Below are positions 1 through 64,000 of a DNA stretch of 64,000 bases, piece by piece (positions within the stretch are counted from its first letter, which is position 1; each line of letters opens with the position of its first letter). The DNA comes from Fuscovulum blasticum DSM 2131 (GTDB taxonomy: Bacteria; Pseudomonadota; Alphaproteobacteria; Rhodobacterales; Rhodobacteraceae), in assembly GCF_003034965.1 (NCBI RefSeq), contig NZ_PZKE01000004.1, positions 124,001 to 188,000 of the forward strand. Reading direction: 5' to 3'. A program made the translations under genes and the position numbers. The notes under the pieces are model-generated. The model had not been told where the DNA came from, did no database searches, and saw nothing but the letters and a program-made list of their open reading frames with translations.

Positions 1-205
1 CCCCGATTTCAAGTATGGCGACAGCATCCTTGCCGCCAACGCCGCCGGTCTGGTCTGGGACGAAGCCGCGCTGACCGCCTACCTTGCCGACCCCAGCGCC
101 TGGCTCAAGGCCGCAACCGGCGATGACAGCGCCAAGTCGAAGATGACCTTCAAGCTGACCAAGGGCGGCGAAGACATGGCCGCCTATCTGGCCACGCTGA
201 AATAG
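1..205 (+). CDS. Cytochrome c2/c550-type protein, C-terminal part
   Basis: Only the last 67 codons are in the window; the reading frame starts at base 2 and ends at TAG 203-205. The tail has the features of the C-terminal half of class I cytochromes c2/c550: an FKYGDSI segment, a WDEAALTAYLADPSAWL helix, and KSKMTFKL, whose Met is expected to be the sixth haem iron ligand, followed by the closing helix GGEDMAAYLATLK. The haem-binding CxxCH lies upstream of the window and cannot be checked. These proteins shuttle electrons in the periplasm between bc1, the reaction centre and oxidases. Family assignment is good; which paralogue it is remains open. Confidence 0.75.
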   Translation, partial: PDFKYGDSILAANAAGLVWDEAALTAYLADPSAWLKAATGDDSAKSKMTFKLTKGGEDMAAYLATLK

Positions 206-282
206 GTCACACCGCCCCCTTGCCGGTGCCGCTCAACCCGGCGCTGCATTGCAAGACCGTTGACGATGGGGCACAACGCATC

Positions 283-311
283 CCCAATGCACCGGCAAAA
301 GGTGCATTGGG
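283..311. repeat. 11-bp perfect inverted repeat upstream of the RND operon
   Basis: CCCAATGCACC and GGTGCATTGGG flank a 7-base loop (GGCAAAA). There is no T-run after either arm, so it is a weak candidate for an intrinsic terminator of the cytochrome gene. A TTGACG hexamer at 260-265 and another at 314-319 could be -35 elements, which would place the repeat over a promoter. A binding site for a regulator of the RND efflux genes is the alternative reading. The rest of the 195-base gap shows nothing clear. Confidence 0.5.
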
Positions 312-400
312 AGTTGACGTTCCGGCAAAGCCGTTCCAACTCCGCACGAAAGGCCTGCCCTTCGGCCGGCATTCTGGAACTGCTTTGCTGGAGTAAACCG

Positions 401-1501
401 ATGTTCAAGCGCCTGATCATTGCGATCATCCTTCTTGGCCTGATCGTGGGCGGGATCGTCTGGTTCAAGTTCTTCCGCGACGGCATGATCGCCCAGTATA
501 TCACCGGGCAGGTGCCGCCGCCGGTTCCGGTCAGCGCCGAAACCGTCGAAGCCGTGACATGGGAGCCGGGCATTGATGCCGTCGGCACCTCGGTCTCGGC
601 GCAGGGCGTGGATCTGGCCATCGAATCCGGCGGTCTGGTGCGCGAGATCCTGTTTGCCGGCAACGACAGCATCACCAAGGGCCAGAAGCTGGTCCAGATC
701 GACGATGACAGCGAAAAGGCCTCGCTCGCCGCCGCACAGGCCGCGCTGACCGTCGCCATCGCCGAGGCCAAGCGTGCCAATACCCTGTCGGAACGCGGCG
801 TCGGCGCCGTGACCACCGTCGAAAGCGCCGAAGCACAGGTGGAAAGCGCCCGCGCGCAGGTGGCGCAGGTGCAGACCTCGCTGGACAGCAAGCAGTTGAC
901 CGCCCCCTTCGCCGGCGAAATCGGCATCCCCCAGATCGAGGTGGGTCAGTATGTGACGGTCGGCACCATCTACGCCACCTTGCAGGATCTCAGCCGGATG
1001 CGCGTCGATTTCGCGGTGCCCGAACAGCAGATCGCCAACCTCAAGCTGGGCGGCGCCGTCACCGTCACCTCGGAAGTGGGCGATTTCAGCGCCGGCGGCA
1101 CGATCATCGCCGTCGAACCGCGGGTCGATCCGAATTCGCGCCTCGTCTCGGTGCGGGCCGAGGTGGAAAACACCAAGGGCCGCCTGTTCCCCGGCCAGTT
1201 CCTGCGCGTGCGCATCGCCCTGCCGAAAGAGGAAGGCGTGATCGCGGTGCCGCAAACCGCCGTCAGCTCCACCCTCTATGGCGATTCCCTCTACGTCATC
1301 CGCCCCGGCGAGGCCGCCGATGAGCTGAAGGTCGAACAGGTGTTCGTCACCCTCGGCCGCCGCTCCGGTGGCCGGATCGAGGTGGTCAAGGGGCTGGCCG
1401 CCGGCGATCAGATCGTCACCTCCGGGCAGAACCGCCTGACACCGGGCTCCAAGGTCAAGATCGACAATTCGGTCGCGCTTGACGCCCCCGCAGGCGAATA
1501 A
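401..1501 (+). CDS. RND efflux periplasmic adaptor (membrane fusion protein)
   Basis: A 366-residue HlyD/AcrA-type adaptor that links an inner-membrane RND pump to an outer-membrane channel. Residues 4-24 form one N-terminal membrane anchor (LIIAIILLGLIVGGIVW) without a lipobox. A lipoyl/barrel-sandwich half-motif precedes a short Ala/Glu-rich alpha-hairpin (SLAAAQAALTVAIAEAKR), then the second half (APFAGEIG) and a beta-barrel with the typical PGQFLRVRI segment. The start at 401 is chosen over an in-frame ATG at 260 because GGAG at 390-393 precedes it and the membrane anchor then begins at once. Ten bases separate it from the pump gene, so the two form an operon. No outer-membrane factor gene is present nearby. 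Confidence 0.9.
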   Translation: MFKRLIIAIILLGLIVGGIVWFKFFRDGMIAQYITGQVPPPVPVSAETVEAVTWEPGIDAVGTSVSAQGVDLAIESGGLVREILFAGNDSITKGQKLVQIDDDSEKASLAAAQAALTVAIAEAKRANTLSERGVGAVTTVESAEAQVESARAQVAQVQTSLDSKQLTAPFAGEIGIPQIEVGQYVTVGTIYATLQDLSRMRVDFAVPEQQIANLKLGGAVTVTSEVGDFSAGGTIIAVEPRVDPNSRLVSVRAEVENTKGRLFPGQFLRVRIALPKEEGVIAVPQTAVSSTLYGDSLYVIRPGEAADELKVEQVFVTLGRRSGGRIEVVKGLAAGDQIVTSGQNRLTPGSKVKIDNSVALDAPAGE

Positions 1502-1511
1502 GGGCAAGCCG

Positions 1512-4500
1512 ATGAACTTTTCAGAAATCTTCATCCGCCGCCCGGTCCTGTCCACCGTCGTGGCCGCGCTGATCCTGTTCCTTGGCCTTGCCTCGGTGCT
1601 GAACCTGCCGGTGCGGCAATACCCCGAAGTCGATGAGACGGTGGTCACCATCACCACCGTCTATCCGGGTGCCGCGCCCGAACTGATCCAGGGCTTCATC
1701 ACCTCGCCCATCGCCTCGGCCGTCTCGACGACCGAGAACATCGACTATGTGACCAGCGCCTCGCGCCCCTCGGCCTCGGTCGTGACGGTGCAGATGAAGC
1801 TGGGCGCCAACCCCGACATCGCCCTGACCGAGGTGATGTCGAAGGTGCAGCAGGTGCGCGGCGAACTGCCGTCCGACGCGGAAGACCCGGTGATCGTTAA
1901 GGGCACCGGCCAGACCTTCGCGCTGATGTATCTGGCGGTGCAGAACCCCAACATGACGCCCGAACAACTGACCGAATACCTTGAGCGGGTGGTCCGGCCG
2001 CGGGTGACCAACATCGACGGCGTGGCCCAGATGGAAATCATGGGCGCCGCCGAATATGCCATGCGCATCTGGCTGGACCCGCTGCAGATGTCGGCGCGCG
2101 GCGTGACCGCCACCGATGTTCTGGGCGCGATCCGGGCCTCGAACTTCCTGTCGGCGCCGGGCAAGACCGAAAACGAATACTTCGCCTATTCGCTGACGCT
2201 CGATTCCACCGTTCAGTCGGCCGAGGCCTTCGGCGCCCTGCCGCTGGTGCAGGGGGCCAACGGCACCGTGCGGCTGCGCGACGTGGCCCGCATCGAACTG
2301 GCCTCCGGCTCGACCGATGCGATCGTCACCTTTTCCGGCGAACCGGGCACCTTCATCGGCATCATCCCCGCGCCGGGCGAAAACCAGCTTGACGTGGCCG
2401 CCAACGTGTTGGCCGAACTGCCGCGCCTGAACGACACGCTGCCGCAGGGCATGACCATCACCATGGTCTATGACTCCACCGAAACCATCGCCGCCTCGAT
2501 CTCCGAGGTGTTCAAGACCATCGCCGAGGCCGTGGTCATCGTGGTCGTGGTGATCCTGCTGTTCCTTGGCTCGTTCCGCTCGGTCGTGATGCCGGTGGTG
2601 ACGATCCCGCTGTCGCTGGTGGGCGTCTGCTCCATCATGCTGGCATTGGGCTATTCCATCAACCTGCTGACGCTGCTGGCCATGGTGCTGGCCATCGGTC
2701 TGGTGGTGGACGACGCCATCGTCGTGGTCGAGAACATCCACCGCCACATCGACGAAGGCCAGAAGCCCGCCCGTGCCGCGATCAACGGCATGAAGGAAAT
2801 TACCGGCCCCGTCATCGCCATGACCATCACGCTGGCCGCCGTGCTGGCGCCGCTGGCCTTTACCGGCGGCCTGACCGGATCGCTGTTCACCGAATTCGCG
2901 CTGACGCTGGCCGGGTCGGTCATCATCTCGGGCATCGTGGCGCTGACGATCACCCCCACCATGTCGGCCCGCCTGCTGACGCATGATGCGCCGGGGCGGT
3001 TCCAGTCCACGGTCGACCGGGTGCTGACCGGGGTGGCGAACTGGTATGAACGGCGGGTGTCCTCGTCGCTCGACTATCGGCCGGTCACGCTGCTGATGGT
3101 GCTGTCGCTGGTGGGCGCGACCGGGTTCATGTTCCTGAACACCTCGTCCGAACTTGCGCCCGAGGAAGATCAGGGGGCCCTGTTCGCCATCCTGAACGGC
3201 CCGCGCTACGCGACGCTGGAATATACCGATGCCTTCACCGCCGAAATCGGCAAGCGCACCGCCGACATCCCCGAGGTGCAGACCTCGTTCTCGGTGGCGG
3301 GCATGGGCGGGGCCTCGAACACCGGCTTCTACATCTGGGCGCTCAAGGACTGGGCCGAACGCAGCCGCAGCCAGTCGGAAATCCAGGGCCAGATCCAGGG
3401 CATCCTGAACGATACCCCCGGTCTGCAAAGCTATGTCTTCGCACCGCCCTCGCTGCCCGGTGCCGGCGGCGGCCTGCCGATCTCGATGATCATCCAGTCG
3501 ATCCACTCGCCCGACCGCGTGTTCGAGATCGCCGAAGAAATCCGCAACAAGGCCATGGCCAGCGGCATGTTCATCGTGGTGCAGAACAGCCTGGCCTTCG
3601 ACGCGCCGCAGGTCCGCATCACCATCGACCGTGACCGCGCGGCCGAATTGGGCGTCAGCGTGTCCGAGATCGGCAACACGCTGGGCATCCTGGTCGGCGG
3701 CGGCGCGGTGGCGCAGTTCGACCGCGATTCCAACAGCTATGACGTGATCACCCAGGTGCCGCGCGAATGGCGCGACAACCCCGAACGGCTGGGCGAATTC
3801 TTCGTCCGCTCCAGCTCGGGCGCGATGCTGCCGCTGTCTTCGGTGGTCAAGCTTGATCCGGGCATCACCGCCGCCTCGATCGAACAGTTCAACCAGTTGA
3901 ACTCGACCACGCTGTCGGCCATGCCGATGATCGGCCTGTCCACCAGCGTTGCCCTGGCCGAGCTGGAGCGGATCGCAGACGAAGTTCTGCCCGACGGGTT
4001 CTTCGTCGATTACTCGGGCCAGTCGCGGCTGGAAAAGACCGAAGGCAACACCATCCTGCTGGCCTTCGGGGCGGCTCTGGTGGTGATCTACCTTGTCCTT
4101 GCCGCGCAGTTCGAAAGTTTCCGCGATCCGTTCATCATCATGATGTCGGTGCCGCTGTCGATCTTCGGCGCCATGCTGCCGCTGTATCTGGGGGCCAGCA
4201 CGCTGAACATCTACACGCAGGTCGGCCTGATCACCCTGATCGGCCTGATCACCAAGCACGGCATCCTGATGGTGGAATTCGCCAACCAGCAACGAGAGGA
4301 GCACGGCCTGTCGCGCCGCGCCGCCATCGTGGCCGCTGCGAAAACCCGTCTGCGCCCGATCCTGATGACCACCGCCGCCATGGCCCTTGCCGTGGTGCCG
4401 CTGATCATCGCCGAAGGCGCCGGCGCCGCCGCCCGTCAGGCCATGGGTCTGGTCATCTTCACCGGGCTGGTGATCGGGACGGTGTTCACCCTGTTTGTGG

Positions 4501-4589
4501 TGCCGATGTTCTACACGCTGATCTCGCGCAGCGATGCGTCGTTCGAAGGCCACCGCAAGGACGTGGAAAAGACCTTCAGCCCGGTCTGA
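1512..4589 (+). CDS. RND (HAE1-type) efflux permease
   Basis: A 1025-residue inner-membrane proton antiporter of the AcrB/MexB type, of normal family length. It begins directly with TM1 (VLSTVVAALILFLGLASVLNLPVRQYP), followed by the first periplasmic loop, a TM block around residues 330-490 that includes the proton-relay segment GLVVDDAIVVVENI with its paired Asp residues, the second periplasmic loop, and the C-terminal TM block with GLITKHGILMVEFANQQ. The ATG at 1512 fits the family start. Substrates cannot be told from sequence; drugs, detergents or bile-like compounds are usual. It is co-transcribed with the adaptor and followed by a strong terminator. Confidence 0.92.
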   Translation: MNFSEIFIRRPVLSTVVAALILFLGLASVLNLPVRQYPEVDETVVTITTVYPGAAPELIQGFITSPIASAVSTTENIDYVTSASRPSASVVTVQMKLGANPDIALTEVMSKVQQVRGELPSDAEDPVIVKGTGQTFALMYLAVQNPNMTPEQLTEYLERVVRPRVTNIDGVAQMEIMGAAEYAMRIWLDPLQMSARGVTATDVLGAIRASNFLSAPGKTENEYFAYSLTLDSTVQSAEAFGALPLVQGANGTVRLRDVARIELASGSTDAIVTFSGEPGTFIGIIPAPGENQLDVAANVLAELPRLNDTLPQGMTITMVYDSTETIAASISEVFKTIAEAVVIVVVVILLFLGSFRSVVMPVVTIPLSLVGVCSIMLALGYSINLLTLLAMVLAIGLVVDDAIVVVENIHRHIDEGQKPARAAINGMKEITGPVIAMTITLAAVLAPLAFTGGLTGSLFTEFALTLAGSVIISGIVALTITPTMSARLLTHDAPGRFQSTVDRVLTGVANWYERRVSSSLDYRPVTLLMVLSLVGATGFMFLNTSSELAPEEDQGALFAILNGPRYATLEYTDAFTAEIGKRTADIPEVQTSFSVAGMGGASNTGFYIWALKDWAERSRSQSEIQGQIQGILNDTPGLQSYVFAPPSLPGAGGGLPISMIIQSIHSPDRVFEIAEEIRNKAMASGMFIVVQNSLAFDAPQVRITIDRDRAAELGVSVSEIGNTLGILVGGGAVAQFDRDSNSYDVITQVPREWRDNPERLGEFFVRSSSGAMLPLSSVVKLDPGITAASIEQFNQLNSTTLSAMPMIGLSTSVALAELERIADEVLPDGFFVDYSGQSRLEKTEGNTILLAFGAALVVIYLVLAAQFESFRDPFIIMMSVPLSIFGAMLPLYLGASTLNIYTQVGLITLIGLITKHGILMVEFANQQREEHGLSRRAAIVAAAKTRLRPILMTTAAMALAVVPLIIAEGAGAAARQAMGLVIFTGLVIGTVFTLFVVPMFYTLISRSDASFEGHRKDVEKTFSPV

Positions 4590-4626
4590 TCCGGCCCTTC
4601 AGGGCCGCAGGGCAGAAAGACAGGCG

Positions 4627-4658
4627 GGGCGGATGATCTTCATCCGCCCTTTCCTTTT
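4627..4658 (+). terminator. Intrinsic terminator of the RND operon
   Basis: A 10-bp perfect stem, GGGCGGATGA/TCATCCGCCC (4627-4636 and 4640-4649), with a 3-base loop, is followed by the T-rich tail TTTCCTTTT. It lies 38 bases after the pump stop codon. The tail is also the left copy of the direct repeat that borders the neighbouring transposon. Confidence 0.85.
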
Positions 4659-4659
4659 G
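4647..4659. repeat. Left 13-bp direct repeat flanking the transposon
   Basis: CCCTTTCCTTTTG here is repeated exactly at 6983-6995. The two copies border the AT-richer transposase/ParA-like segment. Joining them restores a continuous sequence from the RND terminator into the draT upstream region, as expected of a target-site duplication. Thirteen bases is longer than the roughly 8-bp duplications usual for IS1595-family elements, so a few of the bases may match by chance. Confidence 0.65.
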
Positions 4660-4724
4660 GAGCCAATAAACCTAGCTAGCCAAAAATTTCTTGACCAGTG
4701 GTGCGGAAGTGGCTAGCTAAATTC

Positions 4725-5654
4725 ATGATCAACAAACCTGAAATCGTCAACCTGTATCAATTTTCCAAACGGTTCCCCGATGAGGAAGCCGCAAGGAAGT
4801 ATTTTGAGAACAATCGCTGGGCTGGCGATGTCTCCTGCCCACATTGCGGCAGCTTTTCGGTTGCCGGGGTCAAGAACCACAAGCCGATGCCCTACCGCTG
4901 CCGGGACTGCCGCCAGCATTTCAGCGTCCGCACTGGCACGGTTCTGGCAGAATCACGCCTTCCGCTGCACAAATGGCTCATGGCGATTTACATGATGACC
5001 GCGGCGCACAACGACATCCCTGCCACGCAGATGGCTCGCGAACTCGGCATTACGCAGAAGTCGGCATGGTTCCTTGCTCAGCGTATCCGCGAAACGTGGT
5101 TGGCCGGCCAAGGCAGTGGCATGGGCGATCATGTGCAGGTTGATGAAACCTATGTAGGTGGTCGTGAGAAGAACAAGCACGCGGACACGAAGTTGCGCGC
5201 CGGTTGCGGATCGGTTGGCAAGACCGTCGTTGCCGGCATCCGCTCCGAAACTGACGTGGTTCGCACTGTGGGGGGGCATGACACCAATGCCGCTACGCTG
5301 GGGCCGTTAGTTCGGGCTAAGGATAACACCAGCGCGATGGTCGTTGCGGACACTCACCGCGGCTATGTCGGACTTCCAGCAGCAGGCCTCAACCATATCC
5401 GCATCAATCGCTCACATTGCGAGTATGTCCGCGACATAGCCCACACCAACGGCACTGAAAGCTTCTGGTCGTTGCTGAAGCGCGGCTATGTTGGCATCTA
5501 TCACTGCGTGAGTGTGAGGCATCTGCATTGCTACGCCAACGAATATTTATTCCGCCACAACACTGCGAAAGCAGGCGCAATGGCATTCATCGAAAGGACG
5601 CTGTGCCGGTCGGTAGGTAAGCGGCTAACCTACAATGGTGTGATCCATGTCTGA
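4725..5654 (+). CDS. IS1595-family (ISXO2-like) transposase
   Basis: A 309-residue DDE transposase. The N-terminal zinc ribbon has Cys38/Cys41 (CPHC) and Cys59/Cys62 (CRDC). A helix-turn-helix-like stretch (ATQMARELGITQKSAWF) follows. Catalytic candidates are Asp140 (VQVDETYVGG), Asp209 (VVADTHRGY) and Glu245 with Lys252 (NGTESFWSLLKRG), the usual ISXO2-like pattern, with the family tail GIYHCVSVRHLHCYANEY. It would cut and join the ends of the surrounding element. An in-frame GTG at 4698 is an alternative start, but ATG 4725 matches the family N-terminus better. The stop overlaps the ParA-like start by 8 bases, which suggests translational coupling. Confidence 0.9.
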   Translation: MINKPEIVNLYQFSKRFPDEEAARKYFENNRWAGDVSCPHCGSFSVAGVKNHKPMPYRCRDCRQHFSVRTGTVLAESRLPLHKWLMAIYMMTAAHNDIPATQMARELGITQKSAWFLAQRIRETWLAGQGSGMGDHVQVDETYVGGREKNKHADTKLRAGCGSVGKTVVAGIRSETDVVRTVGGHDTNAATLGPLVRAKDNTSAMVVADTHRGYVGLPAAGLNHIRINRSHCEYVRDIAHTNGTESFWSLLKRGYVGIYHCVSVRHLHCYANEYLFRHNTAKAGAMAFIERTLCRSVGKRLTYNGVIHV

Positions 5655-6957
5655 CGACAAGAGGGTGATCAAGCCGATCGACGCGGAGTTTGATGCAGTC
5701 GCCAAGGCGATGGTGAAAAATCTGACTGATGTTCCTCCGGCCCATTCGAAAGATACTGTGGCACTGGAAAGGCTAGAAACTCAATCTAGCGGTCGGATTA
5801 CCTCCCGTGGCACGGCAGCGGCCAATACTCATATTCGTAGCTCAACATCCTCCGGGAGAATTTCAGTGGCCAAGGTAATCTCGCTCTTCAATCACAAAGG
5901 TGGCGTCAGCAAGACCACTACAGCCTTCCACCTTGGCTGGAAACTGGCCCGACTGGGAAAGAGAGTTCTGATTGTGGATGCCGATCCGCAATGCAACCTA
6001 ACTGGCTTAACTTTGGGCATAGAGGATTACGATTCGCTGTTCGCTTTTTACGAAAGCAAGCAGAACACAGACATTTTCAGCAGTCTTGCCCCGGTGTTCG
6101 CCTTGGGTGGTGATACGGTATCTTCTCAGGGGGAGAAAACGCCGATTGCCAAAACCAACAATCCGAACCTGTTTATTCTTGCTGGAAACATACGGTTTTC
6201 TGAGATAGACACTCAAATCGCGACAGCTTTAACTAGCAGCGCGACAATTCCTATTCTCCGCCGCTTTGTAAGTGCCTTTAGCGAATTGATACGTAGGGTT
6301 GCAAAAGATAACGACATTGATATAGTTTTGGTCGACATGAGTCCAAGCGTTTCGGCCACAAATCACTGTATCCTGATGAGTTCAGACTACTTTATAATCC
6401 CAATTTCGCCAGACTTCTTCTGCTATCAGGCCATAGATTCGCTTAGCAACGTTTTTCCGCGCTGGGTTGAGGAAATCGCGAGCTTCAAAGATGGTGGCGC
6501 GGATTCTCTTCCTGCAAATAATCCAAAGATGCTTGGTTATATTTCTCAGAACTACCGAATTTACACCGTAGAAGATAAAGTGGAAACGCCAGATCAAAAG
6601 CAAATGTCGAAAGCTTATCTTGATTGGCTGTTAAAGATAAAAGACCTCGTATCAGGAAAGCTTGTCCCGGTGCTAGAAAGTAGAGGTATGATTGTTGGGG
6701 AGGAGAAGTTCCGGGATGCAGTTGGTTACGATGAACCTTATCACCTAGCGGGCGTTCAAAACTTCAGCGGCTTAATACCAGTATCTCAAAAGCTTTCGAA
6801 GCCTATCTTTGAGCTGACGTCGTCTGACGGCCAATGGACAGGCGCGCGCTGGGTCCGAAAGGATGCCAAGGGTAAGGAGCATGGGATCAAAGTGAACATA
6901 GAAGAGGCCAACATGGTCTACACTCGCCTCGCAGAAGCTATCATCGCTATGGCATAA
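5647..6957 (+). CDS. ParA/MinD-like AAA_31 ATPase, transposon passenger
   Basis: A 436-residue P-loop ATPase. A poorly ordered Ser/Thr-rich N-terminal extension (about residues 1-74) precedes a deviant Walker A motif KGGVSKT (84-90) with the signature lysine 84, the DADPQCN motif (111-117) and a Walker B strand ending at Asp228 (IVLVDMSPS). Such ATPases position DNA or protein cargo with a partner, but no ParB-like gene or centromere-like repeat is visible beside it. There is no clear Shine-Dalgarno sequence, and the start overlaps the transposase stop, so it is probably made by re-initiation. Base use is much AT-richer than in the neighbouring chromosome genes. A role in transposition, maintenance or defence is speculation. 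Confidence 0.8.
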   Translation: MSDDKRVIKPIDAEFDAVAKAMVKNLTDVPPAHSKDTVALERLETQSSGRITSRGTAAANTHIRSSTSSGRISVAKVISLFNHKGGVSKTTTAFHLGWKLARLGKRVLIVDADPQCNLTGLTLGIEDYDSLFAFYESKQNTDIFSSLAPVFALGGDTVSSQGEKTPIAKTNNPNLFILAGNIRFSEIDTQIATALTSSATIPILRRFVSAFSELIRRVAKDNDIDIVLVDMSPSVSATNHCILMSSDYFIIPISPDFFCYQAIDSLSNVFPRWVEEIASFKDGGADSLPANNPKMLGYISQNYRIYTVEDKVETPDQKQMSKAYLDWLLKIKDLVSGKLVPVLESRGMIVGEEKFRDAVGYDEPYHLAGVQNFSGLIPVSQKLSKPIFELTSSDGQWTGARWVRKDAKGKEHGIKVNIEEANMVYTRLAEAIIAMA

Positions 6958-6982
6958 GCCGTGGCGTGGCTTGGCTAGAGGT

Positions 6983-6995
6983 CCCTTTCCTTTTG
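6983..6995. repeat. Right 13-bp direct repeat flanking the transposon
   Basis: An exact second copy of CCCTTTCCTTTTG (left copy at 4647-4659). It lies 25 bases after the ParA-like stop codon and marks the return to GC-rich chromosome sequence leading to draT. Confidence 0.65.
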
Positions 6996-7095
6996 CCGTA
7001 GCGCGCCGCAACGCCCCGCGACGGCACGCCACGATGCCGGCCCGCGCCCGCCGTGGTCTAATCCGCCGCACCAACCCTGCGGCCAAAGGCCCGAC

Positions 7096-7929
7096 ATGCC
7101 CGCCACGATGCCAGATCCCCCGGCCCGCGCCTGGCGCGGCATCGGCCATTCGACCAATCTGGTCGGTCGGTGCTCGGCCTGGCTGGCCAGTTGCGGTTTC
7201 AACGATGCGCCGGTGCCGCTGCACATCTGGGGTGTGCGGGAAATGAACCCCAGCCTGTTCACCATGCTTGATCAGGCCGAAACCCTGCCCGAAGCGGGCG
7301 GGGCGTTCCTTTCCTATCTGACCGCCATGTTCGGCCTTGATCCCGAACAGCGCGCCCCCGCCCCCGCCGGGTGCCGCCGCTTCCGGTCCTCTGTCCTGCG
7401 GCTGATCCAGGGCTGGGGGTTTGACAGCAACGGGGCAGAAGGCGCCGTGTTGAAAGGCTGGGTCGAAAGCCGCTTCGGCATCTGCCCCTCGTTCCACCGC
7501 CAGATTATCGACCACATCGCCAGCCCCGCCTGGGCCACCTATGTGGAAGAAAAGATGTCCAGCCGCTTTCACAACAACACCATCTGGGTGCAGCTCGACC
7601 TGCTGTTCGAATTCTGCCAATGGGCCATCGCCCGCTTCGCCTTTCCGGGCGAAACCCACCTTACGCTGTATCGGGGCATCAATGCGCTTGACGAACACCG
7701 CATCCTTGAACGGCAGGGCCGCACCGCCGTGCTGCGGCTGAACAATCTGGTCTCCTTCACCTCTGACCGCGAGGTGGCCGATTGTTTCGGGGACCAGATC
7801 CTTGCCGCCCGCGTGCCGCTGCCCAAGGTGCTGTTCTTCAACGGCCTCCTGCCCTCGCGTCTTTTGCAGGGCGAGGGCGAGTTTCTGGTGATCGGCGGCG
7901 AATTCCGGGTGGCCCTCGATCATGTCTGA
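7096..7929 (+). CDS. draT: NAD+--dinitrogen-reductase ADP-ribosyltransferase DraT
   Basis: A 277-residue enzyme that transfers ADP-ribose from NAD+ to an arginine of nitrogenase Fe protein (NifH), switching nitrogen fixation off in response to ammonium or darkness. Family hallmarks are GIGHSTNLVG (15-24), IWGVREMNPSLF (44-55), and an R-S-E-like set typical of arginine ADP-ribosyltransferases: Arg193 (LYRGIN), SFTS (220-223) and EGE (260-262). The ATG at 7096 follows AAAGG with a 6-base spacer. It overlaps draG by 8 bases. In related diazotrophs the activity is governed by PII proteins; no nif genes are in the window. Confidence 0.93.
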   Translation: MPATMPDPPARAWRGIGHSTNLVGRCSAWLASCGFNDAPVPLHIWGVREMNPSLFTMLDQAETLPEAGGAFLSYLTAMFGLDPEQRAPAPAGCRRFRSSVLRLIQGWGFDSNGAEGAVLKGWVESRFGICPSFHRQIIDHIASPAWATYVEEKMSSRFHNNTIWVQLDLLFEFCQWAIARFAFPGETHLTLYRGINALDEHRILERQGRTAVLRLNNLVSFTSDREVADCFGDQILAARVPLPKVLFFNGLLPSRLLQGEGEFLVIGGEFRVALDHV

Positions 7930-8794
7930 TCCCGCCGACCGCGCCCTTGCCGCCTATCTTGGCTTCGCCATCGGTGATGCCCTGGGTGCCACCGTCGAAT
8001 TCATGACACGGGGCGAAATCTCCGCCAAACATGGCGTTCACCGCGACATCACCGGCGGCGGCTGGCTGAATCTGCCGCCGGGCGTTGTGACCGATGACAC
8101 CCAGATGTCGCTGGCGCTTGGCCGGTCCCTCCTGCGCTGCGGCGGGCTGGATGCCGCCGATCTCTGCACCGAATTTGCCGCCTGGCTGCAAACCGGCCCC
8201 GCCGATGTGGGCAACACCTGCCGCCGTGGCATCCGCCGCTTTCTGCGCGACGGCAGCACCGAAGGCCCGCCGTCCGAGGGCGATGCCGGCAATGGCGCCG
8301 CGATGCGCGTGCTGCCGGTGGCGCTGGCCACGCTGGGTGCCCCCGACCGTGCCCGCGACTGGACGCTGGCGCAGGCCCGCACCACCCACCACCACCCGCT
8401 GTCCGATGACGCCTGCCTGGCGCTGGTCGCCATGGTGCAGGCGCTGGTGCAGGGGCAGGGCCGCCCCGCCGCGCAGGCGCTGGCCGAGGCGCTGGCCGCC
8501 CGCCACCGCGCCTTTCGCCTTGTGCCCTATCCGGGCCGGGCCTCGGGCTATATCGTCGATACGATGCAGACCGTGCTGCACCATTACCTGACGGCCGGCA
8601 GCTTTGCGGAAACCCTGATCCAGACCGTCAACCAGGGCGGCGATGCCGATACCACCGGCGCGCTGGCCGGGATGCTGGCCGGCGCCACCTGGGGTCTGCA
8701 GGCCATTCCCGACGCCTGGCTTGCCGCGCTTGACCCCGCGGTCGGCGCCGAAATCCGCGCCCAGGTGCCGCGCCTGCTGGCGCTGGCCGGCTAA
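7922..8794 (+). CDS. draG: ADP-ribosyl-[dinitrogen reductase] hydrolase DraG
   Basis: A 290-residue ADP-ribosylglycohydrolase that removes the ADP-ribose placed by DraT and so reactivates nitrogenase. Residues expected to bind the two metal ions are visible in VTDDT (56-60) and GGDADTT (239-245), and GFAIGDALGATVEF (14-27) is the typical N-terminal signature. It has the usual DraG length of about 290 residues. The start overlaps draT by 8 bases (one operon), and its stop overlaps the end of a convergent gene by 4 bases. Membrane sequestration of DraG by PII and AmtB is the known control in relatives. Confidence 0.93.
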   Translation: MSDPADRALAAYLGFAIGDALGATVEFMTRGEISAKHGVHRDITGGGWLNLPPGVVTDDTQMSLALGRSLLRCGGLDAADLCTEFAAWLQTGPADVGNTCRRGIRRFLRDGSTEGPPSEGDAGNGAAMRVLPVALATLGAPDRARDWTLAQARTTHHHPLSDDACLALVAMVQALVQGQGRPAAQALAEALAARHRAFRLVPYPGRASGYIVDTMQTVLHHYLTAGSFAETLIQTVNQGGDADTTGALAGMLAGATWGLQAIPDAWLAALDPAVGAEIRAQVPRLLALAG

Positions 8795-10011
8795 CCCGCC
8801 TGCCGCGCCATATCGGCCTGCCGCGCGACCAGCCGGTCCGCCAGCTCGCTGCGCCCGCCCGCCCCGGCCACCGCGCGGCGGATCGCGTCCTCGGGCAGCC
8901 GCGTCACCACCGCAATCGCGGCCCGCACCGCCTCGGGCGTCATGTCGCCGAACAGCGCCGCCGCCTGCGGATTGTCCGGGTCGTGCCGCAGCCGGTCGAT
9001 CTCGGACACGCTGTCGCCAAAGGCGCGGCCCTTCGGATCGCCCTGCGCGCGGAACTCCAGCGCGCCGCCCAGATCCAGCGTTGTCACCACGCCCGCCACC
9101 ACGCCCTGATTGTCGCCGCCAAACCCCGCCGCATCCCAGTTCGCCAGCCAGGCATGGACCCCCAGCCAGCCCTGCGCCTGCCGCCGCTCGGCTTCGGAAA
9201 ACTGCGCGATATGGCGCTTGTCCAGCGGGACGAACACCGTGGCCACCTCGCAGGGATCGCGCGTCGCCACATAGGTCAGCACCGGCGCCCCCGCCAGCCG
9301 GTAGAGCCGCGCCGCAATCCGTTCGTTGCGCGCCAGCGCCGCCGTTTCCACCTGCTTGACGTAATAGCGCTGCCCCGCTGCATCCTGGAACACGCCGCCC
9401 GGCGTGCTGCCCAGCCGCGCGCCCACCCGGTGCAGCGCCGCCGTGTCCAGCACCCTGTCGTCCAGCGCCACCGTCCGCCGCACCAGCGCCAGTTGCGCCG
9501 GCGTTTCAATCGCGCCGGGCCGCGCCTTGCGCACCAGGCGGATCGCCTCGCCCGGCTCCATCCCCAGTTCGGCCAGCAGCCGCGCCGCCGTCATACCGGC
9601 CCGGCCCAGCCCACCCCGGCAATGCAGCACCACATCTGCCCCGCCTCGCAGCAGCGCGCGGATTTCGGGGCCGTGCTGCGCCCAGTCGGCCTCGAACCCC
9701 TCGGTCGGCACCGAATAATCGGCCACCGGCAGATGCCGCCAGTCCATCCCGCGCTGCCGCACCCCTGCGCCCAGATCGGGCACCCGCAGCGCCACCAGCT
9801 CGGCCGGTTCCACCAGCGTCAGCACCAGCCGCGCACCCCAGGCGGCGATCGCATCCAGATCGGCCGCCAGATCGCGCGCCCAGGCCCCGCTGGCCGCCGC
9901 CAGATCGTGCTTGCCCGGACAGAAGGTGATGCCGATCCGCCCCATTTCCGGGGCGGCCCGCACCTCGGCAATTTGCAGCGGATGGGTCTGGCTGGTGCGG
10001 GGGGCGGCCAT
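8791..10011 (-). CDS. CDKN3-like protein phosphatase fused to a kinase-fold-like domain
   Basis: A 406-residue protein. The N-terminal half resembles CDKN3/dual-specificity phosphatases, with the catalytic P-loop HCRGGLGRAG (Cys131, Arg137 in the CX5R pattern). The C-terminal half has YYVKQVETAALARNE, then LANWDAAGFGGDNQGV and TLDLGGAL, reminiscent of the catalytic Asp/Asn and metal-binding Asp of small phosphotransferase (HipA/actin-fragmin-kinase-like) domains. The phosphatase part is a confident call; the kinase-like part is inference. ATG 10011 is preferred; a TTG at 10026 after GGGGAA is possible. The gene is convergent with draG and overlaps it by 4 bases, suggesting a link to nitrogenase regulation or simply compact packing. 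Confidence 0.7.
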   Translation of the reverse strand: MAAPRTSQTHPLQIAEVRAAPEMGRIGITFCPGKHDLAAASGAWARDLAADLDAIAAWGARLVLTLVEPAELVALRVPDLGAGVRQRGMDWRHLPVADYSVPTEGFEADWAQHGPEIRALLRGGADVVLHCRGGLGRAGMTAARLLAELGMEPGEAIRLVRKARPGAIETPAQLALVRRTVALDDRVLDTAALHRVGARLGSTPGGVFQDAAGQRYYVKQVETAALARNERIAARLYRLAGAPVLTYVATRDPCEVATVFVPLDKRHIAQFSEAERRQAQGWLGVHAWLANWDAAGFGGDNQGVVAGVVTTLDLGGALEFRAQGDPKGRAFGDSVSEIDRLRHDPDNPQAAALFGDMTPEAVRAAIAVVTRLPEDAIRRAVAGAGGRSELADRLVARQADMARQAG

Positions 10012-10077
10012 GCTGTCGTCCTGCAAGGGGTTTCCCCGCAGCCTAGCGCAAGCCCCCGCCCGCCGCCATGCCGCCGG

Positions 10078-11313
10078 TCAGAACGCCAGCGGCCGGTCCC
10101 CCGCCGCGTCATGAATCCGGCTGGGCAGGCCCATGCCGTTCAGCAGGGTGATGAAGGGGCGGGGGTCCAGCTCCTCGACATTGACCATCGTGCCCACGTC
10201 CCACACGCCTTCGGCAATCAGCAGCGCCGCCACCACCGGCGGCACGCCCGCCGTATAGGAAATGCCCTGCGCCCCGGTTTCCGCATAGGCCTCGGCATGA
10301 TCGGCCACGTTGTAGATCGTCAGCTCCACCGGCTTGCCGTCCTTCACGCCCCGCACCACGTCGGCGATGCAGGTCTTGCCGGTATAGGTGGGCGCCAGGC
10401 TGGCCGGGTCGGGCAGCACCGCCTTGACCACCTTCAACGGCACCACTTCCTGCCCCTCGGCCGTCATCACCGGCTTTTCGCTCAGCAGGCCAAGGTTCTT
10501 CAGCACCGTGAACACGTTGATGTAATGGTCGCCGAACCCCATCCAGAACCGCACATCCGCCTGCGGATAGCGGGCCGACAGCGAATGCACCTCGTCATGC
10601 CCGGTCAGATAGGCCTTCTGGTCGCCCACCACCGGCAGCGTCCAGGTCTGGCCCACCTCGAACATGCTGTTCGACTGCCAGCCGCCGTTCTGCCAGCTAT
10701 AGACCGTGCCGGTGAATTCGCGGAAGTTGATCTCGGGGTCGAAGTTGGTGGCGAAATACCGCCCGTGCGACCCGGCGTTGATGTCCACGATGTCGATGCT
10801 GTCGATCCGGTCCAGCATCCCCTCGGCCACCCGCGCCCAGGCGTTCACCACGCCGGGATCAAAGCCGATGCCCAGGATCGCCGTCACGCCCTTCGCCTTG
10901 CAGCGGTCGCGCCGACGCCATTCGTAATTGCCATACCACGGCGGCGTTTCGCACACCTTCGCCGGGTCTTCGTGAATGGCGGTGTCCAGATAGGCCGCCC
11001 CGGTCTCGATGCAGGCTTCCAGCACCGTCATGTTCACGAAGGCGCTGCCGACGTTGATCACGATCTGGCAGCCGGTCTGCCGGATCAGATGCGCCACGGC
11101 GCCGGTGTCCATCGCATCCACCGCATGGGCCCTGAACACGCCCGGCACCTTCATCGCGCCTTTGTCGATCACGCCCGCGATGATGGCTTCGGCCTTTTCC
11201 ACCCGGCGGCTGGCAATGTGCAATTCCCCCAGCCGGTCATTCGCCTGCGCGCATTTATGCGCCACGACCTGCGCCACGCCGCCTGCACCAATGATCAATA
11301 CGTTCCGTTTCAT
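10078..11313 (-). CDS. Carboxynorspermidine/carboxyspermidine dehydrogenase
   Basis: A 411-residue saccharopine-dehydrogenase-like enzyme that reductively condenses aspartate semialdehyde with putrescine (or diaminopropane) to carboxyspermidine (or carboxynorspermidine), the first step of the alternative spermidine route. The N-terminus has the dinucleotide motif IIGAGGVAQVVAHK (6-19). The family segments NVGSAFVNMTVLEAC and GFDPGVVNAWAR are present. ATG 11313 is backed by AGGAGG 7 bases upstream; an open frame continues to 11574 without support. The gene follows nspC by 32 bases, so the pair is one operon that turns amino-acid precursors into polyamine. Confidence 0.9.
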   Translation of the reverse strand: MKRNVLIIGAGGVAQVVAHKCAQANDRLGELHIASRRVEKAEAIIAGVIDKGAMKVPGVFRAHAVDAMDTGAVAHLIRQTGCQIVINVGSAFVNMTVLEACIETGAAYLDTAIHEDPAKVCETPPWYGNYEWRRRDRCKAKGVTAILGIGFDPGVVNAWARVAEGMLDRIDSIDIVDINAGSHGRYFATNFDPEINFREFTGTVYSWQNGGWQSNSMFEVGQTWTLPVVGDQKAYLTGHDEVHSLSARYPQADVRFWMGFGDHYINVFTVLKNLGLLSEKPVMTAEGQEVVPLKVVKAVLPDPASLAPTYTGKTCIADVVRGVKDGKPVELTIYNVADHAEAYAETGAQGISYTAGVPPVVAALLIAEGVWDVGTMVNVEELDPRPFITLLNGMGLPSRIHDAAGDRPLAF

Positions 11314-11345
11314 CGGAAACCTCCTCGGTTCGGGGGAAGGGGGGA

Positions 11346-12440
11346 TCAGCCCAGCGAATCCCGGTAATCGGCATAGCCGAACTCGCGCGCGACGGTCAGG
11401 CTGCCATCCGCTTCGCGGATCACGATCGACGGCATCTTCACGCCGTTGAACCAGTTCTTCTTGACCATCGTATAGCCCGCCGCATCGGCGATGCTCAGCC
11501 GGTCGCCCACCGACAGCGGGTTTACGAACGAAAATTCGCCAAACACATCGCCCGCCAGACAGGACTTGCCGCACACCATATAGGGATAGGGGCCGTCCGT
11601 CTCCATCTTGCCGGGCTGGCGATAGATCAGCAGGTCCAGCATATGCGCTTCCACGCTGGAATCGACAATCGCCAGATCCTTGCCGTTGTTCAGGATGTCC
11701 AGCACCGTCACCTCAAGGCTGGCCGCCCCGGTGATCGCCGCCTCGCCCGGCTCCAGATAGACCTGCACCCCGAAACGGTCCTGAAACGCCTTCAGCCGCG
11801 CCGCCAGCTTTTGCACCGGATAGCCGTCGCCGGTGAAATGGATGCCGCCACCAAGGCTTACCCATTTCAGCCGCTTCAGCAGGCCGCCGAACTCTTCCTC
11901 GATCCGGGCAAGCTGCCGGTCGAACAGATCGAAATCAGCATTTTCGCAGTTGTAATGGATCATGAAGCCGGAAATCCGGTCCATCACCCGCTCGATCCTG
12001 GTCGCGTCCCATTCGCCCAGCCGTGAATACTGCCGCGCCGGATCAGCCAGGTCGAAGCCGCTGGTTGAAAACCGCGGGTTCAGCCGAAGCCCCCGCGCAA
12101 TCTGCGCCGACTGGTTGTCGAACCGCTCCATCTGGCTGATCGAGTTGAAGATGATCTTGTCGGCATAGCCGACCGCTTCCGCGATCTCATGGTCGGCCCA
12201 GCCCACCGAATAGGCATGGGTCTCCAGCCCGAACTTCTCGCGCCCCAGCCGCAGCTCATACAGGCTGGAACTGGTGGTGCCGTCCATGTGCTGCCGCATC
12301 TGGTCGAACACGCCCCAAGTGGCAAAGCATTTCAGCGCCAGCAGGCATTTCACGCCCGAGGCCGCGCGCAGCTCGTCCATCACCGCCATGTTGCGGGCCA
12401 GCCGCGTGCGGTCGATCAGGTAATAGGGCGTCTGGATCAT
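11346..12440 (-). CDS. nspC: Carboxynorspermidine decarboxylase NspC
   Basis: A 364-residue PLP enzyme of the alanine racemase/ornithine decarboxylase fold III group that decarboxylates carboxy(nor)spermidine to (nor)spermidine. The PLP lysine is expected at Lys37 in CLLALKCFATWGVFD. Other features are SLGGGIHFTGDGYP, the glycine-rich phosphate-binding loop, LEPGEA, and CGKSCLAGDVFGE with the active-site Cys/Asp across the dimer interface. It is transcribed first in the polyamine operon. The upstream region carries an array of five 11-bp repeats (12551-12605), so expression is probably controlled by a direct-repeat-binding regulator. Which of spermidine or norspermidine it makes cannot be settled from sequence. 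Confidence 0.92.
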   Translation of the reverse strand: MIQTPYYLIDRTRLARNMAVMDELRAASGVKCLLALKCFATWGVFDQMRQHMDGTTSSSLYELRLGREKFGLETHAYSVGWADHEIAEAVGYADKIIFNSISQMERFDNQSAQIARGLRLNPRFSTSGFDLADPARQYSRLGEWDATRIERVMDRISGFMIHYNCENADFDLFDRQLARIEEEFGGLLKRLKWVSLGGGIHFTGDGYPVQKLAARLKAFQDRFGVQVYLEPGEAAITGAASLEVTVLDILNNGKDLAIVDSSVEAHMLDLLIYRQPGKMETDGPYPYMVCGKSCLAGDVFGEFSFVNPLSVGDRLSIADAAGYTMVKKNWFNGVKMPSIVIREADGSLTVAREFGYADYRDSLG

Positions 12441-12550
12441 CGAATCCCCCAGGGGCAGCAAGGGACCAAAAACACGAAGCGCGGTCTCTAAGGCCCCCAC
12501 CCCCCCTATGCAAGCCCCATGACGGCCGCATGACAGGGGCAGGGGGACAG

Positions 12551-12605
12551 GCATACGTCAAGCATACGCGAAACATACGCCGCGCAGACGCGATGCAGAC
12601 GCAGA
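12551..12605. repeat. Five tandem 11-bp repeats in the nspC promoter region
   Basis: Units start at 12551, 12562, 12573, 12584 and 12595: GCATACGTCAA, GCATACGCGAA, ACATACGCCGC, GCAGACGCGAT and GCAGACGCAGA. The core is (G/A)CA(T/G)ACG plus a 4-base spacer, repeated exactly every 11 bases, close to one helical turn. This is the geometry of OmpR/PhoB-type operator boxes (7-base half-sites, 4-base spacers). The array lies 111-165 bases before the nspC start and just past the 3' end of a gene for a PhoB-type winged-helix membrane protein. Confidence 0.8.
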
Positions 12606-12607
12606 TT

Positions 12608-12623
12608 TCTGACCGATTTCAGA
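12608..12623. promoter_or_regulatory. Short palindrome beside the 11-bp repeat array
   Basis: TCTGA and TCAGA are separated by 6 bases. The site sits 3 bases beyond the repeat array, in the gap between the winged-helix gene and nspC. It may be part of the same control region or a chance match. Confidence 0.3.
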
Positions 12624-12643
12624 GCCTTGACCCGTTTCTCGGA

Positions 12644-13348
12644 TCAGATCATGCGAATGGTCTCCTTCCCCACCGCCAGCACATACCCGCGCCGCGCGAT
12701 GGTCTTGACCAGCAGTTCGGATACCAACTGGTTGCCCAGCGTATCGCGCAGCCGCTTGACCCGCGTCGCCCCTGCCGCCTCGTCGCAATCGGCCTCGGAC
12801 CGGCCGCTGATCACCGCCTCGATCTGCGCCCCGGTCAGCACCTCGTCATCCATCCGCGCCTCGGCCAGAACGCTCAGGGTTTCCAGCGCGGCCTCGGTCA
12901 ACTGGAACTCCAGATCGTTGATGTAAACCGCCCGCGCCTCACGCGAAATCATCAGGCTGGCCACCTGGATACCGCTGCGCTGAATGGCCGAAATGCGGCG
13001 GTTCAGCACGATGATCGTCACCAGAAACACCAGCGCGGCAATCAGAAGCGCGGTGGAAAACACCAGCAGCACAAAGATCACCATGCGATAGCTGGTCAGC
13101 ACCTCGGAGAAAGCCGTGCCGGATTGTGCCAGTATTTCCAAAAGCTTGATCTCGGCGCCCGACCGCAGATCGTTGTTTTCCACAAAGATCCGCTCGACCC
13201 GCGCGTTGAAGGCATTGGCGTCGGGCAGGTTCAGGAACAGGAACAGCGCCGCCCCGAACAGGATCACGACAATGGCCGCGATGCCAAAGCCGACAACGCG
13301 GTTTCCCTGTTTCAGGCTGTCAATAGCGAAGGAAGTAGGCGCCGGCAC
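12644..13348 (-). CDS. Membrane protein with C-terminal OmpR/PhoB-type winged helix
   Basis: A 234-residue protein with two hydrophobic segments (about residues 18-41 and 89-115), a loop of about 47 residues between them (DANAFNARVERIFVENNDL), and a C-terminal winged-helix domain (about 142-228: FQLTEAALETLSVLAEA, RVKRLRDTLG, TIARRGYVLAV). With both termini in the cytoplasm the loop would be periplasmic, a ToxR/CadC-like plan with the domain order reversed. GTG 13348, preceded by AAAGGAAAG, is the likely start, giving a 29-base overlap with the upstream small secreted-protein gene; an ATG at 13396 lies deeper in that gene. It probably controls genes nearby, perhaps through the phased repeats beside it. 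The signal it senses is unknown. Confidence 0.7.
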   Translation of the reverse strand: MPAPTSFAIDSLKQGNRVVGFGIAAIVVILFGAALFLFLNLPDANAFNARVERIFVENNDLRSGAEIKLLEILAQSGTAFSEVLTSYRMVIFVLLVFSTALLIAALVFLVTIIVLNRRISAIQRSGIQVASLMISREARAVYINDLEFQLTEAALETLSVLAEARMDDEVLTGAQIEAVISGRSEADCDEAAGATRVKRLRDTLGNQLVSELLVKTIARRGYVLAVGKETIRMI

Positions 13349-13610
13349 TGGCTTTCCTTTCGTCCAGACCTTCCGGCCCGAAAGTGGACAGAACATTCAG
13401 CAGCGTCCAGCCGTCCCCGGCCAGCCGTGGCGCCAGTTCGCCGGCGGCGGCCTTCGGGCTGCAATTGGCGTCGCTGACCCGCGCCACGCCATAATGCAGT
13501 TGCAGCGGGGCATCCTTCTTGGCCTTGTAATCGGCATAGCACTCGGCCGCTGCCGGCCCGGCAAGGGTCAGCGCCAGCAGGGCTGCCGCGGCCAGAATCA
13601 GTCTTGTCAT
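13320..13610 (-). CDS. Small secreted protein of unknown function
   Basis: A 96-residue protein with a clear Sec signal peptide (RLILAAAALLALTLAGPAAA, cleavage after about residue 22). The mature part, about 74 residues, has two Cys residues (ECYADYK and DANCSPK) that could form one disulfide in the periplasm. GGAG lies 7 bases before the ATG. It is first in a two-gene operon with the winged-helix membrane protein, whose likely start lies inside this gene. A periplasmic partner or sensor subunit for that membrane protein is a reasonable guess. I recognise no domain. Confidence 0.7.
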   Translation of the reverse strand: MTRLILAAAALLALTLAGPAAAECYADYKAKKDAPLQLHYGVARVSDANCSPKAAAGELAPRLAGDGWTLLNVLSTFGPEGLDERKASAGAYFLRY

Positions 13611-13696
13611 GTCTCGCTCCGTGATGGAGGGCCGTCGTCTCCCCCACTCTGCGCGCCCCGCCCCCGATATTCAATAACAGCGCCGCGGATCTGGCG

Positions 13697-13709
13697 GTTA
13701 TCTGATAAC
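13697..13709. promoter_or_regulatory. 13-bp palindrome GTTATCTGATAAC
   Basis: A perfect palindrome around one central base, in the 291-base gap between the small secreted-protein gene (start 13610, leftward) and the protease gene (start 13902, rightward). It could be an operator for either. No other clear signal is seen in this gap. Confidence 0.3.
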
Positions 13710-13901
13710 GCAATGGATTCATTGCCATCCATCTTGCCGCTCTCCGGGGGAATCGGGCGCCTTGGCCCGCGCTCCCTGCGGATAACGGCCCCGGCTCCCA
13801 AGGCGTGTTGCGCATCTTGGCGGTCTGTCGGAAGATAAATCTGCGATCAGTGTTTTGTCTTTGTGCTACCCTTATTCAATCACAATGACAGGACGACTGT
13901 G

Positions 13902-15809
13902 ATGGCCGTCGAAATTGTTGACCCCGGATCGACCGAACTCATCCATCTTGCCTCGGTCGATGTGAAATTCTCGGGCGCCCATATCGGCGGCGGGATCTAT
14001 TTCAGCGCCAACCACAACCCCACGCCCGGCGGCACCAACACCGCGATTCCGCAGCGAAGCCTGGACGGCCAGGTCGAGCAGCACGCCACCACGGAATACG
14101 ATTACACGCTGCCTTTCGGCGGCGCCCCCTGGGACGCCTATCGGGAAGACACCGACAACAACGGAACCCTTGATTACGTCAAGGCAGGCTTCGACATGAG
14201 CCTTCACGTCGGCGCCCGCCTTTCCAGCACAGGACAGTTCTATAACGGTCCGGCGGTTCCGCTGCTGATCGCCAACGATCCGAACGATCTGTTCGGAACG
14301 GTCACCATCACCGGCTATCCGTCGGCAGCCAATTCGCTGAATGGTTTGGGCGGCGTTCTTCACCAGACGACCGGAACGCTTGCCGCCGGACAGTCGATTT
14401 ACACAGGCGAAAATGCCTATGTAGAACAGGATGTTGGTGGTGACATCGGGGGTTATTTCACCATTGACGGTGCCGAAGCCCTGGGCGGCATGAGTGGCGG
14501 CGGAACCTTTCTGGACTATGATGCCGATGGGGATGGCGTGACGGAAACCTACCTGATCGGCGCGGTCGCCCGGGGCGGCGTTGCGTTTGATGAGAATGGT
14601 CAGATCGTCGGGACGTTTGTCCAATCCACCTCGTTCTCGCCGCATTACGCGGACCTGGCCGCCACGATCCAGTCGCTGACCGGTGATGATGCCCGGACGG
14701 CGGATGACTTTCCCCGCATGACGCTGCTGTCGGCGCAGACGGCCGGATCAACGCTGACAACCGTGCAGGGCCAGTTCTTCCACGAGGACATCTACGGCGG
14801 GGTCAACGACGATGCGCTTTTTGGCGGTGGCGGCGATGACCGGATCTTTGGCGGGGTTGGCGCCGACCTTGTCAGCGGCGGCGCCGGCAATGACACGCTG
14901 ACAGGTGGCGCCGGCGCAGACTGGTTTGCGGCAGACAGCTTTGCATCGGGCGGGAACGACGTGATCGCCGATTTCGATGGTGCCGGCGGCGATGTGATCG
15001 ACCTGAGCAGCTATTTCCAGACGCTTGACGATGTCGTCGCCGCCGCGACGGAAACGCCGGATGGTTCGATCCTGATCGCGCTGCCCCCGTCGGCGGGCGG
15101 GGGAACCGTGCAGGTGTTGAATACGTCGATTGCCGACCTGAACGCCGTCAATCTTAACGTGATCTGCTTCGCCGCAGGCACCCTTATCCTGACAGCGCAA
15201 GGCGAGGTGCCGGTTGAAGATCTGGTTCCGGGGGATGAGATCATCACCCGTTCCGGTGCCTCAAGATGCCTGAAGGCGGTCAATACGCGGGTTCTGGGCG
15301 ATCTTGAGCTGACGCTTCGCCCGAACCTCTGGCCGGTCGTCATTGCCAGAAACGCCCTTGGCCCCGATGTGCCCAGCCGAAACCTGCGCGTGTCGCCCCA
15401 GCACAGGGTTCTTGTGAACAGCAGGATCGCGCATCATATGGGGCATGACGATGTTCTTGTTTCCGCAAAAAGCCTTCTGGGCGTACCGGGCATCACCCAG
15501 CCCCGTCCCGAAACTGGCTGCACCTATGTGCACCTGGTCTTTGATCGCCATGAAGTCATCAAGTCGGATGGTTGCTGGAGTGAAAGCCTGTTTCCGGGCG
15601 CCCAGGCCTTTCTGAGCCTGCCCCGGTCTGTGCGTGAGGAGTATGAAGAGATCTTCGGAAATCCAGCCGGCCACAGGCCGGCCGCCACGATCTTCAAGGG
15701 CCACAAGGCCAGGGCGCTGATCCGCCGCCACCTCCGAAACGGCGTGGCGCTCCAGACAGCGGCCCCGCAAACGGCGCGCTGTCAGGGCCAGGCCGGTGCA
15801 AGGGCCTGA
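13902..15809 (+). CDS. Exported trypsin-like protease with RTX repeats and a Hint domain
   Basis: A 635-residue modular protein with three parts. Residues 1-260 look like a chymotrypsin-fold serine protease with a plausible triad His38 (FSANHNP), Asp98 (GFDMSLHV) and Ser198 (GMSGGG). Residues about 299-342 hold calcium-binding RTX nonapeptides (FGGGGDDRIFGG, SGGAGNDTLTGG). From Cys422 (CFAAGTLI) runs a Hint_2 domain, typical of Rhodobacterales exoproteins. No signal peptide is seen, as expected for type I secretion, though no secretion ATPase is nearby. ATG 13902 follows AGGA by 8 bases. Self-cleavage at the Hint junction and protease activity are both inference. Confidence 0.75.
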   Translation: MAVEIVDPGSTELIHLASVDVKFSGAHIGGGIYFSANHNPTPGGTNTAIPQRSLDGQVEQHATTEYDYTLPFGGAPWDAYREDTDNNGTLDYVKAGFDMSLHVGARLSSTGQFYNGPAVPLLIANDPNDLFGTVTITGYPSAANSLNGLGGVLHQTTGTLAAGQSIYTGENAYVEQDVGGDIGGYFTIDGAEALGGMSGGGTFLDYDADGDGVTETYLIGAVARGGVAFDENGQIVGTFVQSTSFSPHYADLAATIQSLTGDDARTADDFPRMTLLSAQTAGSTLTTVQGQFFHEDIYGGVNDDALFGGGGDDRIFGGVGADLVSGGAGNDTLTGGAGADWFAADSFASGGNDVIADFDGAGGDVIDLSSYFQTLDDVVAAATETPDGSILIALPPSAGGGTVQVLNTSIADLNAVNLNVICFAAGTLILTAQGEVPVEDLVPGDEIITRSGASRCLKAVNTRVLGDLELTLRPNLWPVVIARNALGPDVPSRNLRVSPQHRVLVNSRIAHHMGHDDVLVSAKSLLGVPGITQPRPETGCTYVHLVFDRHEVIKSDGCWSESLFPGAQAFLSLPRSVREEYEEIFGNPAGHRPAATIFKGHKARALIRRHLRNGVALQTAAPQTARCQGQAGARA

Positions 15810-15858
15810 CCCAAGGGCGGGGCGGATGGCCGGCGCAGGTCTTGGAGGCGGCCGATCT

Positions 15859-16578
15859 TCAGACGCTGACCCCGAAGATGCGGCCGACGCCGGCGGTTAT
15901 GGCCATGGCCGCCGCCCCCCAGAACAGCACGCGGGCGGTGGCACGCAGCTTGGGCGCGCCCCCCGCCTGCGCCCCAAGGGCCCCCAGTCCCGCAAGGCAA
16001 AGCAGCGTTGTGACGACCACGACAGGAATGATCTTGTCGGCGGGCGCAAGAACGGCCGCGATCAAGGGCAGGGCGGCCGCCACCGTGAAAGTCAGTCCCG
16101 AGGCAAAGGCGGCCTGAAGGGGGTTGGCCGCGTGAACCTCTGACAACCCAAGTTCGTCCCGCACATGGGCGCCAAGCGCATCGTTCTGCGTCAGTTCCCG
16201 CGCCACCAGCGCGGCGGTTTCCGCCGACAGCCCGCGGGATTGATAGATCGAGGCCAGTTCCGCAAGTTCTGCCTCGGGCGTGTCGATCAGGGCCTGCTGT
16301 TCGCGGGCGATGTCGGCGCGTTCGATGTCGGATTGTGAACTGACAGAGACATACTCGCCCGCGGCCATCGACATGGCGCCGGCTGCCAGCCCGGCCATTC
16401 CGGCAACCAGAACGGCGCCGGGGCTTGGGTCGGCGGCGGCGACGCCGACGATCAGCGAGGATACCGAAACGATGCCGTCATTGGCCCCCAGAACGGCAGC
16501 CCGCAGCCAGCCTGTGCGGTTGATGAAATGCAGCTCTTCGTGGGCGGATTTGTATGGAAGGGTCATCTTTGATTCCAT
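15859..16578 (-). CDS. VIT1/CCC1-family membrane protein
   Basis: A 239-residue integral membrane protein of the vacuolar iron transporter family, which in eukaryotes moves Fe2+/Mn2+ across membranes. The family signature GWLRAAVLGANDGIVSVSSL (23-42) is intact, followed by GMAGLAAGAMSMAAGEYVSVSSQ. A cytoplasmic loop with many acidic residues (metal-binding domain) covers about residues 85-150, and three hydrophobic segments end the protein. ATG 16578 is taken; ATG 16566 is also possible, with neither well supported by a Shine-Dalgarno site. It lies 4 bases downstream of the sensor kinase gene, so it may be part of that operon and respond to a metal signal. Confidence 0.87.
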   Translation of the reverse strand: MESKMTLPYKSAHEELHFINRTGWLRAAVLGANDGIVSVSSLIVGVAAADPSPGAVLVAGMAGLAAGAMSMAAGEYVSVSSQSDIERADIAREQQALIDTPEAELAELASIYQSRGLSAETAALVARELTQNDALGAHVRDELGLSEVHAANPLQAAFASGLTFTVAAALPLIAAVLAPADKIIPVVVVTTLLCLAGLGALGAQAGGAPKLRATARVLFWGAAAMAITAGVGRIFGVSV

Positions 16579-16582
16579 CGGT

Positions 16583-17929
16583 TCAGGGGGGCGGGGTGTG
16601 TGTCTGTTCCGGGCAAAGCCGGATGGTGGCGGAAAAGCCGCCGGCTTGGCCGGGCAAGGGCGATGCCAGCGTCAGCGTGGTGCCGCTGCGTTCGGCAATG
16701 GTGCGCACGATGGCCAGCCCCAGGCCGCTGCCGCTGCCCGCGCCCGTGCCACGCACGAAGCGACCTGAAAGCGAAGCCAGCACGTCCGGGGGCACGGCGG
16801 GGCCGTCATTCTCGACCTTGAGCCAACCATCAGGCGCCAGATTTACCCGCACCGGCCCCCCGCCTCCATGGCGCAGCGCGTTTTCAACAAGGTTGCGCGC
16901 GACGATGGCAACGGCGTCAGGGTCAAGGTCTGACAGTACTGCATCGGGCGGCAGGGACCATTCGATCCGGCCCTGATCGGCCCCACGGGAGAAGTCCTGC
17001 GCCACCAGTTGCAGGACGGGTCGCAGATCCTGCGGCCGGTCGGTCATCAGCCTCGCCCCTTCGGCGCGGGCAAGCTGCATCAACCGCTCGGCCAGCCGTG
17101 TCAGGCGCTTCAGGACGGCTTCGATCTCGTCGGCGCGGGCGGCGGTGTCGGTCTCGCGGGTCTGCCCGCGCAGGCGCTGGATCTGGGCAATCGCCCCGGC
17201 CAGCGGCGTGCGCAGCTCATGCGCGGCGTTCGAGGCAAAACTGCGTTCGGCGTCAAAGGCCTTGCCAAGCCGAAGGAACAACTGGTTCACCGTTTCGCCG
17301 ATGGGGCGCAGCTCCTCTGGCAGGGTCTCGGTCCGCAAGGCGGACAGGTCATTCGCATTGCGGCGGGCAAGCTGCTGGCGCAGCACCCCCAACGGTCTCA
17401 GCCCGTAGCCCAGCCCGTAAGCAATGCCCACCAGACTGAGCGGGATCACCAGCCCCAGCGGCAGCGCCAGGGCCAGCGCCACCTCGCCCGCCACCTCATG
17501 CCGATGCGCCATCGGTTCGGCTATGGTCAGGATGATGGAGCCGCGAACCGCCGCTTCCTGATAGAAACGGAAACCTTCCGTCTGGTGGAAGCCAGGCTGG
17601 TCAAGCACGGGGAACTGCGCCGGATCGGCGCGATGCGAGGCCAGCAGCACACGTCCCTGCGGATCGCGGACCAGATAGGTGAAGTATTCCTCGTGCTGGT
17701 CCAGCGCGGTGACGTGCTGGGTGATTCCCTCCTCGTCACGGCCCAGAACGTCGATCACGGCCAGTTGCAGAATGCGTTGCCCGGTTTCCTGCAGGGCGGA
17801 ATCGAAAACCTCGTTCATTTCGCGCAGCAGCAATTGCCAGGTGATTGCGGCGGCGGCCACCCAGACCAGCGTGACCGCCAGCGCCAGCGCCAGCGCGGAT
17901 CGCAGCCGAAGCGACGCGGGGCGTTTCAT
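16583..17929 (-). CDS. Sensor histidine kinase (QseC/PmrB-like)
   Basis: A 448-residue membrane kinase. TM1 spans about 12-33 and TM2 about 150-172, with a periplasmic sensor domain of about 115 residues between them. A HAMP-like linker follows, then the H-box FASNAAHELRTPL with phospho-accepting His237, the N-box NLVENALRHG and the G-box GSGSGLGLAIVRTI. It overlaps the response regulator gene by 4 bases (ATGA). The neighbouring divergent operon with a poly-Asp protein and PepSY proteins, and the adjacent VIT protein, make a metal or redox signal plausible, but the ligand is not visible in the sequence. Confidence 0.9.
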   Translation of the reverse strand: MKRPASLRLRSALALALAVTLVWVAAAAITWQLLLREMNEVFDSALQETGQRILQLAVIDVLGRDEEGITQHVTALDQHEEYFTYLVRDPQGRVLLASHRADPAQFPVLDQPGFHQTEGFRFYQEAAVRGSIILTIAEPMAHRHEVAGEVALALALPLGLVIPLSLVGIAYGLGYGLRPLGVLRQQLARRNANDLSALRTETLPEELRPIGETVNQLFLRLGKAFDAERSFASNAAHELRTPLAGAIAQIQRLRGQTRETDTAARADEIEAVLKRLTRLAERLMQLARAEGARLMTDRPQDLRPVLQLVAQDFSRGADQGRIEWSLPPDAVLSDLDPDAVAIVARNLVENALRHGGGGPVRVNLAPDGWLKVENDGPAVPPDVLASLSGRFVRGTGAGSGSGLGLAIVRTIAERSGTTLTLASPLPGQAGGFSATIRLCPEQTHTPPP

Positions 17930-18585
17930 GGGCGCCCCAGCCGATAGCCAAGGCCGCGTTCCGTGGCGATCACCCCGGCCCCAAGTTTCTTGCGCAGCCG
18001 GCTTACATGCACTTCGATGGCATTGCTTTCGACATCGGCGTCAAAGGAATACAGGTGTTCCTCAAGCTGGGATCTGGTCAGCAGTTGCGATGGCCGGGAC
18101 AGGAAGGCCTCGAACAGCACCCATTCACGGGCCGTCAGCGCAACCGGCTTGCCCGCGCGGCGGATGCTGCGGACGGCAAGATCAATCTCAAGATCGCCAA
18201 ATCGCATCACCGGGTTCGGATTGCCGGAGTAGCGCCGCGCCACCGCGCCGATGCGGGCGGAAAGCTCGGCCAGGTCAAAGGGCTTGACCAGATAGTCATC
18301 GGCCCCGGCATTCAGCCCGTCGATCCGGTCTGAAATCTGGTCAAGCGCGGTCAGGATGATGACCGGCGTCGTGTTGCCCCTGCTGCGCAGGGTCTTGAGG
18401 AACGGGATGCCACGCCCATCGGGCAGCATCAGATCAAGCAGGATCAGGTCAAAACTGGCGCCGGCAAGTGCATCCTGCGCCTCGTCCAGCCGCATGGCCC
18501 AATCAACGGAATGGCCATCCGCCTCGATCTGTTCGCGCACGGCGGCGCCGATCACCTTGTCATCCTCGATCAGCAGAATCCGCAT
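17926..18585 (-). CDS. OmpR-family response regulator
   Basis: A 219-residue two-domain regulator. The receiver domain has the acidic pair Glu7-Asp8-Asp9, phospho-acceptor Asp51 (LILLDLMLPDG), Thr79 (IILTALD) and Lys101 (DDYLVKPFD). The C-terminal winged helix (about 127-217) has ALTAREWVLFEAFLSRP and the recognition segment SNAIEVHVSRLRKKL. It is first in the operon with the sensor kinase and faces the PepSY/DUF2271/ApbE operon across a 153-base promoter region, its probable target. Confidence 0.93.
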   Translation of the reverse strand: MRILLIEDDKVIGAAVREQIEADGHSVDWAMRLDEAQDALAGASFDLILLDLMLPDGRGIPFLKTLRSRGNTTPVIILTALDQISDRIDGLNAGADDYLVKPFDLAELSARIGAVARRYSGNPNPVMRFGDLEIDLAVRSIRRAGKPVALTAREWVLFEAFLSRPSQLLTRSQLEEHLYSFDADVESNAIEVHVSRLRKKLGAGVIATERGLGYRLGRP

Positions 18586-18738
18586 CTTGCCCTCTGGCCG
18601 CGCAATGAACCTCTGGTGCCTGTCTTCTAATGTCCCAACCTGACGGTAGCCTTAAGCACTTTCTGGCAGCGCTTCAGGATGCTGTCAGATTCGTGGCGCA
18701 AAAGGCATTCAATCGACGACCGCGCCGGAGTTTCATTG
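18586..18738. promoter_or_regulatory. Divergent promoter region, response regulator / PepSY operon
   Basis: The 153-base gap separates the divergent regulator operon from the electron-transfer-like operon. A possible direct repeat (TCAGGAT and TCAGATT, 11 bases apart, around 18674-18692) has the spacing of an OmpR-type box. No strong -35/-10 pair stands out. Confidence 0.35.
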
Positions 18739-19053
18739 ATGCGAAAGACCCTCACCGTTCTGACACTGGCAGCCCTGATGGCGGCTGGCGCGGTACGGGC
18801 CGACGATGATTGCGTCGTTCCGATGACCGATTGGCAACCACGCGAGGCCGTCGCCCGTCTGGCTGCCGAAAAAGGTTGGACCGTGCGGCGGATCAAGATC
18901 GACGATGGCTGCTACGAGATCGTCGGCACCGATGCCACCGGACGCAGGATCGAGGTCAAGCTCCATCCCGGCACCTTGAGCGTTGTCGAGATGGAATACG
19001 AAGACAACGATGAACACGAGGGTGGTCACGGCCTGAAGCAAGGCGACGACTGA
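18739..19053 (+). CDS. Periplasmic PepSY-domain protein
   Basis: A 104-residue protein with a signal peptide (residues 1-21, TLTVLTLAALMAAGAVRA) and a single PepSY-like domain (WQPREAVARLAAEKGWTVRRI, DGCYEIVGTDATGRRIEVKLHPGTLSVVEMEYED). ATG 18739 is preceded by GGAG with an 8-base spacer. The acidic, His-containing tail (EDNDEHEGGHGLKQ) could bind a metal. Small PepSY proteins are often found beside two-component systems and PepSY membrane reductases; here it is the first gene of the divergent operon. The exact role is unknown, perhaps an inhibitor or a carrier for the reductase. Confidence 0.8.
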   Translation: MRKTLTVLTLAALMAAGAVRADDDCVVPMTDWQPREAVARLAAEKGWTVRRIKIDDGCYEIVGTDATGRRIEVKLHPGTLSVVEMEYEDNDEHEGGHGLKQGDD

Positions 19054-19136
19054 CCCCTTTCCCCTGATGCCTTTTGACGGCGCCTCCGGCCTGTGGTCGG
19101 GGACCGGCTTTCCATGTCCTGAAGGAGCGAAACCTT

Positions 19137-19508
19137 ATGAAACTCTCTGCACTCATGACCCTTCTGAGCACGGCGATCGGTTCTGCCGGCGCAGCCCCGG
19201 CACCGGCCTGCGCCCTGACCCTGCCGCCGCTGGCCGGCGCATCGGCCAATGGTGTGGCCGAAGTGCCCGGCCGGGCGCCCGGGGTTCTGCTGGTGGATGG
19301 TGATGATGATCTGGGTGGCTGGCTGTTCTTTGGACACGACCACGATGACGACGACGATGATGATGACGACGACTGCGACGATGATGATGACGATGAACAC
19401 GAATGTGGCGGCAAAGGCGGTGGCAACGCCGCGCCGGCGGGTTCGGTTGCGCCGCCGAAGAACGGCCTGTTCGGGGGCGGCAAGCCGCCTGTCGTCAAGA
19501 CCAACTGA
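19137..19508 (+). CDS. Exported poly-aspartate protein
   Basis: A 123-residue protein with a signal-peptide-like N-terminus (MKLSALMTLLSTAIGSAGA). Residues 67-90 are almost all acidic: HDH, a run of ten Asp, Cys, six Asp, then EHEC. A Gly/Pro-rich tail carrying Lys residues follows. The low-complexity block could bind divalent metals such as Ca, Fe or Mn, or organise mineral. GAAGGAG is 9 bases before the ATG, and the gene lies between the PepSY and DUF2271 genes, so it is very likely expressed. I know no characterised homologue. Its codons alternate GAC and GAT, which argues against a simple sequencing artefact. Confidence 0.7.
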   Translation: MKLSALMTLLSTAIGSAGAAPAPACALTLPPLAGASANGVAEVPGRAPGVLLVDGDDDLGGWLFFGHDHDDDDDDDDDDCDDDDDDEHECGGKGGGNAAPAGSVAPPKNGLFGGGKPPVVKTN

Positions 19509-19535
19509 TCGCTGAACCATTCAAAGGAAAGAAAA

Positions 19536-20012
19536 ATGCTGGCAAAATCGTTCATCTCTGCCCTTGTGCTGACCACGGCACTGACCGTTCCCGGCCTTGC
19601 GCAGGCCCGCCCGGTGACCTTGACCGTCAACCTTTCGCAATATGGCGGGGACGGTGCCTATCTGGCGGTCTATGTCACCGATCCGGCCGGTGCCTATGCC
19701 GGCAGTCTGTGGATGGCGGGGGGCAAGGCCAAGTATTATCGCCACCTGTCCGACTGGGCTCGCTTCACCGGCGAGAACATCGCCGAGGTGAACGGCATAA
19801 CCGGCGCAAGCGTCGGCGCGGGCCGCAGCCTTGAACTGTCGATGGATCTTGCCGACGCGCTGTTCGATGCCGGTTACACGCTGCACATTGATGCCGCGGT
19901 CGAGGACATGCGCGACAGTCCGAACGAGATTGCCGTGCCGCTGACGGCCGCCGGGGCGGGCCAGGCCGTTGCGGGCCGCCAATACATCGCCGATTTCACC
20001 TACGGCTTCTGA
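19536..20012 (+). CDS. DUF2271 periplasmic protein, probable flavinylation target
   Basis: A 158-residue protein with a signal peptide (1-24, ending AQA) and a DUF2271 domain (LTVNLSQYGGDGAYLAVYVTD, GSLWMAGGKAKYYRHLSDW). Residues 85-92, VNGITGAS, closely match the D-x-x-[ST]-G-A-[ST] motif that ApbE flavin transferases modify in NqrC and RnfG; Ser92 would carry the FMN. The next genes encode a flavin-containing PepSY reductase and ApbE itself, which fits a periplasmic flavoprotein that receives electrons from the membrane reductase. The motif match is seen; modification is inferred. Confidence 0.8.
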   Translation: MLAKSFISALVLTTALTVPGLAQARPVTLTVNLSQYGGDGAYLAVYVTDPAGAYAGSLWMAGGKAKYYRHLSDWARFTGENIAEVNGITGASVGAGRSLELSMDLADALFDAGYTLHIDAAVEDMRDSPNEIAVPLTAAGAGQAVAGRQYIADFTYGF

Positions 20013-20025
20013 ACAGGACCACGCC

Positions 20026-22233
20026 ATGATGCGCCGCCTTCACCGCTGGCCGGGCCTGCTGGCCGCGGCTTTCCTGATCATGCTTGCCGTAAGCGGCGCG
20101 ATACTGTCGGTCTTTCCGGCGGCTGAACGGATTGCGTCACCTGCCGCAGTGCAGGGCCAGACGGTGGCGGAGCTTGCCGCGCTGGTGCTGGACCAGCACC
20201 CCGGAGCCGAGCAGATTCGGCGTTCGCCGTCGGGAAAGATCACCGTCTGGTGGTTTGACGGCGGGACACCGGGTGCGGCGGTGATCGACCCGGCTACCGG
20301 CCAGGATGTGGCCAGCGCCGACAAGAGTGTCATCCGGCAATGGCTGACCGCCTTTCACCGCTCGTTATTGCTGGATGACGCGGGGCGGATGACCATGGCG
20401 GCGGCGGCCTTCGCGATGCTGTGTCTGGCGCTTTCGGGCAGCCTGCTGGTGGCCCGGCGGGTTGGTGGCTGGCGAAAGTGGTTCAGCCGCCTGCGCGGGC
20501 CGCTGGCCGGGCGACTGCACACCGAGCTGGCCCGCCTTGCCGTGGTGGGGCTGGGCATTTCTGCGATCACCGCCCTGTGGATGGCTGCCGCGACCTTTGA
20601 CCTGTTGCCTGTCGACGAGGCGAACCCCGCCTTTCCGGCCACTGTCAGCGGCCAGACCGGGGTTATGCCGTCCGCGATTCCCGCCCTTCAGGAAACTCCG
20701 GTCGCGGATTTGCGTGAACTGGCCTTTCCTGCTGCGGATGATGCCAGCGATGTCTACACGCTGACCACTTCGCAGGGCACCGGCTATCTTGACCAGGGAA
20801 CCGGAGCGTTGCTGGTCTGGGCCACGCCCGGGCCTTGGGCGCGTGCCTATGAATGGGTCTATCTGCTGCACACGGGTGAGGGGGCCGCGCTCTGGGGGCT
20901 TGCCCTTGGGCTAATGGTGCTGGCCACCCCCGCGCTTGCCATAACGGGCGCGATCCTCTGGGCGCAGGGCCGGCGCGGTCGGCCCCGGCTGCGGGGCATG
21001 GTCGCGGCCGCGCGGGCTGAGACCGTAATTCTGGTCGGCTCCGAGGGGGGCAGCACCTGGGGCTTTGCCGCAACGCTGGCGCGCGCGCTGCAGGCCGCCG
21101 GTCAGGCCGTACACATGGCACCGCTGTCCTCGTTTTCTCCTGCCGACTACATTGCGGCGCGGCGAATCCTGGTGCTGACGGCCACCTGGGGCGATGGGGC
21201 AGCGCCGTCTTCCGCCAAGGGGGGGCTTGAACGACTGGCCGCCGCGCGGCCGCTGGCCGACGTGCCGCTTGCGGTTCTGGGCTTTGGCGACAGCAGCTTT
21301 CCAGATTTCTGCGGTTTTGCCGTGGCCTTCGAGGCCGCCGCGCGCGACCGTGGCTGGAACCTGCTGTTGCCGGGGGAACGCATTGATCGCCAGTCGCCGC
21401 AGGAATTCGCCCGCTGGGGGCGTGCGCTTGGTCAGGCGCTTGGCTTGCCGCTGGAGCTGAACCATCAGCCGGATACGCCGCCGGTCACAAGCCTGACCCT
21501 GATCTCGCGCCGCAATTATGGCGAGGCGGTGCAGGCCCCGGCCGCGATCCTGCGCTTTGCCGTACCGAAGGCAGGCTTGTGGCGCCGGTTGACCGGGCGC
21601 GGTTTCGGACGGTTCCGCGCAGGTGATCTGCTGGGCATCCTGCCCCAGGGGGCCGCCGTGCCGCGGTTCTATTCGCTGGCCTCGTGCCACCGAGACGGGT
21701 TTGTCGAAATTGCCGTGCGCAAGCATCCTGGCGGGTTGTGCTCGGGCCAACTGATGGCGCTGCAACCGGGGCAGTCGGTACAAGCCTTCCTGCGCCCGAA
21801 TCCGGCCTTCCAGCCTGACCGTGGCACCACCCCGCTGATCCTGATCGGCGCGGGCACCGGCATCGGTCCGCTGGCGGGGTTCATCCGCGCGGAAGGTGGG
21901 CGGCGACCCGTTCACCTGTGGTTCGGCGCGCGCCATCCTGATGCTGACCTGCTGTTCGGCGAAGATCTTGAACGCTGGTCGGATGAGGGGCGCCTGACGG
22001 GGTTGCGTACCGCCTTTTCCCGCAGCGGTCCGCGTCAGCATGTGCAGGACGCCCTGCGTGGGGATGCCTTGGCCCTGCGGGCGCTGATCGCGCGTGGCGC
22101 CCGGATCATGGTCTGCGGCGGGCGGGACATGGCAAGGGGCGTGCAGGGCGCACTGAACGAGATCCTGGCGCCGATGGATCTGACCCTTGTCACGCTGAAA
22201 TCCGAGGGGCGCTATGTCGAAGACACCTACTGA
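20026..22233 (+). CDS. PepSY-type membrane flavoreductase (PepSY_TM + flavodoxin + FNR domains)
   Basis: A 735-residue fusion. An N-terminal PepSY_TM module (about 1-330) has several hydrophobic helices and recurring His motifs (LHRW, FHRS, LHTE, LHTG) that may bind haem b. Next is a flavodoxin-like domain (about 338-475; VGSEGGSTWGF, LTATWGDG, LGFGDSSF). A ferredoxin-NADP reductase domain ends it, with the FAD motif RFYSLAS, the NADPH motif GAGTGIGPLAGF and CGGRDMARGV. Electrons would run NADPH to FAD to FMN to membrane haems to a periplasmic acceptor. ATG 20026 follows AGGA by 7 bases. It overlaps apbE by 20 bases. Confidence 0.85.
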   Translation: MMRRLHRWPGLLAAAFLIMLAVSGAILSVFPAAERIASPAAVQGQTVAELAALVLDQHPGAEQIRRSPSGKITVWWFDGGTPGAAVIDPATGQDVASADKSVIRQWLTAFHRSLLLDDAGRMTMAAAAFAMLCLALSGSLLVARRVGGWRKWFSRLRGPLAGRLHTELARLAVVGLGISAITALWMAAATFDLLPVDEANPAFPATVSGQTGVMPSAIPALQETPVADLRELAFPAADDASDVYTLTTSQGTGYLDQGTGALLVWATPGPWARAYEWVYLLHTGEGAALWGLALGLMVLATPALAITGAILWAQGRRGRPRLRGMVAAARAETVILVGSEGGSTWGFAATLARALQAAGQAVHMAPLSSFSPADYIAARRILVLTATWGDGAAPSSAKGGLERLAAARPLADVPLAVLGFGDSSFPDFCGFAVAFEAAARDRGWNLLLPGERIDRQSPQEFARWGRALGQALGLPLELNHQPDTPPVTSLTLISRRNYGEAVQAPAAILRFAVPKAGLWRRLTGRGFGRFRAGDLLGILPQGAAVPRFYSLASCHRDGFVEIAVRKHPGGLCSGQLMALQPGQSVQAFLRPNPAFQPDRGTTPLILIGAGTGIGPLAGFIRAEGGRRPVHLWFGARHPDADLLFGEDLERWSDEGRLTGLRTAFSRSGPRQHVQDALRGDALALRALIARGARIMVCGGRDMARGVQGALNEILAPMDLTLVTLKSEGRYVEDTY

Positions 22234-23164
22234 TCCGCACCGGATGCTTCTGTCGGGCCCGACGATGGGAAGCCGCTGGTCCGTCTTGCTGGACGAACCG
22301 GCCAAGCCCGATGCCCATGCCTTGCAAGCGGCCTTGCAGGCGGCGGTGGATGAGGTGGACGCCCAGATGTCCACCTGGAAGCCCGACAGCGATCTGATGC
22401 TGTTCAACGCGGCTCCTTGCGGGGACTGGGTTGTTCTGCCCGCGGGGCTGATGGCCGTGCTGCGGGCGGGCGTGCAGATCGGCCGCGCAACCAAAGGCGC
22501 GTTCGAGATGAATGTCGGGGCCGCCGTGCGTGCCTGGGGCTTCGGGTCCGATCCGGCAGACCTGGCCGCCATACGCGCGGCAAGCGGCGCTGCGCGTGTC
22601 TCTTCCGTCGCGGCGCTGGAGCTGGACCCGGCCCGTCAGGCCGCGCGCAAGACGGCACTGCTTGCACTCGATCTGTCGGGAATCGCCAAGGGATATGGGG
22701 TGGACAGGCTGGCCGAGGTTGTTGCCGGTCACGGACTGAGCCGGGCGCTGTGCGCGATTGATGGCGAAGTGCGGGCGCTTGGCCGCCAGGCTGATGGTTC
22801 GCCCTGGTCCGTTGCCATCGAAACACCTGACAGTCCCGACCGGGCGCCCCATTCCATGCTGGCATTGACCGAAGGCGCGGTGGCAACCTCGGGTGACTAC
22901 CGGCACTTTCTGACCGTCAGGGGACGGCGGTTGCCACATACCATTGACCCGCGCCGTGGATCACCGCTTGTGGACGGCCCCGCATCGGTCAGCGTCATGG
23001 CGGCCGATTGCATGACGGCGGATGCAATGGCGACGGCCCTGATGGTGATGGGCAAGGACGAGGGGCTTGCCTTCGCGCGGCAACACGCCATCAGCGCCCT
23101 GTTTCTGCTGCGCGATGGTGCGGCCCTGCGATCTGTCGGCAGCGGCATCTTCGCGGACGGCTGA
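22214..23164 (+). CDS. apbE: FAD:protein FMN transferase (ApbE)
   Basis: A 316-residue flavin transferase that attaches FMN from FAD to a Ser/Thr of target proteins. Family features are GPTMGSRWSV (15-24), DAQMSTWKPDSDLMLFN, FEMNVG, DLSGIAKGYGVDRLAE, and the C-terminal HTIDPRRGSPL and MTADAMATALMVMG with metal-binding Asp/Thr. Unusually for a bacterial ApbE there is no signal peptide or lipobox, so it should act in the cytoplasm or be exported by another route. It closes the operon and most likely modifies the DUF2271 protein encoded two genes upstream. Confidence 0.9.
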   Translation: MSKTPTDPHRMLLSGPTMGSRWSVLLDEPAKPDAHALQAALQAAVDEVDAQMSTWKPDSDLMLFNAAPCGDWVVLPAGLMAVLRAGVQIGRATKGAFEMNVGAAVRAWGFGSDPADLAAIRAASGAARVSSVAALELDPARQAARKTALLALDLSGIAKGYGVDRLAEVVAGHGLSRALCAIDGEVRALGRQADGSPWSVAIETPDSPDRAPHSMLALTEGAVATSGDYRHFLTVRGRRLPHTIDPRRGSPLVDGPASVSVMAADCMTADAMATALMVMGKDEGLAFARQHAISALFLLRDGAALRSVGSGIFADG

Positions 23165-23292
23165 ACGGTGCGGCCATGACGGCCCCGCAACCGCCTGCCC
23201 ATTCCCGCAAAAGACAGGGCAGGAGGCTTGTCCTTGACCATGGGCCAGGCTTCGGACACCGGCACGGGGGCTATCCCGCGCGCGGCATCTGT

Positions 23293-24228
23293 TCACGATG
23301 GCGGCGATGTCCGGTCTTTCAGCCAGTCCAGCACCTCGGCCCGGCTGGCCTTGCCGCCGCGGGGGCCGTGGCGGGTGACCGAGCGGGCGGCGGCGGCCAC
23401 GGCGAACTCCAGCGCCGCTTCAAAGGCATGATCCTGTCCAAGACCCCAGGTCAGCGCGGCGCCGAACGTGTCTCCGGCGCCGGTGACATCGGCCACGTTA
23501 ACCCGATGGCCTGGCACCCGCAGCAACCGGCCGTTGTCCAGCGCCTCGGCCCCGTCTTCGGCCATGGTGCGGACCAGCCGGGTGATGCCATGGTCGCGGC
23601 GCCAGGTCTCGGCCAGGGTCAGGGTGTCATGGCCGAAGGTGGCGCGAAAGCCGACCTGGTTGAAGATCACCACCTCGGCCCCTTGCAGATAGGCCGCATC
23701 TGCGGCGGTCGCGCCGCCCACGTCAAGATCGAAGACCATGCGGCGGCCATGGCGGCGCAGGTCCGCCAGCAGAAGATCCTGCGCCAGTGTGCCGTCCGCT
23801 TCATGCAGGCGGCGCGCGCGGTAGAGCGTGGTGTAAAGGAAGCCCGGCTGGCGCAAGGCCGCCATGGTGGCGGGCGGCAGCGGCATGGGTTGCTGGCCCA
23901 TGCGCAGGGTCAGAACAACATGCTCTCCGTCCACCAGAAAGATCAGATTGCGCGAATCCGGGATGCCGGGCTGGCGCAGCATGTGGCGGGTGGAAACGCC
24001 GTTGGCCTGAAGATCGGCGATCAGCCGGTCGGACAGCGCGGTTTCGTTCAGCAAGGAGATGAACTCGGTCTCGCCGCCAAGCGCGGCGTGAACCACCGCC
24101 GCATTGGCGATCGAGCCTCCGCATTCCGCCGGCAGTTCGTCGATGAAATCCTTGTCGGCCAGGCCCGGCCAGCGTTCCGCTGTGAAGTATTCGTCCAGCG
24201 CCACGTCGCCGATGAAGAAGGTCGTCAT
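23293..24228 (-). CDS. PfkB-family sugar/nucleoside kinase
   Basis: A 311-residue ribokinase-fold kinase. The PfkB signature 2 is clear near the C-terminus, DVTGAGDTFGAAL, with the catalytic base Asp in GAGD and the anion hole Gly-Ala-Gly. The N-terminus has the substrate-side ECGGSIANAAVVHAALGG. It would phosphorylate a sugar, nucleoside or similar alcohol with ATP. It is the last gene of a seven-gene operon and overlaps the AllA-like gene by 4 bases; the substrate is probably a breakdown product of what the operon's ABC importer brings in. The open frame extends upstream to 24786 but ATG 24228 matches the family start. Confidence 0.87.
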   Translation of the reverse strand: MTTFFIGDVALDEYFTAERWPGLADKDFIDELPAECGGSIANAAVVHAALGGETEFISLLNETALSDRLIADLQANGVSTRHMLRQPGIPDSRNLIFLVDGEHVVLTLRMGQQPMPLPPATMAALRQPGFLYTTLYRARRLHEADGTLAQDLLLADLRRHGRRMVFDLDVGGATAADAAYLQGAEVVIFNQVGFRATFGHDTLTLAETWRRDHGITRLVRTMAEDGAEALDNGRLLRVPGHRVNVADVTGAGDTFGAALTWGLGQDHAFEAALEFAVAAAARSVTRHGPRGGKASRAEVLDWLKDRTSPPS

Positions 24229-24707
24229 GCCAGCACCCGGACCGGGCCACCCGACACCTCGACCCATGGGTCGGGGCCAAGGCCGCAGGTTGCCATCCAG
24301 TAATAGGGCGTCGGCGCCTTCAGGCCGCGGCAGGCATCGTGCCAGACCCCGCGGTTCATCACTGCAACCTGCCCCGGCCGGATGATGAAGGCGCGCAGGG
24401 TTTCGGCCAGCGGCGCGGGCGCCGTGCCACCCGGGGCGACGGCCAGCACGATGGCGGCGCCGGCGCAGAACAGCGCCTCTTCGGTGCGGGGATGGCGCTC
24501 CATCAGGCGGCAATCCCAGGGGGCGGACGGGCCCTGCGTCATGCCCAGATGGGCCGGCCCGTCGATCAGCGGCGCCAGGGTGTAGCTGTCGCGCCAGCCT
24601 TCGCCCGACATGGGCATGACCCCTTCGCCGGGCGTGCCGGTCAGATCGAACACGCGGCCAAAGGGGGCGAAGGCGTCGGGGGTCAGGGGGATTGCGCGCA
24701 GGGTCAT
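24225..24707 (-). CDS. Ureidoglycolate lyase (AllA)-like cupin
   Basis: A 160-residue protein of the normal AllA length. Conserved-looking segments are PLTPDAFAPFGRVFD (6-20), MERHPRTEEALFCAG with the cupin His/Glu pattern, and MNRGVWHDAC. AllA releases urea from ureidoglycolate in allantoin degradation, but no other allantoin genes are present, so a related N-acyl or carbamoyl lyase activity in this operon is equally possible. Start and stop overlap both neighbours by 4 bases (ATGA), a sign of tight co-translation. Confidence 0.75.
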   Translation of the reverse strand: MTLRAIPLTPDAFAPFGRVFDLTGTPGEGVMPMSGEGWRDSYTLAPLIDGPAHLGMTQGPSAPWDCRLMERHPRTEEALFCAGAAIVLAVAPGGTAPAPLAETLRAFIIRPGQVAVMNRGVWHDACRGLKAPTPYYWMATCGLGPDPWVEVSGGPVRVLA

Positions 24708-25447
24708 GCGGCCTCGGCCCGTGCCTGGCGAACGGCAGCCATGAAACGCGCGACATGCGCCGGTGCCAGACGGCCCTTGTCGACATGGCCTTCCTTCAGC
24801 CAACTGCCGACAATGGCCCCGTCCGCCAGCGCAAGCTGGGCCGCGGCATTGGCCTCGGTCATGCCGGCGCCGACGATGATCGGAACATTGCCGCCGGTTG
24901 CGGTGCGGAACCTGCGGATCTTGGCCGGGTCCGTCTCTTGCCCGGTTGCATCCGATGTCACCACAAGCGCGTCGCAGCGCGCGGCGCCAAGGCGCAGATC
25001 CTCGGCTTCGGGGCGCCCCGAAAGCACCGGCTGATACTTGAAGCGCACGCCGCCAAAAAGCACGGCGGGCACCGAGGCCCGTTCAGCCGCCAGCGTGTTG
25101 GCAAAGTCGGCGTCCTGGTCGGGGGGCAAGTGGCCGCAGATCGAATCTATCTGCATGAAGTCAACCGGATAGGATCTGGCAAGGGCGAAGGCACGGCTGT
25201 TGTCATGCAGCACGTTGATGCCGATCCGTGGCCCGGGGGCCAGTGCCACCAGCCGGTCCAGCACCCGCTCCACATCCTCGGAATCGCCGAAATAGTTTTC
25301 GATCACCAGCCCGTCGAAACCTTCGCCGGCCATGATGCGCGCCTCTTCCAGGGCGCGGGCCAGACGGTCGGCCGATGTGTCGCCGCCAAGGTGCAGCATC
25401 CCCAGAATTGGCTTCGGCATCGCGAATAGGCCGCGGAAAGCGGTCAT
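24704..25447 (-). CDS. BtpA/SgcQ-family TIM-barrel protein
   Basis: A 247-residue protein with the BtpA/SgcQ pattern: KPILGMLHLGGDT (12-24), FDGLVIENYFGD, INVLHDNSRAFALA, DFMQIDSICG and the phosphate-binding-like end IIVGAGMTEANAAAQL, GAIVGSWLKEG. BtpA was first described as a photosystem I stability factor in cyanobacteria; in most bacteria the family sits in sugar or nucleoside catabolic clusters, and its reaction is not established. The fold suggests an aldolase- or phosphoribosyl-handling enzyme. The gene lies 1 base after the regulator stop codon and overlaps the AllA-like gene by 4 bases. Confidence 0.85.
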   Translation of the reverse strand: MTAFRGLFAMPKPILGMLHLGGDTSADRLARALEEARIMAGEGFDGLVIENYFGDSEDVERVLDRLVALAPGPRIGINVLHDNSRAFALARSYPVDFMQIDSICGHLPPDQDADFANTLAAERASVPAVLFGGVRFKYQPVLSGRPEAEDLRLGAARCDALVVTSDATGQETDPAKIRRFRTATGGNVPIIVGAGMTEANAAAQLALADGAIVGSWLKEGHVDKGRLAPAHVARFMAAVRQARAEAA

Positions 25448-25448
25448 G

Positions 25449-26237
25449 TCAGTCTCCCTTCGCGGGGGATTGCAGGGCCCCTGCCTGCCCCCAGCGGGTT
25501 GCGAATTTCATTTCCACCCGGGGCGAGTAGATGATCGAGGTCCGCTCGACCCGCTCGCCCTCAAGGTCCAGCACATCGCCGGTGGCACAAAGATAGCCCG
25601 GAACCGCCGGATCAGGCCCGAAGACCTCGGTCAGATGGGCCGAGGGGGGCACCACGGAAAGGTGGATCTCGGAGCGCACGGGAACACGCCCGTAATCGCG
25701 GCGCAGCACTTCATAAAGCGACTGCGCCGCGAAATCGTAGGTCTCGATACCCGGATAGTCTTTCAGGGGCAGCCAGGAGGTATCGAGGTTCAGCCATTCG
25801 ACCGCATCCACGCCGGCCAGCCCTCGCGCACGGACCAGCAGCAGGATGCCATCGTCGATCCGGTGCTCCATGACGCGGGTCACCGGACGCTTGCCGTTGG
25901 CACGGGCAAGATCGGTAAAGCTGCCGAAGTTCCAGACGCTGTGGCTGACCGGGCGGTGCGAAACCATGGTCCCCTTGCCGCGCACCTGGGTCACCAGCCC
26001 CTCTCGGACCAAGAGCGAAAGGGCATGGCGAACGGTGGTGCGCGCCACGGTGAAATGGTCGCGCATCTCGTTTTCCGAAGGGATGATCTCGCCCTCGCCC
26101 CATCCGCCCGAGAGGATCAGCCCGCGCAGGCCCCGATAGAGCTGGCGGTAGATCTGCTCGCCCGAATAGGGATCAAGCGTGATCGCAGCCAGGGACGATG
26201 CCCCCGTCTTCGCGTCGATGTCGCCTGATCCCGCCAT
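25449..26237 (-). CDS. GntR-family regulator with UTRA domain (HutC type)
   Basis: A 262-residue regulator. The N-terminal winged helix (about 25-92) has IYRQLYRGLRGLILSGGW, IPSENEMRDHFTVARTTVRHALSLLVREGL and the wing GKGTMVSHRP. The C-terminal UTRA ligand domain (about 110-250) has the usual final strand RVERTSIIYSPRVEMKF. It sits inside the operon it probably controls, between the solute-binding-protein and BtpA genes. A palindrome in the operon promoter (28803-28823) is the likely operator. The ligand may be the transported compound or a phosphorylated intermediate. Confidence 0.9.
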   Translation of the reverse strand: MAGSGDIDAKTGASSLAAITLDPYSGEQIYRQLYRGLRGLILSGGWGEGEIIPSENEMRDHFTVARTTVRHALSLLVREGLVTQVRGKGTMVSHRPVSHSVWNFGSFTDLARANGKRPVTRVMEHRIDDGILLLVRARGLAGVDAVEWLNLDTSWLPLKDYPGIETYDFAAQSLYEVLRRDYGRVPVRSEIHLSVVPPSAHLTEVFGPDPAVPGYLCATGDVLDLEGERVERTSIIYSPRVEMKFATRWGQAGALQSPAKGD

Positions 26238-26253
26238 GGCCTCGTCCTCGTGA

Positions 26254-27111
26254 TTACTGCGTGGCGCCGTTGATCACGAATTTGTCGACCGCGCCAACAT
26301 CCAGATGATAGCGCTTCACGATCTCGATGTAGGTGCCATCGGCCAACATGCCGTTCAGCGCGGCCAGCGCCGCATCACGCAGGGCGGTGTTCGACTTCTC
26401 GAAGGCGATGCCATAGGGGTTCGGCTCGCCCGCCTCACCGATCTGGTAGAAGGCGCCCGGCTCGTTGATTTCAAGATCCGCCAGCCCCTCGATGCCGATG
26501 ACAGACGCCTGCGCGCGGCCCTGCTTGATCTGCATGATATGTTCGGCCTGCGTCGGGATCTGGATGACGTTGTAAAGGTTGTCGGCCGGGCAGTTCGCCT
26601 TGCCAACCTCTTCGGCCCAAGTCACCCAGCTTGTGCCGGTGGCCACGGCGATGGTCTTGCCGCACAGATCCTTTTCGGTCTTGATCTCGTCCTTGTGGTC
26701 CGCCGTCGTGTAGAAGACGTTGCCGGTGTTGAAGTAGTCGATGAAGTCAAGCTGCGCCTGCCGTTCGACCTTGTCCGAGAAGGCGCTGATGATCATTTCC
26801 GAACGCCCGGTCACCACCTGCGGAATCAACTGGGGAAACTCGACATTTACGAATTCTGGTTCCAGCCCCAGGCGCGCGGCAACCTCGCGGGCGATGTCGA
26901 TGTCAAAGCCCTTCAGCTCTTCGGACCCCGCGTCGGTGTATTCCATCGGCGGATAGGCCAGCGAAGTCACGACCAGCAGCTTGCCCGAGCTTTTGTTTGC
27001 TTCGGGCAGCAGGGCCTGGGCGGCGGCATCCACATCGGCCAGCGCCGGCAGGGCCAGCGTTGCGCCCAGCAATGCCGCCAGAACGGGGCGGTTCAGAAGG
27101 GACAGTTTCAT
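26254..27111 (-). CDS. Amino-acid-type ABC transporter substrate-binding protein
   Basis: A 285-residue periplasmic binding protein of SBP family 3 with a signal peptide (1-25, ending LPALA). The family opening LLVVTSLAYPPMEYTD and the signature GFDIDIAREVAARLGLEPEFV (68-88) are clear. Polar amino acids, opines or small amines are the usual ligands. It belongs with the ATPase and permease just upstream. Two Cys residues (KDLCGK, KANCPADN) could form a disulfide. Ligand identity is not predictable here. Confidence 0.9.
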   Translation of the reverse strand: MKLSLLNRPVLAALLGATLALPALADVDAAAQALLPEANKSSGKLLVVTSLAYPPMEYTDAGSEELKGFDIDIAREVAARLGLEPEFVNVEFPQLIPQVVTGRSEMIISAFSDKVERQAQLDFIDYFNTGNVFYTTADHKDEIKTEKDLCGKTIAVATGTSWVTWAEEVGKANCPADNLYNVIQIPTQAEHIMQIKQGRAQASVIGIEGLADLEINEPGAFYQIGEAGEPNPYGIAFEKSNTALRDAALAALNGMLADGTYIEIVKRYHLDVGAVDKFVINGATQ

Positions 27112-27140
27112 CGCGCAATCCTCTTGTCTGTTGGGTGTTG

Positions 27141-27938
27141 TCAGTCTTTTGCTTCGGCGGGTTGGGCCAGCACACGGCCCAGAAAGCTTCTCACCCGCGG
27201 GTCGGCCGGGTTGGCCAGAACCTTTCTGGCGGGGCCGGTCTCGCGGATTTCTCCGTCAATCATCACGACCACGCGGTCGGCCACATCGCGGGCGAAACCG
27301 ATTTCGTGGGTGACGATGATCATGGTGGTGCCGGTGTCGGCCAGCCGCCGCATCACCTCAAGCACCTCACCCACCAGTTCGGGGTCCAGCGCGCTGGTCG
27401 GTTCGTCGAACAGCATCACCTGCGGTTCCATTGCCAGGGCCCGCGCGATGGCGACGCGCTGTTTCTGCCCGCCCGAAAGCTGCGCGGGCCATGATCCGGC
27501 CTTGTCCGCCAGCCCGACCATTTCAAGCAGGTCCATCGCCCGCGCGGTGGCCGCCGGGCGCGACAGGCCGCGCACCACCATTGGCCCTTCGATCACATTG
27601 CCAAGGACGGTGCGATGCGCGAACAGGTTGAAGTGCTGGAACACCATGCCCAACTGGCTTTGCTGTGCCCGCAGCCGCTTGACCGGCAGTTCGTGCAGCA
27701 CGCCACCCTGCAGGTCATAGCCGATGATCTGGCCATCGACCCAGACATAGCCGCCATAGGGCACCTCAAGGTGGTTGATGCAGCGCAGCAGCGTTGACTT
27801 TCCGCTGCCCGAGGGGCCGAGGATGCACAGCACTTCGCCCTGTGCGACCTCAAGGTCGATACCCTTGAGGACTTCGAGGTTTCCGAAGGCCTTGCGCAGG
27901 CCGACCGCGCGGATGATCGGTTGCTGTGCGGCGGTCAT
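27141..27938 (-). CDS. Amino-acid-type ABC transporter ATPase
   Basis: A 265-residue ATPase of the GlnQ/HisP family. It has Walker A GPSGSGKST (40-48), the Q-loop VFQHFN, signature LSGGQKQRVAIARALA, Walker B VMLFDEPTSALDPE and the H-loop His in IIVTHEIGFA. It powers the importer formed with the permease it overlaps by 4 bases and the binding protein downstream. Confidence 0.93.
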   Translation of the reverse strand: MTAAQQPIIRAVGLRKAFGNLEVLKGIDLEVAQGEVLCILGPSGSGKSTLLRCINHLEVPYGGYVWVDGQIIGYDLQGGVLHELPVKRLRAQQSQLGMVFQHFNLFAHRTVLGNVIEGPMVVRGLSRPAATARAMDLLEMVGLADKAGSWPAQLSGGQKQRVAIARALAMEPQVMLFDEPTSALDPELVGEVLEVMRRLADTGTTMIIVTHEIGFARDVADRVVVMIDGEIRETGPARKVLANPADPRVRSFLGRVLAQPAEAKD

Positions 27939-28792
27939 GCGCGGCCCCCATGGCTGCGGCCGAAGTGCTTTTCAAGGTAGTATTGCCCGATCGACAGCAC
28001 AGTCGTTCCGGCCAGATACCAAAGCGCGCAGACGAACAGCAGTTCGATCACCGCGCCATTGATGAAGTAGATGCGTTGCGCCGCATTCAGCATCTCGGTC
28101 ATGGCGATGGTGGCGGCCAGGGACGAGAACTTCAGCATCCCCACGGCGCTGTTGCCCAGAACCGGCAGGATCAACCGCATGGTTTGCGGCAGCACGATGC
28201 GGCGCATCGTCTGGCCCGGCGTCATGCCCAGTGTATTGGCCGCCTCAACCTGACCGCGGTCGACGGACAGGATGCCGCCGCGTACCACTTCGGTCAGGTA
28301 GGAACCTTCGTTGACCCCAAGGCCAAGAACGGCGGCGACGAAGGGGGTCATGACGGTGACCATTTTCACATCGACCACGCCGGGGATGTAGAGCGTGGGG
28401 AAGATCAGCGCGATGTTGAACCAGATCAGCAGTTGCAGCAGCACGGGCGTGCCACGGAAGATCCAGACGTAAAGCCAGGATGCGAAGCGCAGCACAGGGT
28501 TGGCCGAAAGCCGCATCATCCCGAAGGCGAAGCCAAGCACGACGCCAAGCGCCAGCGCGGCGAAGGTGATCAGCAGCGTCCAGACAAACCCCTTGATGAT
28601 CACCGGGGCCGTCAGGAACTCACCAACGATGGCCCAGCGGATGTTTCCTTCCGCGAAGGCCCGCACCAGCAGCGCAAGCAGCAGCAGAACCAGACTGCCC
28701 GCGATCCAGCGCCACGGATGCCGCCGGCCGCGCACCGGCAGGTCGGGGCCGGGCAGGGTGTCGGCGGACAGGGGCGGGTTGGCGCGGGTCAT
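27935..28792 (-). CDS. Amino-acid-type ABC transporter permease
   Basis: A 285-residue HisM/GlnP-type permease with about five to six hydrophobic helices. The EAA-loop-like segment LSVDRGQVEAANTLGMTPGQTMRRIVLPQTMR precedes the last helices, and VWIFRGTPVLLQLLIWF is the typical central motif. It is longer at the N-terminus than many homologues (a cytoplasmic tail of about 30 residues). ATG 28792 is preferred to a TTG at 28801. As the first gene of the seven-gene operon it follows a good promoter and a palindromic operator candidate. Being the only permease, it would act as a homodimer. Confidence 0.9.
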   Translation of the reverse strand: MTRANPPLSADTLPGPDLPVRGRRHPWRWIAGSLVLLLLALLVRAFAEGNIRWAIVGEFLTAPVIIKGFVWTLLITFAALALGVVLGFAFGMMRLSANPVLRFASWLYVWIFRGTPVLLQLLIWFNIALIFPTLYIPGVVDVKMVTVMTPFVAAVLGLGVNEGSYLTEVVRGGILSVDRGQVEAANTLGMTPGQTMRRIVLPQTMRLILPVLGNSAVGMLKFSSLAATIAMTEMLNAAQRIYFINGAVIELLFVCALWYLAGTTVLSIGQYYLEKHFGRSHGGRA

Positions 28793-28802
28793 CAGATCCA
28801 AC

Positions 28803-28852
28803 TTGTAGTGTTGTTCCTACAACTAATATGAACGGGTCTTTTCACGAGTCAA
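28803..28852 (-). promoter_or_regulatory. Promoter and operator of the seven-gene catabolic operon
   Basis: On the minus strand TTGACT (28847-28852) and ATATTA (28824-28829) are separated by exactly 17 bases, a good sigma70-type promoter. Just downstream lie overlapping palindromes: TTGTAG-N8-CTACAA (28803-28822) and GTTGT-N4-ACAAC (28810-28823). Binding there would block transcription, so this is the probable operator of the operon's own GntR/UTRA regulator. The rest of the 28793-29060 gap shows no gene. Confidence 0.65.
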
Positions 28853-29060
28853 CAGGGCTTTCGCACCCGTGCAGGATATGACGTTCCGAGACAGGGCTAC
28901 CCTTGCGGTCGGGCGGGCCGATACGCGCTATTGCGGAATTGCAGGTTTAACCCGGCTCCAAATCCGCACCTCTGGCTGTCGAGCCATAAAGGAAGGCCCC
29001 GGTGGCGCGTTTGAACTTGCCGACCGGGGGCTTGAGGTGAGCCGTAGGAAGATGTGTGGT

Positions 29061-30617
29061 TCAGGTCCGCGCGACAGGATCGTTGGGCCAGGATGGGGTT
29101 CCGGGCCGGCACAGGAAGCACATCTCGGTTCCGGCCTTCACGCTGCCGCTGGCAAAGATCATCGCCCCGTCATGCGGTGCGATGATCGGGCTTCCGTCGG
29201 CGCGCTTGCCGATCACCTCGTCTTTCCGCACCGATTCGCCGGTCACATAGGTGCGCAGCAGGCGATCGTCGTCGCTTTCGGCAAAGATCGCGTCCCCGAT
29301 CTGCAGGATCTGCGGTGGGGCGGGGGGCGGACCTGCCTCGGCCATGATCAGGCCAAGTGCTGCCAGACCGCGCGCGATCACCTCATAGGCCATCCCGCCC
29401 GAGGCCGGGTCCTTGTGCGAGCCACACTCCACCGTGATTGCCGCCCCCCCGACAAAGCGCATGAATTCCGTGGTGCCGATGGCGTGCCCGATCTCGGACG
29501 CGCGGCCTTGCCGGGTCAGTGCCTTCAGATGCGCCGGCATCCAGCCCTGAACCGCGAAGGGCAGGCCAAGCGCGCGGATCAACTGCCGCTCTTCCCGCGG
29601 GCGGACATACGGCTCCAGATCGCTGCCGGGCGCATCCGGGCCAAACAATGCGAAGGCCGGCCCTTCGGACCCGAAGGAATGCAGGTCGATCAGCACATCA
29701 TGGGCGCGCAGCATCGAACACAGCACATTCGCGACCCGATCCTCGTTGACCTGCGGCACCGGATATTCGTGCAGGTCGCGGTTCAGGTTGCGGTCCCCCT
29801 CACGCCGGTCAAGCCGGTAAGCCATGTGATTGACCACAGGCACGAATGTCACCGAGCCGCAAACCAGCTTGCGGCGTCCGGCGCGGAACTCGGCGATCAT
29901 CCGGCTGATCGCTTTCGGCCCGCAACCTTCGTTGCCATGGACGGCCCCGGTCACGATCACGCGCGGACCGGGTCGCAGGCTGTGAAAGGTTACGCTTTCC
30001 AGACTGTCGGGCAGCGACAGCGCCGCTGCGGCCTGATCCGGCGTCGCGATGTCGATGATCATGCCGGGGCGCAGCCGCTGCGCGAGTTCCAGCAACTGGT
30101 CATGCGGCACCGCCACACAGCCCGCCGTGCCGGTCATTTCAGGGCGGGCGGCATGAAGGAAGATCGCGCTGCCTCCTGCCGCGCGCGGGACGGCATCATT
30201 CCAGCCCAACGGGATGAAAATGTCGAACAGCCTTGGCGCGCGATCCGGCGGCGGCTCGTTATGGCTGCGGGCGCGCATCCGGTTGTAATCCGGGCTGGCC
30301 GGGTTCTCGATCCAGTCATAGCTGTCAGGCTTGGGTTTGAAGGGAAAGGCCATGGCAGCCATGACGCCATCATCAAAGATGCCGGGCTCGTAATAGCCGT
30401 AGCGCAGGGCAAAGCGCCCTGACGGTGTGGCTCCGTCGCCCTCGCGCTTCTGCGCCGGGTCCACGATGCCCGAGCGGCCCACGGCGCAAGGCACCGTCCA
30501 GTCGCCGATGGTCAGCGTGCCACGATGCGGGGCGGCAGGGTCGTGCCCTGCCCGCACCGTGATGACGAGGTCTGGCCCGATTTCCGGGATTGCGGAGGGG
30601 GCTGATTGGTCAAGCAT
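29061..30617 (-). CDS. Fusion of L,D-transpeptidase-like (YkuD) and aspartoacylase/AstE-like domains
   Basis: A 518-residue two-domain protein. Residues about 18-200 resemble YkuD: GRSGI, DGATPSGRFALRYGYY, and the active-site box with His155 (IFLHAA) and Cys167 (GTAGCVAVP). Residues about 215-510 resemble the succinylglutamate desuccinylase/aspartoacylase (M14-like) fold with zinc ligands His227 and Glu230 (GAVHGNEG) and His313 (LIDLHSFGSEGP), and a C-terminal beta domain. No signal peptide is seen, so it should act in the cytoplasm. It overlaps the OppF-type gene by 8 bases, so it probably processes the imported peptides, perhaps murein fragments. Confidence 0.8.
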   Translation of the reverse strand: MLDQSAPSAIPEIGPDLVITVRAGHDPAAPHRGTLTIGDWTVPCAVGRSGIVDPAQKREGDGATPSGRFALRYGYYEPGIFDDGVMAAMAFPFKPKPDSYDWIENPASPDYNRMRARSHNEPPPDRAPRLFDIFIPLGWNDAVPRAAGGSAIFLHAARPEMTGTAGCVAVPHDQLLELAQRLRPGMIIDIATPDQAAAALSLPDSLESVTFHSLRPGPRVIVTGAVHGNEGCGPKAISRMIAEFRAGRRKLVCGSVTFVPVVNHMAYRLDRREGDRNLNRDLHEYPVPQVNEDRVANVLCSMLRAHDVLIDLHSFGSEGPAFALFGPDAPGSDLEPYVRPREERQLIRALGLPFAVQGWMPAHLKALTRQGRASEIGHAIGTTEFMRFVGGAAITVECGSHKDPASGGMAYEVIARGLAALGLIMAEAGPPPAPPQILQIGDAIFAESDDDRLLRTYVTGESVRKDEVIGKRADGSPIIAPHDGAMIFASGSVKAGTEMCFLCRPGTPSWPNDPVART

Positions 30618-31617
30618 GGGATGTTCCGGTTTTCAGCAGATGACAGCGCGCCTGATGATCGGCGCCGAGGCGGGTGAAATCAGGCACCTGGCCGCTCTGG
30701 CACTGTGGCAGGGCCTGCGGGCAGCGTGGGTTGAAGGCGCATCCTTCTGGCGGGGCCATCGGGCTGGGGATTTCGCCGCCCAGACGGGCCGGCACCCGAT
30801 CACGGTGCAGCGGGTCCGGGATCGCCGAGATCAGCGCCCGCGTATAAGGGTGGCTTGGCGCGGTGAAGATCTCGCGCCAGCCGCCTTCTTCGACGATGCG
30901 GCCCAGATACATCACGGCGATCCGGTCGCTCATGTGTTCGACAACGCCCAGATCATGTGAGATCAGCAGCAGGGCAAGGCCCAGCTTGTCTTTCAGATCC
31001 AGCAGAAGGTTGATGATCTGCGCGCGGATCGAGACATCCAGCGCTGAAACCGGCTCGTCGCAGATCACCAGTTTTGGCCGCAGGATCAGCGCCCGCGCAA
31101 TGCACAGCCGTTGACGCTGGCCGCCGGAAAACTCGTGCGGATAACGGCTGGCCACTTCGGGCGACATGCCGACAAGGCCAAGCATCTCGGCCACGCGCGC
31201 TTCGCGCTCGGCCCGGTCGGTCATGCCATGCAGGCGCAGGGGCGCTGACAGGATCTCGCGGATGGTCTGGCGCGGGTTCAGCGACGACATCGGGTCCTGG
31301 AACACCATCTGCGCCGACCTTGCCAGCGCCATGGCCGACACCTGCGCCGCCCCCGTTATCTCGTGTCCGTCCAGCCGGATCACCCCGGCCGTCGCAGGCA
31401 CCAGCCCCAGCAGCGCCTGCGCAATCGAGGATTTGCCACAGCCGCTTTCGCCCACCAGGCCAAGACATTCGCCCGCCCGCAGTGTCAGATCCACCCCGTC
31501 CACGGCCCGGACGGCAAAGTGCTTGCCGCGCCAGCCTTGCCGCACCGCGTAATGCACCTTCAGGCCCTGCACCGACAGCAGGGGCGTGGCGGCCGGGATC
31601 ATTGCGGCCTCAGACAT
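30610..31617 (-). CDS. Peptide ABC transporter ATPase (OppF/DppF type)
   Basis: A 335-residue ATPase with Walker A GESGCGKSS, Q-loop MVFQDPMSSLNPR, signature FSGGQRQRLCIARAL, Walker B LVICDEPVSALDVS and H-loop LISHDLG. The C-terminal oligopeptide extension has the Cys cluster (GCAFNPRCPQALPQC ... ARCHLL) that binds a 4Fe-4S cluster in related proteins. It overlaps the OppD-type gene and the YkuD-AstE gene by 8 bases each, so the genes are translated together. Confidence 0.92.
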   Translation of the reverse strand: MSEAAMIPAATPLLSVQGLKVHYAVRQGWRGKHFAVRAVDGVDLTLRAGECLGLVGESGCGKSSIAQALLGLVPATAGVIRLDGHEITGAAQVSAMALARSAQMVFQDPMSSLNPRQTIREILSAPLRLHGMTDRAEREARVAEMLGLVGMSPEVASRYPHEFSGGQRQRLCIARALILRPKLVICDEPVSALDVSIRAQIINLLLDLKDKLGLALLLISHDLGVVEHMSDRIAVMYLGRIVEEGGWREIFTAPSHPYTRALISAIPDPLHRDRVPARLGGEIPSPMAPPEGCAFNPRCPQALPQCQSGQVPDFTRLGADHQARCHLLKTGTSHA

Positions 31618-32587
31618 GATGCAGACACCGGACCCGGCCCCCCTCGTTCAGATCGGTCATCGCCACGGGTGCCGCGCGGCATTCCGCTGTGGCGCGTGTG
31701 CAGCGCGGCGCAAAGCGGCAGCCCTGCGGAAAATCGCGGATCGCCGGCACCACGCCGCCGATCTCGGTCAGCCGCTCCTGCCCCCGCTCCAGCCGCCGCC
31801 CCAGACGCGGCAGCGCATTGATCAGGCCGCGCGTGTAAGGATGCGCCGGGGCGGTGAAGATCTCCTCGGCGCTGCGCTGTTCCACGATCTGGCCCGCATA
31901 CATTACCGCCACGCGGTTGCAGACGCGCGCCACCAGCCCCAGGTCATGCGAGATCATCATCACCGCCGTGCCCTTGGCGCGGCACAGTTCAAGCACCAGT
32001 TCCACAATCTCGGCCTGGATCGTCACATCCAGCGCTGTGGTCGGCTCATCTGCGATCAGCAGCGCCGGGTCGCAGGCCAGCGCGATGGCGATCATCACGC
32101 GCTGCCGCATCCCGCCCGAAAGCTGGTGCGGATAGGCGTTGATCCGGCGCTCCGGGCTGGACACCTGGACCTGTTCCAGCGCCTCGATCGCCTTCAGCCG
32201 TGCGGCCCGCGGCGTCAGGCCGCGATGCAGCACGAACATCTCGCCGATCTGGTCGCCCACCGTCATCAGCGGGTTCAGCGCCGTCATCGGCTCTTGAAAG
32301 ATCATCGACACCTTGTCGCCGCGCAGGCGGCGCATCTCTCGCGGGGGGAGCGGTGCCAGATCACGGCCCTCCAGCAGGATCTGCCCGCCGCTGACCGCCA
32401 TCGGCGCCTTCAGCAGCCCCGCCAGTGCTAGGGCGCAAAGGCTTTTGCCACAGCCGGATTCCCCCACCAGGCCGAAAACCTCACCGCGGTTGATGGTGAA
32501 ATCCACCCCCTCGACCGCCGGGACACGAACCGCCCCGTCAGAGAGGCTGATCGCAAGGTTGCGCACATCCAGAACCGCCTTGGTCAT
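31610..32587 (-). CDS. Peptide ABC transporter ATPase (OppD/DppD type)
   Basis: A 325-residue ATPase with Walker A GESGCGKSL, Q-loop MIFQEPMTALNP, signature LSGGMRQRVMIAIALA, Walker B LLIADEPTTALDV and H-loop MISHDLGLVAR. The C-terminus again has the Cys motif (GCRFAPRCTRATAEC ... RCLHHV). It pairs with the OppF-type subunit to drive the two permeases. Start overlaps the OppC-type gene by 4 bases. Confidence 0.92.
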   Translation of the reverse strand: MTKAVLDVRNLAISLSDGAVRVPAVEGVDFTINRGEVFGLVGESGCGKSLCALALAGLLKAPMAVSGGQILLEGRDLAPLPPREMRRLRGDKVSMIFQEPMTALNPLMTVGDQIGEMFVLHRGLTPRAARLKAIEALEQVQVSSPERRINAYPHQLSGGMRQRVMIAIALACDPALLIADEPTTALDVTIQAEIVELVLELCRAKGTAVMMISHDLGLVARVCNRVAVMYAGQIVEQRSAEEIFTAPAHPYTRGLINALPRLGRRLERGQERLTEIGGVVPAIRDFPQGCRFAPRCTRATAECRAAPVAMTDLNEGGRVRCLHHV

Positions 32588-33402
32588 TTGCGGCCCTTTC
32601 CATGAGGATCAAGAAGGTCACGCAGACCATCGCCCAGAAGATTGAAGCCCAGAACGGCGGCAAACAGTGCAAGCCCGGGAAAGACCGCGACCCAGGGCGC
32701 CACCATTAACTGTTCGCGCGCCGAGGACAGCATCCCGCCCCAGCTTGGGTTCGGCGGCACAACGCCAAGGCCAAGGAAGGACAGCGAGGCTTCGGCCATG
32801 ATCGCCGAACCCACACCCATCGTAGCCACAACGATCAGCGGCCCGGAAATGTTGGGCAGCAGTTCCCGGAACATCACATGCAGCGGGCCAAAGCCCATGG
32901 TCCGGGCCGATTGCACATAGTTCAGCGATTTCTGCGTCAGCACCTGCGCGCGAGAGATCCGGCAGCTATAGGCCCAGTCCGTCATGCCAAGCGCGATCAG
33001 CAGGCTTGGCAGCCCGGGGCCAAGAATCGCCATCAGCGCAAGCGCAAAGACGATGGTCGGGATGGAGAGCATGAGGTTGGTCAGACCCTGCACGATTTCA
33101 TCCCACCAGCCGCCGATGTAACCGGCCGATAGGCCCAGCGAGACGCCGATGGCGGTGTTCATCACCTGGACTGCCAGCCCGATGAACAGCGAGATGCGGG
33201 CGCCATAGGCGATGCGGGAAAAGATGTCGCGGCCCTGCTCGTCGGTGCCCAGCCAGAACTGGGCGCCGGGCGGTTCTTCCGCATACATCAGATTGGCAGA
33301 GGTGACCGGGTCATAGGGCGCGATCAAAGGCGCAAACACGGCCAGCAGAAAGATCAGCAGGATGATCCCGCCGCCGACATAAAGGTTGGCTCCGGCTTTC
33401 AT
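32584..33402 (-). CDS. Peptide ABC transporter permease (OppC/DppC type)
   Basis: A 272-residue permease with an N-terminal helix (GGIILLIFLLAVFAPLIAPYDP), the typical FWLGTDEQGRDIFSRIAYGARISL loop and a binding-protein-dependent transport domain with the EAA-like segment YVQSARTMGFGPLHVMFRELLPN. Later helices include VPPNPSWGGMLSSAREQL, a hallmark of DppC proteins. It is encoded 9 bases after the OppB-type gene. Confidence 0.92.
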   Translation of the reverse strand: MKAGANLYVGGGIILLIFLLAVFAPLIAPYDPVTSANLMYAEEPPGAQFWLGTDEQGRDIFSRIAYGARISLFIGLAVQVMNTAIGVSLGLSAGYIGGWWDEIVQGLTNLMLSIPTIVFALALMAILGPGLPSLLIALGMTDWAYSCRISRAQVLTQKSLNYVQSARTMGFGPLHVMFRELLPNISGPLIVVATMGVGSAIMAEASLSFLGLGVVPPNPSWGGMLSSAREQLMVAPWVAVFPGLALFAAVLGFNLLGDGLRDLLDPHGKGRK

Positions 33403-33411
33403 GGTGCTTCC

Positions 33412-34344
33412 TCAGCGGTAACGGATGCGAGGATCGACCACCAGATAGGCAAGATCGACCAGCGTGTTGATCAGCAGGAAGAACAGCACGATCACCAGAA
33501 TCGCGCCCTGCACGGCGGGAATGTCGCGCAATCCGACCGAGTCGATCAGCAGCGAGCCGACCCCCGGCCAGGCAAACAGCTTCTCGATCACCACCGAGCC
33601 GCCCAGCATCGAGCCGAATTGCAGGCCGATCGTGGTCAGCACCAGCACGAAGGCGTTGCGCGCCAGGTGGCGCAGCACCAGCCGCCGCTCTGACATGCCC
33701 TTGGATCTTGCGGTTCGAATGAAATCGGAATTCAGGGTTTCCAGCACGGCGGCACGGGTGGTGCGGGCCAGCAGCGCCATCGGCGCGATGCCCAGAGTGA
33801 TGGCGGGCAGGATCAGGTGTTTCAACCCGCCCGAGCCATAGCCGAAGGTCGGCAGCCAGTGCAGCTTCAGAGAGAAGACATACATCAGCACCAGGCCCGC
33901 CCAGAAGGCCGGGATCGACAGGCCCGAAACCGCCAGTGTCATGGTGGCGGTGTCCAGCCAACTGCCCCGCCGCATGGCGGCGAAAAAGCCCAGTGGCAGG
34001 CCGATGCAGACCGCGAACAGGATCGCCGCGCAGGCCAGCCGGAACGAAGCCCAGACCCGCCCGGACAGCATGTCTGCAACCGGGCGCTTGGTGGCGTAGG
34101 AAACCCCAAGATCACCCTGCGCCAACCCCGCCATATAGCGGCCAAAGCGCTGTGGCAGCGGATCGTTCAGGCCCAGTTCGGCCTCGATCCGCTCCAGTAC
34201 TTCGGCAGAAACGTCGCGCTTGTCGGCCTGAAGCGACGAGGCATAGGTGCCCGGAATCACGCTGAACAGCACGAAGACAAGCGTCACGACGACAAGGACA
34301 GTCAGGGCGGCCTGGAACAGCCGTCTGAGCAGGACATTCAGCAT
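33412..34344 (-). CDS. Peptide ABC transporter permease (OppB/DppB type)
   Basis: A 310-residue permease starting with LLRRLFQAALTVLVVVTLVFVLFSVIPG, the standard DppB N-terminus, followed by a periplasmic loop (ELGLNDPLPQRFGRYM), and the EAA-like segment FIRTARSKGMSERRLVLRHLARN. GSVVIEKLFAWPGVGSLLIDSV near the end is typical. It forms the membrane channel with the OppC-type subunit. A GC-rich hairpin lies between it and the upstream binding-protein gene. Confidence 0.92.
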   Translation of the reverse strand: MLNVLLRRLFQAALTVLVVVTLVFVLFSVIPGTYASSLQADKRDVSAEVLERIEAELGLNDPLPQRFGRYMAGLAQGDLGVSYATKRPVADMLSGRVWASFRLACAAILFAVCIGLPLGFFAAMRRGSWLDTATMTLAVSGLSIPAFWAGLVLMYVFSLKLHWLPTFGYGSGGLKHLILPAITLGIAPMALLARTTRAAVLETLNSDFIRTARSKGMSERRLVLRHLARNAFVLVLTTIGLQFGSMLGGSVVIEKLFAWPGVGSLLIDSVGLRDIPAVQGAILVIVLFFLLINTLVDLAYLVVDPRIRYR

Positions 34345-34373
34345 GGTACATCCACAGGCTGACGGGACTGGCA

Positions 34374-34398
34374 GGGGGGCGGCGCGACGCCGCCCCTC
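34374..34398 (-). terminator. GC-rich hairpin between binding protein and permease genes
   Basis: GGGGCGGCG and CGCCGCCCC (34376-34384, 34388-34396) form a 9-bp stem with a 3-base loop in the 79-base gap after the binding-protein stop codon. There is no T-run. Such hairpins often stabilise the upstream transcript or reduce read-through, so that the binding protein is made in excess over the membrane subunits. Confidence 0.55.
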
Positions 34399-34423
34399 CG
34401 GGTGGACAGATCGGCGGGGCCGA

Positions 34424-36061
34424 TCAGCGCGAAGGCGCGTTTTCGTCCAGCCAGACCTGATCCACCTCGATGATCGCGGCCTCGGTCACATTTGCGTCCA
34501 CGCCATGCACCCAGGGCTGTGTTGCCAGCACGGCCTTGTTGTAATTGTGGAACCAGACCGGCGCCTGATCGAAGATATAGGCATCGGCCTTGCGCACCAG
34601 TTCCACCCGCTTGGCGGGGTCAAGCGTGGCCATGGCCTCGTCCAGGATGGCATCGAAGGCGGTATCCTTGAAACCCGCCCGGTTGGTTGACCGCGGGCGG
34701 CGGCTGTCGAAGCTGCGCAGGGCCGAGATCGGATCGGGGCCGGTGCCGTTGGAGCGGAACCACGCCGGGGCTTCGCCCTTGTTGATCGCCTCGACCAGCA
34801 CGCCCGCCTCGACCACCTTGGGGGTCACGGTGATGCCCACGGCGGCAAGGAAGGGGGTCATGGCCTGAAGGACGCCCAGCGAGGACGTCGCATCCGTCAC
34901 CCAGGCCTCGAAGCTGACGCCATCGGTCAGGCCCGCTTCAGCCAGCAGGGCTTTTGCCTTTTCGGGGTCGAAAGCATAGGGCTTGCGGTCGGGATCGAAA
35001 CCGGACGAGGGCGTCGGCAGCCAGCCAACAGCCTTGAACGCCTTGTTCTTCAAAAGCTTTTCAATGATGATGTCGCGATCCACCGCATAGTTGATCGCCT
35101 GCCGCACGCGCACATCGTCAAAGGGCTTCATGTCGAGGTTCATGCCCATATGGCGCGTGAACATCTCGGCAATCTCGATCAGGCCCTTCGAAAGCTCGGG
35201 GTCTTGCGCATACAAGACATAGCCGTTTTCCGACAGGACGGTCGCGTCGATCTCGCCCGCACGGAAGGCCACGTCCAGCGCCGAATAGTCATCGGTGATG
35301 GTGAATTCGATGGCATCGGCATAGGGCTTGCCTGCCTTGAAGTACTTGTCGAACTTCTTGCCCGAGATGCGCGAGCCTTCGATATGCTCGACAAAGGTGA
35401 AGGGGCCGCAGCCGACCGGGTTCGACAGGAAGGTGCCGCTTTCCACCGCTTCGCGCGGCAGGATCGCCGTGACCGCCTCGAACAACAGGAAGCCCGGATC
35501 GGCAAAGCTGTCGAAGGTGATCGAGAAGGTCAGATCGTCGATCTTGGCCAGACCCGTCACCGTATCGGCCTTGCCGTCCAGATAATCCTGGGCGCCCTTG
35601 ATGTTCTGAAGGTTGGAAATCGCCGACAGGCTGCTGCCCGGCGCAAGGATGCGCGAATAGGACCAGATCACGTCATCGGCCACCAACTGGCGGCCATTGT
35701 GGAAATAGATGTTGTCGAGAAGCTTGTAGGTGAAGGTCTTGCCGTCGTCGCTGACCTTCACTTCGGAAGCCAGCTCCAGCACGACCGAATTGGTCGCCGA
35801 ATCCCAGTTGTAAAGCGAGCGGTGGAACGCTTTCGACACCGCCATGTCCTGCGATTCATAGGTGGCGTGCGGATCAAGGCTTTGCAGCGCCGATCCGAAC
35901 GGGGCCACCATCTGCAAGGTGCCGCCGGGGCGCGGCGTGCCCGCCTCCTGTGCGCGGGCGGCAAAGGGAATGGCGCCGACAGCCGCGGCTGCGGTGCTGG
36001 CAAGCATCGCGGCCAGCATACGGCGGCGGCTCAGAACAAGAGAGGCGGGCGAATGGGTCAT
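34424..36061 (-). CDS. Peptide ABC transporter substrate-binding protein, Tat-exported
   Basis: A 545-residue SBP family 5 protein (DppA/OppA type). It has a twin-arginine signal, SRRRMLAAMLASTAAAAVGA followed by an A-x-A cleavage site near residue 37, so it is exported folded. The family segments LDPHATYESQDMAVSKAFHRSLYNW, VVLELASEVKVSDDGKTFTYKL and FDDVRVRQAINYAVDRD are present. The ATG at 36061 follows GGAAG by 7 bases. The ligand is presumably a peptide; the neighbouring YkuD/AstE fusion and beta-lactamase-like gene suggest murein-related or D-amino-acid peptides. Confidence 0.92.
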   Translation of the reverse strand: MTHSPASLVLSRRRMLAAMLASTAAAAVGAIPFAARAQEAGTPRPGGTLQMVAPFGSALQSLDPHATYESQDMAVSKAFHRSLYNWDSATNSVVLELASEVKVSDDGKTFTYKLLDNIYFHNGRQLVADDVIWSYSRILAPGSSLSAISNLQNIKGAQDYLDGKADTVTGLAKIDDLTFSITFDSFADPGFLLFEAVTAILPREAVESGTFLSNPVGCGPFTFVEHIEGSRISGKKFDKYFKAGKPYADAIEFTITDDYSALDVAFRAGEIDATVLSENGYVLYAQDPELSKGLIEIAEMFTRHMGMNLDMKPFDDVRVRQAINYAVDRDIIIEKLLKNKAFKAVGWLPTPSSGFDPDRKPYAFDPEKAKALLAEAGLTDGVSFEAWVTDATSSLGVLQAMTPFLAAVGITVTPKVVEAGVLVEAINKGEAPAWFRSNGTGPDPISALRSFDSRRPRSTNRAGFKDTAFDAILDEAMATLDPAKRVELVRKADAYIFDQAPVWFHNYNKAVLATQPWVHGVDANVTEAAIIEVDQVWLDENAPSR

Positions 36062-36107
36062 GGTCAGCTTCCTGTTGGTTGGTCTTGCTTCTTGTCTTTG
36101 GGGTGGG

Positions 36108-37073
36108 TCAGCCGAAGGCTTCGGCAATGAAGGCGCGGGCAAAGGCGGGCAGGGTGCCGGTATGGGCCGCCGCTGCGGGGCCTTCGGTCATTACCGCCAG
36201 CGTGGCCGAGCGGCCATCCGGCGCCGAGAACGCGGCCACGTCATGCCGCGTCCATGAGGTATGTCCGGCCTTCGACCAGACGCGGAACGAGGCCGGAATC
36301 CCATCGGTCAGAAAACCGGCGATCTGGTCACCTTCAGGGTCAGGCCCGGCACTGCGTTGCCAGTCGCGCGACAGATGCCCCGCCATCCAGTCCCGCCCGG
36401 GCAGCGCGCCGCGCAGGATGTCATGCAGCATGGCGGCACAGGCCTGCGCCGAAAGCTGATTACCCGGCCGCACCTGCCGCGCCTGCCGGGCACGGCCATA
36501 GGGGCTGTCTTCATAGGTGGAATGGATCAGATACACGCCTTCCAGCGCCGGAAGGTTGAGCGACTCCAGCCAGTCCTGCACCTGATGGCGGGCTGTCACC
36601 CAGAGTTCCAGCGCCGCCTCATCCAGCATCGGACCGTCAAAGGCGCCGGTCAGCCGACCCAGCAGATAGGTGGTCGCATCGTTCGACGAGATGCCGATCA
36701 TCGCCTTGACGGCCCGGTGATCCTCATCATCCAGCACAAGGCGGCCGTCTGCCTCGAAAGCGGCAAGCGCCGCGAGATAGACCATCTTGCAGACCGAAGC
36801 CGGGTAGATCTGCTGACGGCCGCGGTGTTGCCACTGCGCCTGCACGGCAAAGGGGCCAGGATCAGCCTCGATCAGCGGGCGGTCATGCAGCATCGCACAG
36901 ACCGAAACCTGCTCGGCCCCGAAAGCGCCAGCAGCGGCTTGCAGCAGCGCCTGAAGCCCGGCCTCCGCGGCGCGGTCCAACACGGAAGAGGGCGGCGGGG
37001 AAAGCAAGGTCAAGCGGTGTTTCCATCCGTTGGTGACGAACAATATGTCAGGGATGCTAAGCCCGCATCGCAC
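36108..37073 (-). CDS. Class A beta-lactamase-related serine hydrolase
   Basis: A protein of up to 321 residues with the three penicillin-recognising motifs: S-x-x-K in PASVCKMVYL, an S-x-N-like SSNDATT, and K-x-G in SKAGHTSW. The active-site serine forms an acyl-enzyme with beta-lactams or D-Ala peptides. No signal peptide is visible, so a cytoplasmic peptidase or amidase role on imported peptides is as likely as drug resistance. The start is uncertain: GTG 37073 and TTG 37013 are both in frame without a good Shine-Dalgarno site. It is the first gene of the peptide operon, 46 bases before the binding-protein gene. Confidence 0.78.
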   Translation of the reverse strand: MRCGLSIPDILFVTNGWKHRLTLLSPPPSSVLDRAAEAGLQALLQAAAGAFGAEQVSVCAMLHDRPLIEADPGPFAVQAQWQHRGRQQIYPASVCKMVYLAALAAFEADGRLVLDDEDHRAVKAMIGISSNDATTYLLGRLTGAFDGPMLDEAALELWVTARHQVQDWLESLNLPALEGVYLIHSTYEDSPYGRARQARQVRPGNQLSAQACAAMLHDILRGALPGRDWMAGHLSRDWQRSAGPDPEGDQIAGFLTDGIPASFRVWSKAGHTSWTRHDVAAFSAPDGRSATLAVMTEGPAAAAHTGTLPAFARAFIAEAFG

Positions 37074-37151
37074 AGGCGAGATACAGAAAAGGCTATTCTA
37101 CTTCATTCACTTTGGATATGAGCTGACGCGACAACCTTGATGGGGGCGAAG

Positions 37152-38078
37152 ATGCGGCCGGGGCTGACCTTGCGACAGGTGGATGTGTTCCGCGCCATCG
37201 TAAAATTCGGCACGGTCACCGCCGCCGCTGCCGCGCTCGGCTCATCCCAGCCCACGCTGACGCGCGAAGTGCTGCGGCTGGAGGCGGCCGTGGGTTTTCA
37301 GTTGTTCGAGCGGCGACGCCAGCGGTTGCACCCGACCGCGCGTGCCCTGAAACTGTATCACGCCATCGAAGAGGCCTATTCCGGCCTCGACAAGATCAAC
37401 GCCTCGCTGCTGCGGATGCGGGCCGCCTATGGCGAGATCCTGCAAGTGTCTACCCTGCCAACATTCGCACAAAACCTGCTGCCCGAGGCGGTGGCGCGGC
37501 TGCATCGCGAGGCACCGGGTCTGACCATCGAGATCGACAACGGTGACCCGCGCAACCAGTCGCCCATCTCGGGCTTCAATTTCGACCTTGGTCTCATCGA
37601 GGGGGAATATGCCGATCCCACAACAGAGGTGATCCCGCTTGGCCGTTTCCCGCAGGTCTGCCTGATCCCTGCCGGGCATCCGCTGGCCAATGGCGAAGGG
37701 CCGCTCAGCCTGCAGGATTTCCAGGATCACGCCTTTGTCTCGCTGGGGCCGAAAGACCCTTACCGGCTGATTCTTGACCGGATGTTTGACGAGGCGGGCG
37801 TGACGCGGCGCCTGCCCGTCACCATGCAATCGGCCAATGCCGTGGGCGAGATGGTGCGCAGCGGCCTTGGGGTCAGCATCCTCAACCCCCTGACCGCCCT
37901 CAGCTATCTTGGAGATCGCGTGGTGCTGCGCAGCTTTTCCCAAGCGCCGGATTTCATGGTCTGCGCCCTGCATCCGGCAGATCGCCCGTGGGTGGACAGT
38001 GCCGGGCGGCTGGTTGGGCATCTGAAGGCGGTCTGCAACGAAACCCGGCAGCGGCTGAGTGCGCTACGGCTGGTCTGA
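37152..38078 (+). CDS. LysR-family regulator
   Basis: A 308-residue LTTR. The N-terminal winged helix (about 4-62) has LTLRQVDVFRAIVKFGTVTAAAAALGSSQPTLTREVLRLE; the effector domain (about 90-300) has the usual two-lobe pattern (FDLGLIEGEY, VSILNPLTAL). It is divergent from the beta-lactamase/peptide transporter operon and most likely activates it, with the peptide or a degradation product as inducer. ATG 37152 after GGGGGCGA is preferred; ATG 37140 is possible. Confidence 0.9.
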   Translation: MRPGLTLRQVDVFRAIVKFGTVTAAAAALGSSQPTLTREVLRLEAAVGFQLFERRRQRLHPTARALKLYHAIEEAYSGLDKINASLLRMRAAYGEILQVSTLPTFAQNLLPEAVARLHREAPGLTIEIDNGDPRNQSPISGFNFDLGLIEGEYADPTTEVIPLGRFPQVCLIPAGHPLANGEGPLSLQDFQDHAFVSLGPKDPYRLILDRMFDEAGVTRRLPVTMQSANAVGEMVRSGLGVSILNPLTALSYLGDRVVLRSFSQAPDFMVCALHPADRPWVDSAGRLVGHLKAVCNETRQRLSALRLV

Positions 38079-38118
38079 GCGGCCCTGCCGGACACGGCAC
38101 TATCGCGCAAGGTTGAGG

Positions 38119-38153
38119 GCAAGCAGCCCAGAATCCGGCTCTGGGCTGCTTGC
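38119..38153 (+). terminator. 14-bp perfect hairpin downstream of the LysR gene
   Basis: GCAAGCAGCCCAGA and TCTGGGCTGCTTGC form a perfect 14-bp stem with a 7-base loop, 40 bases after the LysR stop. There is no T-run, so it may terminate with help or simply protect the mRNA end. An alternative is an insertion-sequence end, since decayed IS DNA starts soon after, but no partner repeat was seen. Confidence 0.55.
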
Positions 38154-38249
38154 GGGCCGCAGGAAAGATCGGCCTCGAGCCGGTTGCAGGAACAAGTTTC
38201 ACGTTCCACGCGAAAGCAAGCATGGCTGACGGCGGTGAAGATCGCGATG

Positions 38250-38795
38250 CCGTGGAGGGCAGAGCGGGATGGGTACGGCAGCACAGCTTGTGCGAGATCG
38301 AGCTTACGGTCGTATGGCGCAGGATACCTACCCATGCGGAAGGGGTTCCTCTACTTGGTGGTGGTCATGGGCTGGTTCACGAGGAAGGTACTCGCTTGGC
38401 ATCTCGAATACGCTGGAGGCGGACTTCTGCGTCGAGGCCCTGAACGAGGCTATCCACCGCTTTGGCGCGCCGGGCATTATGAATACGGACCAGGGGTCGC
38501 AGTTCACATCGTTCGCATGGACCGACCGACTGAAACAGAGCCGTGCCCGGATCTCGATGGACGGCGAGGGGCGTTGCTTGGCAACATCCTCATAAAGCGC
38601 CTCTGTCGGTCCCTGAAGTATGAATGCGTCTACCTGCACGCCTGGTAAACCGGCTCGCAGGCAAGGACTGGCATCGGGCGATGGATCACGGTCTACAACC
38701 ACCAACGCCCACACACTGCCCATGGCGGGCAGCCACCCGCCGTGGTCTACTTCAATCACATTGAAACCGATCAGCAGGTGCAGGCAGTAGCTTAA
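38250..38795 (+). pseudogene. Decayed IS3-family transposase (orfB remnant)
   Basis: Three reading frames together spell an IS3-type integrase core: YLPMRKGFLYLVVVMGWFTRKVLAW, then ISNTLEADFCVEALNEAIHRFGAPGIMNTDQGSQFTSFAW and ISMDGEGR, then RSLKYECVYLHAW, a stop, and YNHQRPHTAHGGQPPAVVYFN up to TAA at 38793-38795. The second catalytic Asp (NTDQGSQF) is present, but at least two frameshifts and an internal stop make the gene dead. CTGTCCAAA just after the stop resembles an IS3-type right end. The N-terminal part is missing or unrecognisable. Confidence 0.8.
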
Positions 38796-38830
38796 GTCAG
38801 CCGAAAATCTGTCCAAAAGTTCGAGAGTGC

Positions 38831-39046
38831 TCAGAAGTCTTCTACAGCATCTTCAAGCGCGGCAAGAAGGGCGTTTATCACCACTGCGGCAAGCAACACC
38901 TGCACCGCTATGCTGCTGAGTTCGACATTCGTTATTACCATCGCATCGCGAACGGCTTTGATGATGCGGAGCGGTTCAACGAACGCCTGAAGAAGCTGGC
39001 CGGGCATAGGCTCGCGCCAAAGCCAGACGAGGCGGCCGACGACTGA
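38831..39046 (+). pseudogene. IS1595-family transposase, C-terminal fragment
   Basis: A 71-codon open stretch ends in TGA 39044-39046 and reads as the C-terminal end of an ISXO2-like transposase: SEVFYSIFKRGKKGVYHHC, then KQHLHRYAAEFDIRYYHR. No start or upstream catalytic residues remain. It abuts the end of the IS3 remnant, suggesting that the IS3 element inserted into or next to an older IS1595 copy. It is of a different subgroup from the intact transposase at 4725-5654. The following 150 bases up to the IalB-like gene hold nothing recognised. Confidence 0.8.
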
Positions 39047-39202
39047 CCTGCTTGGGCGATCTGGCGGTTAGCGCCGCTCAAGCGGCGGGTTTGTCAAATA
39101 TACAGTCCCCCAACCCTGGGATGGCGCCGGTTGACCTGCCGCATTTCCTTCGGGCGCCCCTGCGTACCATGACTTGGCCCGCGGTGTTTGGGGTGGACCA
39201 TT

Positions 39203-39727
39203 TCAGGGGGCCGGCAGGGCCAGTCTGGCCCAGGCATCGTTGAAGCCCGCTGGAGACAAGGCAACTTCAAGCGTTTTGCCATCCGGTGCGGTCATTGAGG
39301 CCGTCAGCTTCTGCGAGGCGCCGATCGCGGCCACCGTCGCCGCATCCAGGGCCGGGCGCAGGATGCAGCCCGCCGGCAGGCAGGTATCAAACGCGGCCGC
39401 GACCGACAGATCGCCATCGCCCTTGAGCGCCAGCCCGGCCGAAAGTTTCAGCCCCAGCGGTGCGACGATGGTGGCCGCCGCGCTGCCATCGGGTTGCCGT
39501 GTCATGCCAATGGCCAGCACGCGCTTGCCTGATTTGCTTTCGTTCAACTCCTGCGTCATCTCGCACAGGCGCGGGGCATTGGCCGTGGCGGCGGGCACAC
39601 AGCGCACCATCCAGTCACCGAAGGTTTCGGTCGTCATGTCGGCGGCCACGCCTTCCGCCTGCGCCGCACCCACAGCCGCAAGGATTGCTGCCGCAACGGC
39701 AGCGGCAAGGGATTTCTTCTTGAACAT
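39203..39727 (-). CDS. Invasion-associated locus B (IalB)-family periplasmic protein
   Basis: A 174-residue protein with a signal peptide (1-24, KSLAAAVAAAILAAVGAAQA). The mature part shows the IalB pattern: TTETFGDWMVRCV, RLCEMTQELNESKSGKRVLAIGM, LGLKLSAGLALKGDGD and FDTCLPAGCILRPALD, with Cys pairs likely in disulfides. The name comes from Bartonella; in free-living alphaproteobacteria the family is common and its function is unknown. It lies 60 bases downstream of the autotransporter gene on the same strand. Confidence 0.87.
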   Translation of the reverse strand: MFKKKSLAAAVAAAILAAVGAAQAEGVAADMTTETFGDWMVRCVPAATANAPRLCEMTQELNESKSGKRVLAIGMTRQPDGSAAATIVAPLGLKLSAGLALKGDGDLSVAAAFDTCLPAGCILRPALDAATVAAIGASQKLTASMTAPDGKTLEVALSPAGFNDAWARLALPAP

Positions 39728-39787
39728 CTGCCTGACCTTTCAGGTTGCGCCCCGGCCCTGCGATGGGGCCGGGGTCAGGCTATTGCA

Positions 39788-42454
39788 TCAGAACTGGACG
39801 CGGAAGCCGACGGTTGCTGCAAGACCTTCGGCGTCGCCGCCGTCAATGGCGCGGCGATAGGACATTTCCGTATAGATGGTCTTGTTCCCATCCCAGAGAT
39901 AGGAGCCGCCGACGCCGATTTCGGCCCAGGTCGCCGCGTTGGTCTGGGTCAGCGCCACCCCGTCCACCGTGACCGTGGTGTCGCCCGAGAAGTTGTGCAG
40001 CAGGTTGCCGATCACATAGACCTTTTCACGGTGGTTCACCTCGGACGAGGTGGCACGGTCGCCGAACAGCCATCCTTCCGAATACTCGTATTCCCAGGCC
40101 ACGCCGATACGGCCGATCAACTGGTCATTGTGCCCCAGATCGACCAGCGTGCCCTGATCGTCGGTGAAGCTGCCGCCCGAGATATGCGACCAGGTCAGTT
40201 GTGCCTGCGGCACCAGCGCCGAATTCGCGCTGATCGCCTTGCGCCAGCCGATTTCGGCCCCCACGGCGGTTGCGGTCAGGCCCTTGCCGTCAAGCAGCGT
40301 CGCCCCGTCGAAGGTGACATCCGTCTTGAGGCGGTTCACCTGGCCCTGAAGGTCAACGTAAAGCCCGTTGTCGCCATACCAGGTGCCGGTCACGCCCAGA
40401 CCCAGGCCATCGGCCTTGATGCTGCCGGTGCCCTTGGCGGTGGTGGCATCTGTCGAGGAATGTCCTGCCTGCAGCGTGATGCCCAGCACCCACTGGCCGG
40501 CATCGCCACGTTCCAGCGGGTGGTCATACCCCAGTTGCAGGCCCCAGTCGCGGCGATCGGCAGCGATGCCGCTGGTCGAGCTTTCCGGCCGGATTTCCGA
40601 CTTGTCGCCCCAGACCCGCATCCAGGCCCCGCGCGCAGGGTCGACCACGCCCACGCGGGAGCTGTCGCGCCCAAGCCACTGCCGCTGCCCCACCCGCTGT
40701 TCCAGCGTCGGAAGGCGGGCCAGCAGGGCCGCAGGAAGCGCTTCATGGATGCTGCCGGGCGCGGGCGGTTCAACAACCGCAGCTTTGGCGACCAGATACC
40801 AGCCCTCGCTGCCCTGAGCGAGCGTATAGGTGAAGTCACCTGCCGACACAGACCCGCCCTGCAAGACGAAGCTGCCGGTGAAATCTGTCGTCTGGACAAC
40901 CAGGATGCCCGTTGTCGTGGCTGCCCCGGTGCCGCCGATATTGTTGACAACCAGCGTGGTCGTGCCCGAGGTTGCCCCGCCAACCACCAGAATGTCGGTG
41001 GCCGACGCATCATTGCCCAGAACGGTGTCAAGCGTGACGGTGCCGCCGTTGCCCGCGTAACCCGCAGTGACGGTCAGCGTATCGCCCGCGCTTCCGTTGC
41101 CAAGGACAACGGTTCCGGCATTTGCAAGATCGCCCGTCAGGGTGAAGGCAGATTCCGCAAAACCAAGCGTGGTGCCACCCTGCACGATCATGCCCAGAGG
41201 ACCACCCGTGGCGGGGCCACTGCCAACCTCGGCGCCCGGGCCGGCAAGGGTAAGCGCGGTGGCATCGGCCAGCACCAGCCGTTCCCAATCGGGCAAGGAC
41301 GACCCGTTGGCGGTGACGGTCAGGCCAGACAGGGTGAGCGTGTCGATATAGCCGTCGTCCGCCAGAACGTCATCACCGCCGCTCAGGGTCTGGCTGCCGT
41401 CCCAGGTCGCGGCCGTGACGGTCAGCAGATCCGAACCATTGCCGCCGTCGAATTCCGTCAGCAGGCCCGAGGACCAGGTGGCGGTATCGTCGCCATCGCC
41501 GCCCATCAGGCCACCGATGGTTGCGCCATTCAGGACCAGCGTGTCATTGCCGGCATCGCCGCTGACCGGGCCGCCGACGGTGCCGCTTGTCAGGGTGATG
41601 AGATCGTCGCCCTCATTGCCCTCGATGAACTTGCCGATGTCCGCGCCCGCAAGCCCCGACTCGCCGAGGGTGATGGTATCGTTGCCGGTGCCCCCCCGAA
41701 CGCCCACGGCCGAGCCCTTGCGCAGCGCGATCAGGTCATCGCCATAGTCGCCACGGATTTCCCCCCGTGAGGTGCTGTAGCCTGCATAGGCATAGACGAT
41801 ATTGGCACCGTCGAGGACGATGGTATCGTTCCCGCCGGTGACGAACGGCGCATAGCTGGGATCGGCGGACCAGACATCGCCGACCACGTCACCGTTGATG
41901 GTACCGCCGTTCAGCAGGATAGTGTCATTCCCCAGGGCGATGGTCAGCGAGGGGCCGGGATAGATGTTCGAGATGTCGCGCAGATAGTTCAGATCGCCGG
42001 TGATGCCGTTGAAGATCGAGACCTGCGACGGCGTGAACTGGGCGCCTTCGTTGAAGATGATGGTGTCATTGCCCAGCGGGCCGATGCCGGGCGTCCAGAC
42101 GAAGGCATCACCGTTGATGTATTGGGTAACAATGGCCCCGCTGTTGACCGTGATATGGTCATTGCCATAGCCAATTTCGGGCAGCGGTTTGGGATACCGA
42201 TAGTCGCCCACAATCGCCCCGTTGAAGCCGGCGTTGACAGTGACGGTATCGTTGCCGGCAAAGGGCAGAAGCTGGCCCGGCTGATCACAGGTGATGGTGT
42301 CATCGCCGTCTGTGATCGGCCCGCAGGCGGCATGGGCGGGGCCGTTCGCCAGCACAAGGCCGGCAAGCAGGGCCAAGGAGGAGATGCCCGAACGCAGGGC
42401 CCTACGGCAAGGGCGGGAAATACGCGAACTCGGAAAGCCACATTGCACTGGCAT
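39788..42454 (-). CDS. Autotransporter with RTX-like Gly-Asn-Asp repeats
   Basis: An 888-residue type V secretion protein. A signal peptide (about 1-43, ending GPAHA) is followed by a long passenger with recurring GNDTI/GDDLI motifs (for example GNDTVTVNAG, GNDTIIFNEG, GNDTITLGESG) spaced irregularly, as in beta-helical or RTX-like folds. A proline-bearing linker (VVEPPAPGSIHEALP, about 595-610) leads to the autotransporter beta-barrel, which ends in the outer-membrane signature GFRVQF with C-terminal Phe. GGAG lies 7 bases before the ATG. Adhesion or biofilm roles are typical but not shown. Confidence 0.88.
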   Translation of the reverse strand: MPVQCGFPSSRISRPCRRALRSGISSLALLAGLVLANGPAHAACGPITDGDDTITCDQPGQLLPFAGNDTVTVNAGFNGAIVGDYRYPKPLPEIGYGNDHITVNSGAIVTQYINGDAFVWTPGIGPLGNDTIIFNEGAQFTPSQVSIFNGITGDLNYLRDISNIYPGPSLTIALGNDTILLNGGTINGDVVGDVWSADPSYAPFVTGGNDTIVLDGANIVYAYAGYSTSRGEIRGDYGDDLIALRKGSAVGVRGGTGNDTITLGESGLAGADIGKFIEGNEGDDLITLTSGTVGGPVSGDAGNDTLVLNGATIGGLMGGDGDDTATWSSGLLTEFDGGNGSDLLTVTAATWDGSQTLSGGDDVLADDGYIDTLTLSGLTVTANGSSLPDWERLVLADATALTLAGPGAEVGSGPATGGPLGMIVQGGTTLGFAESAFTLTGDLANAGTVVLGNGSAGDTLTVTAGYAGNGGTVTLDTVLGNDASATDILVVGGATSGTTTLVVNNIGGTGAATTTGILVVQTTDFTGSFVLQGGSVSAGDFTYTLAQGSEGWYLVAKAAVVEPPAPGSIHEALPAALLARLPTLEQRVGQRQWLGRDSSRVGVVDPARGAWMRVWGDKSEIRPESSTSGIAADRRDWGLQLGYDHPLERGDAGQWVLGITLQAGHSSTDATTAKGTGSIKADGLGLGVTGTWYGDNGLYVDLQGQVNRLKTDVTFDGATLLDGKGLTATAVGAEIGWRKAISANSALVPQAQLTWSHISGGSFTDDQGTLVDLGHNDQLIGRIGVAWEYEYSEGWLFGDRATSSEVNHREKVYVIGNLLHNFSGDTTVTVDGVALTQTNAATWAEIGVGGSYLWDGNKTIYTEMSYRRAIDGGDAEGLAATVGFRVQF

Positions 42455-42673
42455 ACTGCCACTCCATCACACACACGCCACGAATCTTTCCACAACACTG
42501 TGGAAGTCAAGATTGGATGTATGCAATCAATTTGCGGCAGGATTTTGGCAGTGTCTGAGCGGTATTCCGAAAAAAGGATGCGCCCGAGTGCCGCCCGCAA
42601 TCTGACAAGATCGTGCACGGTTCCGCCCTTGGCAGCAGTCTTTCTTGCGTGGCTTTCCGCGGCGACCGGCGCT

Positions 42674-43384
42674 TCAGCCCTGCAGCCGGTATTGCGAAAG
42701 GCTGCGGTCGAAATCGACGATGCGGCGACCCTTGGCGAAGGCCTGTTGCAGGGCGGCGCGCAGTTCAAGGCGCAGGGTCTGGGCGTGATCCGGGGCGTCG
42801 CGCGTCAGGGTTTCCAGGTCTGCGGGCAGGGTCAGGGGCAGCGGAACCCCTTGCCCGGGCTGGCGCCGATGGCCTTCGGCAAGCGAGGTGACCAGGGGAT
42901 CGGCCAGATCCCAGTCCACCAGCAGCCGGTCCGAGGCCAGTCCGCCGTTGATGCCCGCCATTTCGCCGTAATAGTCCGGCAGGTAGGTGTTGGCAGTGGC
43001 GCCCAGCCGGTGAATGTTCAGCGCGGCATTCAGCGGGCGCAGCGGATCGAACGTCCAGCGGATGCGGGTGATGCCGTGGCGCAGCGCCCAGTCGCGCTGA
43101 TACAGCTTCAGACGCAGGCCCAGATGCAGGCCACGCGCCTGTGGCAGCACGGCCAGACGGTGCGAGTGCTGCACCTGCGGGTTTCGGGTGGGGAAGCCGA
43201 AGACATAGCCCACCAGCCGACCGTCCACGAAGGCGCCGCCGACCAGGCCACCTTCGGCCTGGATGACCATCATCAGATCGGCCGGGTCCGGCATGTCGCC
43301 CGCACCCCAGACGGTGCGTTGCAGGTCTTCGGCGGCGCGGAACTCTGCCATGCCGGACAGGTCACGGAAGATCACATCGGTCAT
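42674..43384 (-). CDS. GNAT-family N-acyltransferase (COG3375-like)
   Basis: A 236-residue acyltransferase. GNAT features are LVGGAFVDGRLVGYVFGFPT and HSHRLAVLPQARGLHLGLRLKLYQRDWAL, the acetyl-CoA-binding strand and loop, then IRWTFDPLRPLNAALNIHRLGA. This matches the subgroup found beside N-succinylamino-acid racemases, where it N-succinylates D-amino acids so that the racemase can invert them. Its start overlaps the stop of the racemase-like gene by 4 bases, in keeping with that pairing. The ATG at 43384 is chosen over a longer open frame to 43489. Confidence 0.8.
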   Translation of the reverse strand: MTDVIFRDLSGMAEFRAAEDLQRTVWGAGDMPDPADLMMVIQAEGGLVGGAFVDGRLVGYVFGFPTRNPQVQHSHRLAVLPQARGLHLGLRLKLYQRDWALRHGITRIRWTFDPLRPLNAALNIHRLGATANTYLPDYYGEMAGINGGLASDRLLVDWDLADPLVTSLAEGHRRQPGQGVPLPLTLPADLETLTRDAPDHAQTLRLELRAALQQAFAKGRRIVDFDRSLSQYRLQG

Positions 43385-44514
43385 GCGGCATAGTCCTTGG
43401 CCGAAAGCGTGGCGGTGGCAAGGTAGTCGTGATCCAGCGTCACACCAATGCCGGGACCGGGCGGCACGGGCATCCGGCCTTGCACACATTCCAGCGGTTC
43501 CCGGATGATGTCACGGGTGAAGTAGCGGCTGGCCGAAGAGGTATCGCCCGGCTTGGTAAAGCCGGGAAGGGTGGACATGTGGATGTTGTGCGCCCGGCCG
43601 ATGCCGGATTCCAGCATCCCGCCGCACCAGACCGGCACCTGGAAGGACTGGGACAGGTCATGGATCTGGCGGGCGGCACTGTGCCCGCCAACGCGGCCCA
43701 CCTTGATGTTGATTACCCGGGCCGCATCGGTCTGCAACGCCTTGCGGGCATGGTCGACCGTGCGGATACATTCATCCAGGCACAGCGGCGTGCGAAGGCG
43801 CTGTTGCAGGGTGGCGTGGTCGTGGATGTCATCCCAGGCCAGCGGCTGTTCGATGTAATCCAGCGCGAAATCATCCATCCGGCGGATCAGGTCACTGTCG
43901 GCCAGCGTGTAGCAGCAGTTGGCATCCACCGTCAGATGCGCGTCCGGGAACTGCTGCCGCACCGCCTGCAACAAGGCGATGTCATGGCCGGGCTTCACCT
44001 TCAGCTTGATCCGCTTGTAGCCCTGTTCCAGATGCTGCGCGACGCGATCCAGCGTTCCGGCAATCGGGCCGATGCCCAGCGAGACGCCAACGTCGATGGC
44101 CGTGCCTTGCCCGCCCAGCACGGTTTGCAGCGGCAGGTTCAGCGACTTGGCCCAAAGATCCCAGAAGGCCATTTCCACGGTGGCGCGCGCCATGAAATTC
44201 GCCCGCCACGGGGCGAACAATCGGGCCAGGTGGTCGGGGTGGGCGAAGGACCGGCCCAGCACCTGCGGCAGCAGAACCTTGTCCAGCAGGTCCATCGCCC
44301 CGGCCACGCTTTCCTCCAGATAGTCGGGCAGCGGGTCCATCACCCCTTCGGCATAGCCTTCCAGCCCGCCGGACCGCAGGGTCAGCAGCGGGAAGACCTT
44401 TTCCGTCATGGTGCCGGTGGCAATGGTGAAGGGGGTAATCAGCGGCAGGCGAACCAGCCGCAGGCTGGCTCCGTCGATGCGCAGGTCGGCGCGGGTTGGC
44501 GCAATATCGGGCAT
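43381..44514 (-). CDS. Enolase-superfamily N-acylamino-acid racemase / o-succinylbenzoate synthase-like
   Basis: A 377-residue enzyme of the muconate-lactonising subgroup. The acid/base lysines are in YKRIKLKVKPG (second Lys of K-x-K) and later in INIKVGRVGG; metal ligands are expected in LTVDANCCY (Asp), YIEQPLAW (Glu) and LCLDECI (Asp). GGMLESGIGRAHNIH is typical of NSAR/OSBS members. No men genes are nearby, and the pairing with a GNAT argues for racemising N-succinyl amino acids in a D-to-L amino acid route rather than menaquinone synthesis. It is divergent from the RpiR/Dpp operon. Confidence 0.85.
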   Translation of the reverse strand: MPDIAPTRADLRIDGASLRLVRLPLITPFTIATGTMTEKVFPLLTLRSGGLEGYAEGVMDPLPDYLEESVAGAMDLLDKVLLPQVLGRSFAHPDHLARLFAPWRANFMARATVEMAFWDLWAKSLNLPLQTVLGGQGTAIDVGVSLGIGPIAGTLDRVAQHLEQGYKRIKLKVKPGHDIALLQAVRQQFPDAHLTVDANCCYTLADSDLIRRMDDFALDYIEQPLAWDDIHDHATLQQRLRTPLCLDECIRTVDHARKALQTDAARVINIKVGRVGGHSAARQIHDLSQSFQVPVWCGGMLESGIGRAHNIHMSTLPGFTKPGDTSSASRYFTRDIIREPLECVQGRMPVPPGPGIGVTLDHDYLATATLSAKDYAA

Positions 44515-44563
44515 CGGTGTCCTCTGGTCTGGGTGGGATGCAGGAAAGCTGGAATTCAGATTA

Positions 44564-44587
44564 CTTGCATTATTGACCTAATGAAAG
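44564..44587. promoter_or_regulatory. Palindromic operator candidate between racemase and RpiR genes
   Basis: CTTGCATTA and TAATGAAAG form 9-bp arms with one mismatch around a 6-base centre. The site lies in the 110-base divergent region, 37 bases before the RpiR start. It is the best candidate for RpiR binding, which would control both transcripts at once. Confidence 0.55.
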
Positions 44588-44624
44588 TTTGCTGACAACC
44601 TCTCCCTGCAACCGGAGAGGTAAT

Positions 44625-45581
44625 GTGAGCGAATTCCCCGATCAGCCCGAGACTAGGATGCCGTCGCCCGCCGGCGATCTGCATCAGCGGCTGTCGCTTG
44701 CTGCCGAAACCGGAACCCCTTCAGAACGGGCGCTTGCCCGTTATCTTGAGGCGAACCTGTCCTCTTTGCCGTTCGAAACCGCGGCAACCGTGGCGCAGAA
44801 GGTGGGCGTGTCCGAAGCATCGGTCGGCCGGTTCTGCCGGTCGATCGGCTATCGGCACCTCAAGGATCTGAAATCCAGCCTGCAAGTGGACCTGGGCGAA
44901 AAGGCCTGGCTGATTGGCGACCGGCTGCGCGATTTCCATGACCGCAGCCGCAAGGACAACGCGGAGTTGGGCCGCGCCCTGGAGCGCGAGATCGCGGCCA
45001 TTGTCAGCGTCTATGAACTGGCCGCGACGCCGGCCTTCGGCACCGCGGTGGCGCGGCTGGCACATGCTCCGGCGGTCTGGGTCGCGGGTTTCCAGACCGA
45101 ACGCGGACATGCGGCGGAACTTGCACACAATCTGCAATACCTGCGGGGCGGAGTTGGCCTTGCAGATGCCTCGGGCGGGCATTTCGCCGAAGTCCTGCTG
45201 TCAGAACCCGAGGATACCACCCTCGTGCTGATCGACGGCCGCCGCTATTCGCGCCTGACGCGCGATCTGGCCCTGGCCGCGCGGGACGAGGGGATTCCGG
45301 TGACGCTGATCACCGACCCCTACTGCGATTGGGCTCCCGGCCTGGTGACAGAGCTTTTCGCCGTTCCGACAGACCTTAACCATTTCTGGGACACGACCAG
45401 CGCGATGTCCTCGCTCATCGGCCTTCTCGTCAATGGCGTGTTCCGCGAGCTTGGGGCCGAGGTCGAGCAACGCATGGCCCGTGTCTCGGCCCTTTATGAC
45501 GATTTCATCGGACATACCGTCCCGGGACGCAACCCGGGCAAACCCCTGGACCGAAATTCCAGCAGAGAGGATCACAAATGA
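44625..45581 (+). CDS. MurR/RpiR-family regulator
   Basis: A 318-residue regulator. The N-terminal RpiR helix-turn-helix (about 15-90) contains ATVAQKVGVSEASVGRFCRSIGYRHLKDLK; a SIS sugar-isomerase-like domain (about 120-270) has WVAGFQTERGHAAELAHNL and VLIDGRRYSRLTRDLALAARDEGIPVTLITD. GTG 44625 preceded by GGAGAGG is taken as start. The family senses phosphosugars, including MurNAc-6-P, but here it sits with a peptide importer, a racemase and an M81 protein. It overlaps the binding-protein gene by 4 bases. Confidence 0.88.
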   Translation: MSEFPDQPETRMPSPAGDLHQRLSLAAETGTPSERALARYLEANLSSLPFETAATVAQKVGVSEASVGRFCRSIGYRHLKDLKSSLQVDLGEKAWLIGDRLRDFHDRSRKDNAELGRALEREIAAIVSVYELAATPAFGTAVARLAHAPAVWVAGFQTERGHAAELAHNLQYLRGGVGLADASGGHFAEVLLSEPEDTTLVLIDGRRYSRLTRDLALAARDEGIPVTLITDPYCDWAPGLVTELFAVPTDLNHFWDTTSAMSSLIGLLVNGVFRELGAEVEQRMARVSALYDDFIGHTVPGRNPGKPLDRNSSREDHK

Positions 45582-47161
45582 CTGTATCTTTCCGTAAGTC
45601 CGTTCTTGCCGCCAGCGTCAGTCTGGCAGCACTGCTCTCGGCGCAGGCCCTGGCCGCGCAAGAGGCCGTCTTCGCGATGTCCACCAACGAGGTCGGCGCC
45701 CCCACCTACAACCCGATCAAGGCCACCATGCTGAACACGGCCACCGGGCTGCTGTTCGACCGGCTGGTCAGCCAGGCCGCGGACCTGTCCTATCACCCGT
45801 GGCTGGCTGAAAGCTGGGAAGAGGCGCCCGATGGCATGTCCTGGACCTTCAAGCTGAAGCAGGGCGTGACCTTCCACAACGGCGAACCCTTCAACGCCGA
45901 AACGGTGAAGGCCTGGCTTGAGCTGTTCAAGACCACCGAGGGCGAGAACGCCTATATGGCCGAGGCCATCGCCTCGGTCGAGGTGCTGGACGACCACACG
46001 GTCAAGTTCGTCATGTCGCGGCCGGAACCGAACCTGCTGTACAACCTGTCCTCCACGTTCATGGGCGTTGTTGAACCCAAGTCGTTTGCCGCGCTTGGCG
46101 ACAACTATGGCGTGACCGAGGTCTACGGCACCGGCCCCTACAAGCTGGAGAGCTTTTCCATCGGCCAGGAAACCGTTCTCGTGCGCAACGAGGATTACAC
46201 CTGGGGGCCGGAAATGGCCAAGAACCACGGACCGGCCAAGGTTGAGCGTCTGACCTTCCGCGAAATCCCCGAAGATTCCACGGCGTTCCTGGAACTCAAG
46301 ACCGGCGGGGTGGATTTCCTGCTGTCCGTGCCAGCCGACCTGATGGGCGAGGTGCAGAAAGAGGCCAACCTGGCCGTTCTGACCATGGCCGGTCAGGATG
46401 TCTGGTACATGCCGATCAACGTGACCAAGGCCCCCTTCGACGACATCCGCGTCCGCGAGGCCGCCGCCAAGGCCATCAACCAGGAGGAAATCCTGGCGGC
46501 CGTGTTTGGCGGCGTCGGCGCCGTGGCCGATACCTTCCTGATCTCGGCCCTGCCGGAAAGCCATGTCTCGGACGGGGCGAAGATCAAGTACGACCCCGCC
46601 CGCGCCAATGCCCTGCTGGACGAGGCGGGCTGGGTCATGGGCGCCAACGGCGTGCGCGAAAAGGATGGCCAGCCGCTGAAGGTCTCGCTCTGGACCCAGA
46701 GCGACAGCATCTTCCGCCGCCTGACCGAGGTTGTTCAAGCCCAGCTCAAGGCCGTGGGGATCGAGGCCGAGATCACGACCTTCGACAGCTCGACCATCCG
46801 CGACCAGTACAAGACCGGCGAACAGCAGCTCGCCGTGCGGTCCTACAACTGGGACAACGCCGACATCGTGGACTGGTTCTTCGGGGCTGACCGTCTGGGC
46901 TATCCGAACGTGTCGATGTTCAACGACCCCAAGGCCGAAGAGCTGCGCGCGGCGGCCATGACCGGATCGAAGAACATGGAAGAGCGGATCGCCAATTTCA
47001 CCGCCTACCATGAATATGTGCTGACCCAGTTCCCGATGGCCCCGATCTACCAGCCGGTGCAGGCCATGGCCTACAACAAGGACCGCATCGCGCTGCCTGA
47101 AAAGATTGACGCCCCGTCCTTCGGAGCGGCCGCCTTCCTTGACCTTGAGGTCAAGGAATAA
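45578..47161 (+). CDS. Dipeptide-type ABC transporter substrate-binding protein
   Basis: A 527-residue SBP family 5 protein with a Sec signal peptide (1-27, VSLAALLSAQALA). Family segments are NTATGLLFDRLVSQA, LAESWEEAPDGMSWTFKLKQGVTFHNGEPFNAE and FDDIRVREAAAKAINQEEIL. It should deliver a peptide or related ligand to the two permeases encoded just downstream. Its start overlaps the RpiR stop by 4 bases, so regulator and transporter are one transcript. Confidence 0.92.
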   Translation: MTVSFRKSVLAASVSLAALLSAQALAAQEAVFAMSTNEVGAPTYNPIKATMLNTATGLLFDRLVSQAADLSYHPWLAESWEEAPDGMSWTFKLKQGVTFHNGEPFNAETVKAWLELFKTTEGENAYMAEAIASVEVLDDHTVKFVMSRPEPNLLYNLSSTFMGVVEPKSFAALGDNYGVTEVYGTGPYKLESFSIGQETVLVRNEDYTWGPEMAKNHGPAKVERLTFREIPEDSTAFLELKTGGVDFLLSVPADLMGEVQKEANLAVLTMAGQDVWYMPINVTKAPFDDIRVREAAAKAINQEEILAAVFGGVGAVADTFLISALPESHVSDGAKIKYDPARANALLDEAGWVMGANGVREKDGQPLKVSLWTQSDSIFRRLTEVVQAQLKAVGIEAEITTFDSSTIRDQYKTGEQQLAVRSYNWDNADIVDWFFGADRLGYPNVSMFNDPKAEELRAAAMTGSKNMEERIANFTAYHEYVLTQFPMAPIYQPVQAMAYNKDRIALPEKIDAPSFGAAAFLDLEVKE

Positions 47162-47184
47162 CGGACGGAAACGGGAAGACCGGC

Positions 47185-48111
47185 ATGTTATCCTGGCTTG
47201 TCAAACGGCTCTTGATGCTCGTGCCGGTCTTTCTGGCCGTCTCGGTGGTCATCTTTTCGATCCTTCATTTCATCCCCGGCGATCCGATCGACAATCTTCT
47301 GAAGATCGGGTCGTCGCCCGAAGCCCGCGCCGAGGTTGAGGCCCGCTATGGGCTGGATAAGCCCCTGCCGGTGCAATACGGAATCTGGCTGGGCAATGTG
47401 CTGACGGGCGATCTGGGCACCGCCATCGTGGCCCGCCGCCCGGTGGCCGACCTGATCGCCCAGGCGTTGCCCCATTCGCTGCGCCTGGGCGGGTTGGCGC
47501 TTCTGTTTTCCACCGTTGTCGGCGTGACGCTGGGGGTGGTCGCCGCCCTGCTGCGCGACCGCTGGCCAGACCGCGCCATCATGGGCGGGGTGCTGCTGGG
47601 ATCGACCATGCCCAGCTTCTGGCTGGGGCTGATCCTGATCCTGATCTTCTCGGTCAGTCTGGGCTGGTTTCCCGTTTCGGGCGCGCGTGGCTGGGAATCG
47701 CTTGTCCTGCCGGTGCTGACGATCGGGCTTGGCGGCACGGCGCTGGTGGCCCGCATCACCCGCGTGTCGATGATCGAGGCCTCGGGGCGCGATTTCGTGA
47801 TGCTGTTGCACGCCAAGGGCCTGTCGCCGCTGCGCATCCAGTTGCGCCATGTGCTGCGCCATGCGCTGATTCCGGTTGTCACGATCCTGGCCTTGCGCAT
47901 TGGCTGGATTCTGGGCGGCGCCGTCACGGTCGAGGTGGTCTTTGCCCGCCCCGGCCTGGGCACACTTCTGATCAAATCCCTCAGCCAGCACGATTATCCG
48001 GTGGTGCAGGCCTGCCTGCTGATGCTGGCCATGGCGGTCATTCTGGGAACGCTTCTGGGCGACATCCTGCAGGCGCTGATGGACCCGCGTGTTCGGGCGG
48101 CATTGTCATGA
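47185..48111 (+). CDS. Dipeptide-type ABC transporter permease (DppB type)
   Basis: A 308-residue permease with the DppB N-terminus (WLVKRLLMLVPVFLAVSVVIFSILHFIPGDP), the loop RYGLDKPLPVQYGIWL and the EAA-like segment FVMLLHAKGLSPLRIQLRHVLRHALIP. VEVVFARPGLGTLLIKSL near the end is typical. Start is 23 bases after the binding-protein gene and its stop overlaps the next gene by 4 bases. Confidence 0.93.
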   Translation: MLSWLVKRLLMLVPVFLAVSVVIFSILHFIPGDPIDNLLKIGSSPEARAEVEARYGLDKPLPVQYGIWLGNVLTGDLGTAIVARRPVADLIAQALPHSLRLGGLALLFSTVVGVTLGVVAALLRDRWPDRAIMGGVLLGSTMPSFWLGLILILIFSVSLGWFPVSGARGWESLVLPVLTIGLGGTALVARITRVSMIEASGRDFVMLLHAKGLSPLRIQLRHVLRHALIPVVTILALRIGWILGGAVTVEVVFARPGLGTLLIKSLSQHDYPVVQACLLMLAMAVILGTLLGDILQALMDPRVRAALS

Positions 48112-48947
48112 TCGCGCCCCTGCGTGCATTGCGCCGCCCGCAAGGGGCCGTTGCTGGCCTGTGGCTGATCCTGGTGATCTGTGCCGCCCTGTTCGCGCCG
48201 CTGCTGACACCCTATGCCTATGACATCCAGAACCTGCCGAACGCCTATCAGCCGGCATCGGCGCAGCACTGGCTTGGCACCGATGAATTCGGACGCGACC
48301 TGCTGACCCGGCTGATCTATGGCGCCCGCACCTCGCTTTCGGTCAGCGCCACGGCCATCTCGATCTCGGTGTTCTGCGGCATGGTGCTGGGGGCATCGGC
48401 CGCCTGGTTCGGCGGCTGGCTTGACCGGATCGTGACCATGACGGTCGATCTGACCTGGTCCTTCCCGGAAATCCTGATCGCGCTGATCCTTGTCGCCATC
48501 ATCGGCCCCGGCACCACCGGGGTGATGATCGCCATTTCCGTGGCCTATCTGGCGCAGTTCACCCGCCTGACCCGCGCCCAGATCATGACGCTGAAGGGCG
48601 AGACCTTCATCGAGGCCGCACGCAGCCTTGGCGCGGGGAATGCCCATCTTCTGTTCCGGCACCTTCTGCCGAACGCGCTGGCGCCGGTGCTGGTTTCGGC
48701 CATGCTGGCTACCGGCGATGCCATCATCCTGGAAGCGACCCTGGGCTTCTTCGGCCTTGGCGCGCAGCCCCCGGTGCCAAGCTGGGGCGGCATGATGTCG
48801 GCAGGGTCGGCGCTGGTGTTCAAGGCGCCCTGGGTCATCATCTTTCCCGGTCTTGCGGTGGCAATCACCGTGGTGGCGATCAACCTTTACGGCGATGCGC
48901 TGATTGCCGAACTCGACATCCGGTCGCGGCTGCGGAGGGAAGCATGA
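48108..48947 (+). CDS. Dipeptide-type ABC transporter permease (DppC type)
   Basis: A 279-residue permease with HWLGTDEFGRDLLTRLIYGARTSL, an EAA-like FIEAARSLGAGNAHLLFRHLLPN and the closing PPVPSWGGMMSAGSAL. It forms the channel with the DppB-type subunit. Start and stop each overlap a neighbour by 4 bases. Confidence 0.93.
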   Translation: MIAPLRALRRPQGAVAGLWLILVICAALFAPLLTPYAYDIQNLPNAYQPASAQHWLGTDEFGRDLLTRLIYGARTSLSVSATAISISVFCGMVLGASAAWFGGWLDRIVTMTVDLTWSFPEILIALILVAIIGPGTTGVMIAISVAYLAQFTRLTRAQIMTLKGETFIEAARSLGAGNAHLLFRHLLPNALAPVLVSAMLATGDAIILEATLGFFGLGAQPPVPSWGGMMSAGSALVFKAPWVIIFPGLAVAITVVAINLYGDALIAELDIRSRLRREA

Positions 48948-49903
48948 CGGCGCTGCTGAAGCTGGACGACATCAGCGTCTCGATCGGCAACCTGGGCCTG
49001 CTTGACCGCATCAGCCTGTCGGTCGGGCGCGGGCAGGTGGTTGGTCTGGTCGGCGAAAGCGGATCGGGCAAATCCCTGACCGCCATGGCAGCGATTGGCC
49101 TTTTGCCGCTGATCGGTGGCCGCGTGACAAAGGGCACGGTGCGGTTCGACGGTCAGGACATGGCCGCGATGACAGAAACCCAGCGGCGCAAGCTGCGCGG
49201 CGCGCGGATCGGATTTGTCACCCAGAACCCGATGACGGCGCTGGACCCGGTGCAGCGCATCGGCGAACAGGTGGACGTGGTGTCGCGCCTGCATCTGGGC
49301 CTGTCGCGCGCCGACGCCCGGGCGCGCACGCTTGACCTGCTGACCCGGCTGCGCATCCCCGAAGCGGGGGCGGTTGTCGACGCCTGGCCGCATCAGCTTT
49401 CGGGCGGCATGAAGCAGCGCATTGTCATCGCCATGGCGCTGGCGGGCGATCCTGACCTGATCATCGCCGATGAACCCACCACAGCGCTGGACGTGACGGT
49501 GCAGGCGCAGATCATCCAGATCCTTGGCAGTCTGGTGCGGGAACGGGGCGTGGCGCTTTTGCTGATCACCCACGACATGGGTGTCGTGGCACAGGTCTGC
49601 GACCGCGTGGCGGTGCTTTACGCCGGGCGTCTGGCCGAGGAAGGCCCGGTCGGCCCGATCTTCGCCGCGCCGGCGCATCCCTATACCGCCGCTCTGATCG
49701 GCTGCATCCCGCAGGACGGCATGGCAAAGGGCAGTCTGACCGGCATCCCCGGCGCGGTCCCGTCGGCCGCCGCCTTTCCGGCCGGGTGCCGGTTCCACCC
49801 GCGCTGCCCGCGCGCCTCTGACCTCTGCCGCAACACTCCGCCCATGATCGTGCACCGCACCGCGGGACAGGTTGCCTGCCACCACCCCGGAGAAGCCGAA
49901 TGA
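48944..49903 (+). CDS. Dipeptide-type ABC transporter ATPase (DppD type)
   Basis: A 319-residue ATPase: Walker A GESGSGKSL, Q-loop FVTQNPMTALDP, signature LSGGMKQRIVIAMALA, Walker B LIIADEPTTALDV, H-loop LITHDMGVVA, and the C-terminal Cys motif GCRFHPRCPRASDLC. It energises transport with the DppF-type partner. Translationally coupled by 4-base overlaps on both sides. Confidence 0.93.
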   Translation: MTALLKLDDISVSIGNLGLLDRISLSVGRGQVVGLVGESGSGKSLTAMAAIGLLPLIGGRVTKGTVRFDGQDMAAMTETQRRKLRGARIGFVTQNPMTALDPVQRIGEQVDVVSRLHLGLSRADARARTLDLLTRLRIPEAGAVVDAWPHQLSGGMKQRIVIAMALAGDPDLIIADEPTTALDVTVQAQIIQILGSLVRERGVALLLITHDMGVVAQVCDRVAVLYAGRLAEEGPVGPIFAAPAHPYTAALIGCIPQDGMAKGSLTGIPGAVPSAAAFPAGCRFHPRCPRASDLCRNTPPMIVHRTAGQVACHHPGEAE

Positions 49904-50847
49904 CCGCGCCCATGGTCAAGATCGACGCGCTGAGCAAGCGCTTCCAGTCGGGTGGCGGCCTGTTTGCCAAACCCCGCACTATGATGGCCGTGCGCGAGGT
50001 GACGCTGTCCATCGGCAAGGGCGAAGTTCTTGGCGTGGTCGGTGAAAGCGGCTGCGGCAAGTCTACCCTTGCGCGGCTGGTGCTGCGGCTGATCGAACCC
50101 ACCTCGGGCCGCGTCACCATTGACGGGACCGACATCACGGCCCTTTCTGCCGGTGCGCTGCGCCGGATCCGGCGGCGCATGGCGATGGTGTTCCAGGACC
50201 CTTACTCCAGCCTGGACCCGCGCTACAGCCTGGCCGATGTTCTGGCCGAACCCCTTCGCTTGCAGGGCGAGGTGATCGCGCCGGCCCGGGTCGACGAAAT
50301 GCTGGCCTCGGTCGGCTTGCCGGCCGCGCTGGCCGCCAGCCATCCGCACCAGTTGTCGGGCGGTCAGCGTCAGCGCGTGGGTATCGCCCGCGCCCTTGCG
50401 TTGAAGCCCGATTTCGTGGTGCTGGATGAACCCACGGCCAGCCTGGATGTGTCGATCCAGGCGCAGATCATTGCCTTGTTGGCCGACCTGCGCGACAGGC
50501 TGGGTCTGACCTACCTGTTCATCAGCCATGACCTTGGCCTTGTGCGCTATTTCTGTGATCGCATCGTGGTCATGTATCTGGGATCGGTGGTCGAGGTCCT
50601 GCCCGACACCCGCACTGCGCCGCGCCACCCCTATACCCGGGCGTTGATGGATTCGAACTTCGCGCCCGATCCGGCGCGTCGCCGCGTGATCGAAATGCTG
50701 ACGGGCGAGGTTCCCAGCCCCTTCGCCCTGCCGCCCGGTTGCGCCTTTGCCACCCGCTGCCCCCGCGCTTCGGACCGATGCCGCCGGGACACCCCCGCCC
50801 TCGGGGGCGATGCCGCCCATCCGGTGGCCTGCTTCCATCCGCTTTGA
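49900..50847 (+). CDS. Dipeptide-type ABC transporter ATPase (DppF type)
   Basis: A 315-residue ATPase: Walker A GESGCGKST, Q-loop MVFQDPYSSLDPR, signature LSGGQRQRVGIARAL, Walker B FVVLDEPTASLDVS, H-loop FISHDLGLV, and the Cys-rich tail GCAFATRCPRASDRC. An insertion of about 12 residues (SGGGLFAKPRTMM) near the start is usual for this group. MlrC follows after 13 bases. Confidence 0.93.
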   Translation: MTAPMVKIDALSKRFQSGGGLFAKPRTMMAVREVTLSIGKGEVLGVVGESGCGKSTLARLVLRLIEPTSGRVTIDGTDITALSAGALRRIRRRMAMVFQDPYSSLDPRYSLADVLAEPLRLQGEVIAPARVDEMLASVGLPAALAASHPHQLSGGQRQRVGIARALALKPDFVVLDEPTASLDVSIQAQIIALLADLRDRLGLTYLFISHDLGLVRYFCDRIVVMYLGSVVEVLPDTRTAPRHPYTRALMDSNFAPDPARRRVIEMLTGEVPSPFALPPGCAFATRCPRASDRCRRDTPALGGDAAHPVACFHPL

Positions 50848-50860
50848 AAGGACCAACCCC

Positions 50861-52366
50861 ATGCCCTTCCACGTTCTGACCGGTGCGTTTGTCCATGAAA
50901 GCAACACCTTCAAGAAGGGTGAAACGACGCTGCAGGATTTCCGTGATGACGTGCTTGACCTTGGTCAGACCGCCATCGACCGTCTCGGGGATGTGAATGA
51001 CGAACTGGCCGGGTTTCTGGACGCCGGCCGCGCGGCGGGCTGGAAGGTGACGCATACGGTTTCGGCCCATGCCACCCCCGGCGCGCGCGTTTCGCGTGAA
51101 GCCTTCGATCACATCGCCGGTCTCATCTGCGATGCCGCCGCCGAACACCGCGCCACGCTGGACGGCATCCTTCTATCGCTGCACGGCTCGATGGTGCCCG
51201 CCTTCTGTGAGGACGGCGAGGGCGAGCTGCTGCGCCGCCTGCGCGCCATCGTGGGGCCGGACCTGCCGATCGCGGCGACGCTGGACCTGCACGCGATGGT
51301 GACGCCGGCGATGGTGGAACAGGCGCAGATCCTTGTCAGCTACAAGACCTATCCGCATATCGACATGCGCAAGATCGGGCGGCAGGCCGGCCAATTGCTG
51401 GACGCCACGCTGCGCGGTGCGGTCACGCCGCGCACCCTGCGCGTACGGATTCCGATGCTGGACGAGGCCAATGCCGGCCGCACCGATGTGGCCGATACCG
51501 CCGCCCTTTACGCCGATGCCGCAGCACATGAGGCCGAGCCGGGTATTCTGGCGGTCTCGGTCAACGCCGGGTTTTCCGAGGCCGACATTCCCGACATGGG
51601 GCCGACCGTGCTGGTGACCTTCGACCGGGGCCATGAGGACCGGGCGCAAGAGATTGCCAATGGTCTGGCCCGCCGCATCTGGGACGGGCGCGGCAAGGTG
51701 GGCAACACCTTCCTGACCCCCGATCAGGCAGCGCAGGAGGCGCGCGATTTCACCCCCGGCAACGGCCCGCTGGTGATTGCCGACTATGCCGACAACCCCG
51801 GCGCCGGGGCCTATGGCGATGCCACCGCGCTGTTGCAGGCCCTGCTGGCCGCCGGGGCGGCCCCCGGTGCCTTTGCCCCCATGATTGACCCCGAGGCGGC
51901 GGCCATCCTGCACCGCCACAAGGTTGGCGACACGGTCACGCTGGACCTTGGCGGCAAATGCGACCCGTCCTTCGGCGGCGGCCCGCTGCACCTGACTGGA
52001 GAGGTCGTGCACCTGTCCGACGGCACCTATACCGGCGACGGCCCCATTCTGGGCGGGATCACCCACAGTTTCGGCCCGACCGCCGTCTTCCGGGTGCAGG
52101 GCATTGACGTGCTGGTGGTCAGCCTGCCCGGCCAGATGCTGGACCTGCAACAGGTCCGCGCCTTCGGGATCGAACCCGATGCGCTCCGGTTCCTTGTGGT
52201 GAAGTCGATGCAGCACTTCCGCGCCGCCTACGAACCCATCGCAGGCCGCGTCATCGTCTGCGATTCCGGCGCGCTGGCCACCCCGCAGGCCCACTTGCGC
52301 CCCTACACCCGCGTGCAGCGGCCGGTCTGGCCGCTGGATGCGGACACCACGTTCCAGCTTGCCTGA
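50861..52366 (+). CDS. MlrC/M81-family metallopeptidase
   Basis: A 501-residue protein of the M81 (microcystinase C) family. It has the N-terminal signature AFVHESNTF (9-17), the probable zinc-site segments LLSLHGSMV and ATLDLHAMVTPAM, SYKTYPHIDM, and the C-terminal DUF-type domain with IADYADNPGAGAYGDAT and KSMQHFRAAYEPIAG. MlrC of Sphingomonas cleaves linearised microcystin, a peptide with D-amino acids; most homologues have unknown peptide substrates. It is the last gene of the Dpp-type operon and probably hydrolyses the imported peptide in the cytoplasm. ATG 50861 follows AAAGGA. Confidence 0.9.
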   Translation: MPFHVLTGAFVHESNTFKKGETTLQDFRDDVLDLGQTAIDRLGDVNDELAGFLDAGRAAGWKVTHTVSAHATPGARVSREAFDHIAGLICDAAAEHRATLDGILLSLHGSMVPAFCEDGEGELLRRLRAIVGPDLPIAATLDLHAMVTPAMVEQAQILVSYKTYPHIDMRKIGRQAGQLLDATLRGAVTPRTLRVRIPMLDEANAGRTDVADTAALYADAAAHEAEPGILAVSVNAGFSEADIPDMGPTVLVTFDRGHEDRAQEIANGLARRIWDGRGKVGNTFLTPDQAAQEARDFTPGNGPLVIADYADNPGAGAYGDATALLQALLAAGAAPGAFAPMIDPEAAAILHRHKVGDTVTLDLGGKCDPSFGGGPLHLTGEVVHLSDGTYTGDGPILGGITHSFGPTAVFRVQGIDVLVVSLPGQMLDLQQVRAFGIEPDALRFLVVKSMQHFRAAYEPIAGRVIVCDSGALATPQAHLRPYTRVQRPVWPLDADTTFQLA

Positions 52367-52431
52367 CGGCCGGCGACGCAGGTTCTGCCCTTTGCAGACA
52401 TGGTGCCGGGCGGCCTGGCCGACACGGCCCG

Positions 52432-52695
52432 CTACAAGGAGTTGAACCAGTCAAATGTCTGGTGCATGCCACTCTCAAGCCCCGTCTCGGGGCTCCAGTC
52501 GAGATCGGCCTTTGCCTTGCGCATGTCCAGCACCGAGCGCGGAACGTCCAGCGGGCGTGCAACCTTGAAAGCGGGGTTGAGCGGTTTGCCAATCGCGTTC
52601 TCGATGGCGGCGATGATCTCGCGCAGCGAGACGCCCTGACCGCTGCCGCCGTTGTAGACCTTGATCTTTCCGCTTTCGGCCGCCAGGACACACAA
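52432..52695 (-). pseudogene. Truncated NAD-dependent epimerase (GalE-like), C-terminal remnant
   Basis: The 87 codons read as the end of an extended SDR sugar epimerase: AACVLAAESGKIKVYNGGSG-like opening, REIIAAIENAIGKPLNPAF, RPLDVPRSVLDMRKAKADLDWSPETGLESGM, DWFNSL. About 230 N-terminal residues, with the NAD-binding GxxGxxG and the YxxxK site, are missing because the match stops abruptly near 52700. The gene is therefore a deletion or replacement scar, and the adjoining DNA up to tRNA-Pro may have arrived in the same event. Confidence 0.8.
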
Positions 52696-52829
52696 GCGGG
52701 CCTGTCACATATTTGTTCCGCCCCCGAGCGCGTTTAGGCTACTTGGCGTTTGAAGGTCAGCTTTGAAGAATGCGGCCATGCAGCGCCCCGAGCAGCCAAG
52801 CGTCGGCTATGGGTCGGAACGCGACTCCC

Positions 52830-53366
52830 TCATGTTGTGCCAGGCTTCACCTTGTGAAGGTCGAGTCCAAACTCTGCCAGCCACCATTCTTGGTTCTCGG
52901 TGTTGTCCAGCATCCTGCTGCCCACTTGCTCTGCCGATGAGGCGGAAATCATGGACAAGGCGAAAGGGACCTTCGAAAGCCAACGGAACATGGCTTGCAG
53001 TTCTTGCCAGGTTATACTGCGTTCCTTGTCGTTGATTTCCCATATCAATGCTGCCGGTTGCCCACTATGTGCAGATGAAATTCCCACCAGGCCGTGGCAG
53101 ACCCCATTCCGGATGTTTAGAGGCTCCTGAAGTTGAATGCGAAGAGTTGTGGCCAGCAATGCGCGAAACGGTGCTGCAGGTCGCGCGGCAATAACGGTGG
53201 CCTCCCAGGCGTTCAGAACGGAAGCGATACCATAGGCCGACTTCGGAAGGCGTCCACCATTAATGCGGGCGACCTCGTCCCGCGCGGTCCGCTCGATTGC
53301 CGACCAAAGCAACAGGAGCGACCCTAGCGAAGCTTTGATTTGCTCGACGGTCACGCTATCTGTCAT
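52830..53366 (-). CDS. Hypothetical protein with a HEPN-like RNxxxH motif
   Basis: A 178-residue protein I do not recognise as a named family. It is mostly helical in appearance, with SLLLLWSAIERTARDEVARI at the start and, at about residues 86-91, RNGVCH, which fits the R-x4-6-H motif of HEPN nucleases, with the polar Asn after Arg. HEPN proteins are common as toxins and in defence. No obvious antitoxin gene is next to it. GGAG precedes ATG 53366 by 4 bases. The region is lower in GC than the neighbourhood and lies between an epimerase remnant and tRNA-Pro, so horizontal acquisition is likely. Confidence 0.55.
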   Translation of the reverse strand: MTDSVTVEQIKASLGSLLLLWSAIERTARDEVARINGGRLPKSAYGIASVLNAWEATVIAARPAAPFRALLATTLRIQLQEPLNIRNGVCHGLVGISSAHSGQPAALIWEINDKERSITWQELQAMFRWLSKVPFALSMISASSAEQVGSRMLDNTENQEWWLAEFGLDLHKVKPGTT

Positions 53367-53679
53367 CCACTCCTCAAGTTGCGATCAGTTTGGCATATCC
53401 CCCAGATGATGCGGTGAGTACCATGCTGCCGCAAGCATCAATAACCAGCTTTGTTGGGCCGCGCCGCACTATACTGCTTTGGACGACTGTCATCTTTGGG
53501 CCGGTTTTGCCCACGCATCTGCGCGCGAATCCGCGCCTGTAAGCGCGTGTCACTGAACCTTTTGGGGGGGCGGGAGATTTCTTCCACTGCTCACAGACCA
53601 AGTGGTCTGTTCTTGGCCGAGAGGAAGAATAGTGTCCAGGAAGGGACGGCTACTGTTGCAATCCACATCAGCGGGAAAT
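53367..53679. other. 313-base gap without a recognised gene
   Basis: Between the HEPN-like gene and tRNA-Pro I see no convincing gene. A short open frame on the minus strand (53374-53601) has no start signal or recognisable domain. GACCA-AG-TGGTC (around 53597) is a small palindrome. No copy of the tRNA 3' end, which would mark an integration site, was found. Confidence 0.5.
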
Positions 53680-53756
53680 TGGTCGGAGCGAGAGGATTCG
53701 AACCTCCGACCCCCTGCTCCCGAAGCAGGTGCGCTACCAGGCTGCGCTACGCTCCG
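53680..53756 (-). tRNA. tRNA-Pro (CGG)
   Basis: On the minus strand the 77 bases fold as a cloverleaf: a 7-bp acceptor stem CGGAGCG/CGCTCCG, a D-arm with AGCGCAGCCTGGTAGCGC, an anticodon stem CCTGC/GCAGG around loop TTCGGGA (anticodon CGG), a T-arm with GGTTCGAATCC, discriminator A and an encoded CCA end. Confidence 0.97.
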
Positions 53757-53895
53757 ACCGTGGCGGGGGATTAGACCCCGCGCGTGGGTTTGGCAAGGGG
53801 GTGCGGGCGATTCCTTGCGACAGAGTTGCTGCGGCGAAAAGGCGGGGCCGGCAGGCGGATCGGCGGCGGGGACTCTGCCCGGCTTTTGTGGCGGA

Positions 53896-54630
53896 TCAGG
53901 GCTGTGGCCGCAGCGGCACCCGGCCGGTGTCGGTCAGCAGGAACACCTCGCGCCCCTCGATCGCGATGGTGGTCAGGGGGCCGCCATAGCCGGCCGAGCT
54001 GTCGATGTTGATACGATTGCCGTAATGCGTGGGCGCGTCCAGCGCGGTGTGGCCATGCACGATCAGCGGGCCATGGTCGCGCCCGTCATCGAGAAAGGGC
54101 TGCCGTATCCAGAGCAGGTCATCTTCGGCCTGCTCGTCCAGCGCCACGCCGGGGCGGATGCCGGCATGCACGAACAGCAGATCACCGATCCGGTGCATCA
54201 GCGGCAGCGCCTGAAGGAAGGCGCGGTGCGACGCGGGCACCGCCGCCGCGCCATCGGCGTGAACCGGGGCAACGGGCCGGTCGGCGGCGGCGCGGACACC
54301 GTAAGAGGCCAGCGTTTCCGCCCCGCCCAGCCGGGGGTGCAGCCAGGACAGGTCTGACCGAAGACGCTGATCCTGCGCCTGCGGGTCGTTCAGGAACATG
54401 GTGAACAGCCGGTCGTGGTTCCCCTTCAGCACCACCCAGTCCTGCCCCGCGGCCTGGCCTTCCAGCAGCAGGTCGATCACGCCGCGGCTGTCGGGGCCGC
54501 GGTCGACCAGATCGCCGACATGCACCACCGGCGCGGGGCCATGGCGGGCCATGTCGGTGGCAATCCGGTCATGCGCGGCCTTGAGCAGGGCCAACTGGCC
54601 GTGGATGTCCCCGATGGCATAGGCGCGCAT
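53896..54630 (-). CDS. Serine/threonine protein phosphatase-like metallophosphoesterase
   Basis: A 244-residue calcineurin-like enzyme. The PPP-type metal motifs are in order: GDIHGQ (7-12), GDLVDRGPDS, GNHDRLF, then later His in VHAGIRPG and VHGHTALD. Bacterial relatives are PrpA-like phosphatases or ApaH-like hydrolases; RIGDLLFVHAGIRPGV and the length favour the protein-phosphatase group. ATG 54630 starts the recognisable domain. The gene lies just behind the serA terminator, so it has its own or read-through expression. Confidence 0.87.
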   Translation of the reverse strand: MRAYAIGDIHGQLALLKAAHDRIATDMARHGPAPVVHVGDLVDRGPDSRGVIDLLLEGQAAGQDWVVLKGNHDRLFTMFLNDPQAQDQRLRSDLSWLHPRLGGAETLASYGVRAAADRPVAPVHADGAAAVPASHRAFLQALPLMHRIGDLLFVHAGIRPGVALDEQAEDDLLWIRQPFLDDGRDHGPLIVHGHTALDAPTHYGNRINIDSSAGYGGPLTTIAIEGREVFLLTDTGRVPLRPQP

Positions 54631-54644
54631 GACAGCCGTTCCCC

Positions 54645-54685
54645 AAAAGAAAAACCCGGGGAGGCGCAACCGCGCGGACCCCGGG
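54645..54685 (-). terminator. Intrinsic terminator of serA
   Basis: On the minus strand CCCGGGG (54679-54685) pairs with CCCCGGG (54655-54661), with additional GCGC pairing inside, and is followed by TTTTTCTTTT (54645-54654). It lies 50 bases beyond the serA stop codon and just before the phosphatase start. Confidence 0.85.
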
Positions 54686-54735
54686 CCCCGGATATTGGAA
54701 GACGGGAAAGGGGGAAAGGCCCTTTCCCGTGTCTG

Positions 54736-56334
54736 TCATGCGCCTTCAAAGGCCAGCGGCTTGACCTGCTGGAACATGCCGGTCGATTCCAGCGTTTCCA
54801 CGACCTTGGGGTCGATCGCCTGATCCAGATACAGAAGCGCAATGGCATCCTGCCCCACGCCCGACCGGCCCAGGGTGAAGTTGGCGATGTTCACGCCGTT
54901 CTTGCCCATGGTCATGCCGAGAAGGCCGATGATGCCCGGCACGTCGTCGTTGGTGGTGTACAGCATGTGTGCGCCCACTTCGGCGTCGATGTTGATGCCC
55001 TTGATCTGGATGAAGCGCGGCTTGCCATCGCTGAAGCAGGTGCCGGCCACGCTGCGTTCGCGCTTGTCGGTGACCATGGTCACCTTGATATAGGCGTCGA
55101 AGGCGCCGGTCTTGTCCTGCCGGGTGGTCGAGATCTGGATGCCCTTGTCCTTGGCCACGATGGGGGCGGAGACAAGGTTCACATCCGGGTTGTGGGCCTT
55201 GAGCACGCCGGCAATGACCGACTGGTTCAGCGCGGCAACGTTCATCTCGGCGACGCGGCCGTCATAGAGGATGTTGATGGCGCGGATCGGCTCATCCGTC
55301 ATCTGGCCGATGAAGGCGCCCAGATGGCCGGCCAGCTTGATCCACGGCCCCATGATCGCGGCCTGTTCGGCAGTGACATTGGGCATGTTCAGCGCGTTCT
55401 GCACCGCGCCGGTCAGCAGGTAGTCCGACATCTGCTCGGCCACCTGCAGCGCCACGTTTTCCTGCGCTTCCGTGGTCGAGGCGCCAAGGTGCGGCGTGAC
55501 CACCACATTCGGATGCCCGAACAGCACGTTCTCGGTGGCGGGTTCCACCTCGAACACGTCCAGCGCCGCCCCGGCCACATGGCCGGCATCCAGCGCGTCC
55601 TTCAGCGCGGCTTCGTCGATCAGCCCGCCACGGGCGCAGTTGATGATGCGCACGCCCTTTTTCGTCTTGGCCAGGTTTTCGCGCGACAGGATGTTGCGGG
55701 TCTTGTCGGTCAGCGGCACATGCAGGGTGATGAAGTCGGCGCGCGCCAGCAGGTCGTCCAGCTCCACCTTGGTGACGCCCAGCGATTTGGCCCGCTCTTC
55801 CGACAGGAAGGGGTCATAGGCGATGACCTTCATCTTCAGCCCGACCGCCCGGTCGCAGACGATGCCGCCAATATTGCCGGCCCCGATCACGCCAAGGGTC
55901 TTGTTGAACAGCTCAACCCCCATGAACTTGGACTTTTCCCATTTGCCGGCATGGGTGCTGGCATTGGCTTCGGGCAGTTGCCGCGCCACGGCGAACATCA
56001 TCGCGATGGCATGTTCGGCCGTGGTGACCGAGTTGCCGAAGGGCGTGTTCATCACGATCACGCCCTTTTTCGACGCGGCCGGAATGTCCACATTGTCAAC
56101 GCCGATCCCGGCGCGGCCCACGACCTTGAGGCGGTCGGCGCTGGCCAGCAGCTTTTCGGTCACCTTGGTGGCCGAGCGGATGGCAAGGCCGTCATACTGA
56201 CCAATGATTTCGGCCAGCTTTTCCTTGTCCTTGCCCAGCTTGGGCATGTAATCGACCTCGACCCCACGGTCGCGGAAGATCTGGACGGCGGTTTCACTCA
56301 GTTCGTCGGAAACAAGAACGCGGGGGCGGGCCAT
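54736..56334 (-). CDS. serA: D-3-phosphoglycerate dehydrogenase SerA
   Basis: A 532-residue enzyme, the first step of serine synthesis (3-phosphoglycerate to 3-phosphohydroxypyruvate, NAD+). The long form is present: substrate domain with GRAGIGVDNVDIPAASKKG, NAD domain with LGVIGAGNIGGIVCDRAVG, catalytic INCARGGLIDE and the His in VTPHLGAST, then an allosteric-substrate-binding domain and a C-terminal ACT domain (DVPGIIGLLGMTMGKNGVNIANFTLGR) that usually senses serine. It follows serC by 61 bases on the same strand and ends in a strong terminator. Confidence 0.96.
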   Translation of the reverse strand: MARPRVLVSDELSETAVQIFRDRGVEVDYMPKLGKDKEKLAEIIGQYDGLAIRSATKVTEKLLASADRLKVVGRAGIGVDNVDIPAASKKGVIVMNTPFGNSVTTAEHAIAMMFAVARQLPEANASTHAGKWEKSKFMGVELFNKTLGVIGAGNIGGIVCDRAVGLKMKVIAYDPFLSEERAKSLGVTKVELDDLLARADFITLHVPLTDKTRNILSRENLAKTKKGVRIINCARGGLIDEAALKDALDAGHVAGAALDVFEVEPATENVLFGHPNVVVTPHLGASTTEAQENVALQVAEQMSDYLLTGAVQNALNMPNVTAEQAAIMGPWIKLAGHLGAFIGQMTDEPIRAINILYDGRVAEMNVAALNQSVIAGVLKAHNPDVNLVSAPIVAKDKGIQISTTRQDKTGAFDAYIKVTMVTDKRERSVAGTCFSDGKPRFIQIKGINIDAEVGAHMLYTTNDDVPGIIGLLGMTMGKNGVNIANFTLGRSGVGQDAIALLYLDQAIDPKVVETLESTGMFQQVKPLAFEGA

Positions 56335-56395
56335 GGCGGGCTCCTATCAGAATGGGGATGGGGAAAGGGGGCGGGGCAATCCCCGCCGCACCCGA

Positions 56396-57553
56396 TCAGG
56401 CAGCCGCGGCAAGCGCGGCGATTTCGGCGTCGAACGCCCATTTGATCCAGGGCAGCAGCGCAGCCACATCGGCGGCCTCCACCGTTGATCCGCACCAGAT
56501 GCGCAGGCCCGGAGGCGCGTCGCGATAGGCGCCAAGGTCAAAGCCCGCGCCGGCCTTTTCAATCCGCTTGGCCACGGCCTTGGCGAAAGCCTCGCCATCG
56601 GTGATGCGGGGGTCGGTGAACTTGACGCAGACGCTGGTGGTCGAGGCGATCTCGGGCGTTTCGGCCAGATTGGCGATCCAGGGGTTCGCGGCGCAGAAGT
56701 CCCACACCAGTTGCGCATTGACCTGCGCCCGGGCGATCAGGCCCTTCAGCCCGCCAACCGATTTGGCCCATTTCAGCGCGACAAGGTAATCTTCGTTCGC
56801 CAGCATCGACGGCGTGTTGATCGTCTCGCCTGCGAAGATGCCTTCGGACACCTTGCCCTTGGCCGTCAGCCGGAAGATCTTCGGCAGCGGCCAGGCGGGG
56901 GTGTAGGTTTCCAGCCGTTCCACCGCGCGGGGCGACAGGATCAGCATCCCGTGCGCGCCTTCGCCGCCCAGAACCTTCTGCCAGGAGAAGGTGGTCACAT
57001 CCAGCTTGTCCCAGGGCAGGTCCATCGCGAAGGCGGCAGAGGTGGCGTCGCAGATGGTCAGCCCGGCGCGGGTGGCGGGGATCGCATCGCCGTTCGGCAC
57101 GCGGCAGCCGCTGGTGGTGCCGTTCCAGGTGAAGACCACATCCTTGTCGAAATCGACGGTCGCCAGATCGACGATCTGGCCATAGGGCGCCTTGCGGACG
57201 GTGGCGTCCAGCTTCAACTGCTTGACCACATCGGTCACCCAGCCTTCGCCGAAGGATTCCCAGGCCAGCATTTCAACGGGGCGGGCGCCCAGCAGGCTCC
57301 ACAGCGCCATTTCGACGGCGCCGGTGTCCGAGGCGGGAACGATGCCGATGCGGTAATCCGCCGGCACGCCCAGAATTTCACGAGTCAGGTCGATTGCCTC
57401 TTTCAGCTTGGCCTTGCCCACCGCAGCGCGGTGCGACCGCCCCAGAGGCGCGTCAGCCAGCATGTCAAGGGAATAACCGGGGATCTTGGCGCAGGGGCCA
57501 GAAGAGAAGCGCGGATTGGCCGGGCGCTTGGCCGGCGGAGTCAGGTCTGTCAT
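56396..57553 (-). CDS. serC: Phosphoserine aminotransferase SerC
   Basis: A 385-residue PLP transaminase turning 3-phosphohydroxypyruvate into phosphoserine; it also serves pyridoxine synthesis. Features are [15 protein letters not shown] near the start, [32 protein letters not shown] and the PLP lysine in [17 protein letters not shown]. The long alphaproteobacterial form ends in an Ala-rich tail. ATG 57553 follows GGAAGG. The 5' leader has stem-loops matching the serC leader motif of alphaproteobacteria, so it is probably feedback-controlled at the RNA level. Confidence 0.96.
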
Positions 57554-57555
57554 GG

Positions 57556-57607
57556 TAGCCTTCCAGCTAAAGGCCCCTCGTTGGGGAGGGGTGTCCCGCT
57601 GCGGGGC
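57556..57607 (-). ncRNA. serC leader RNA motif
   Basis: On the minus strand, directly before the serC start, are two compact hairpins. CCCCTC pairs with GAGGGG (57574-57579 and 57586-57591 on the plus strand). GCCTT pairs with AAGGC (57570-57574 and 57558-57562), the second arm containing the Shine-Dalgarno GGAAGG. A conserved leader structure is known upstream of serC in alphaproteobacteria, and this has its place and shape. Sequestering the ribosome site suggests translational control. Ligand, if any, is unknown. Confidence 0.6.
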
Positions 57608-57708
57608 ATACGGCGCGGCGCGGGCTGGCACAAGCGGGAAAATCGCGCTAAAGCGCCGCATCGTCGCAAGAATGCGACCTTCCTGTCCACTATCGGAAAC
57701 ACGCCCTC

Positions 57709-58584
57709 ATGTTCACCGCCACGCTGCTGACCAACCCCGAAACCCCGGTGCTGGACCGCGTTACCGTGGAATCGCTGCGCAATGCCTGGGGTGGCGGCGA
57801 TGCGCGCTGGCTGGACCCCGGCATTGCCGCCGAATTCCCGCTTGAGGCGGTTCCCGAAACCCTGTGGTCCGCCTGGCAGGACTTGCAGGGGCTGCGGGTT
57901 GATCTGGTGGTGCAGCCGACGGCGGGGCGGAAGAAGCGGCTGCTGATCGCCGACATGGACAGCACCATGATCCAGCAGGAATGTATTGACGAGCTGGCCG
58001 ATGAAGCGGGCGTTGGCGCCTATGTGGCCGAGATCACCGCGCGGGCCATGAATGGCGAGCTGGATTTCGAGGCCGCGCTGCGCGAACGGGTGGGGCTGCT
58101 GAAGGGCCTGCCGGAAGAGGTGATCGCCCGCGTCCTGCGCGACCGTATCACCCTGATGCCGGGTGGCCCCGTGCTTCTGGCCACCATGCGCGCGGCCGGG
58201 GCGCATACAGCGCTGGTCTCGGGCGGGTTCACCGCCTTTACCGGCGCCATTGCCGCGAAACTGGGCTTCCACGAAAACCGCGCCAATGTGCTGCTGGCCG
58301 AAGACGGCGCGCTGACCGGGCAGGTGGCCGAGCCGATCCTGGGCAAGGAAGCCAAACTTCAGGCGCTGGAGGACATCACCGCCCGGCTGGGCCTGTCGCC
58401 GCAGGATGCGCTGGCCGTGGGCGACGGCGCCAATGATCTGCCCATGCTGTTGCGCGCCGGCACCGGCGTTGCGCTTCATGCCAAGCCACGGGTGCAGGCG
58501 GAGTGCGATGTCCGCGTGAACCACGGCGATCTGACGGCGCTGCTTTACCTTCAGGGGATTTCCCGCGAAGACTTCGCGGCATGA
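57709..58584 (+). CDS. serB: Phosphoserine phosphatase SerB
   Basis: A 291-residue HAD phosphatase, the last step of serine synthesis. The nucleophile motif is LLIADMDSTMIQQECIDELAD (first Asp of DMD), motif II Ser in LVSGGFTAF, motif III Lys in GKEAKL and motif IV GDGANDLPML. An N-terminal ACT-like extension (about 1-75) is typical of the long SerB form. It is divergent from serC, so the three ser genes are split between two transcripts sharing a 155-base region. Confidence 0.95.
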   Translation: MFTATLLTNPETPVLDRVTVESLRNAWGGGDARWLDPGIAAEFPLEAVPETLWSAWQDLQGLRVDLVVQPTAGRKKRLLIADMDSTMIQQECIDELADEAGVGAYVAEITARAMNGELDFEAALRERVGLLKGLPEEVIARVLRDRITLMPGGPVLLATMRAAGAHTALVSGGFTAFTGAIAAKLGFHENRANVLLAEDGALTGQVAEPILGKEAKLQALEDITARLGLSPQDALAVGDGANDLPMLLRAGTGVALHAKPRVQAECDVRVNHGDLTALLYLQGISREDFAA

Positions 58585-59060
58585 TCATCCGCCCCGCCAC
58601 CCCCGCCGACGCCCCCGCCATGGCCGATCTGCTGAACCGGATCATCGCCATTGGCGGCACCACCGCCCACCAGCATCCGAAACCGGCCGAAAGGGTTCTG
58701 GTCGATTACATCGACGGCCCCGGCACGCTGACCTGCATGGTGGCCGAACTTGACGGGCGCGTGGTCGGCTTTCAATCCGTCGGTCGCAACCCGCAGCTTT
58801 CGGCCCAGACCGGCGACATTGGCACCTTTGTCGAGCCGGGACTGCAGGCCAAAGGCACCGGGGCGCAGCTTTTCGCGGCCACCCGGGCCGCGGCGCGGGC
58901 CGCGGGCTTGCGCGAGCTGAACGCCACCATCCGCGCCGACAATGTGCCGGGGTTGGCCTATTATGGCCGCATCGGCTTTGTCGATCATGCCCATGATCCC
59001 GACTGGGCGCTGAACGATGGCCGCGTTGTCGGCCGGGTGTCGCGCCGGTTCGTGCTGTAG
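58581..59060 (+). CDS. GNAT-family acetyltransferase
   Basis: A 159-residue GNAT protein: IIRPATPADAPAMADLLNRIIAIGG at the start, MVAELDGRVVGFQSV, then GTFVEPGLQAKGTGAQLFAAT (acetyl-CoA loop) and LNATIRADNVPGLAYYGRIGFVD. The substrate is unknown; it may acetylate an amino acid or a small amine such as phosphinothricin analogues. Start overlaps serB by 4 bases, so it is co-expressed with serine synthesis. Confidence 0.85.
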   Translation: MIIRPATPADAPAMADLLNRIIAIGGTTAHQHPKPAERVLVDYIDGPGTLTCMVAELDGRVVGFQSVGRNPQLSAQTGDIGTFVEPGLQAKGTGAQLFAATRAAARAAGLRELNATIRADNVPGLAYYGRIGFVDHAHDPDWALNDGRVVGRVSRRFVL

Positions 59061-59067
59061 GCCGCCG

Positions 59068-59829
59068 ATGTTCGAGGTTGCCACCGACATCGCGGCGCTG
59101 CTGGTTCTGGCCGCCTTTCTGGCCGGCTTCGTTGATTCCATCGCCGGGGGCGGCGGGCTGATCACCGTGCCCGCGCTGCTGCTGGCGGGGGCAAACCCGG
59201 TGCAGGCGCTGGCCACGAACAAGTTGCAGGGCACCTTCGGTTCGGCCACCGCCGCCGTGACCTATGCCCGTGCAGGGCATGTGCGGCTGGGGTCGCAACT
59301 GCCGATGGCCGCGATTGCCTGCGTGGCCGGGGCGGCGGGGGCGCTGGTCGCGCATCTGATCCCGGCCGAGGTGCTGCGCCTGATCATGCCGGTGGTGCTG
59401 ATCGGCGTCGCGGGCTTCTTCGCCTTTCGCAAGGGCCTGTCGGATGACGACCGCGTGCAGCGGATGCGCCCCGCCGTCTTTGCCCTGACGGCGGTGCCGC
59501 TGATCGCGGCCTATGACGGGTTCTTCGGGCCGGGAACCGGCAGTTTCTTCATGATGGGCTTCGTGCTGCTGGCCGGCTACGGCGTGCTCAAGTCCACGGC
59601 GCATACCAAGCTGTTGAACTTCGCCTCGAACCTTGGGTCGCTTCTGGTCTTCATCCCCTCGGGCGCAACATGGTGGGCGGTGGGAATGGCCATGGCGGTG
59701 GCGCAGGTGGCGGGCGCGGCGATCGGGGCGCGGGCGGCGATGCGGATCGGATCGCGGCTGATCCGGCCGCTGCTGGTGGTCACCTCAACCGCGATGGCGC
59801 TGCGGCTGATCTGGCAGGCTTTGGGGTGA
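59068..59829 (+). CDS. TSUP-family (TauE/SafE) membrane transporter
   Basis: A 253-residue protein with about eight hydrophobic helices and the duplicated TSUP layout. FLAGFVDSIAGGGGLITVPALL (about 18-39) is the first repeat motif and GFFGPGTGSFFMMGFVLLAGYGVL the second. Family members export sulfite, sulfoacetate or related anions, or take some up. It follows the GNAT gene by 7 bases; no sulfur genes are nearby, so the substrate is open. Confidence 0.88.
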   Translation: MFEVATDIAALLVLAAFLAGFVDSIAGGGGLITVPALLLAGANPVQALATNKLQGTFGSATAAVTYARAGHVRLGSQLPMAAIACVAGAAGALVAHLIPAEVLRLIMPVVLIGVAGFFAFRKGLSDDDRVQRMRPAVFALTAVPLIAAYDGFFGPGTGSFFMMGFVLLAGYGVLKSTAHTKLLNFASNLGSLLVFIPSGATWWAVGMAMAVAQVAGAAIGARAAMRIGSRLIRPLLVVTSTAMALRLIWQALG

Positions 59830-59953
59830 CGGTCCCGCAAGGCGGCTGCACCCTTGCGATTTCAATGATCCTCTAGGCCGTTGACCGGGGCTTAACCTTT
59901 TGCCCCGGCGGGTGCAGTCTGGCCGAAACGAATGGCAGCAGCGGAGAAGCAGG

Positions 59954-60658
59954 ATGTCTGACGGCAAGGTGGTTCTGGTCACGGCGGGCGGGTCGGGCAT
60001 GGGGGCGGCCTGCGCCCGGCATCTGGCGGAAACCGGCTGGCGGGTGGGCATCCTGTCCTCGTCCGGCAAGGGCGAGGCGCTGGCGGATGAACTGGGCGGT
60101 GTCGGCGTTACCGGATCGAACCAGAACGAGGCCGATCTGCAACGCGCCGTCGATGCGGTGATGGCCCGCTGGGGCCGGATTGACGGGCTGGTCAACTCGG
60201 CCGGCCATGGGCCGCGCGCACCCATCCTGCAAATCAGCGATGCCGACTGGCACCGGGGGCTTGAGGTCTATTTCCTGAACGTCGTCCGCGCCGCGCGTCT
60301 GGTGACCCCGATCCTTGAGGCGCAGGGCGGCGGGGCCATCGTCAACATCTCCACCGCCTGGGCCTTCGAGCCTTCGGCGATGTTCCCGACCAGCGCGGTG
60401 GCGCGGGCCGGGCTGGCGGCTTTTACCAAGGTGTTCGCCGACAGCTATGCCGCGAAGAACATCCGCATGAACAATGTGCTGCCCGGCTGGATCGACAGCC
60501 TGCCCGCCACCGAGGAACGCCGGCAGAGCGTGCCGATGGAACGCTACGGCACCGCCGAGGAGATTGCCGCGACCGTGGCCTTCCTGCTGTCTGACGGGGC
60601 GGGCTACATCACCGGGCAGAACCTGCGGGTGGATGGCGGGCTGACCCGCAGCGTGTGA
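59954..60658 (+). CDS. SDR-family oxidoreductase with altered active site
   Basis: A 234-residue classical-SDR fold protein: VVLVTAGGSGMGAACARHLA (nucleotide-binding TGxxxGxG variant), VNSAGHGPRAPILQ (NNAG equivalent), IVNISTAWAF with the catalytic Ser region, and FLLSDGAGYITGQNLRVDGGLT at the end. The usual YxxxK is replaced: the aligned segment reads MFPTSAVARAGLAAF, with no Tyr and with Arg in place of Lys. It may use a different mechanism or have lost dehydrogenase activity. ATG 59954 is preceded by GGAGAAGCAGG. A terminator follows at 60800. Confidence 0.82.
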   Translation: MSDGKVVLVTAGGSGMGAACARHLAETGWRVGILSSSGKGEALADELGGVGVTGSNQNEADLQRAVDAVMARWGRIDGLVNSAGHGPRAPILQISDADWHRGLEVYFLNVVRAARLVTPILEAQGGGAIVNISTAWAFEPSAMFPTSAVARAGLAAFTKVFADSYAAKNIRMNNVLPGWIDSLPATEERRQSVPMERYGTAEEIAATVAFLLSDGAGYITGQNLRVDGGLTRSV

Positions 60659-60799
60659 GGACTCGCCAGCCTTTGCTGAAAAAATGGGCACCTCTGCGTG
60701 GGGCGCGATTTGCCATCTGTGGGTGCGCGTAGGCGGGTTTGTCAACGATTTCAGGCAGCAAGGCCGGAACGGGGCCGGGTGGCAAGTGTTTTCCAGGGG

Positions 60800-60827
60800 G
60801 TGGTAAGAAGGTTACCACGTTGTTTTT
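60800..60827 (+). terminator. Intrinsic terminator before the nickel operon
   Basis: GTGGTAA and TTACCAC form a 7-bp stem with a 5-base loop, followed by GTTGTTTTT. It lies about 140 bases after the SDR stop and separates it from the nickel transport operon. Confidence 0.75.
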
Positions 60828-60878
60828 AAGAGGAAAAATCTGCCGTCTTTGGCGATGCGGTCTTGCTGGAAGCTGGTG

Positions 60879-60906
60879 GTATGATCTACCGTCCTGAAAA
60901 TCATAC
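60879..60906. promoter_or_regulatory. NikR-type nickel operator
   Basis: GTATGA and TCATAC are separated by exactly 16 bases (28 bp in all), the same half-sites and spacing as the NikR operator of the Escherichia coli nik operon. It lies 16 bases before the start codon of the first nickel-transport gene, and overlaps a TATGAT that could be a -10 element. NikR with Ni2+ would repress the operon there. No nikR gene is in the window. Confidence 0.85.
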
Positions 60907-60922
60907 CTGACCGAGACCCGAG

Positions 60923-61699
60923 ATGCCTTGCCTTCCGAGCCGCCCCTTTGTCCTTGCCGCGATGCTGCTGGTCGCCGCCGCCGGACCGTCAGCCGCGCAT
61001 TTTCAGGAGATCATTCCCTCGGCCGACGTGCTGCCCGAAGGGGGAAAGGTCGCGCTGGATCTGGTCTTTACCCATCCGTTCGAAGGCGGGCCGGTGATGG
61101 AAATGGCGCGGCCGGTGGAAGTGGGGGTGCTGACCGCAGGCGCCATAACGGTGCTGACCGACCGTCTGGTCGAGGCGCCGCGAGACGGGGTAATGAGCTG
61201 GACACTGGAGCATGAGCTGGCCGAACCCGGCGCGTCGGTCTTTTACGTCACGCCCCAGCCCTATTGGGAACCGGCCGAGGGCAAGTTCATCGTGCATTAT
61301 GCCAAGGTCATCGTGGACAGTTTCGCCAGCGGCGAAGGCTGGGATGCGATGGTGGGCCTGCCGGTCGAGATCAGGCCGCTGACCCGGCCAACCGGGCTTT
61401 GGACCGGCAATGTCTTTACCGGCGTGGTGACGAAGGCTGGCCAGCCGGTGCCCTTTGCCGAGATCGAGGTCGAGTTGATCAACGACGGCGCGATCAAGCC
61501 GCCGAACGATGCCTATATCACCCAGGTGATCACGGCGGATGCCAACGGCACCTTCACCTATGCGATGCCGGTTTCGGGCTGGTGGGGCTTTGCCGCGCTG
61601 ATGGAAGGCGACAGCCCGATGACCGCGCCCGACGGGACCACGGTGCCGGTCGAGGAAGGGGCGCTGATCTGGGTTCACACCAATCCGGCGGTTCGCTGA
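60923..61699 (+). CDS. nikK: NikK-type periplasmic DUF4198 component of a nickel ECF transporter
   Basis: A 258-residue exported protein. A signal peptide (about 1-25, VLAAMLLVAAAGPSAA) is followed by a DUF4198 domain with beta-sandwich pattern: LPEGGKVALDLVFTHPFEGGP, TWTGNVF-like LWTGNVFTGVVTKAGQPVPFAEIEVELIN and a C-terminal WWGFAALMEG. After cleavage the N-terminus would begin AHFQ, offering a His near the amino group for metal binding. NikK proteins occur with NikM/NikL in nickel ECF systems and assist uptake. The NikR operator just upstream supports nickel specificity. Confidence 0.85.
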   Translation: MPCLPSRPFVLAAMLLVAAAGPSAAHFQEIIPSADVLPEGGKVALDLVFTHPFEGGPVMEMARPVEVGVLTAGAITVLTDRLVEAPRDGVMSWTLEHELAEPGASVFYVTPQPYWEPAEGKFIVHYAKVIVDSFASGEGWDAMVGLPVEIRPLTRPTGLWTGNVFTGVVTKAGQPVPFAEIEVELINDGAIKPPNDAYITQVITADANGTFTYAMPVSGWWGFAALMEGDSPMTAPDGTTVPVEEGALIWVHTNPAVR

Positions 61700-61700
61700 C

Positions 61701-62324
61701 ATGGCGCATATTCCCGATGGCATCCTGTCGCTTCCGGTGCTGATCGGCGGCGGTGCGCTGGCGGCAGTGGGCGTGGGTCTGGGCCTACGCGCCCTTGACG
61801 ACCGGGCGATCCCGCGCGTGGCGCTGCTGGCGGCGGTGTTCTTCGCCGCCTCGCTGGTGTCGATCCCGGTCGGGCCGTCCAGCGTGCATCTGCTGCTGTC
61901 GGGGCTGATGGGCCTTTTGCTGGGGATGGGGGTATTCCCGGCGGTTCTGGTGGCGCTGGCCCTGCAGGCGGTCCTGTTCGGCTTTGGCGGGCTGACAACG
62001 CTGGGGGTGAACACGGTGAACATCGCGCTGCCCGGTGCGATGGCGGGGCTGGTGCTGGGGCCGGTGATCCGGCGGCAGGTGCGGCCCGTGGTGGCCGGGG
62101 CGCTGGCGGGCATCGGCTCGGCGCTGGCGGTGCTGGCCACGGGCGGGGCGGTGGCGCTGTCGCTGTGGCTGTCGTCATCCGATTATGTGCCGGTCGCGCG
62201 GGTGCTGCTGGCAACCTATCTGCCGCTGGCCCTGGCCGAGGCGGTGGTGGCCGCGGTGGTGGTGGGCTTTCTGGCCCGGGTCGAGCCGGGGGCGCTGCGG
62301 CCTGTGGCGGCTGCAGGGGCATGA
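61701..62324 (+). CDS. nikM: Nickel ECF transporter S component NikM
   Basis: A 207-residue CbiM/NikM-family membrane protein. It starts MAHIPDG: removal of Met before Ala would leave the His as second residue, the arrangement that binds Ni2+/Co2+ in CbiM/NikM. Family helices include GPSSVHLLLSGLMGLLLG with a His expected to complete the metal site, and FGFGGLTTLGVNTVNIALPG. About six TM helices are present. Start is 1 base after the NikK stop; the stop overlaps NikL by 4 bases. Confidence 0.9.
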   Translation: MAHIPDGILSLPVLIGGGALAAVGVGLGLRALDDRAIPRVALLAAVFFAASLVSIPVGPSSVHLLLSGLMGLLLGMGVFPAVLVALALQAVLFGFGGLTTLGVNTVNIALPGAMAGLVLGPVIRRQVRPVVAGALAGIGSALAVLATGGAVALSLWLSSSDYVPVARVLLATYLPLALAEAVVAAVVVGFLARVEPGALRPVAAAGA

Positions 62325-62872
62325 TCTTGCGGCGGTTCCTGATCCTGCTTTGCGCGCTGCTGCTGGCAGGGCCTGCGGCGGCGCACAGCCTGCGGGTGTT
62401 TGCCAAGGTCGAGGGGGGGCAGGTCAGCGGCTATGGCTTTTTCATCGGCGGTGGCCGTCCGCAGGGCGTGGACTGGCTTGCGCAGATGGGGGCAGAGACG
62501 ATTGCCAAGGGGCAGACCGATGCCAGGGGCAGCTTTGGCTTTCCCGCCCCCGCCACGGTGACGGCTGATGTCGTGGTGACGGTGAACACGGGTGAGGGGC
62601 ACGTTGCCAGCACCACGCTGAAGCCCGAACGCTTTGGCGGCGCGCCGATGCCGGGGTCGGCTGTGACCGAACCGGCGGCGATGCCGGACGGGACCGGGGC
62701 GGCGTTGACCCGCGCCGAAGTCGAGGCGGCGGTTGCGGCGCAGGTGGCCCCGCTGATGGAGCGGATCGAGCAGATGGATGCGCGGATGCGGCTGACCGAC
62801 GTGCTGTCGGGCGTCTTCCTGATCCTGGGGCTGGCGGGTATGGCGCTTTGGGCGCGTGGCCGGCGCGGATGA
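62321..62872 (+). CDS. nikL: NikL-type periplasmic/membrane component of the nickel ECF transporter
   Basis: A 183-residue protein with a signal peptide (1-20, FLILLCALLLAGPAAA), a small beta domain (LRVFAKVEGGQVSGYGFFIGGGRP, ARGSFGFPAPATVTADVVVTV), a coiled-coil-like stretch (RAEVEAAVAAQVAPLMERIEQMDARMR) and a C-terminal TM helix (FLILGLAGMALWAR). The mature N-terminus would begin AHSL. NikL partners NikM in nickel ECF systems. Overlaps both neighbours by 4 bases. Confidence 0.85.
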   Translation: MILRRFLILLCALLLAGPAAAHSLRVFAKVEGGQVSGYGFFIGGGRPQGVDWLAQMGAETIAKGQTDARGSFGFPAPATVTADVVVTVNTGEGHVASTTLKPERFGGAPMPGSAVTEPAAMPDGTGAALTRAEVEAAVAAQVAPLMERIEQMDARMRLTDVLSGVFLILGLAGMALWARGRRG

Positions 62873-63579
62873 TGCTGCCGGGCGATCTGCGGCTGCGGAT
62901 GCTGGCCGGGTTCGGCGCGCTGGTGCTGATTGCGCCCTTGTCGCGTCAGGGACCGGCGGCGGCGGCTTTGGCGGCCGTGCTGGCGCTGTTCGCTGTACAG
63001 CGCCAGCCGCTGCCTTGGCGGCGGCTGTGGCACCTTGAGGCGTTCCTTGTGCTGCTGCTGGTCACGTTGCCCTTCACCCTGCCGGGAACGCCGCTGCTGC
63101 GGATCGGGCCGCTGGTGGCCAGCCATGAGGGGCTGGAACGCGCCGGGGTGGTGGCGGCCAAGGTTGCGGCGTCGGTCCTGCTGGTGACGCTGGTCTTTGC
63201 CGCGACCGAGCCCGAGCGGGTGGGGGCCGCACTGCGGGCGCTGCGCCTGCCCGAGCCGCTGGTGCGCATCTTTCTGGGTGTCGTGCGCTATCTGGCCCTG
63301 ATCCGGGCCGAGATGCAGCGCCTGCAGGATGCGATGCGGATGCGGTCGTTCCGTCCCGGATCGAACCGCCACACCTGGCGCAGCTATGGCCACCTTCTGG
63401 GCATGATGCTGCTGCGGGCCATGCAGCGGGCCGACCGGGTGGAGGAAGCGATGCGGATGCGCGGCTATGCCGGGCGGTTTCTGGCGGAAACACCGGCACG
63501 GCCGGCGGGGCGGGACTGGCTGGCTGGCCTCCTGCTGCTGGCCGGGGCGGCGGCGTTGCTGGCATGGGACATGGCATGA
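62869..63579 (+). CDS. nikQ: Nickel ECF transporter T component NikQ (CbiQ family)
   Basis: A 236-residue membrane coupling protein. The two Ala-Arg-Gly-type cytoplasmic motifs are visible as MQRLQDAMRMRSFRPG and EEAMRMRGYAGRF, which dock on the ATPase subunits; FLGVVRYLALIRAEM lies before them. Four to five TM helices flank this region. Start ATG 62869 overlaps nikL; ATG 62872 is adjacent and also possible. Overlaps nikO by 4 bases. Confidence 0.9.
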   Translation: MMLPGDLRLRMLAGFGALVLIAPLSRQGPAAAALAAVLALFAVQRQPLPWRRLWHLEAFLVLLLVTLPFTLPGTPLLRIGPLVASHEGLERAGVVAAKVAASVLLVTLVFAATEPERVGAALRALRLPEPLVRIFLGVVRYLALIRAEMQRLQDAMRMRSFRPGSNRHTWRSYGHLLGMMLLRAMQRADRVEEAMRMRGYAGRFLAETPARPAGRDWLAGLLLLAGAAALLAWDMA

Positions 63580-64000
63580 CCGCACCTGTGGTGATCGAGG
63601 AGGTGCAGGTGCTGCGCGACGGGCGCGCGGTGCTGGATGGCGCCACGCTGCGGCTGGGGCCGGGCGAGCGGCTGGCCATCGTCGGGCCGAACGGGGCGGG
63701 CAAGACCACGCTCTTGCGCGCGCTGGTGGGGCTTGAACCGCCCGCGCGTGGCCAGGTGGCGCTGTTCGGAGCCGACTGCCGGACCGAGGCCGATTTCCGC
63801 AAGGCCCGGCGCCGGATCGGCTTTCTGTTTCAGGACAGCGATGACCAGTTGTTCTGCCCCAGCGTGATCGAGGATGTGGCCTTCGGCCCGCTGAACCTTG
63901 GCGCGCCGCCCGCAGCGGCGCGGGCGGCCGCACAGGCGGCGCTGGACCGGCTGGAACTGGGCCATCTGGCGGACCGCTTCACCCACCGGCTTTCCGGTGG
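63576..64000 (+). CDS. nikO: Nickel ECF transporter ATPase NikO, N-terminal part
   Basis: The first 141 codons of a CbiO/NikO-type ATPase; the gene runs off the window. Walker A is VGPNGAGKTT (about 38-47) and the Q-loop LFQDSDDQLFCPSVIEDVAFGPLN, the long form typical of ECF ATPases; the last codons open the signature LSGG. Walker B and the rest lie outside. It completes the operon nikKMLQO. Confidence 0.92.
   Translation, partial: MTAPVVIEEVQVLRDGRAVLDGATLRLGPGERLAIVGPNGAGKTTLLRALVGLEPPARGQVALFGADCRTEADFRKARRRIGFLFQDSDDQLFCPSVIEDVAFGPLNLGAPPAAARAAAQAALDRLELGHLADRFTHRLSG

Follow-up and report, generated by a model that had tools for sequence, protein, structure and literature searches.

A candidate metal-reducing flavin operon in Fuscovulum blasticum with an exported protein of constant tail and exchangeable heads

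Gene content and regulatory region

The locus was analysed within a window of 64,000 nucleotides from the genome of Fuscovulum blasticum DSM 2131 (contig NZ_PZKE01000004.1). Open reading frame calls and Pfam matches confirm a set of five adjacent forward-strand genes, divergent from a two-component system, as the first-pass annotation of this DNA had claimed. The first gene (18739..19053) encodes an exported PepSY_2 protein with an acidic C-terminus (PF13670, E 6.8e-26), a putative accessory of metal sensing. It is followed by genes for an exported poly-Asp protein (19137..19508), which has two cysteines within its acidic stretch and a conserved C-terminal tail, a DUF2271 protein (19536..20012; PF10029, E 4.1e-33), a fusion of PepSY_TM, flavodoxin and NADPH reductase (FNR) domains (20026..22233) and an ApbE FAD:protein FMN transferase (22214..23164; PF02424, E 1.2e-74). 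The reverse strand carries an OmpR-family response regulator, PmrA/QseB-like (17926..18585; Response_reg and Trans_reg_C), a QseC-like sensor histidine kinase (16583..17929; HisKA, HATPase_c and a 2CSK_N sensor) and, as the third gene of this operon, a VIT1/CCC1-family metal transporter (15859..16578; PF01988, E 3.1e-66) that begins 4 bases past the kinase gene. The tail, the exchange of its heads, the operator and the VIT1 gene were absent from the earlier annotation.

The fusion protein joins a membrane half to a soluble half. PF03929 is matched with an E of 9.4e-34, next to the genes matching PF10029 and PF02424, and the soluble half is an NADPH reductase of the CPR/sulfite-reductase type. 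Four histidines of the membrane half (H6, H111, H165 and H282) are invariant across 28 aligned fusions, from which we infer two hemes. The domain content, the CPR-type half and the four histidines support the proposal, made from the letters of this DNA, that electrons pass from NADPH to the outside through the fusion. A profile comparison of the membrane half with the ferrioxamine reductase FoxB (PDB entry 7ABW) gave an E of 0.33, ranked behind four unrelated chains, and in a Foldseek search with the fusion, whose membrane part is weakly modelled, the best 50 of 1301 matches are all diflavin reductase entries, with 7ABW not among them.

The DUF2271 protein is a predicted FMN acceptor. Its flavinylation motif TGAS (within NGITGAS) is present in the window protein and in the aligned relatives shown. 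Export signals were assessed as the mean Kyte-Doolittle hydrophobicity over 10 residues, skipping proteins that lack the anchor motif or are cut by the end of a stretch; this covered 83 ApbE and 63 DUF2271 proteins from 91 fusion loci; the 80 loci found through the tail contributed 72 ApbE and 77 DUF2271 proteins. The DUF2271 N-terminus is hydrophobic in 63/63 and 77/77 proteins tested, and that of ApbE in 0/83 and 0/72 (overlapping sets that include the window). An alternative test requiring 9 of 12 hydrophobic residues caught just 33/91 DUF2271 signals and was dropped. The cluster ApbE is the only one of its genome in 13 of 58 genomes; the other 45 have a second cluster copy or a further ApbE, which could flavinylate DUF2271 there. 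Since ApbE lacks an export signal and is the sole ApbE in those 13 genomes, DUF2271 probably receives its flavin before it is exported. Of the suggestion that ApbE attaches FMN to a periplasmic acceptor, the acceptor is upheld by the TGAS motif, and action of ApbE in the periplasm is not supported, since an export signal is missing in the window and in the relatives tested.

The two-component proteins have their best NCBIfam matches in QseC (kinase, 172.9 bits against a cut-off of 475) and PmrA (response regulator, 205.7 bits against 330), scores below those at which they would be classed as QseBC or PmrAB proper. A predicted response-regulator site, an 11-base direct repeat of the form TCAG-N7-TCAG, lies at 18672..18691 on the forward strand and matches the consensus exactly, the only such match in the genome. 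A weaker second half of the predicted operator (CTGAC..CTTA, 18637..18656, reverse strand) matches with two mismatches in the same intergenic region; sites with at most two mismatches number seven genome-wide, two here and five elsewhere. Of the 83 distinct intergenic regions compared, 78 show the TCAG-N7-TCAG spacing, and no other spacing is seen in more than five, the repeat having been chosen from k-mer counts of the same regions that were then scored; the operator repeats are found in 78/83 and 76/83 regions. The PmrA-type box CTTAAG was rejected as the operator, being present in just 3 of 89 distinct intergenic regions. The kinase sensor has a median of 9 Asp and Glu residues in loci where no PepSY_2 gene was found (n=10) and of 5 in loci with one (n=71; p 0.003), where two of the ten kinases (L123 and L127) are probably unrelated ones.

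Several neighbouring genes accord with the metal-reductase reading given below. A VIT1 gene is present in 22 of the 65 loci with sufficient flank: in 19 it lies on the DUF2271 strand (18 downstream, one far upstream) and in three with the two-component genes. Among 71 loci, 23 have a b561 gene and 13 a ferric-reductase-like gene. Eukaryotic VIT1 homologues export iron from the cytosol, which is a poor fit to uptake.

A constant tail with exchangeable heads

The steadiest part of the poly-Asp protein is not its Asp run but a 28-residue C-terminal tail, GNAAPAGSVAPPKNGLFGGGKPPVVKTN (19422..19505, forward strand), with the pattern PPxNGLFxxGxxP. The tail was identified by alignment and by a profile match with an E of 5.2e-13 (G000:C4:143422-143505), in a profile that includes the window's own row. 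A lack of conservation of the poly-Asp gene in this neighbourhood had been named beforehand as a refuting outcome, and the gene proved to be conserved beside DUF2271 and ApbE. A survey for acidic ORFs covered the surroundings of DUF2271 in 114 loci, amounting to 1.67 Mb and 11,415 ORFs of at least 50 residues. Of these ORFs, 62 have at least 13 Asp, Glu or His per 20 residues; 41 of them occupy the slot directly upstream of DUF2271, 18 are PepSY_2 proteins, two are kinases and one lies elsewhere. This clustering in one slot (41/62), together with the linkage to DUF2271, rules out a chance ORF or low-complexity artefact, and retention of the tail while the head varies rules out the poly-Asp run itself as the conserved feature.

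One tail is shared by two types of head, poly-acidic or PepSY_2. In relatives, poly-Asp is replaced on this tail by a second PepSY_2 domain, and in several loci with one PepSY_2 protein it is that protein that carries the tail; the two heads have been swapped repeatedly. The interchange of a poly-Asp run with a folded PepSY domain points to one simple function common to the two. Among 62 distinct tail proteins with a poly-acidic head, 54 have at least two cysteines in the 70 residues preceding the tail. In same-genus relatives the slot before DUF2271 holds an EF-hand-like protein (Pfam-checked in L029).

The tail and the DUF2271 gene largely occur together. In a tail-first search, DUF2271 adjoins the tail in 79 of the 80 loci kept, the contig ending at that point in the 80th; starting from the fusion, 25 of 88 loci have no tail beside DUF2271. 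Within the family sample, the tail is found in 60 of 85 genomes with DUF2271 and in one of 308 without, where DUF2271 matches scoring under the family cut-off were left out. This co-occurrence links the tail to the DUF2271/reductase module. The single genome with the tail but without DUF2271 (L226) retains the two-component genes, PepSY_2 and b561 and lacks the core; its tail has decayed, with NGAS replacing NGLF and the LF core lost. L227 and L228 have an intact tail, though its gene is separated from the core and stands beside the two-component genes, with DUF2271 elsewhere in the genome. These exceptions are consistent with a link between tail and core, and the placement in L227 and L228 could also mean a regulatory role.

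Proposed electron path and other readings

The operon is of a known kind that exports electrons through the inner membrane, probably for iron reduction. The full scheme that we favour, held tentatively and with slightly less than even confidence, is a metal-responsive, NADPH-driven periplasmic reductase, with Fe(III) as the most likely substrate. Electrons from NADPH would first reach FAD and FMN in the fusion's cytosolic half, then the two predicted hemes of its membrane half, and then an FMN presumed to be held covalently by periplasmic DUF2271 at its motif, which would deliver them to the metal. The poly-Asp protein is a putative exported metal-holding partner that presents metal to the reductase, and the tail, which co-occurs with DUF2271, may tie it physically to the DUF2271/reductase module. 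The two-component system would govern the divergent promoter by binding the TCAG-N7-TCAG repeats, with the first PepSY_2 protein (18739..19053) as its likely accessory; VIT1 would move the metal; and ApbE would work in the cytosol, so that DUF2271 would be flavinylated before export. A more specific proposal is possible but doubtful: that the tail is a docking peptide through which exchangeable heads that present metal, either PepSY_2 or poly-Asp with its Cys pair, are coupled to the transmembrane flavin/heme reductase, and that the acceptor is flavinylated by cytosolic ApbE and then exported through Sec with its flavin covalently attached. A joint fold of the poly-Asp protein and DUF2271 gave no support for docking (tail pLDDT about 30, 46.7 for the whole model).

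The tail protein might instead be a signalling part, its poly-Asp or PepSY head sensing metal and its tail reporting the state of DUF2271 and the reductase so as to tune the histidine kinase. We regard this as unlikely, with some points in its favour: the tail gene beside the two-component genes in L227 and L228, the single PepSY_2 proteins that carry the tail in several loci, and the more acidic kinase sensors where PepSY_2 is missing. The last comparison is small, however, and includes two probably unrelated kinases, and the decayed tail of L226 suggests that the tail needs the core.

The identity of the substrate admits further readings, all of them improbable. Reduction of periplasmic Cu(II) for oxidase assembly, on which the authors describing CrpH speculate, has a precedent in that copper-linked PepSY_TM protein (PMC13038864). 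Yet no copper gene was detected among 16 window proteins scanned, and the neighbouring VIT1 and ferric-reductase-like genes speak for iron. Asp-rich chains moreover favour hard ions, which also lowers the standing of copper. There is similarly little probability that Ca2+ or lanthanides are the ligands of the acidic heads and that the reductase has a different purpose; the EF-hand-like protein in the slot before DUF2271 would fit this, as would LanP/LanPepSY, a periplasmic PepSY protein that binds lanthanides through acidic residues (PMC11845868), but LanP has two PepSY domains as against one PepSY_2 in the window protein. The target might also not be a metal at all but protein thiols or methionine sulfoxide, the acidic run then serving as a tether for solubility or charge; this would accord with the paired cysteines before the tail. 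Related membrane reductases do serve methionine sulfoxide reductase. No thioredoxin or MsrP gene was found among eight proteins of the region that were scanned, however, and we give this reading only a slim chance.

If the more specific, doubtful proposal holds, cytosolic flavinylation followed by Sec export would be a sequence of steps new for extracytosolic flavoproteins. Two questions become testable with this locus: by what means reductases of this kind hold the metal that they reduce, and whether the Sec channel lets a covalently flavinylated protein through. The tail would serve as a marker for a metal-reduction system in many alphaproteobacteria.

Relation to known systems

The core, made up of PepSY_TM reductase, DUF2271 and ApbE, is by its domain content the PepSY-like flavinylation system already in the literature, so the novelty first suggested for the combination does not extend to the core. 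That system was described (Meheust et al. 2021, PMC8238504) as a PepSY_TM protein, a DUF2271 protein with an [S/T]GA[S/T] motif and ApbE, with an NAD-binding domain on some PepSY genes and VIT1 in some clusters, and was recognized by a PepSY_TM gene (PF03929/PF16357) lying at most five genes away from one for ApbE or DUF2271. Published work, PMC8238504 among the sources, links the same core to iron and demonstrates flavinylation of DUF2271 in another species. The window has the PepSY_TM proximity, the motif in DUF2271 and a signal on a target gene (the hydrophobic N-terminus); it lacks the exported ApbE that is usual, though outside the paper's rule. The main text of PMC8238504 contains none of the terms 'polyaspart', 'aspartate-rich', 'cytosolic ApbE' or 'cytochrome b561', and the titles and abstract beginnings listed in searches of open-licence PubMed Central hold no description of the poly-Asp/tail component.

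Three other systems resemble parts of the locus. The Caulobacter operon CCNA_03155-03159, tied to iron limitation, likewise has a PepSY-family membrane protein, DUF2271 and a flavin-dependent reductase; unlike the window, it includes DUF4198, which is absent among eight window proteins scanned with Pfam, and the available portion of its description mentions no poly-Asp or tail protein (PMC12004947). FoxB shares with the fusion the PepSY_TM family and conserved heme-ligand histidines, predicted as such in the fusion (PMC11334425, PMC13038864), but is a 382-residue chain without fused flavodoxin and FNR (7ABW). LanP/LanPepSY is a small periplasmic PepSY protein with an acidic metal site, as the PepSY_2 protein of the window may be; it differs in having two PepSY domains rather than a single PF13670 stretch in 104 residues, and its available account gives no tail or DUF2271 context (PMC11845868).

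Compared with the system as described in the available text of PMC8238504, the locus adds a divergent two-component system with its predicted operator, an exchangeable-head tail protein and a diflavin-reductase fusion in one ORF. It also departs from that system in the missing export signal of ApbE and in having no DUF4198 among the eight window proteins scanned. As read from sequence, what stands beyond the known core is thus a regulator of its own and a small exported partner with a swappable poly-Asp head on a constant short tail.

Composition and distribution of the cluster

The window (G000:C4:124001-188000, from a genome of 3.59 Mb) carries five adjacent plus-strand genes, encoding a PepSY_2 protein (18739-19053), a poly-Asp exported protein (19137-19508), a DUF2271 protein (19536-20012), a PepSY_TM-flavodoxin-FNR fusion (20026-22233) and ApbE (22214-23164). 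All five lie where the first-pass annotation placed them, and the divergent two-component system that it named consists of a response regulator (17926-18585) and a histidine kinase (16583-17929); a VIT1-family gene (15859-16578) that accompanies the regulator and kinase was absent from it. The window also encodes a protein that combines RTX calcium-binding repeats with a Hint_2 domain (13863-15809, plus strand) and an IS1595-family transposase followed by a ParA/AAA_31-type protein (4698-6957, plus strand).

After an initial set of 60 relatives, family and class samples were searched. At an E-value of 0.001, 85 of the 393 family genomes had a DUF2271 match (84 above the family cut-off), as did 31 of the 289 class genomes (15 above it). 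Around the above-cut-off matches 113 stretches were fetched and joined to the window, and profiles made from the window proteins were iterated on these loci (100 from the family, including the window and its genus, and 14 from other families). The fusion is a single open reading frame in 88 of the 100 family loci. The annotation's pairing of the poly-Asp gene with DUF2271 holds in a modified form: a protein ending in a conserved 28-residue tail adjoins DUF2271 in 63 of the 88 fusion loci, by a counting pattern that missed apparent degraded tails in L091, L102 and L120, and the remainder of that protein, its head, is poly-acidic in 38 of the 63, being PepSY_2 in 21 and less acidic in 4.

For 71 fusion loci the stretch reaches 5.5 kb or more upstream. 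Regulator and kinase stand divergently in 62 of them, PepSY_2 is present in 57, the tail protein in 51, a b561 gene in 23 and a ferric-reductase-like gene in 13 (one representative of each of the last two was checked against Pfam). VIT1 is found in 22 of 65 loci with enough flank, 19 times on the DUF2271 strand (far upstream in L091) and 3 times with the two-component genes. The other-family loci contain the fusion in 3 of 14, two of these with the tail. A different type of system, with a separate PepSY_TM-like gene and an EF-hand-like protein before DUF2271, is present in some relatives of the same genus. In L021, L027, L029, L031, L032 and L036 this EF-hand-like protein (Pfam-checked only in L029) occupies the slot of the poly-Asp gene, again filled by an acidic, ion-binding protein; L029 has a TonB receptor gene upstream.

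The C-terminal tail and its heads

The tail consensus is xNAAPAGTVAPPxNGLFxxGxxPxVxxN, with P12, N14, L16, F17 and P23 invariant in 20 chosen rows. A profile derived from those rows, which all have a DUF2271 context, so that tails in other settings may be under-found, matches 61 of the 393 family genomes: 60 of the 85 with DUF2271 versus 1 of the 308 without (Fisher 2.6e-49). In the class sample it matches 3 of 289 genomes, each with the system adjoining and each a contributor of profile rows. Scanning a genome collection of 84,980 species with the tail alone gave 191 matching stretches, and 174 of these were confirmed. Among the best 80 of the 174, a set overlapping and thus not independent of the DUF2271-centred loci, DUF2271 lies directly downstream on the same strand in 79, and in the other the contig stops 73 bases past the tail; the heads are PepSY_2 in 41, poly-acidic in 38 and between the two in 1. 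From their record names we take these 80 to be alphaproteobacterial, except L207, labelled Enemella. In L100 the NGLF motif occurs in three tandem copies at the C-terminus of a PepSY_2 protein encoded roughly 1.2 kb upstream of DUF2271.

Two genomes, G288 and G131, have an intact tail gene beside two-component genes (L227 and L228) and separate from DUF2271, which is about 29 kb distant in the first and on a different contig in the second. G188, with no DUF2271 match, retains regulator, kinase, PepSY_2, b561 and a PepSY-headed tail protein (L226) in which NGLF is changed to NGAS and the invariant LF is gone. This one case fits selection on the tail only while the core of fusion, DUF2271 and ApbE exists. 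The core-less locus (L226:4963-6533) has the appearance of decay following reductase loss.

In a quickly built tree of 90 fusion proteins, 12 changes of head state (PepSY_2 or acidic) are required across the 64 tail-bearing rows, and well-supported branches force at least 7 of these; 20 are needed once tail-less rows form a third state. Gene exchange between strains could be the source of part of these changes. At least two cysteines lie within 70 residues before the tail in 54 of 62 distinct poly-acidic heads, most often at a spacing of 9 (counted over 64, including two PepSY-headed proteins).

Promoter repeats and the sensor kinase

Across 83 distinct regulator-PepSY_2 intergenic regions, pooled from both locus sets, TCAG-N7-TCAG occurs in 78 and CTGA-N7-CTGA in 76, and every one of the 83 has at least one of them. 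Other spacings from 2 to 15 occur in at most 5 regions, and single-letter shuffles give 0.24, with the relatedness of the regions kept in and the motif chosen from the same regions. The window promoter has a complete TCAG repeat and, for the second, only CTGA..CTTA. The repeat consensus has one exact match in the window's genome (18672-18691), a two-mismatch partner at 18637-18656 and five further two-mismatch sites elsewhere; its reversed control has none there. The response regulator would bind these repeats. The kinase sensor stretch is more acidic where PepSY_2 is not a neighbour (10 versus 71 kinases, p 0.003; two of the ten are doubtful). In L034, L099, L104 and L109, with no PepSY_2 gene found close by, the predicted periplasmic sensor contains an Asp/Glu-rich stretch.

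Flavin attachment, electron path and known systems

Where ApbE was tested in the two locus sets (83 and 72 loci), its N-terminus is never hydrophobic; that of DUF2271 always is (63 and 77 loci). The simplest reading is that flavin is attached to DUF2271 before export; alternatively, the cluster ApbE may serve another protein. G000 encodes a second ApbE with an export-type, twin-arginine type N-terminus (G000:C4:122968-123720, L135), less than 300 bases before the window, which we take to be NosX-like, beside NosY-like and NosL-like genes. The cluster ApbE is the sole ApbE in 13 of 58 cluster-bearing genomes searched (12 of the 13 at least 90% complete), where it has a short N-terminus. Cytosolic flavinylation chemistry works, since co-expression of signal-truncated DUF2271 with ApbE in E. 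coli gave flavinylation, as an excerpt of PMC8238504 records.

By sequence and fold, the cytosolic half of the fusion is an NADPH diflavin unit of the cytochrome P450 reductase/sulfite reductase type, and four histidines of the membrane half are invariant in an alignment of 28 fusions. The fusion model has a mean pLDDT of 70.1 and a pTM of 0.37, weakest in the membrane part and its surroundings. A joint fold of the poly-Asp protein with DUF2271 (mean pLDDT 46.7, near 30 in the tail) neither supports nor disproves docking.

At the level of sequence, the parts, their order and co-occurrence, the tail, the promoter repeats and an ApbE without a signal are established. The proteins would carry heme and flavin, electrons would flow in the direction of export, iron is the probable substrate, the acidic head may bind metal and the tail may act as a docking element. 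We regard this mechanism as a whole as tentative, our judgement leaning slightly against it.

The annotation knew of no description of the combination with a poly-Asp component. A search of open-licence papers found no published poly-Asp or tail component. The core is already described, corresponding to the PepSY-like systems of PMC8238504, excerpts of which list 3220 such clusters, 2833 with DUF2271 and 167 with VIT1, and an NAD-binding domain on 1077 PepSY-like genes; they also show a DUF2271 protein flavinylated at [S/T]GA[S/T] and argue for iron reduction. An operon of the same kind is tied, in an excerpt of PMC12004947, to Caulobacter fitness under EDTA.
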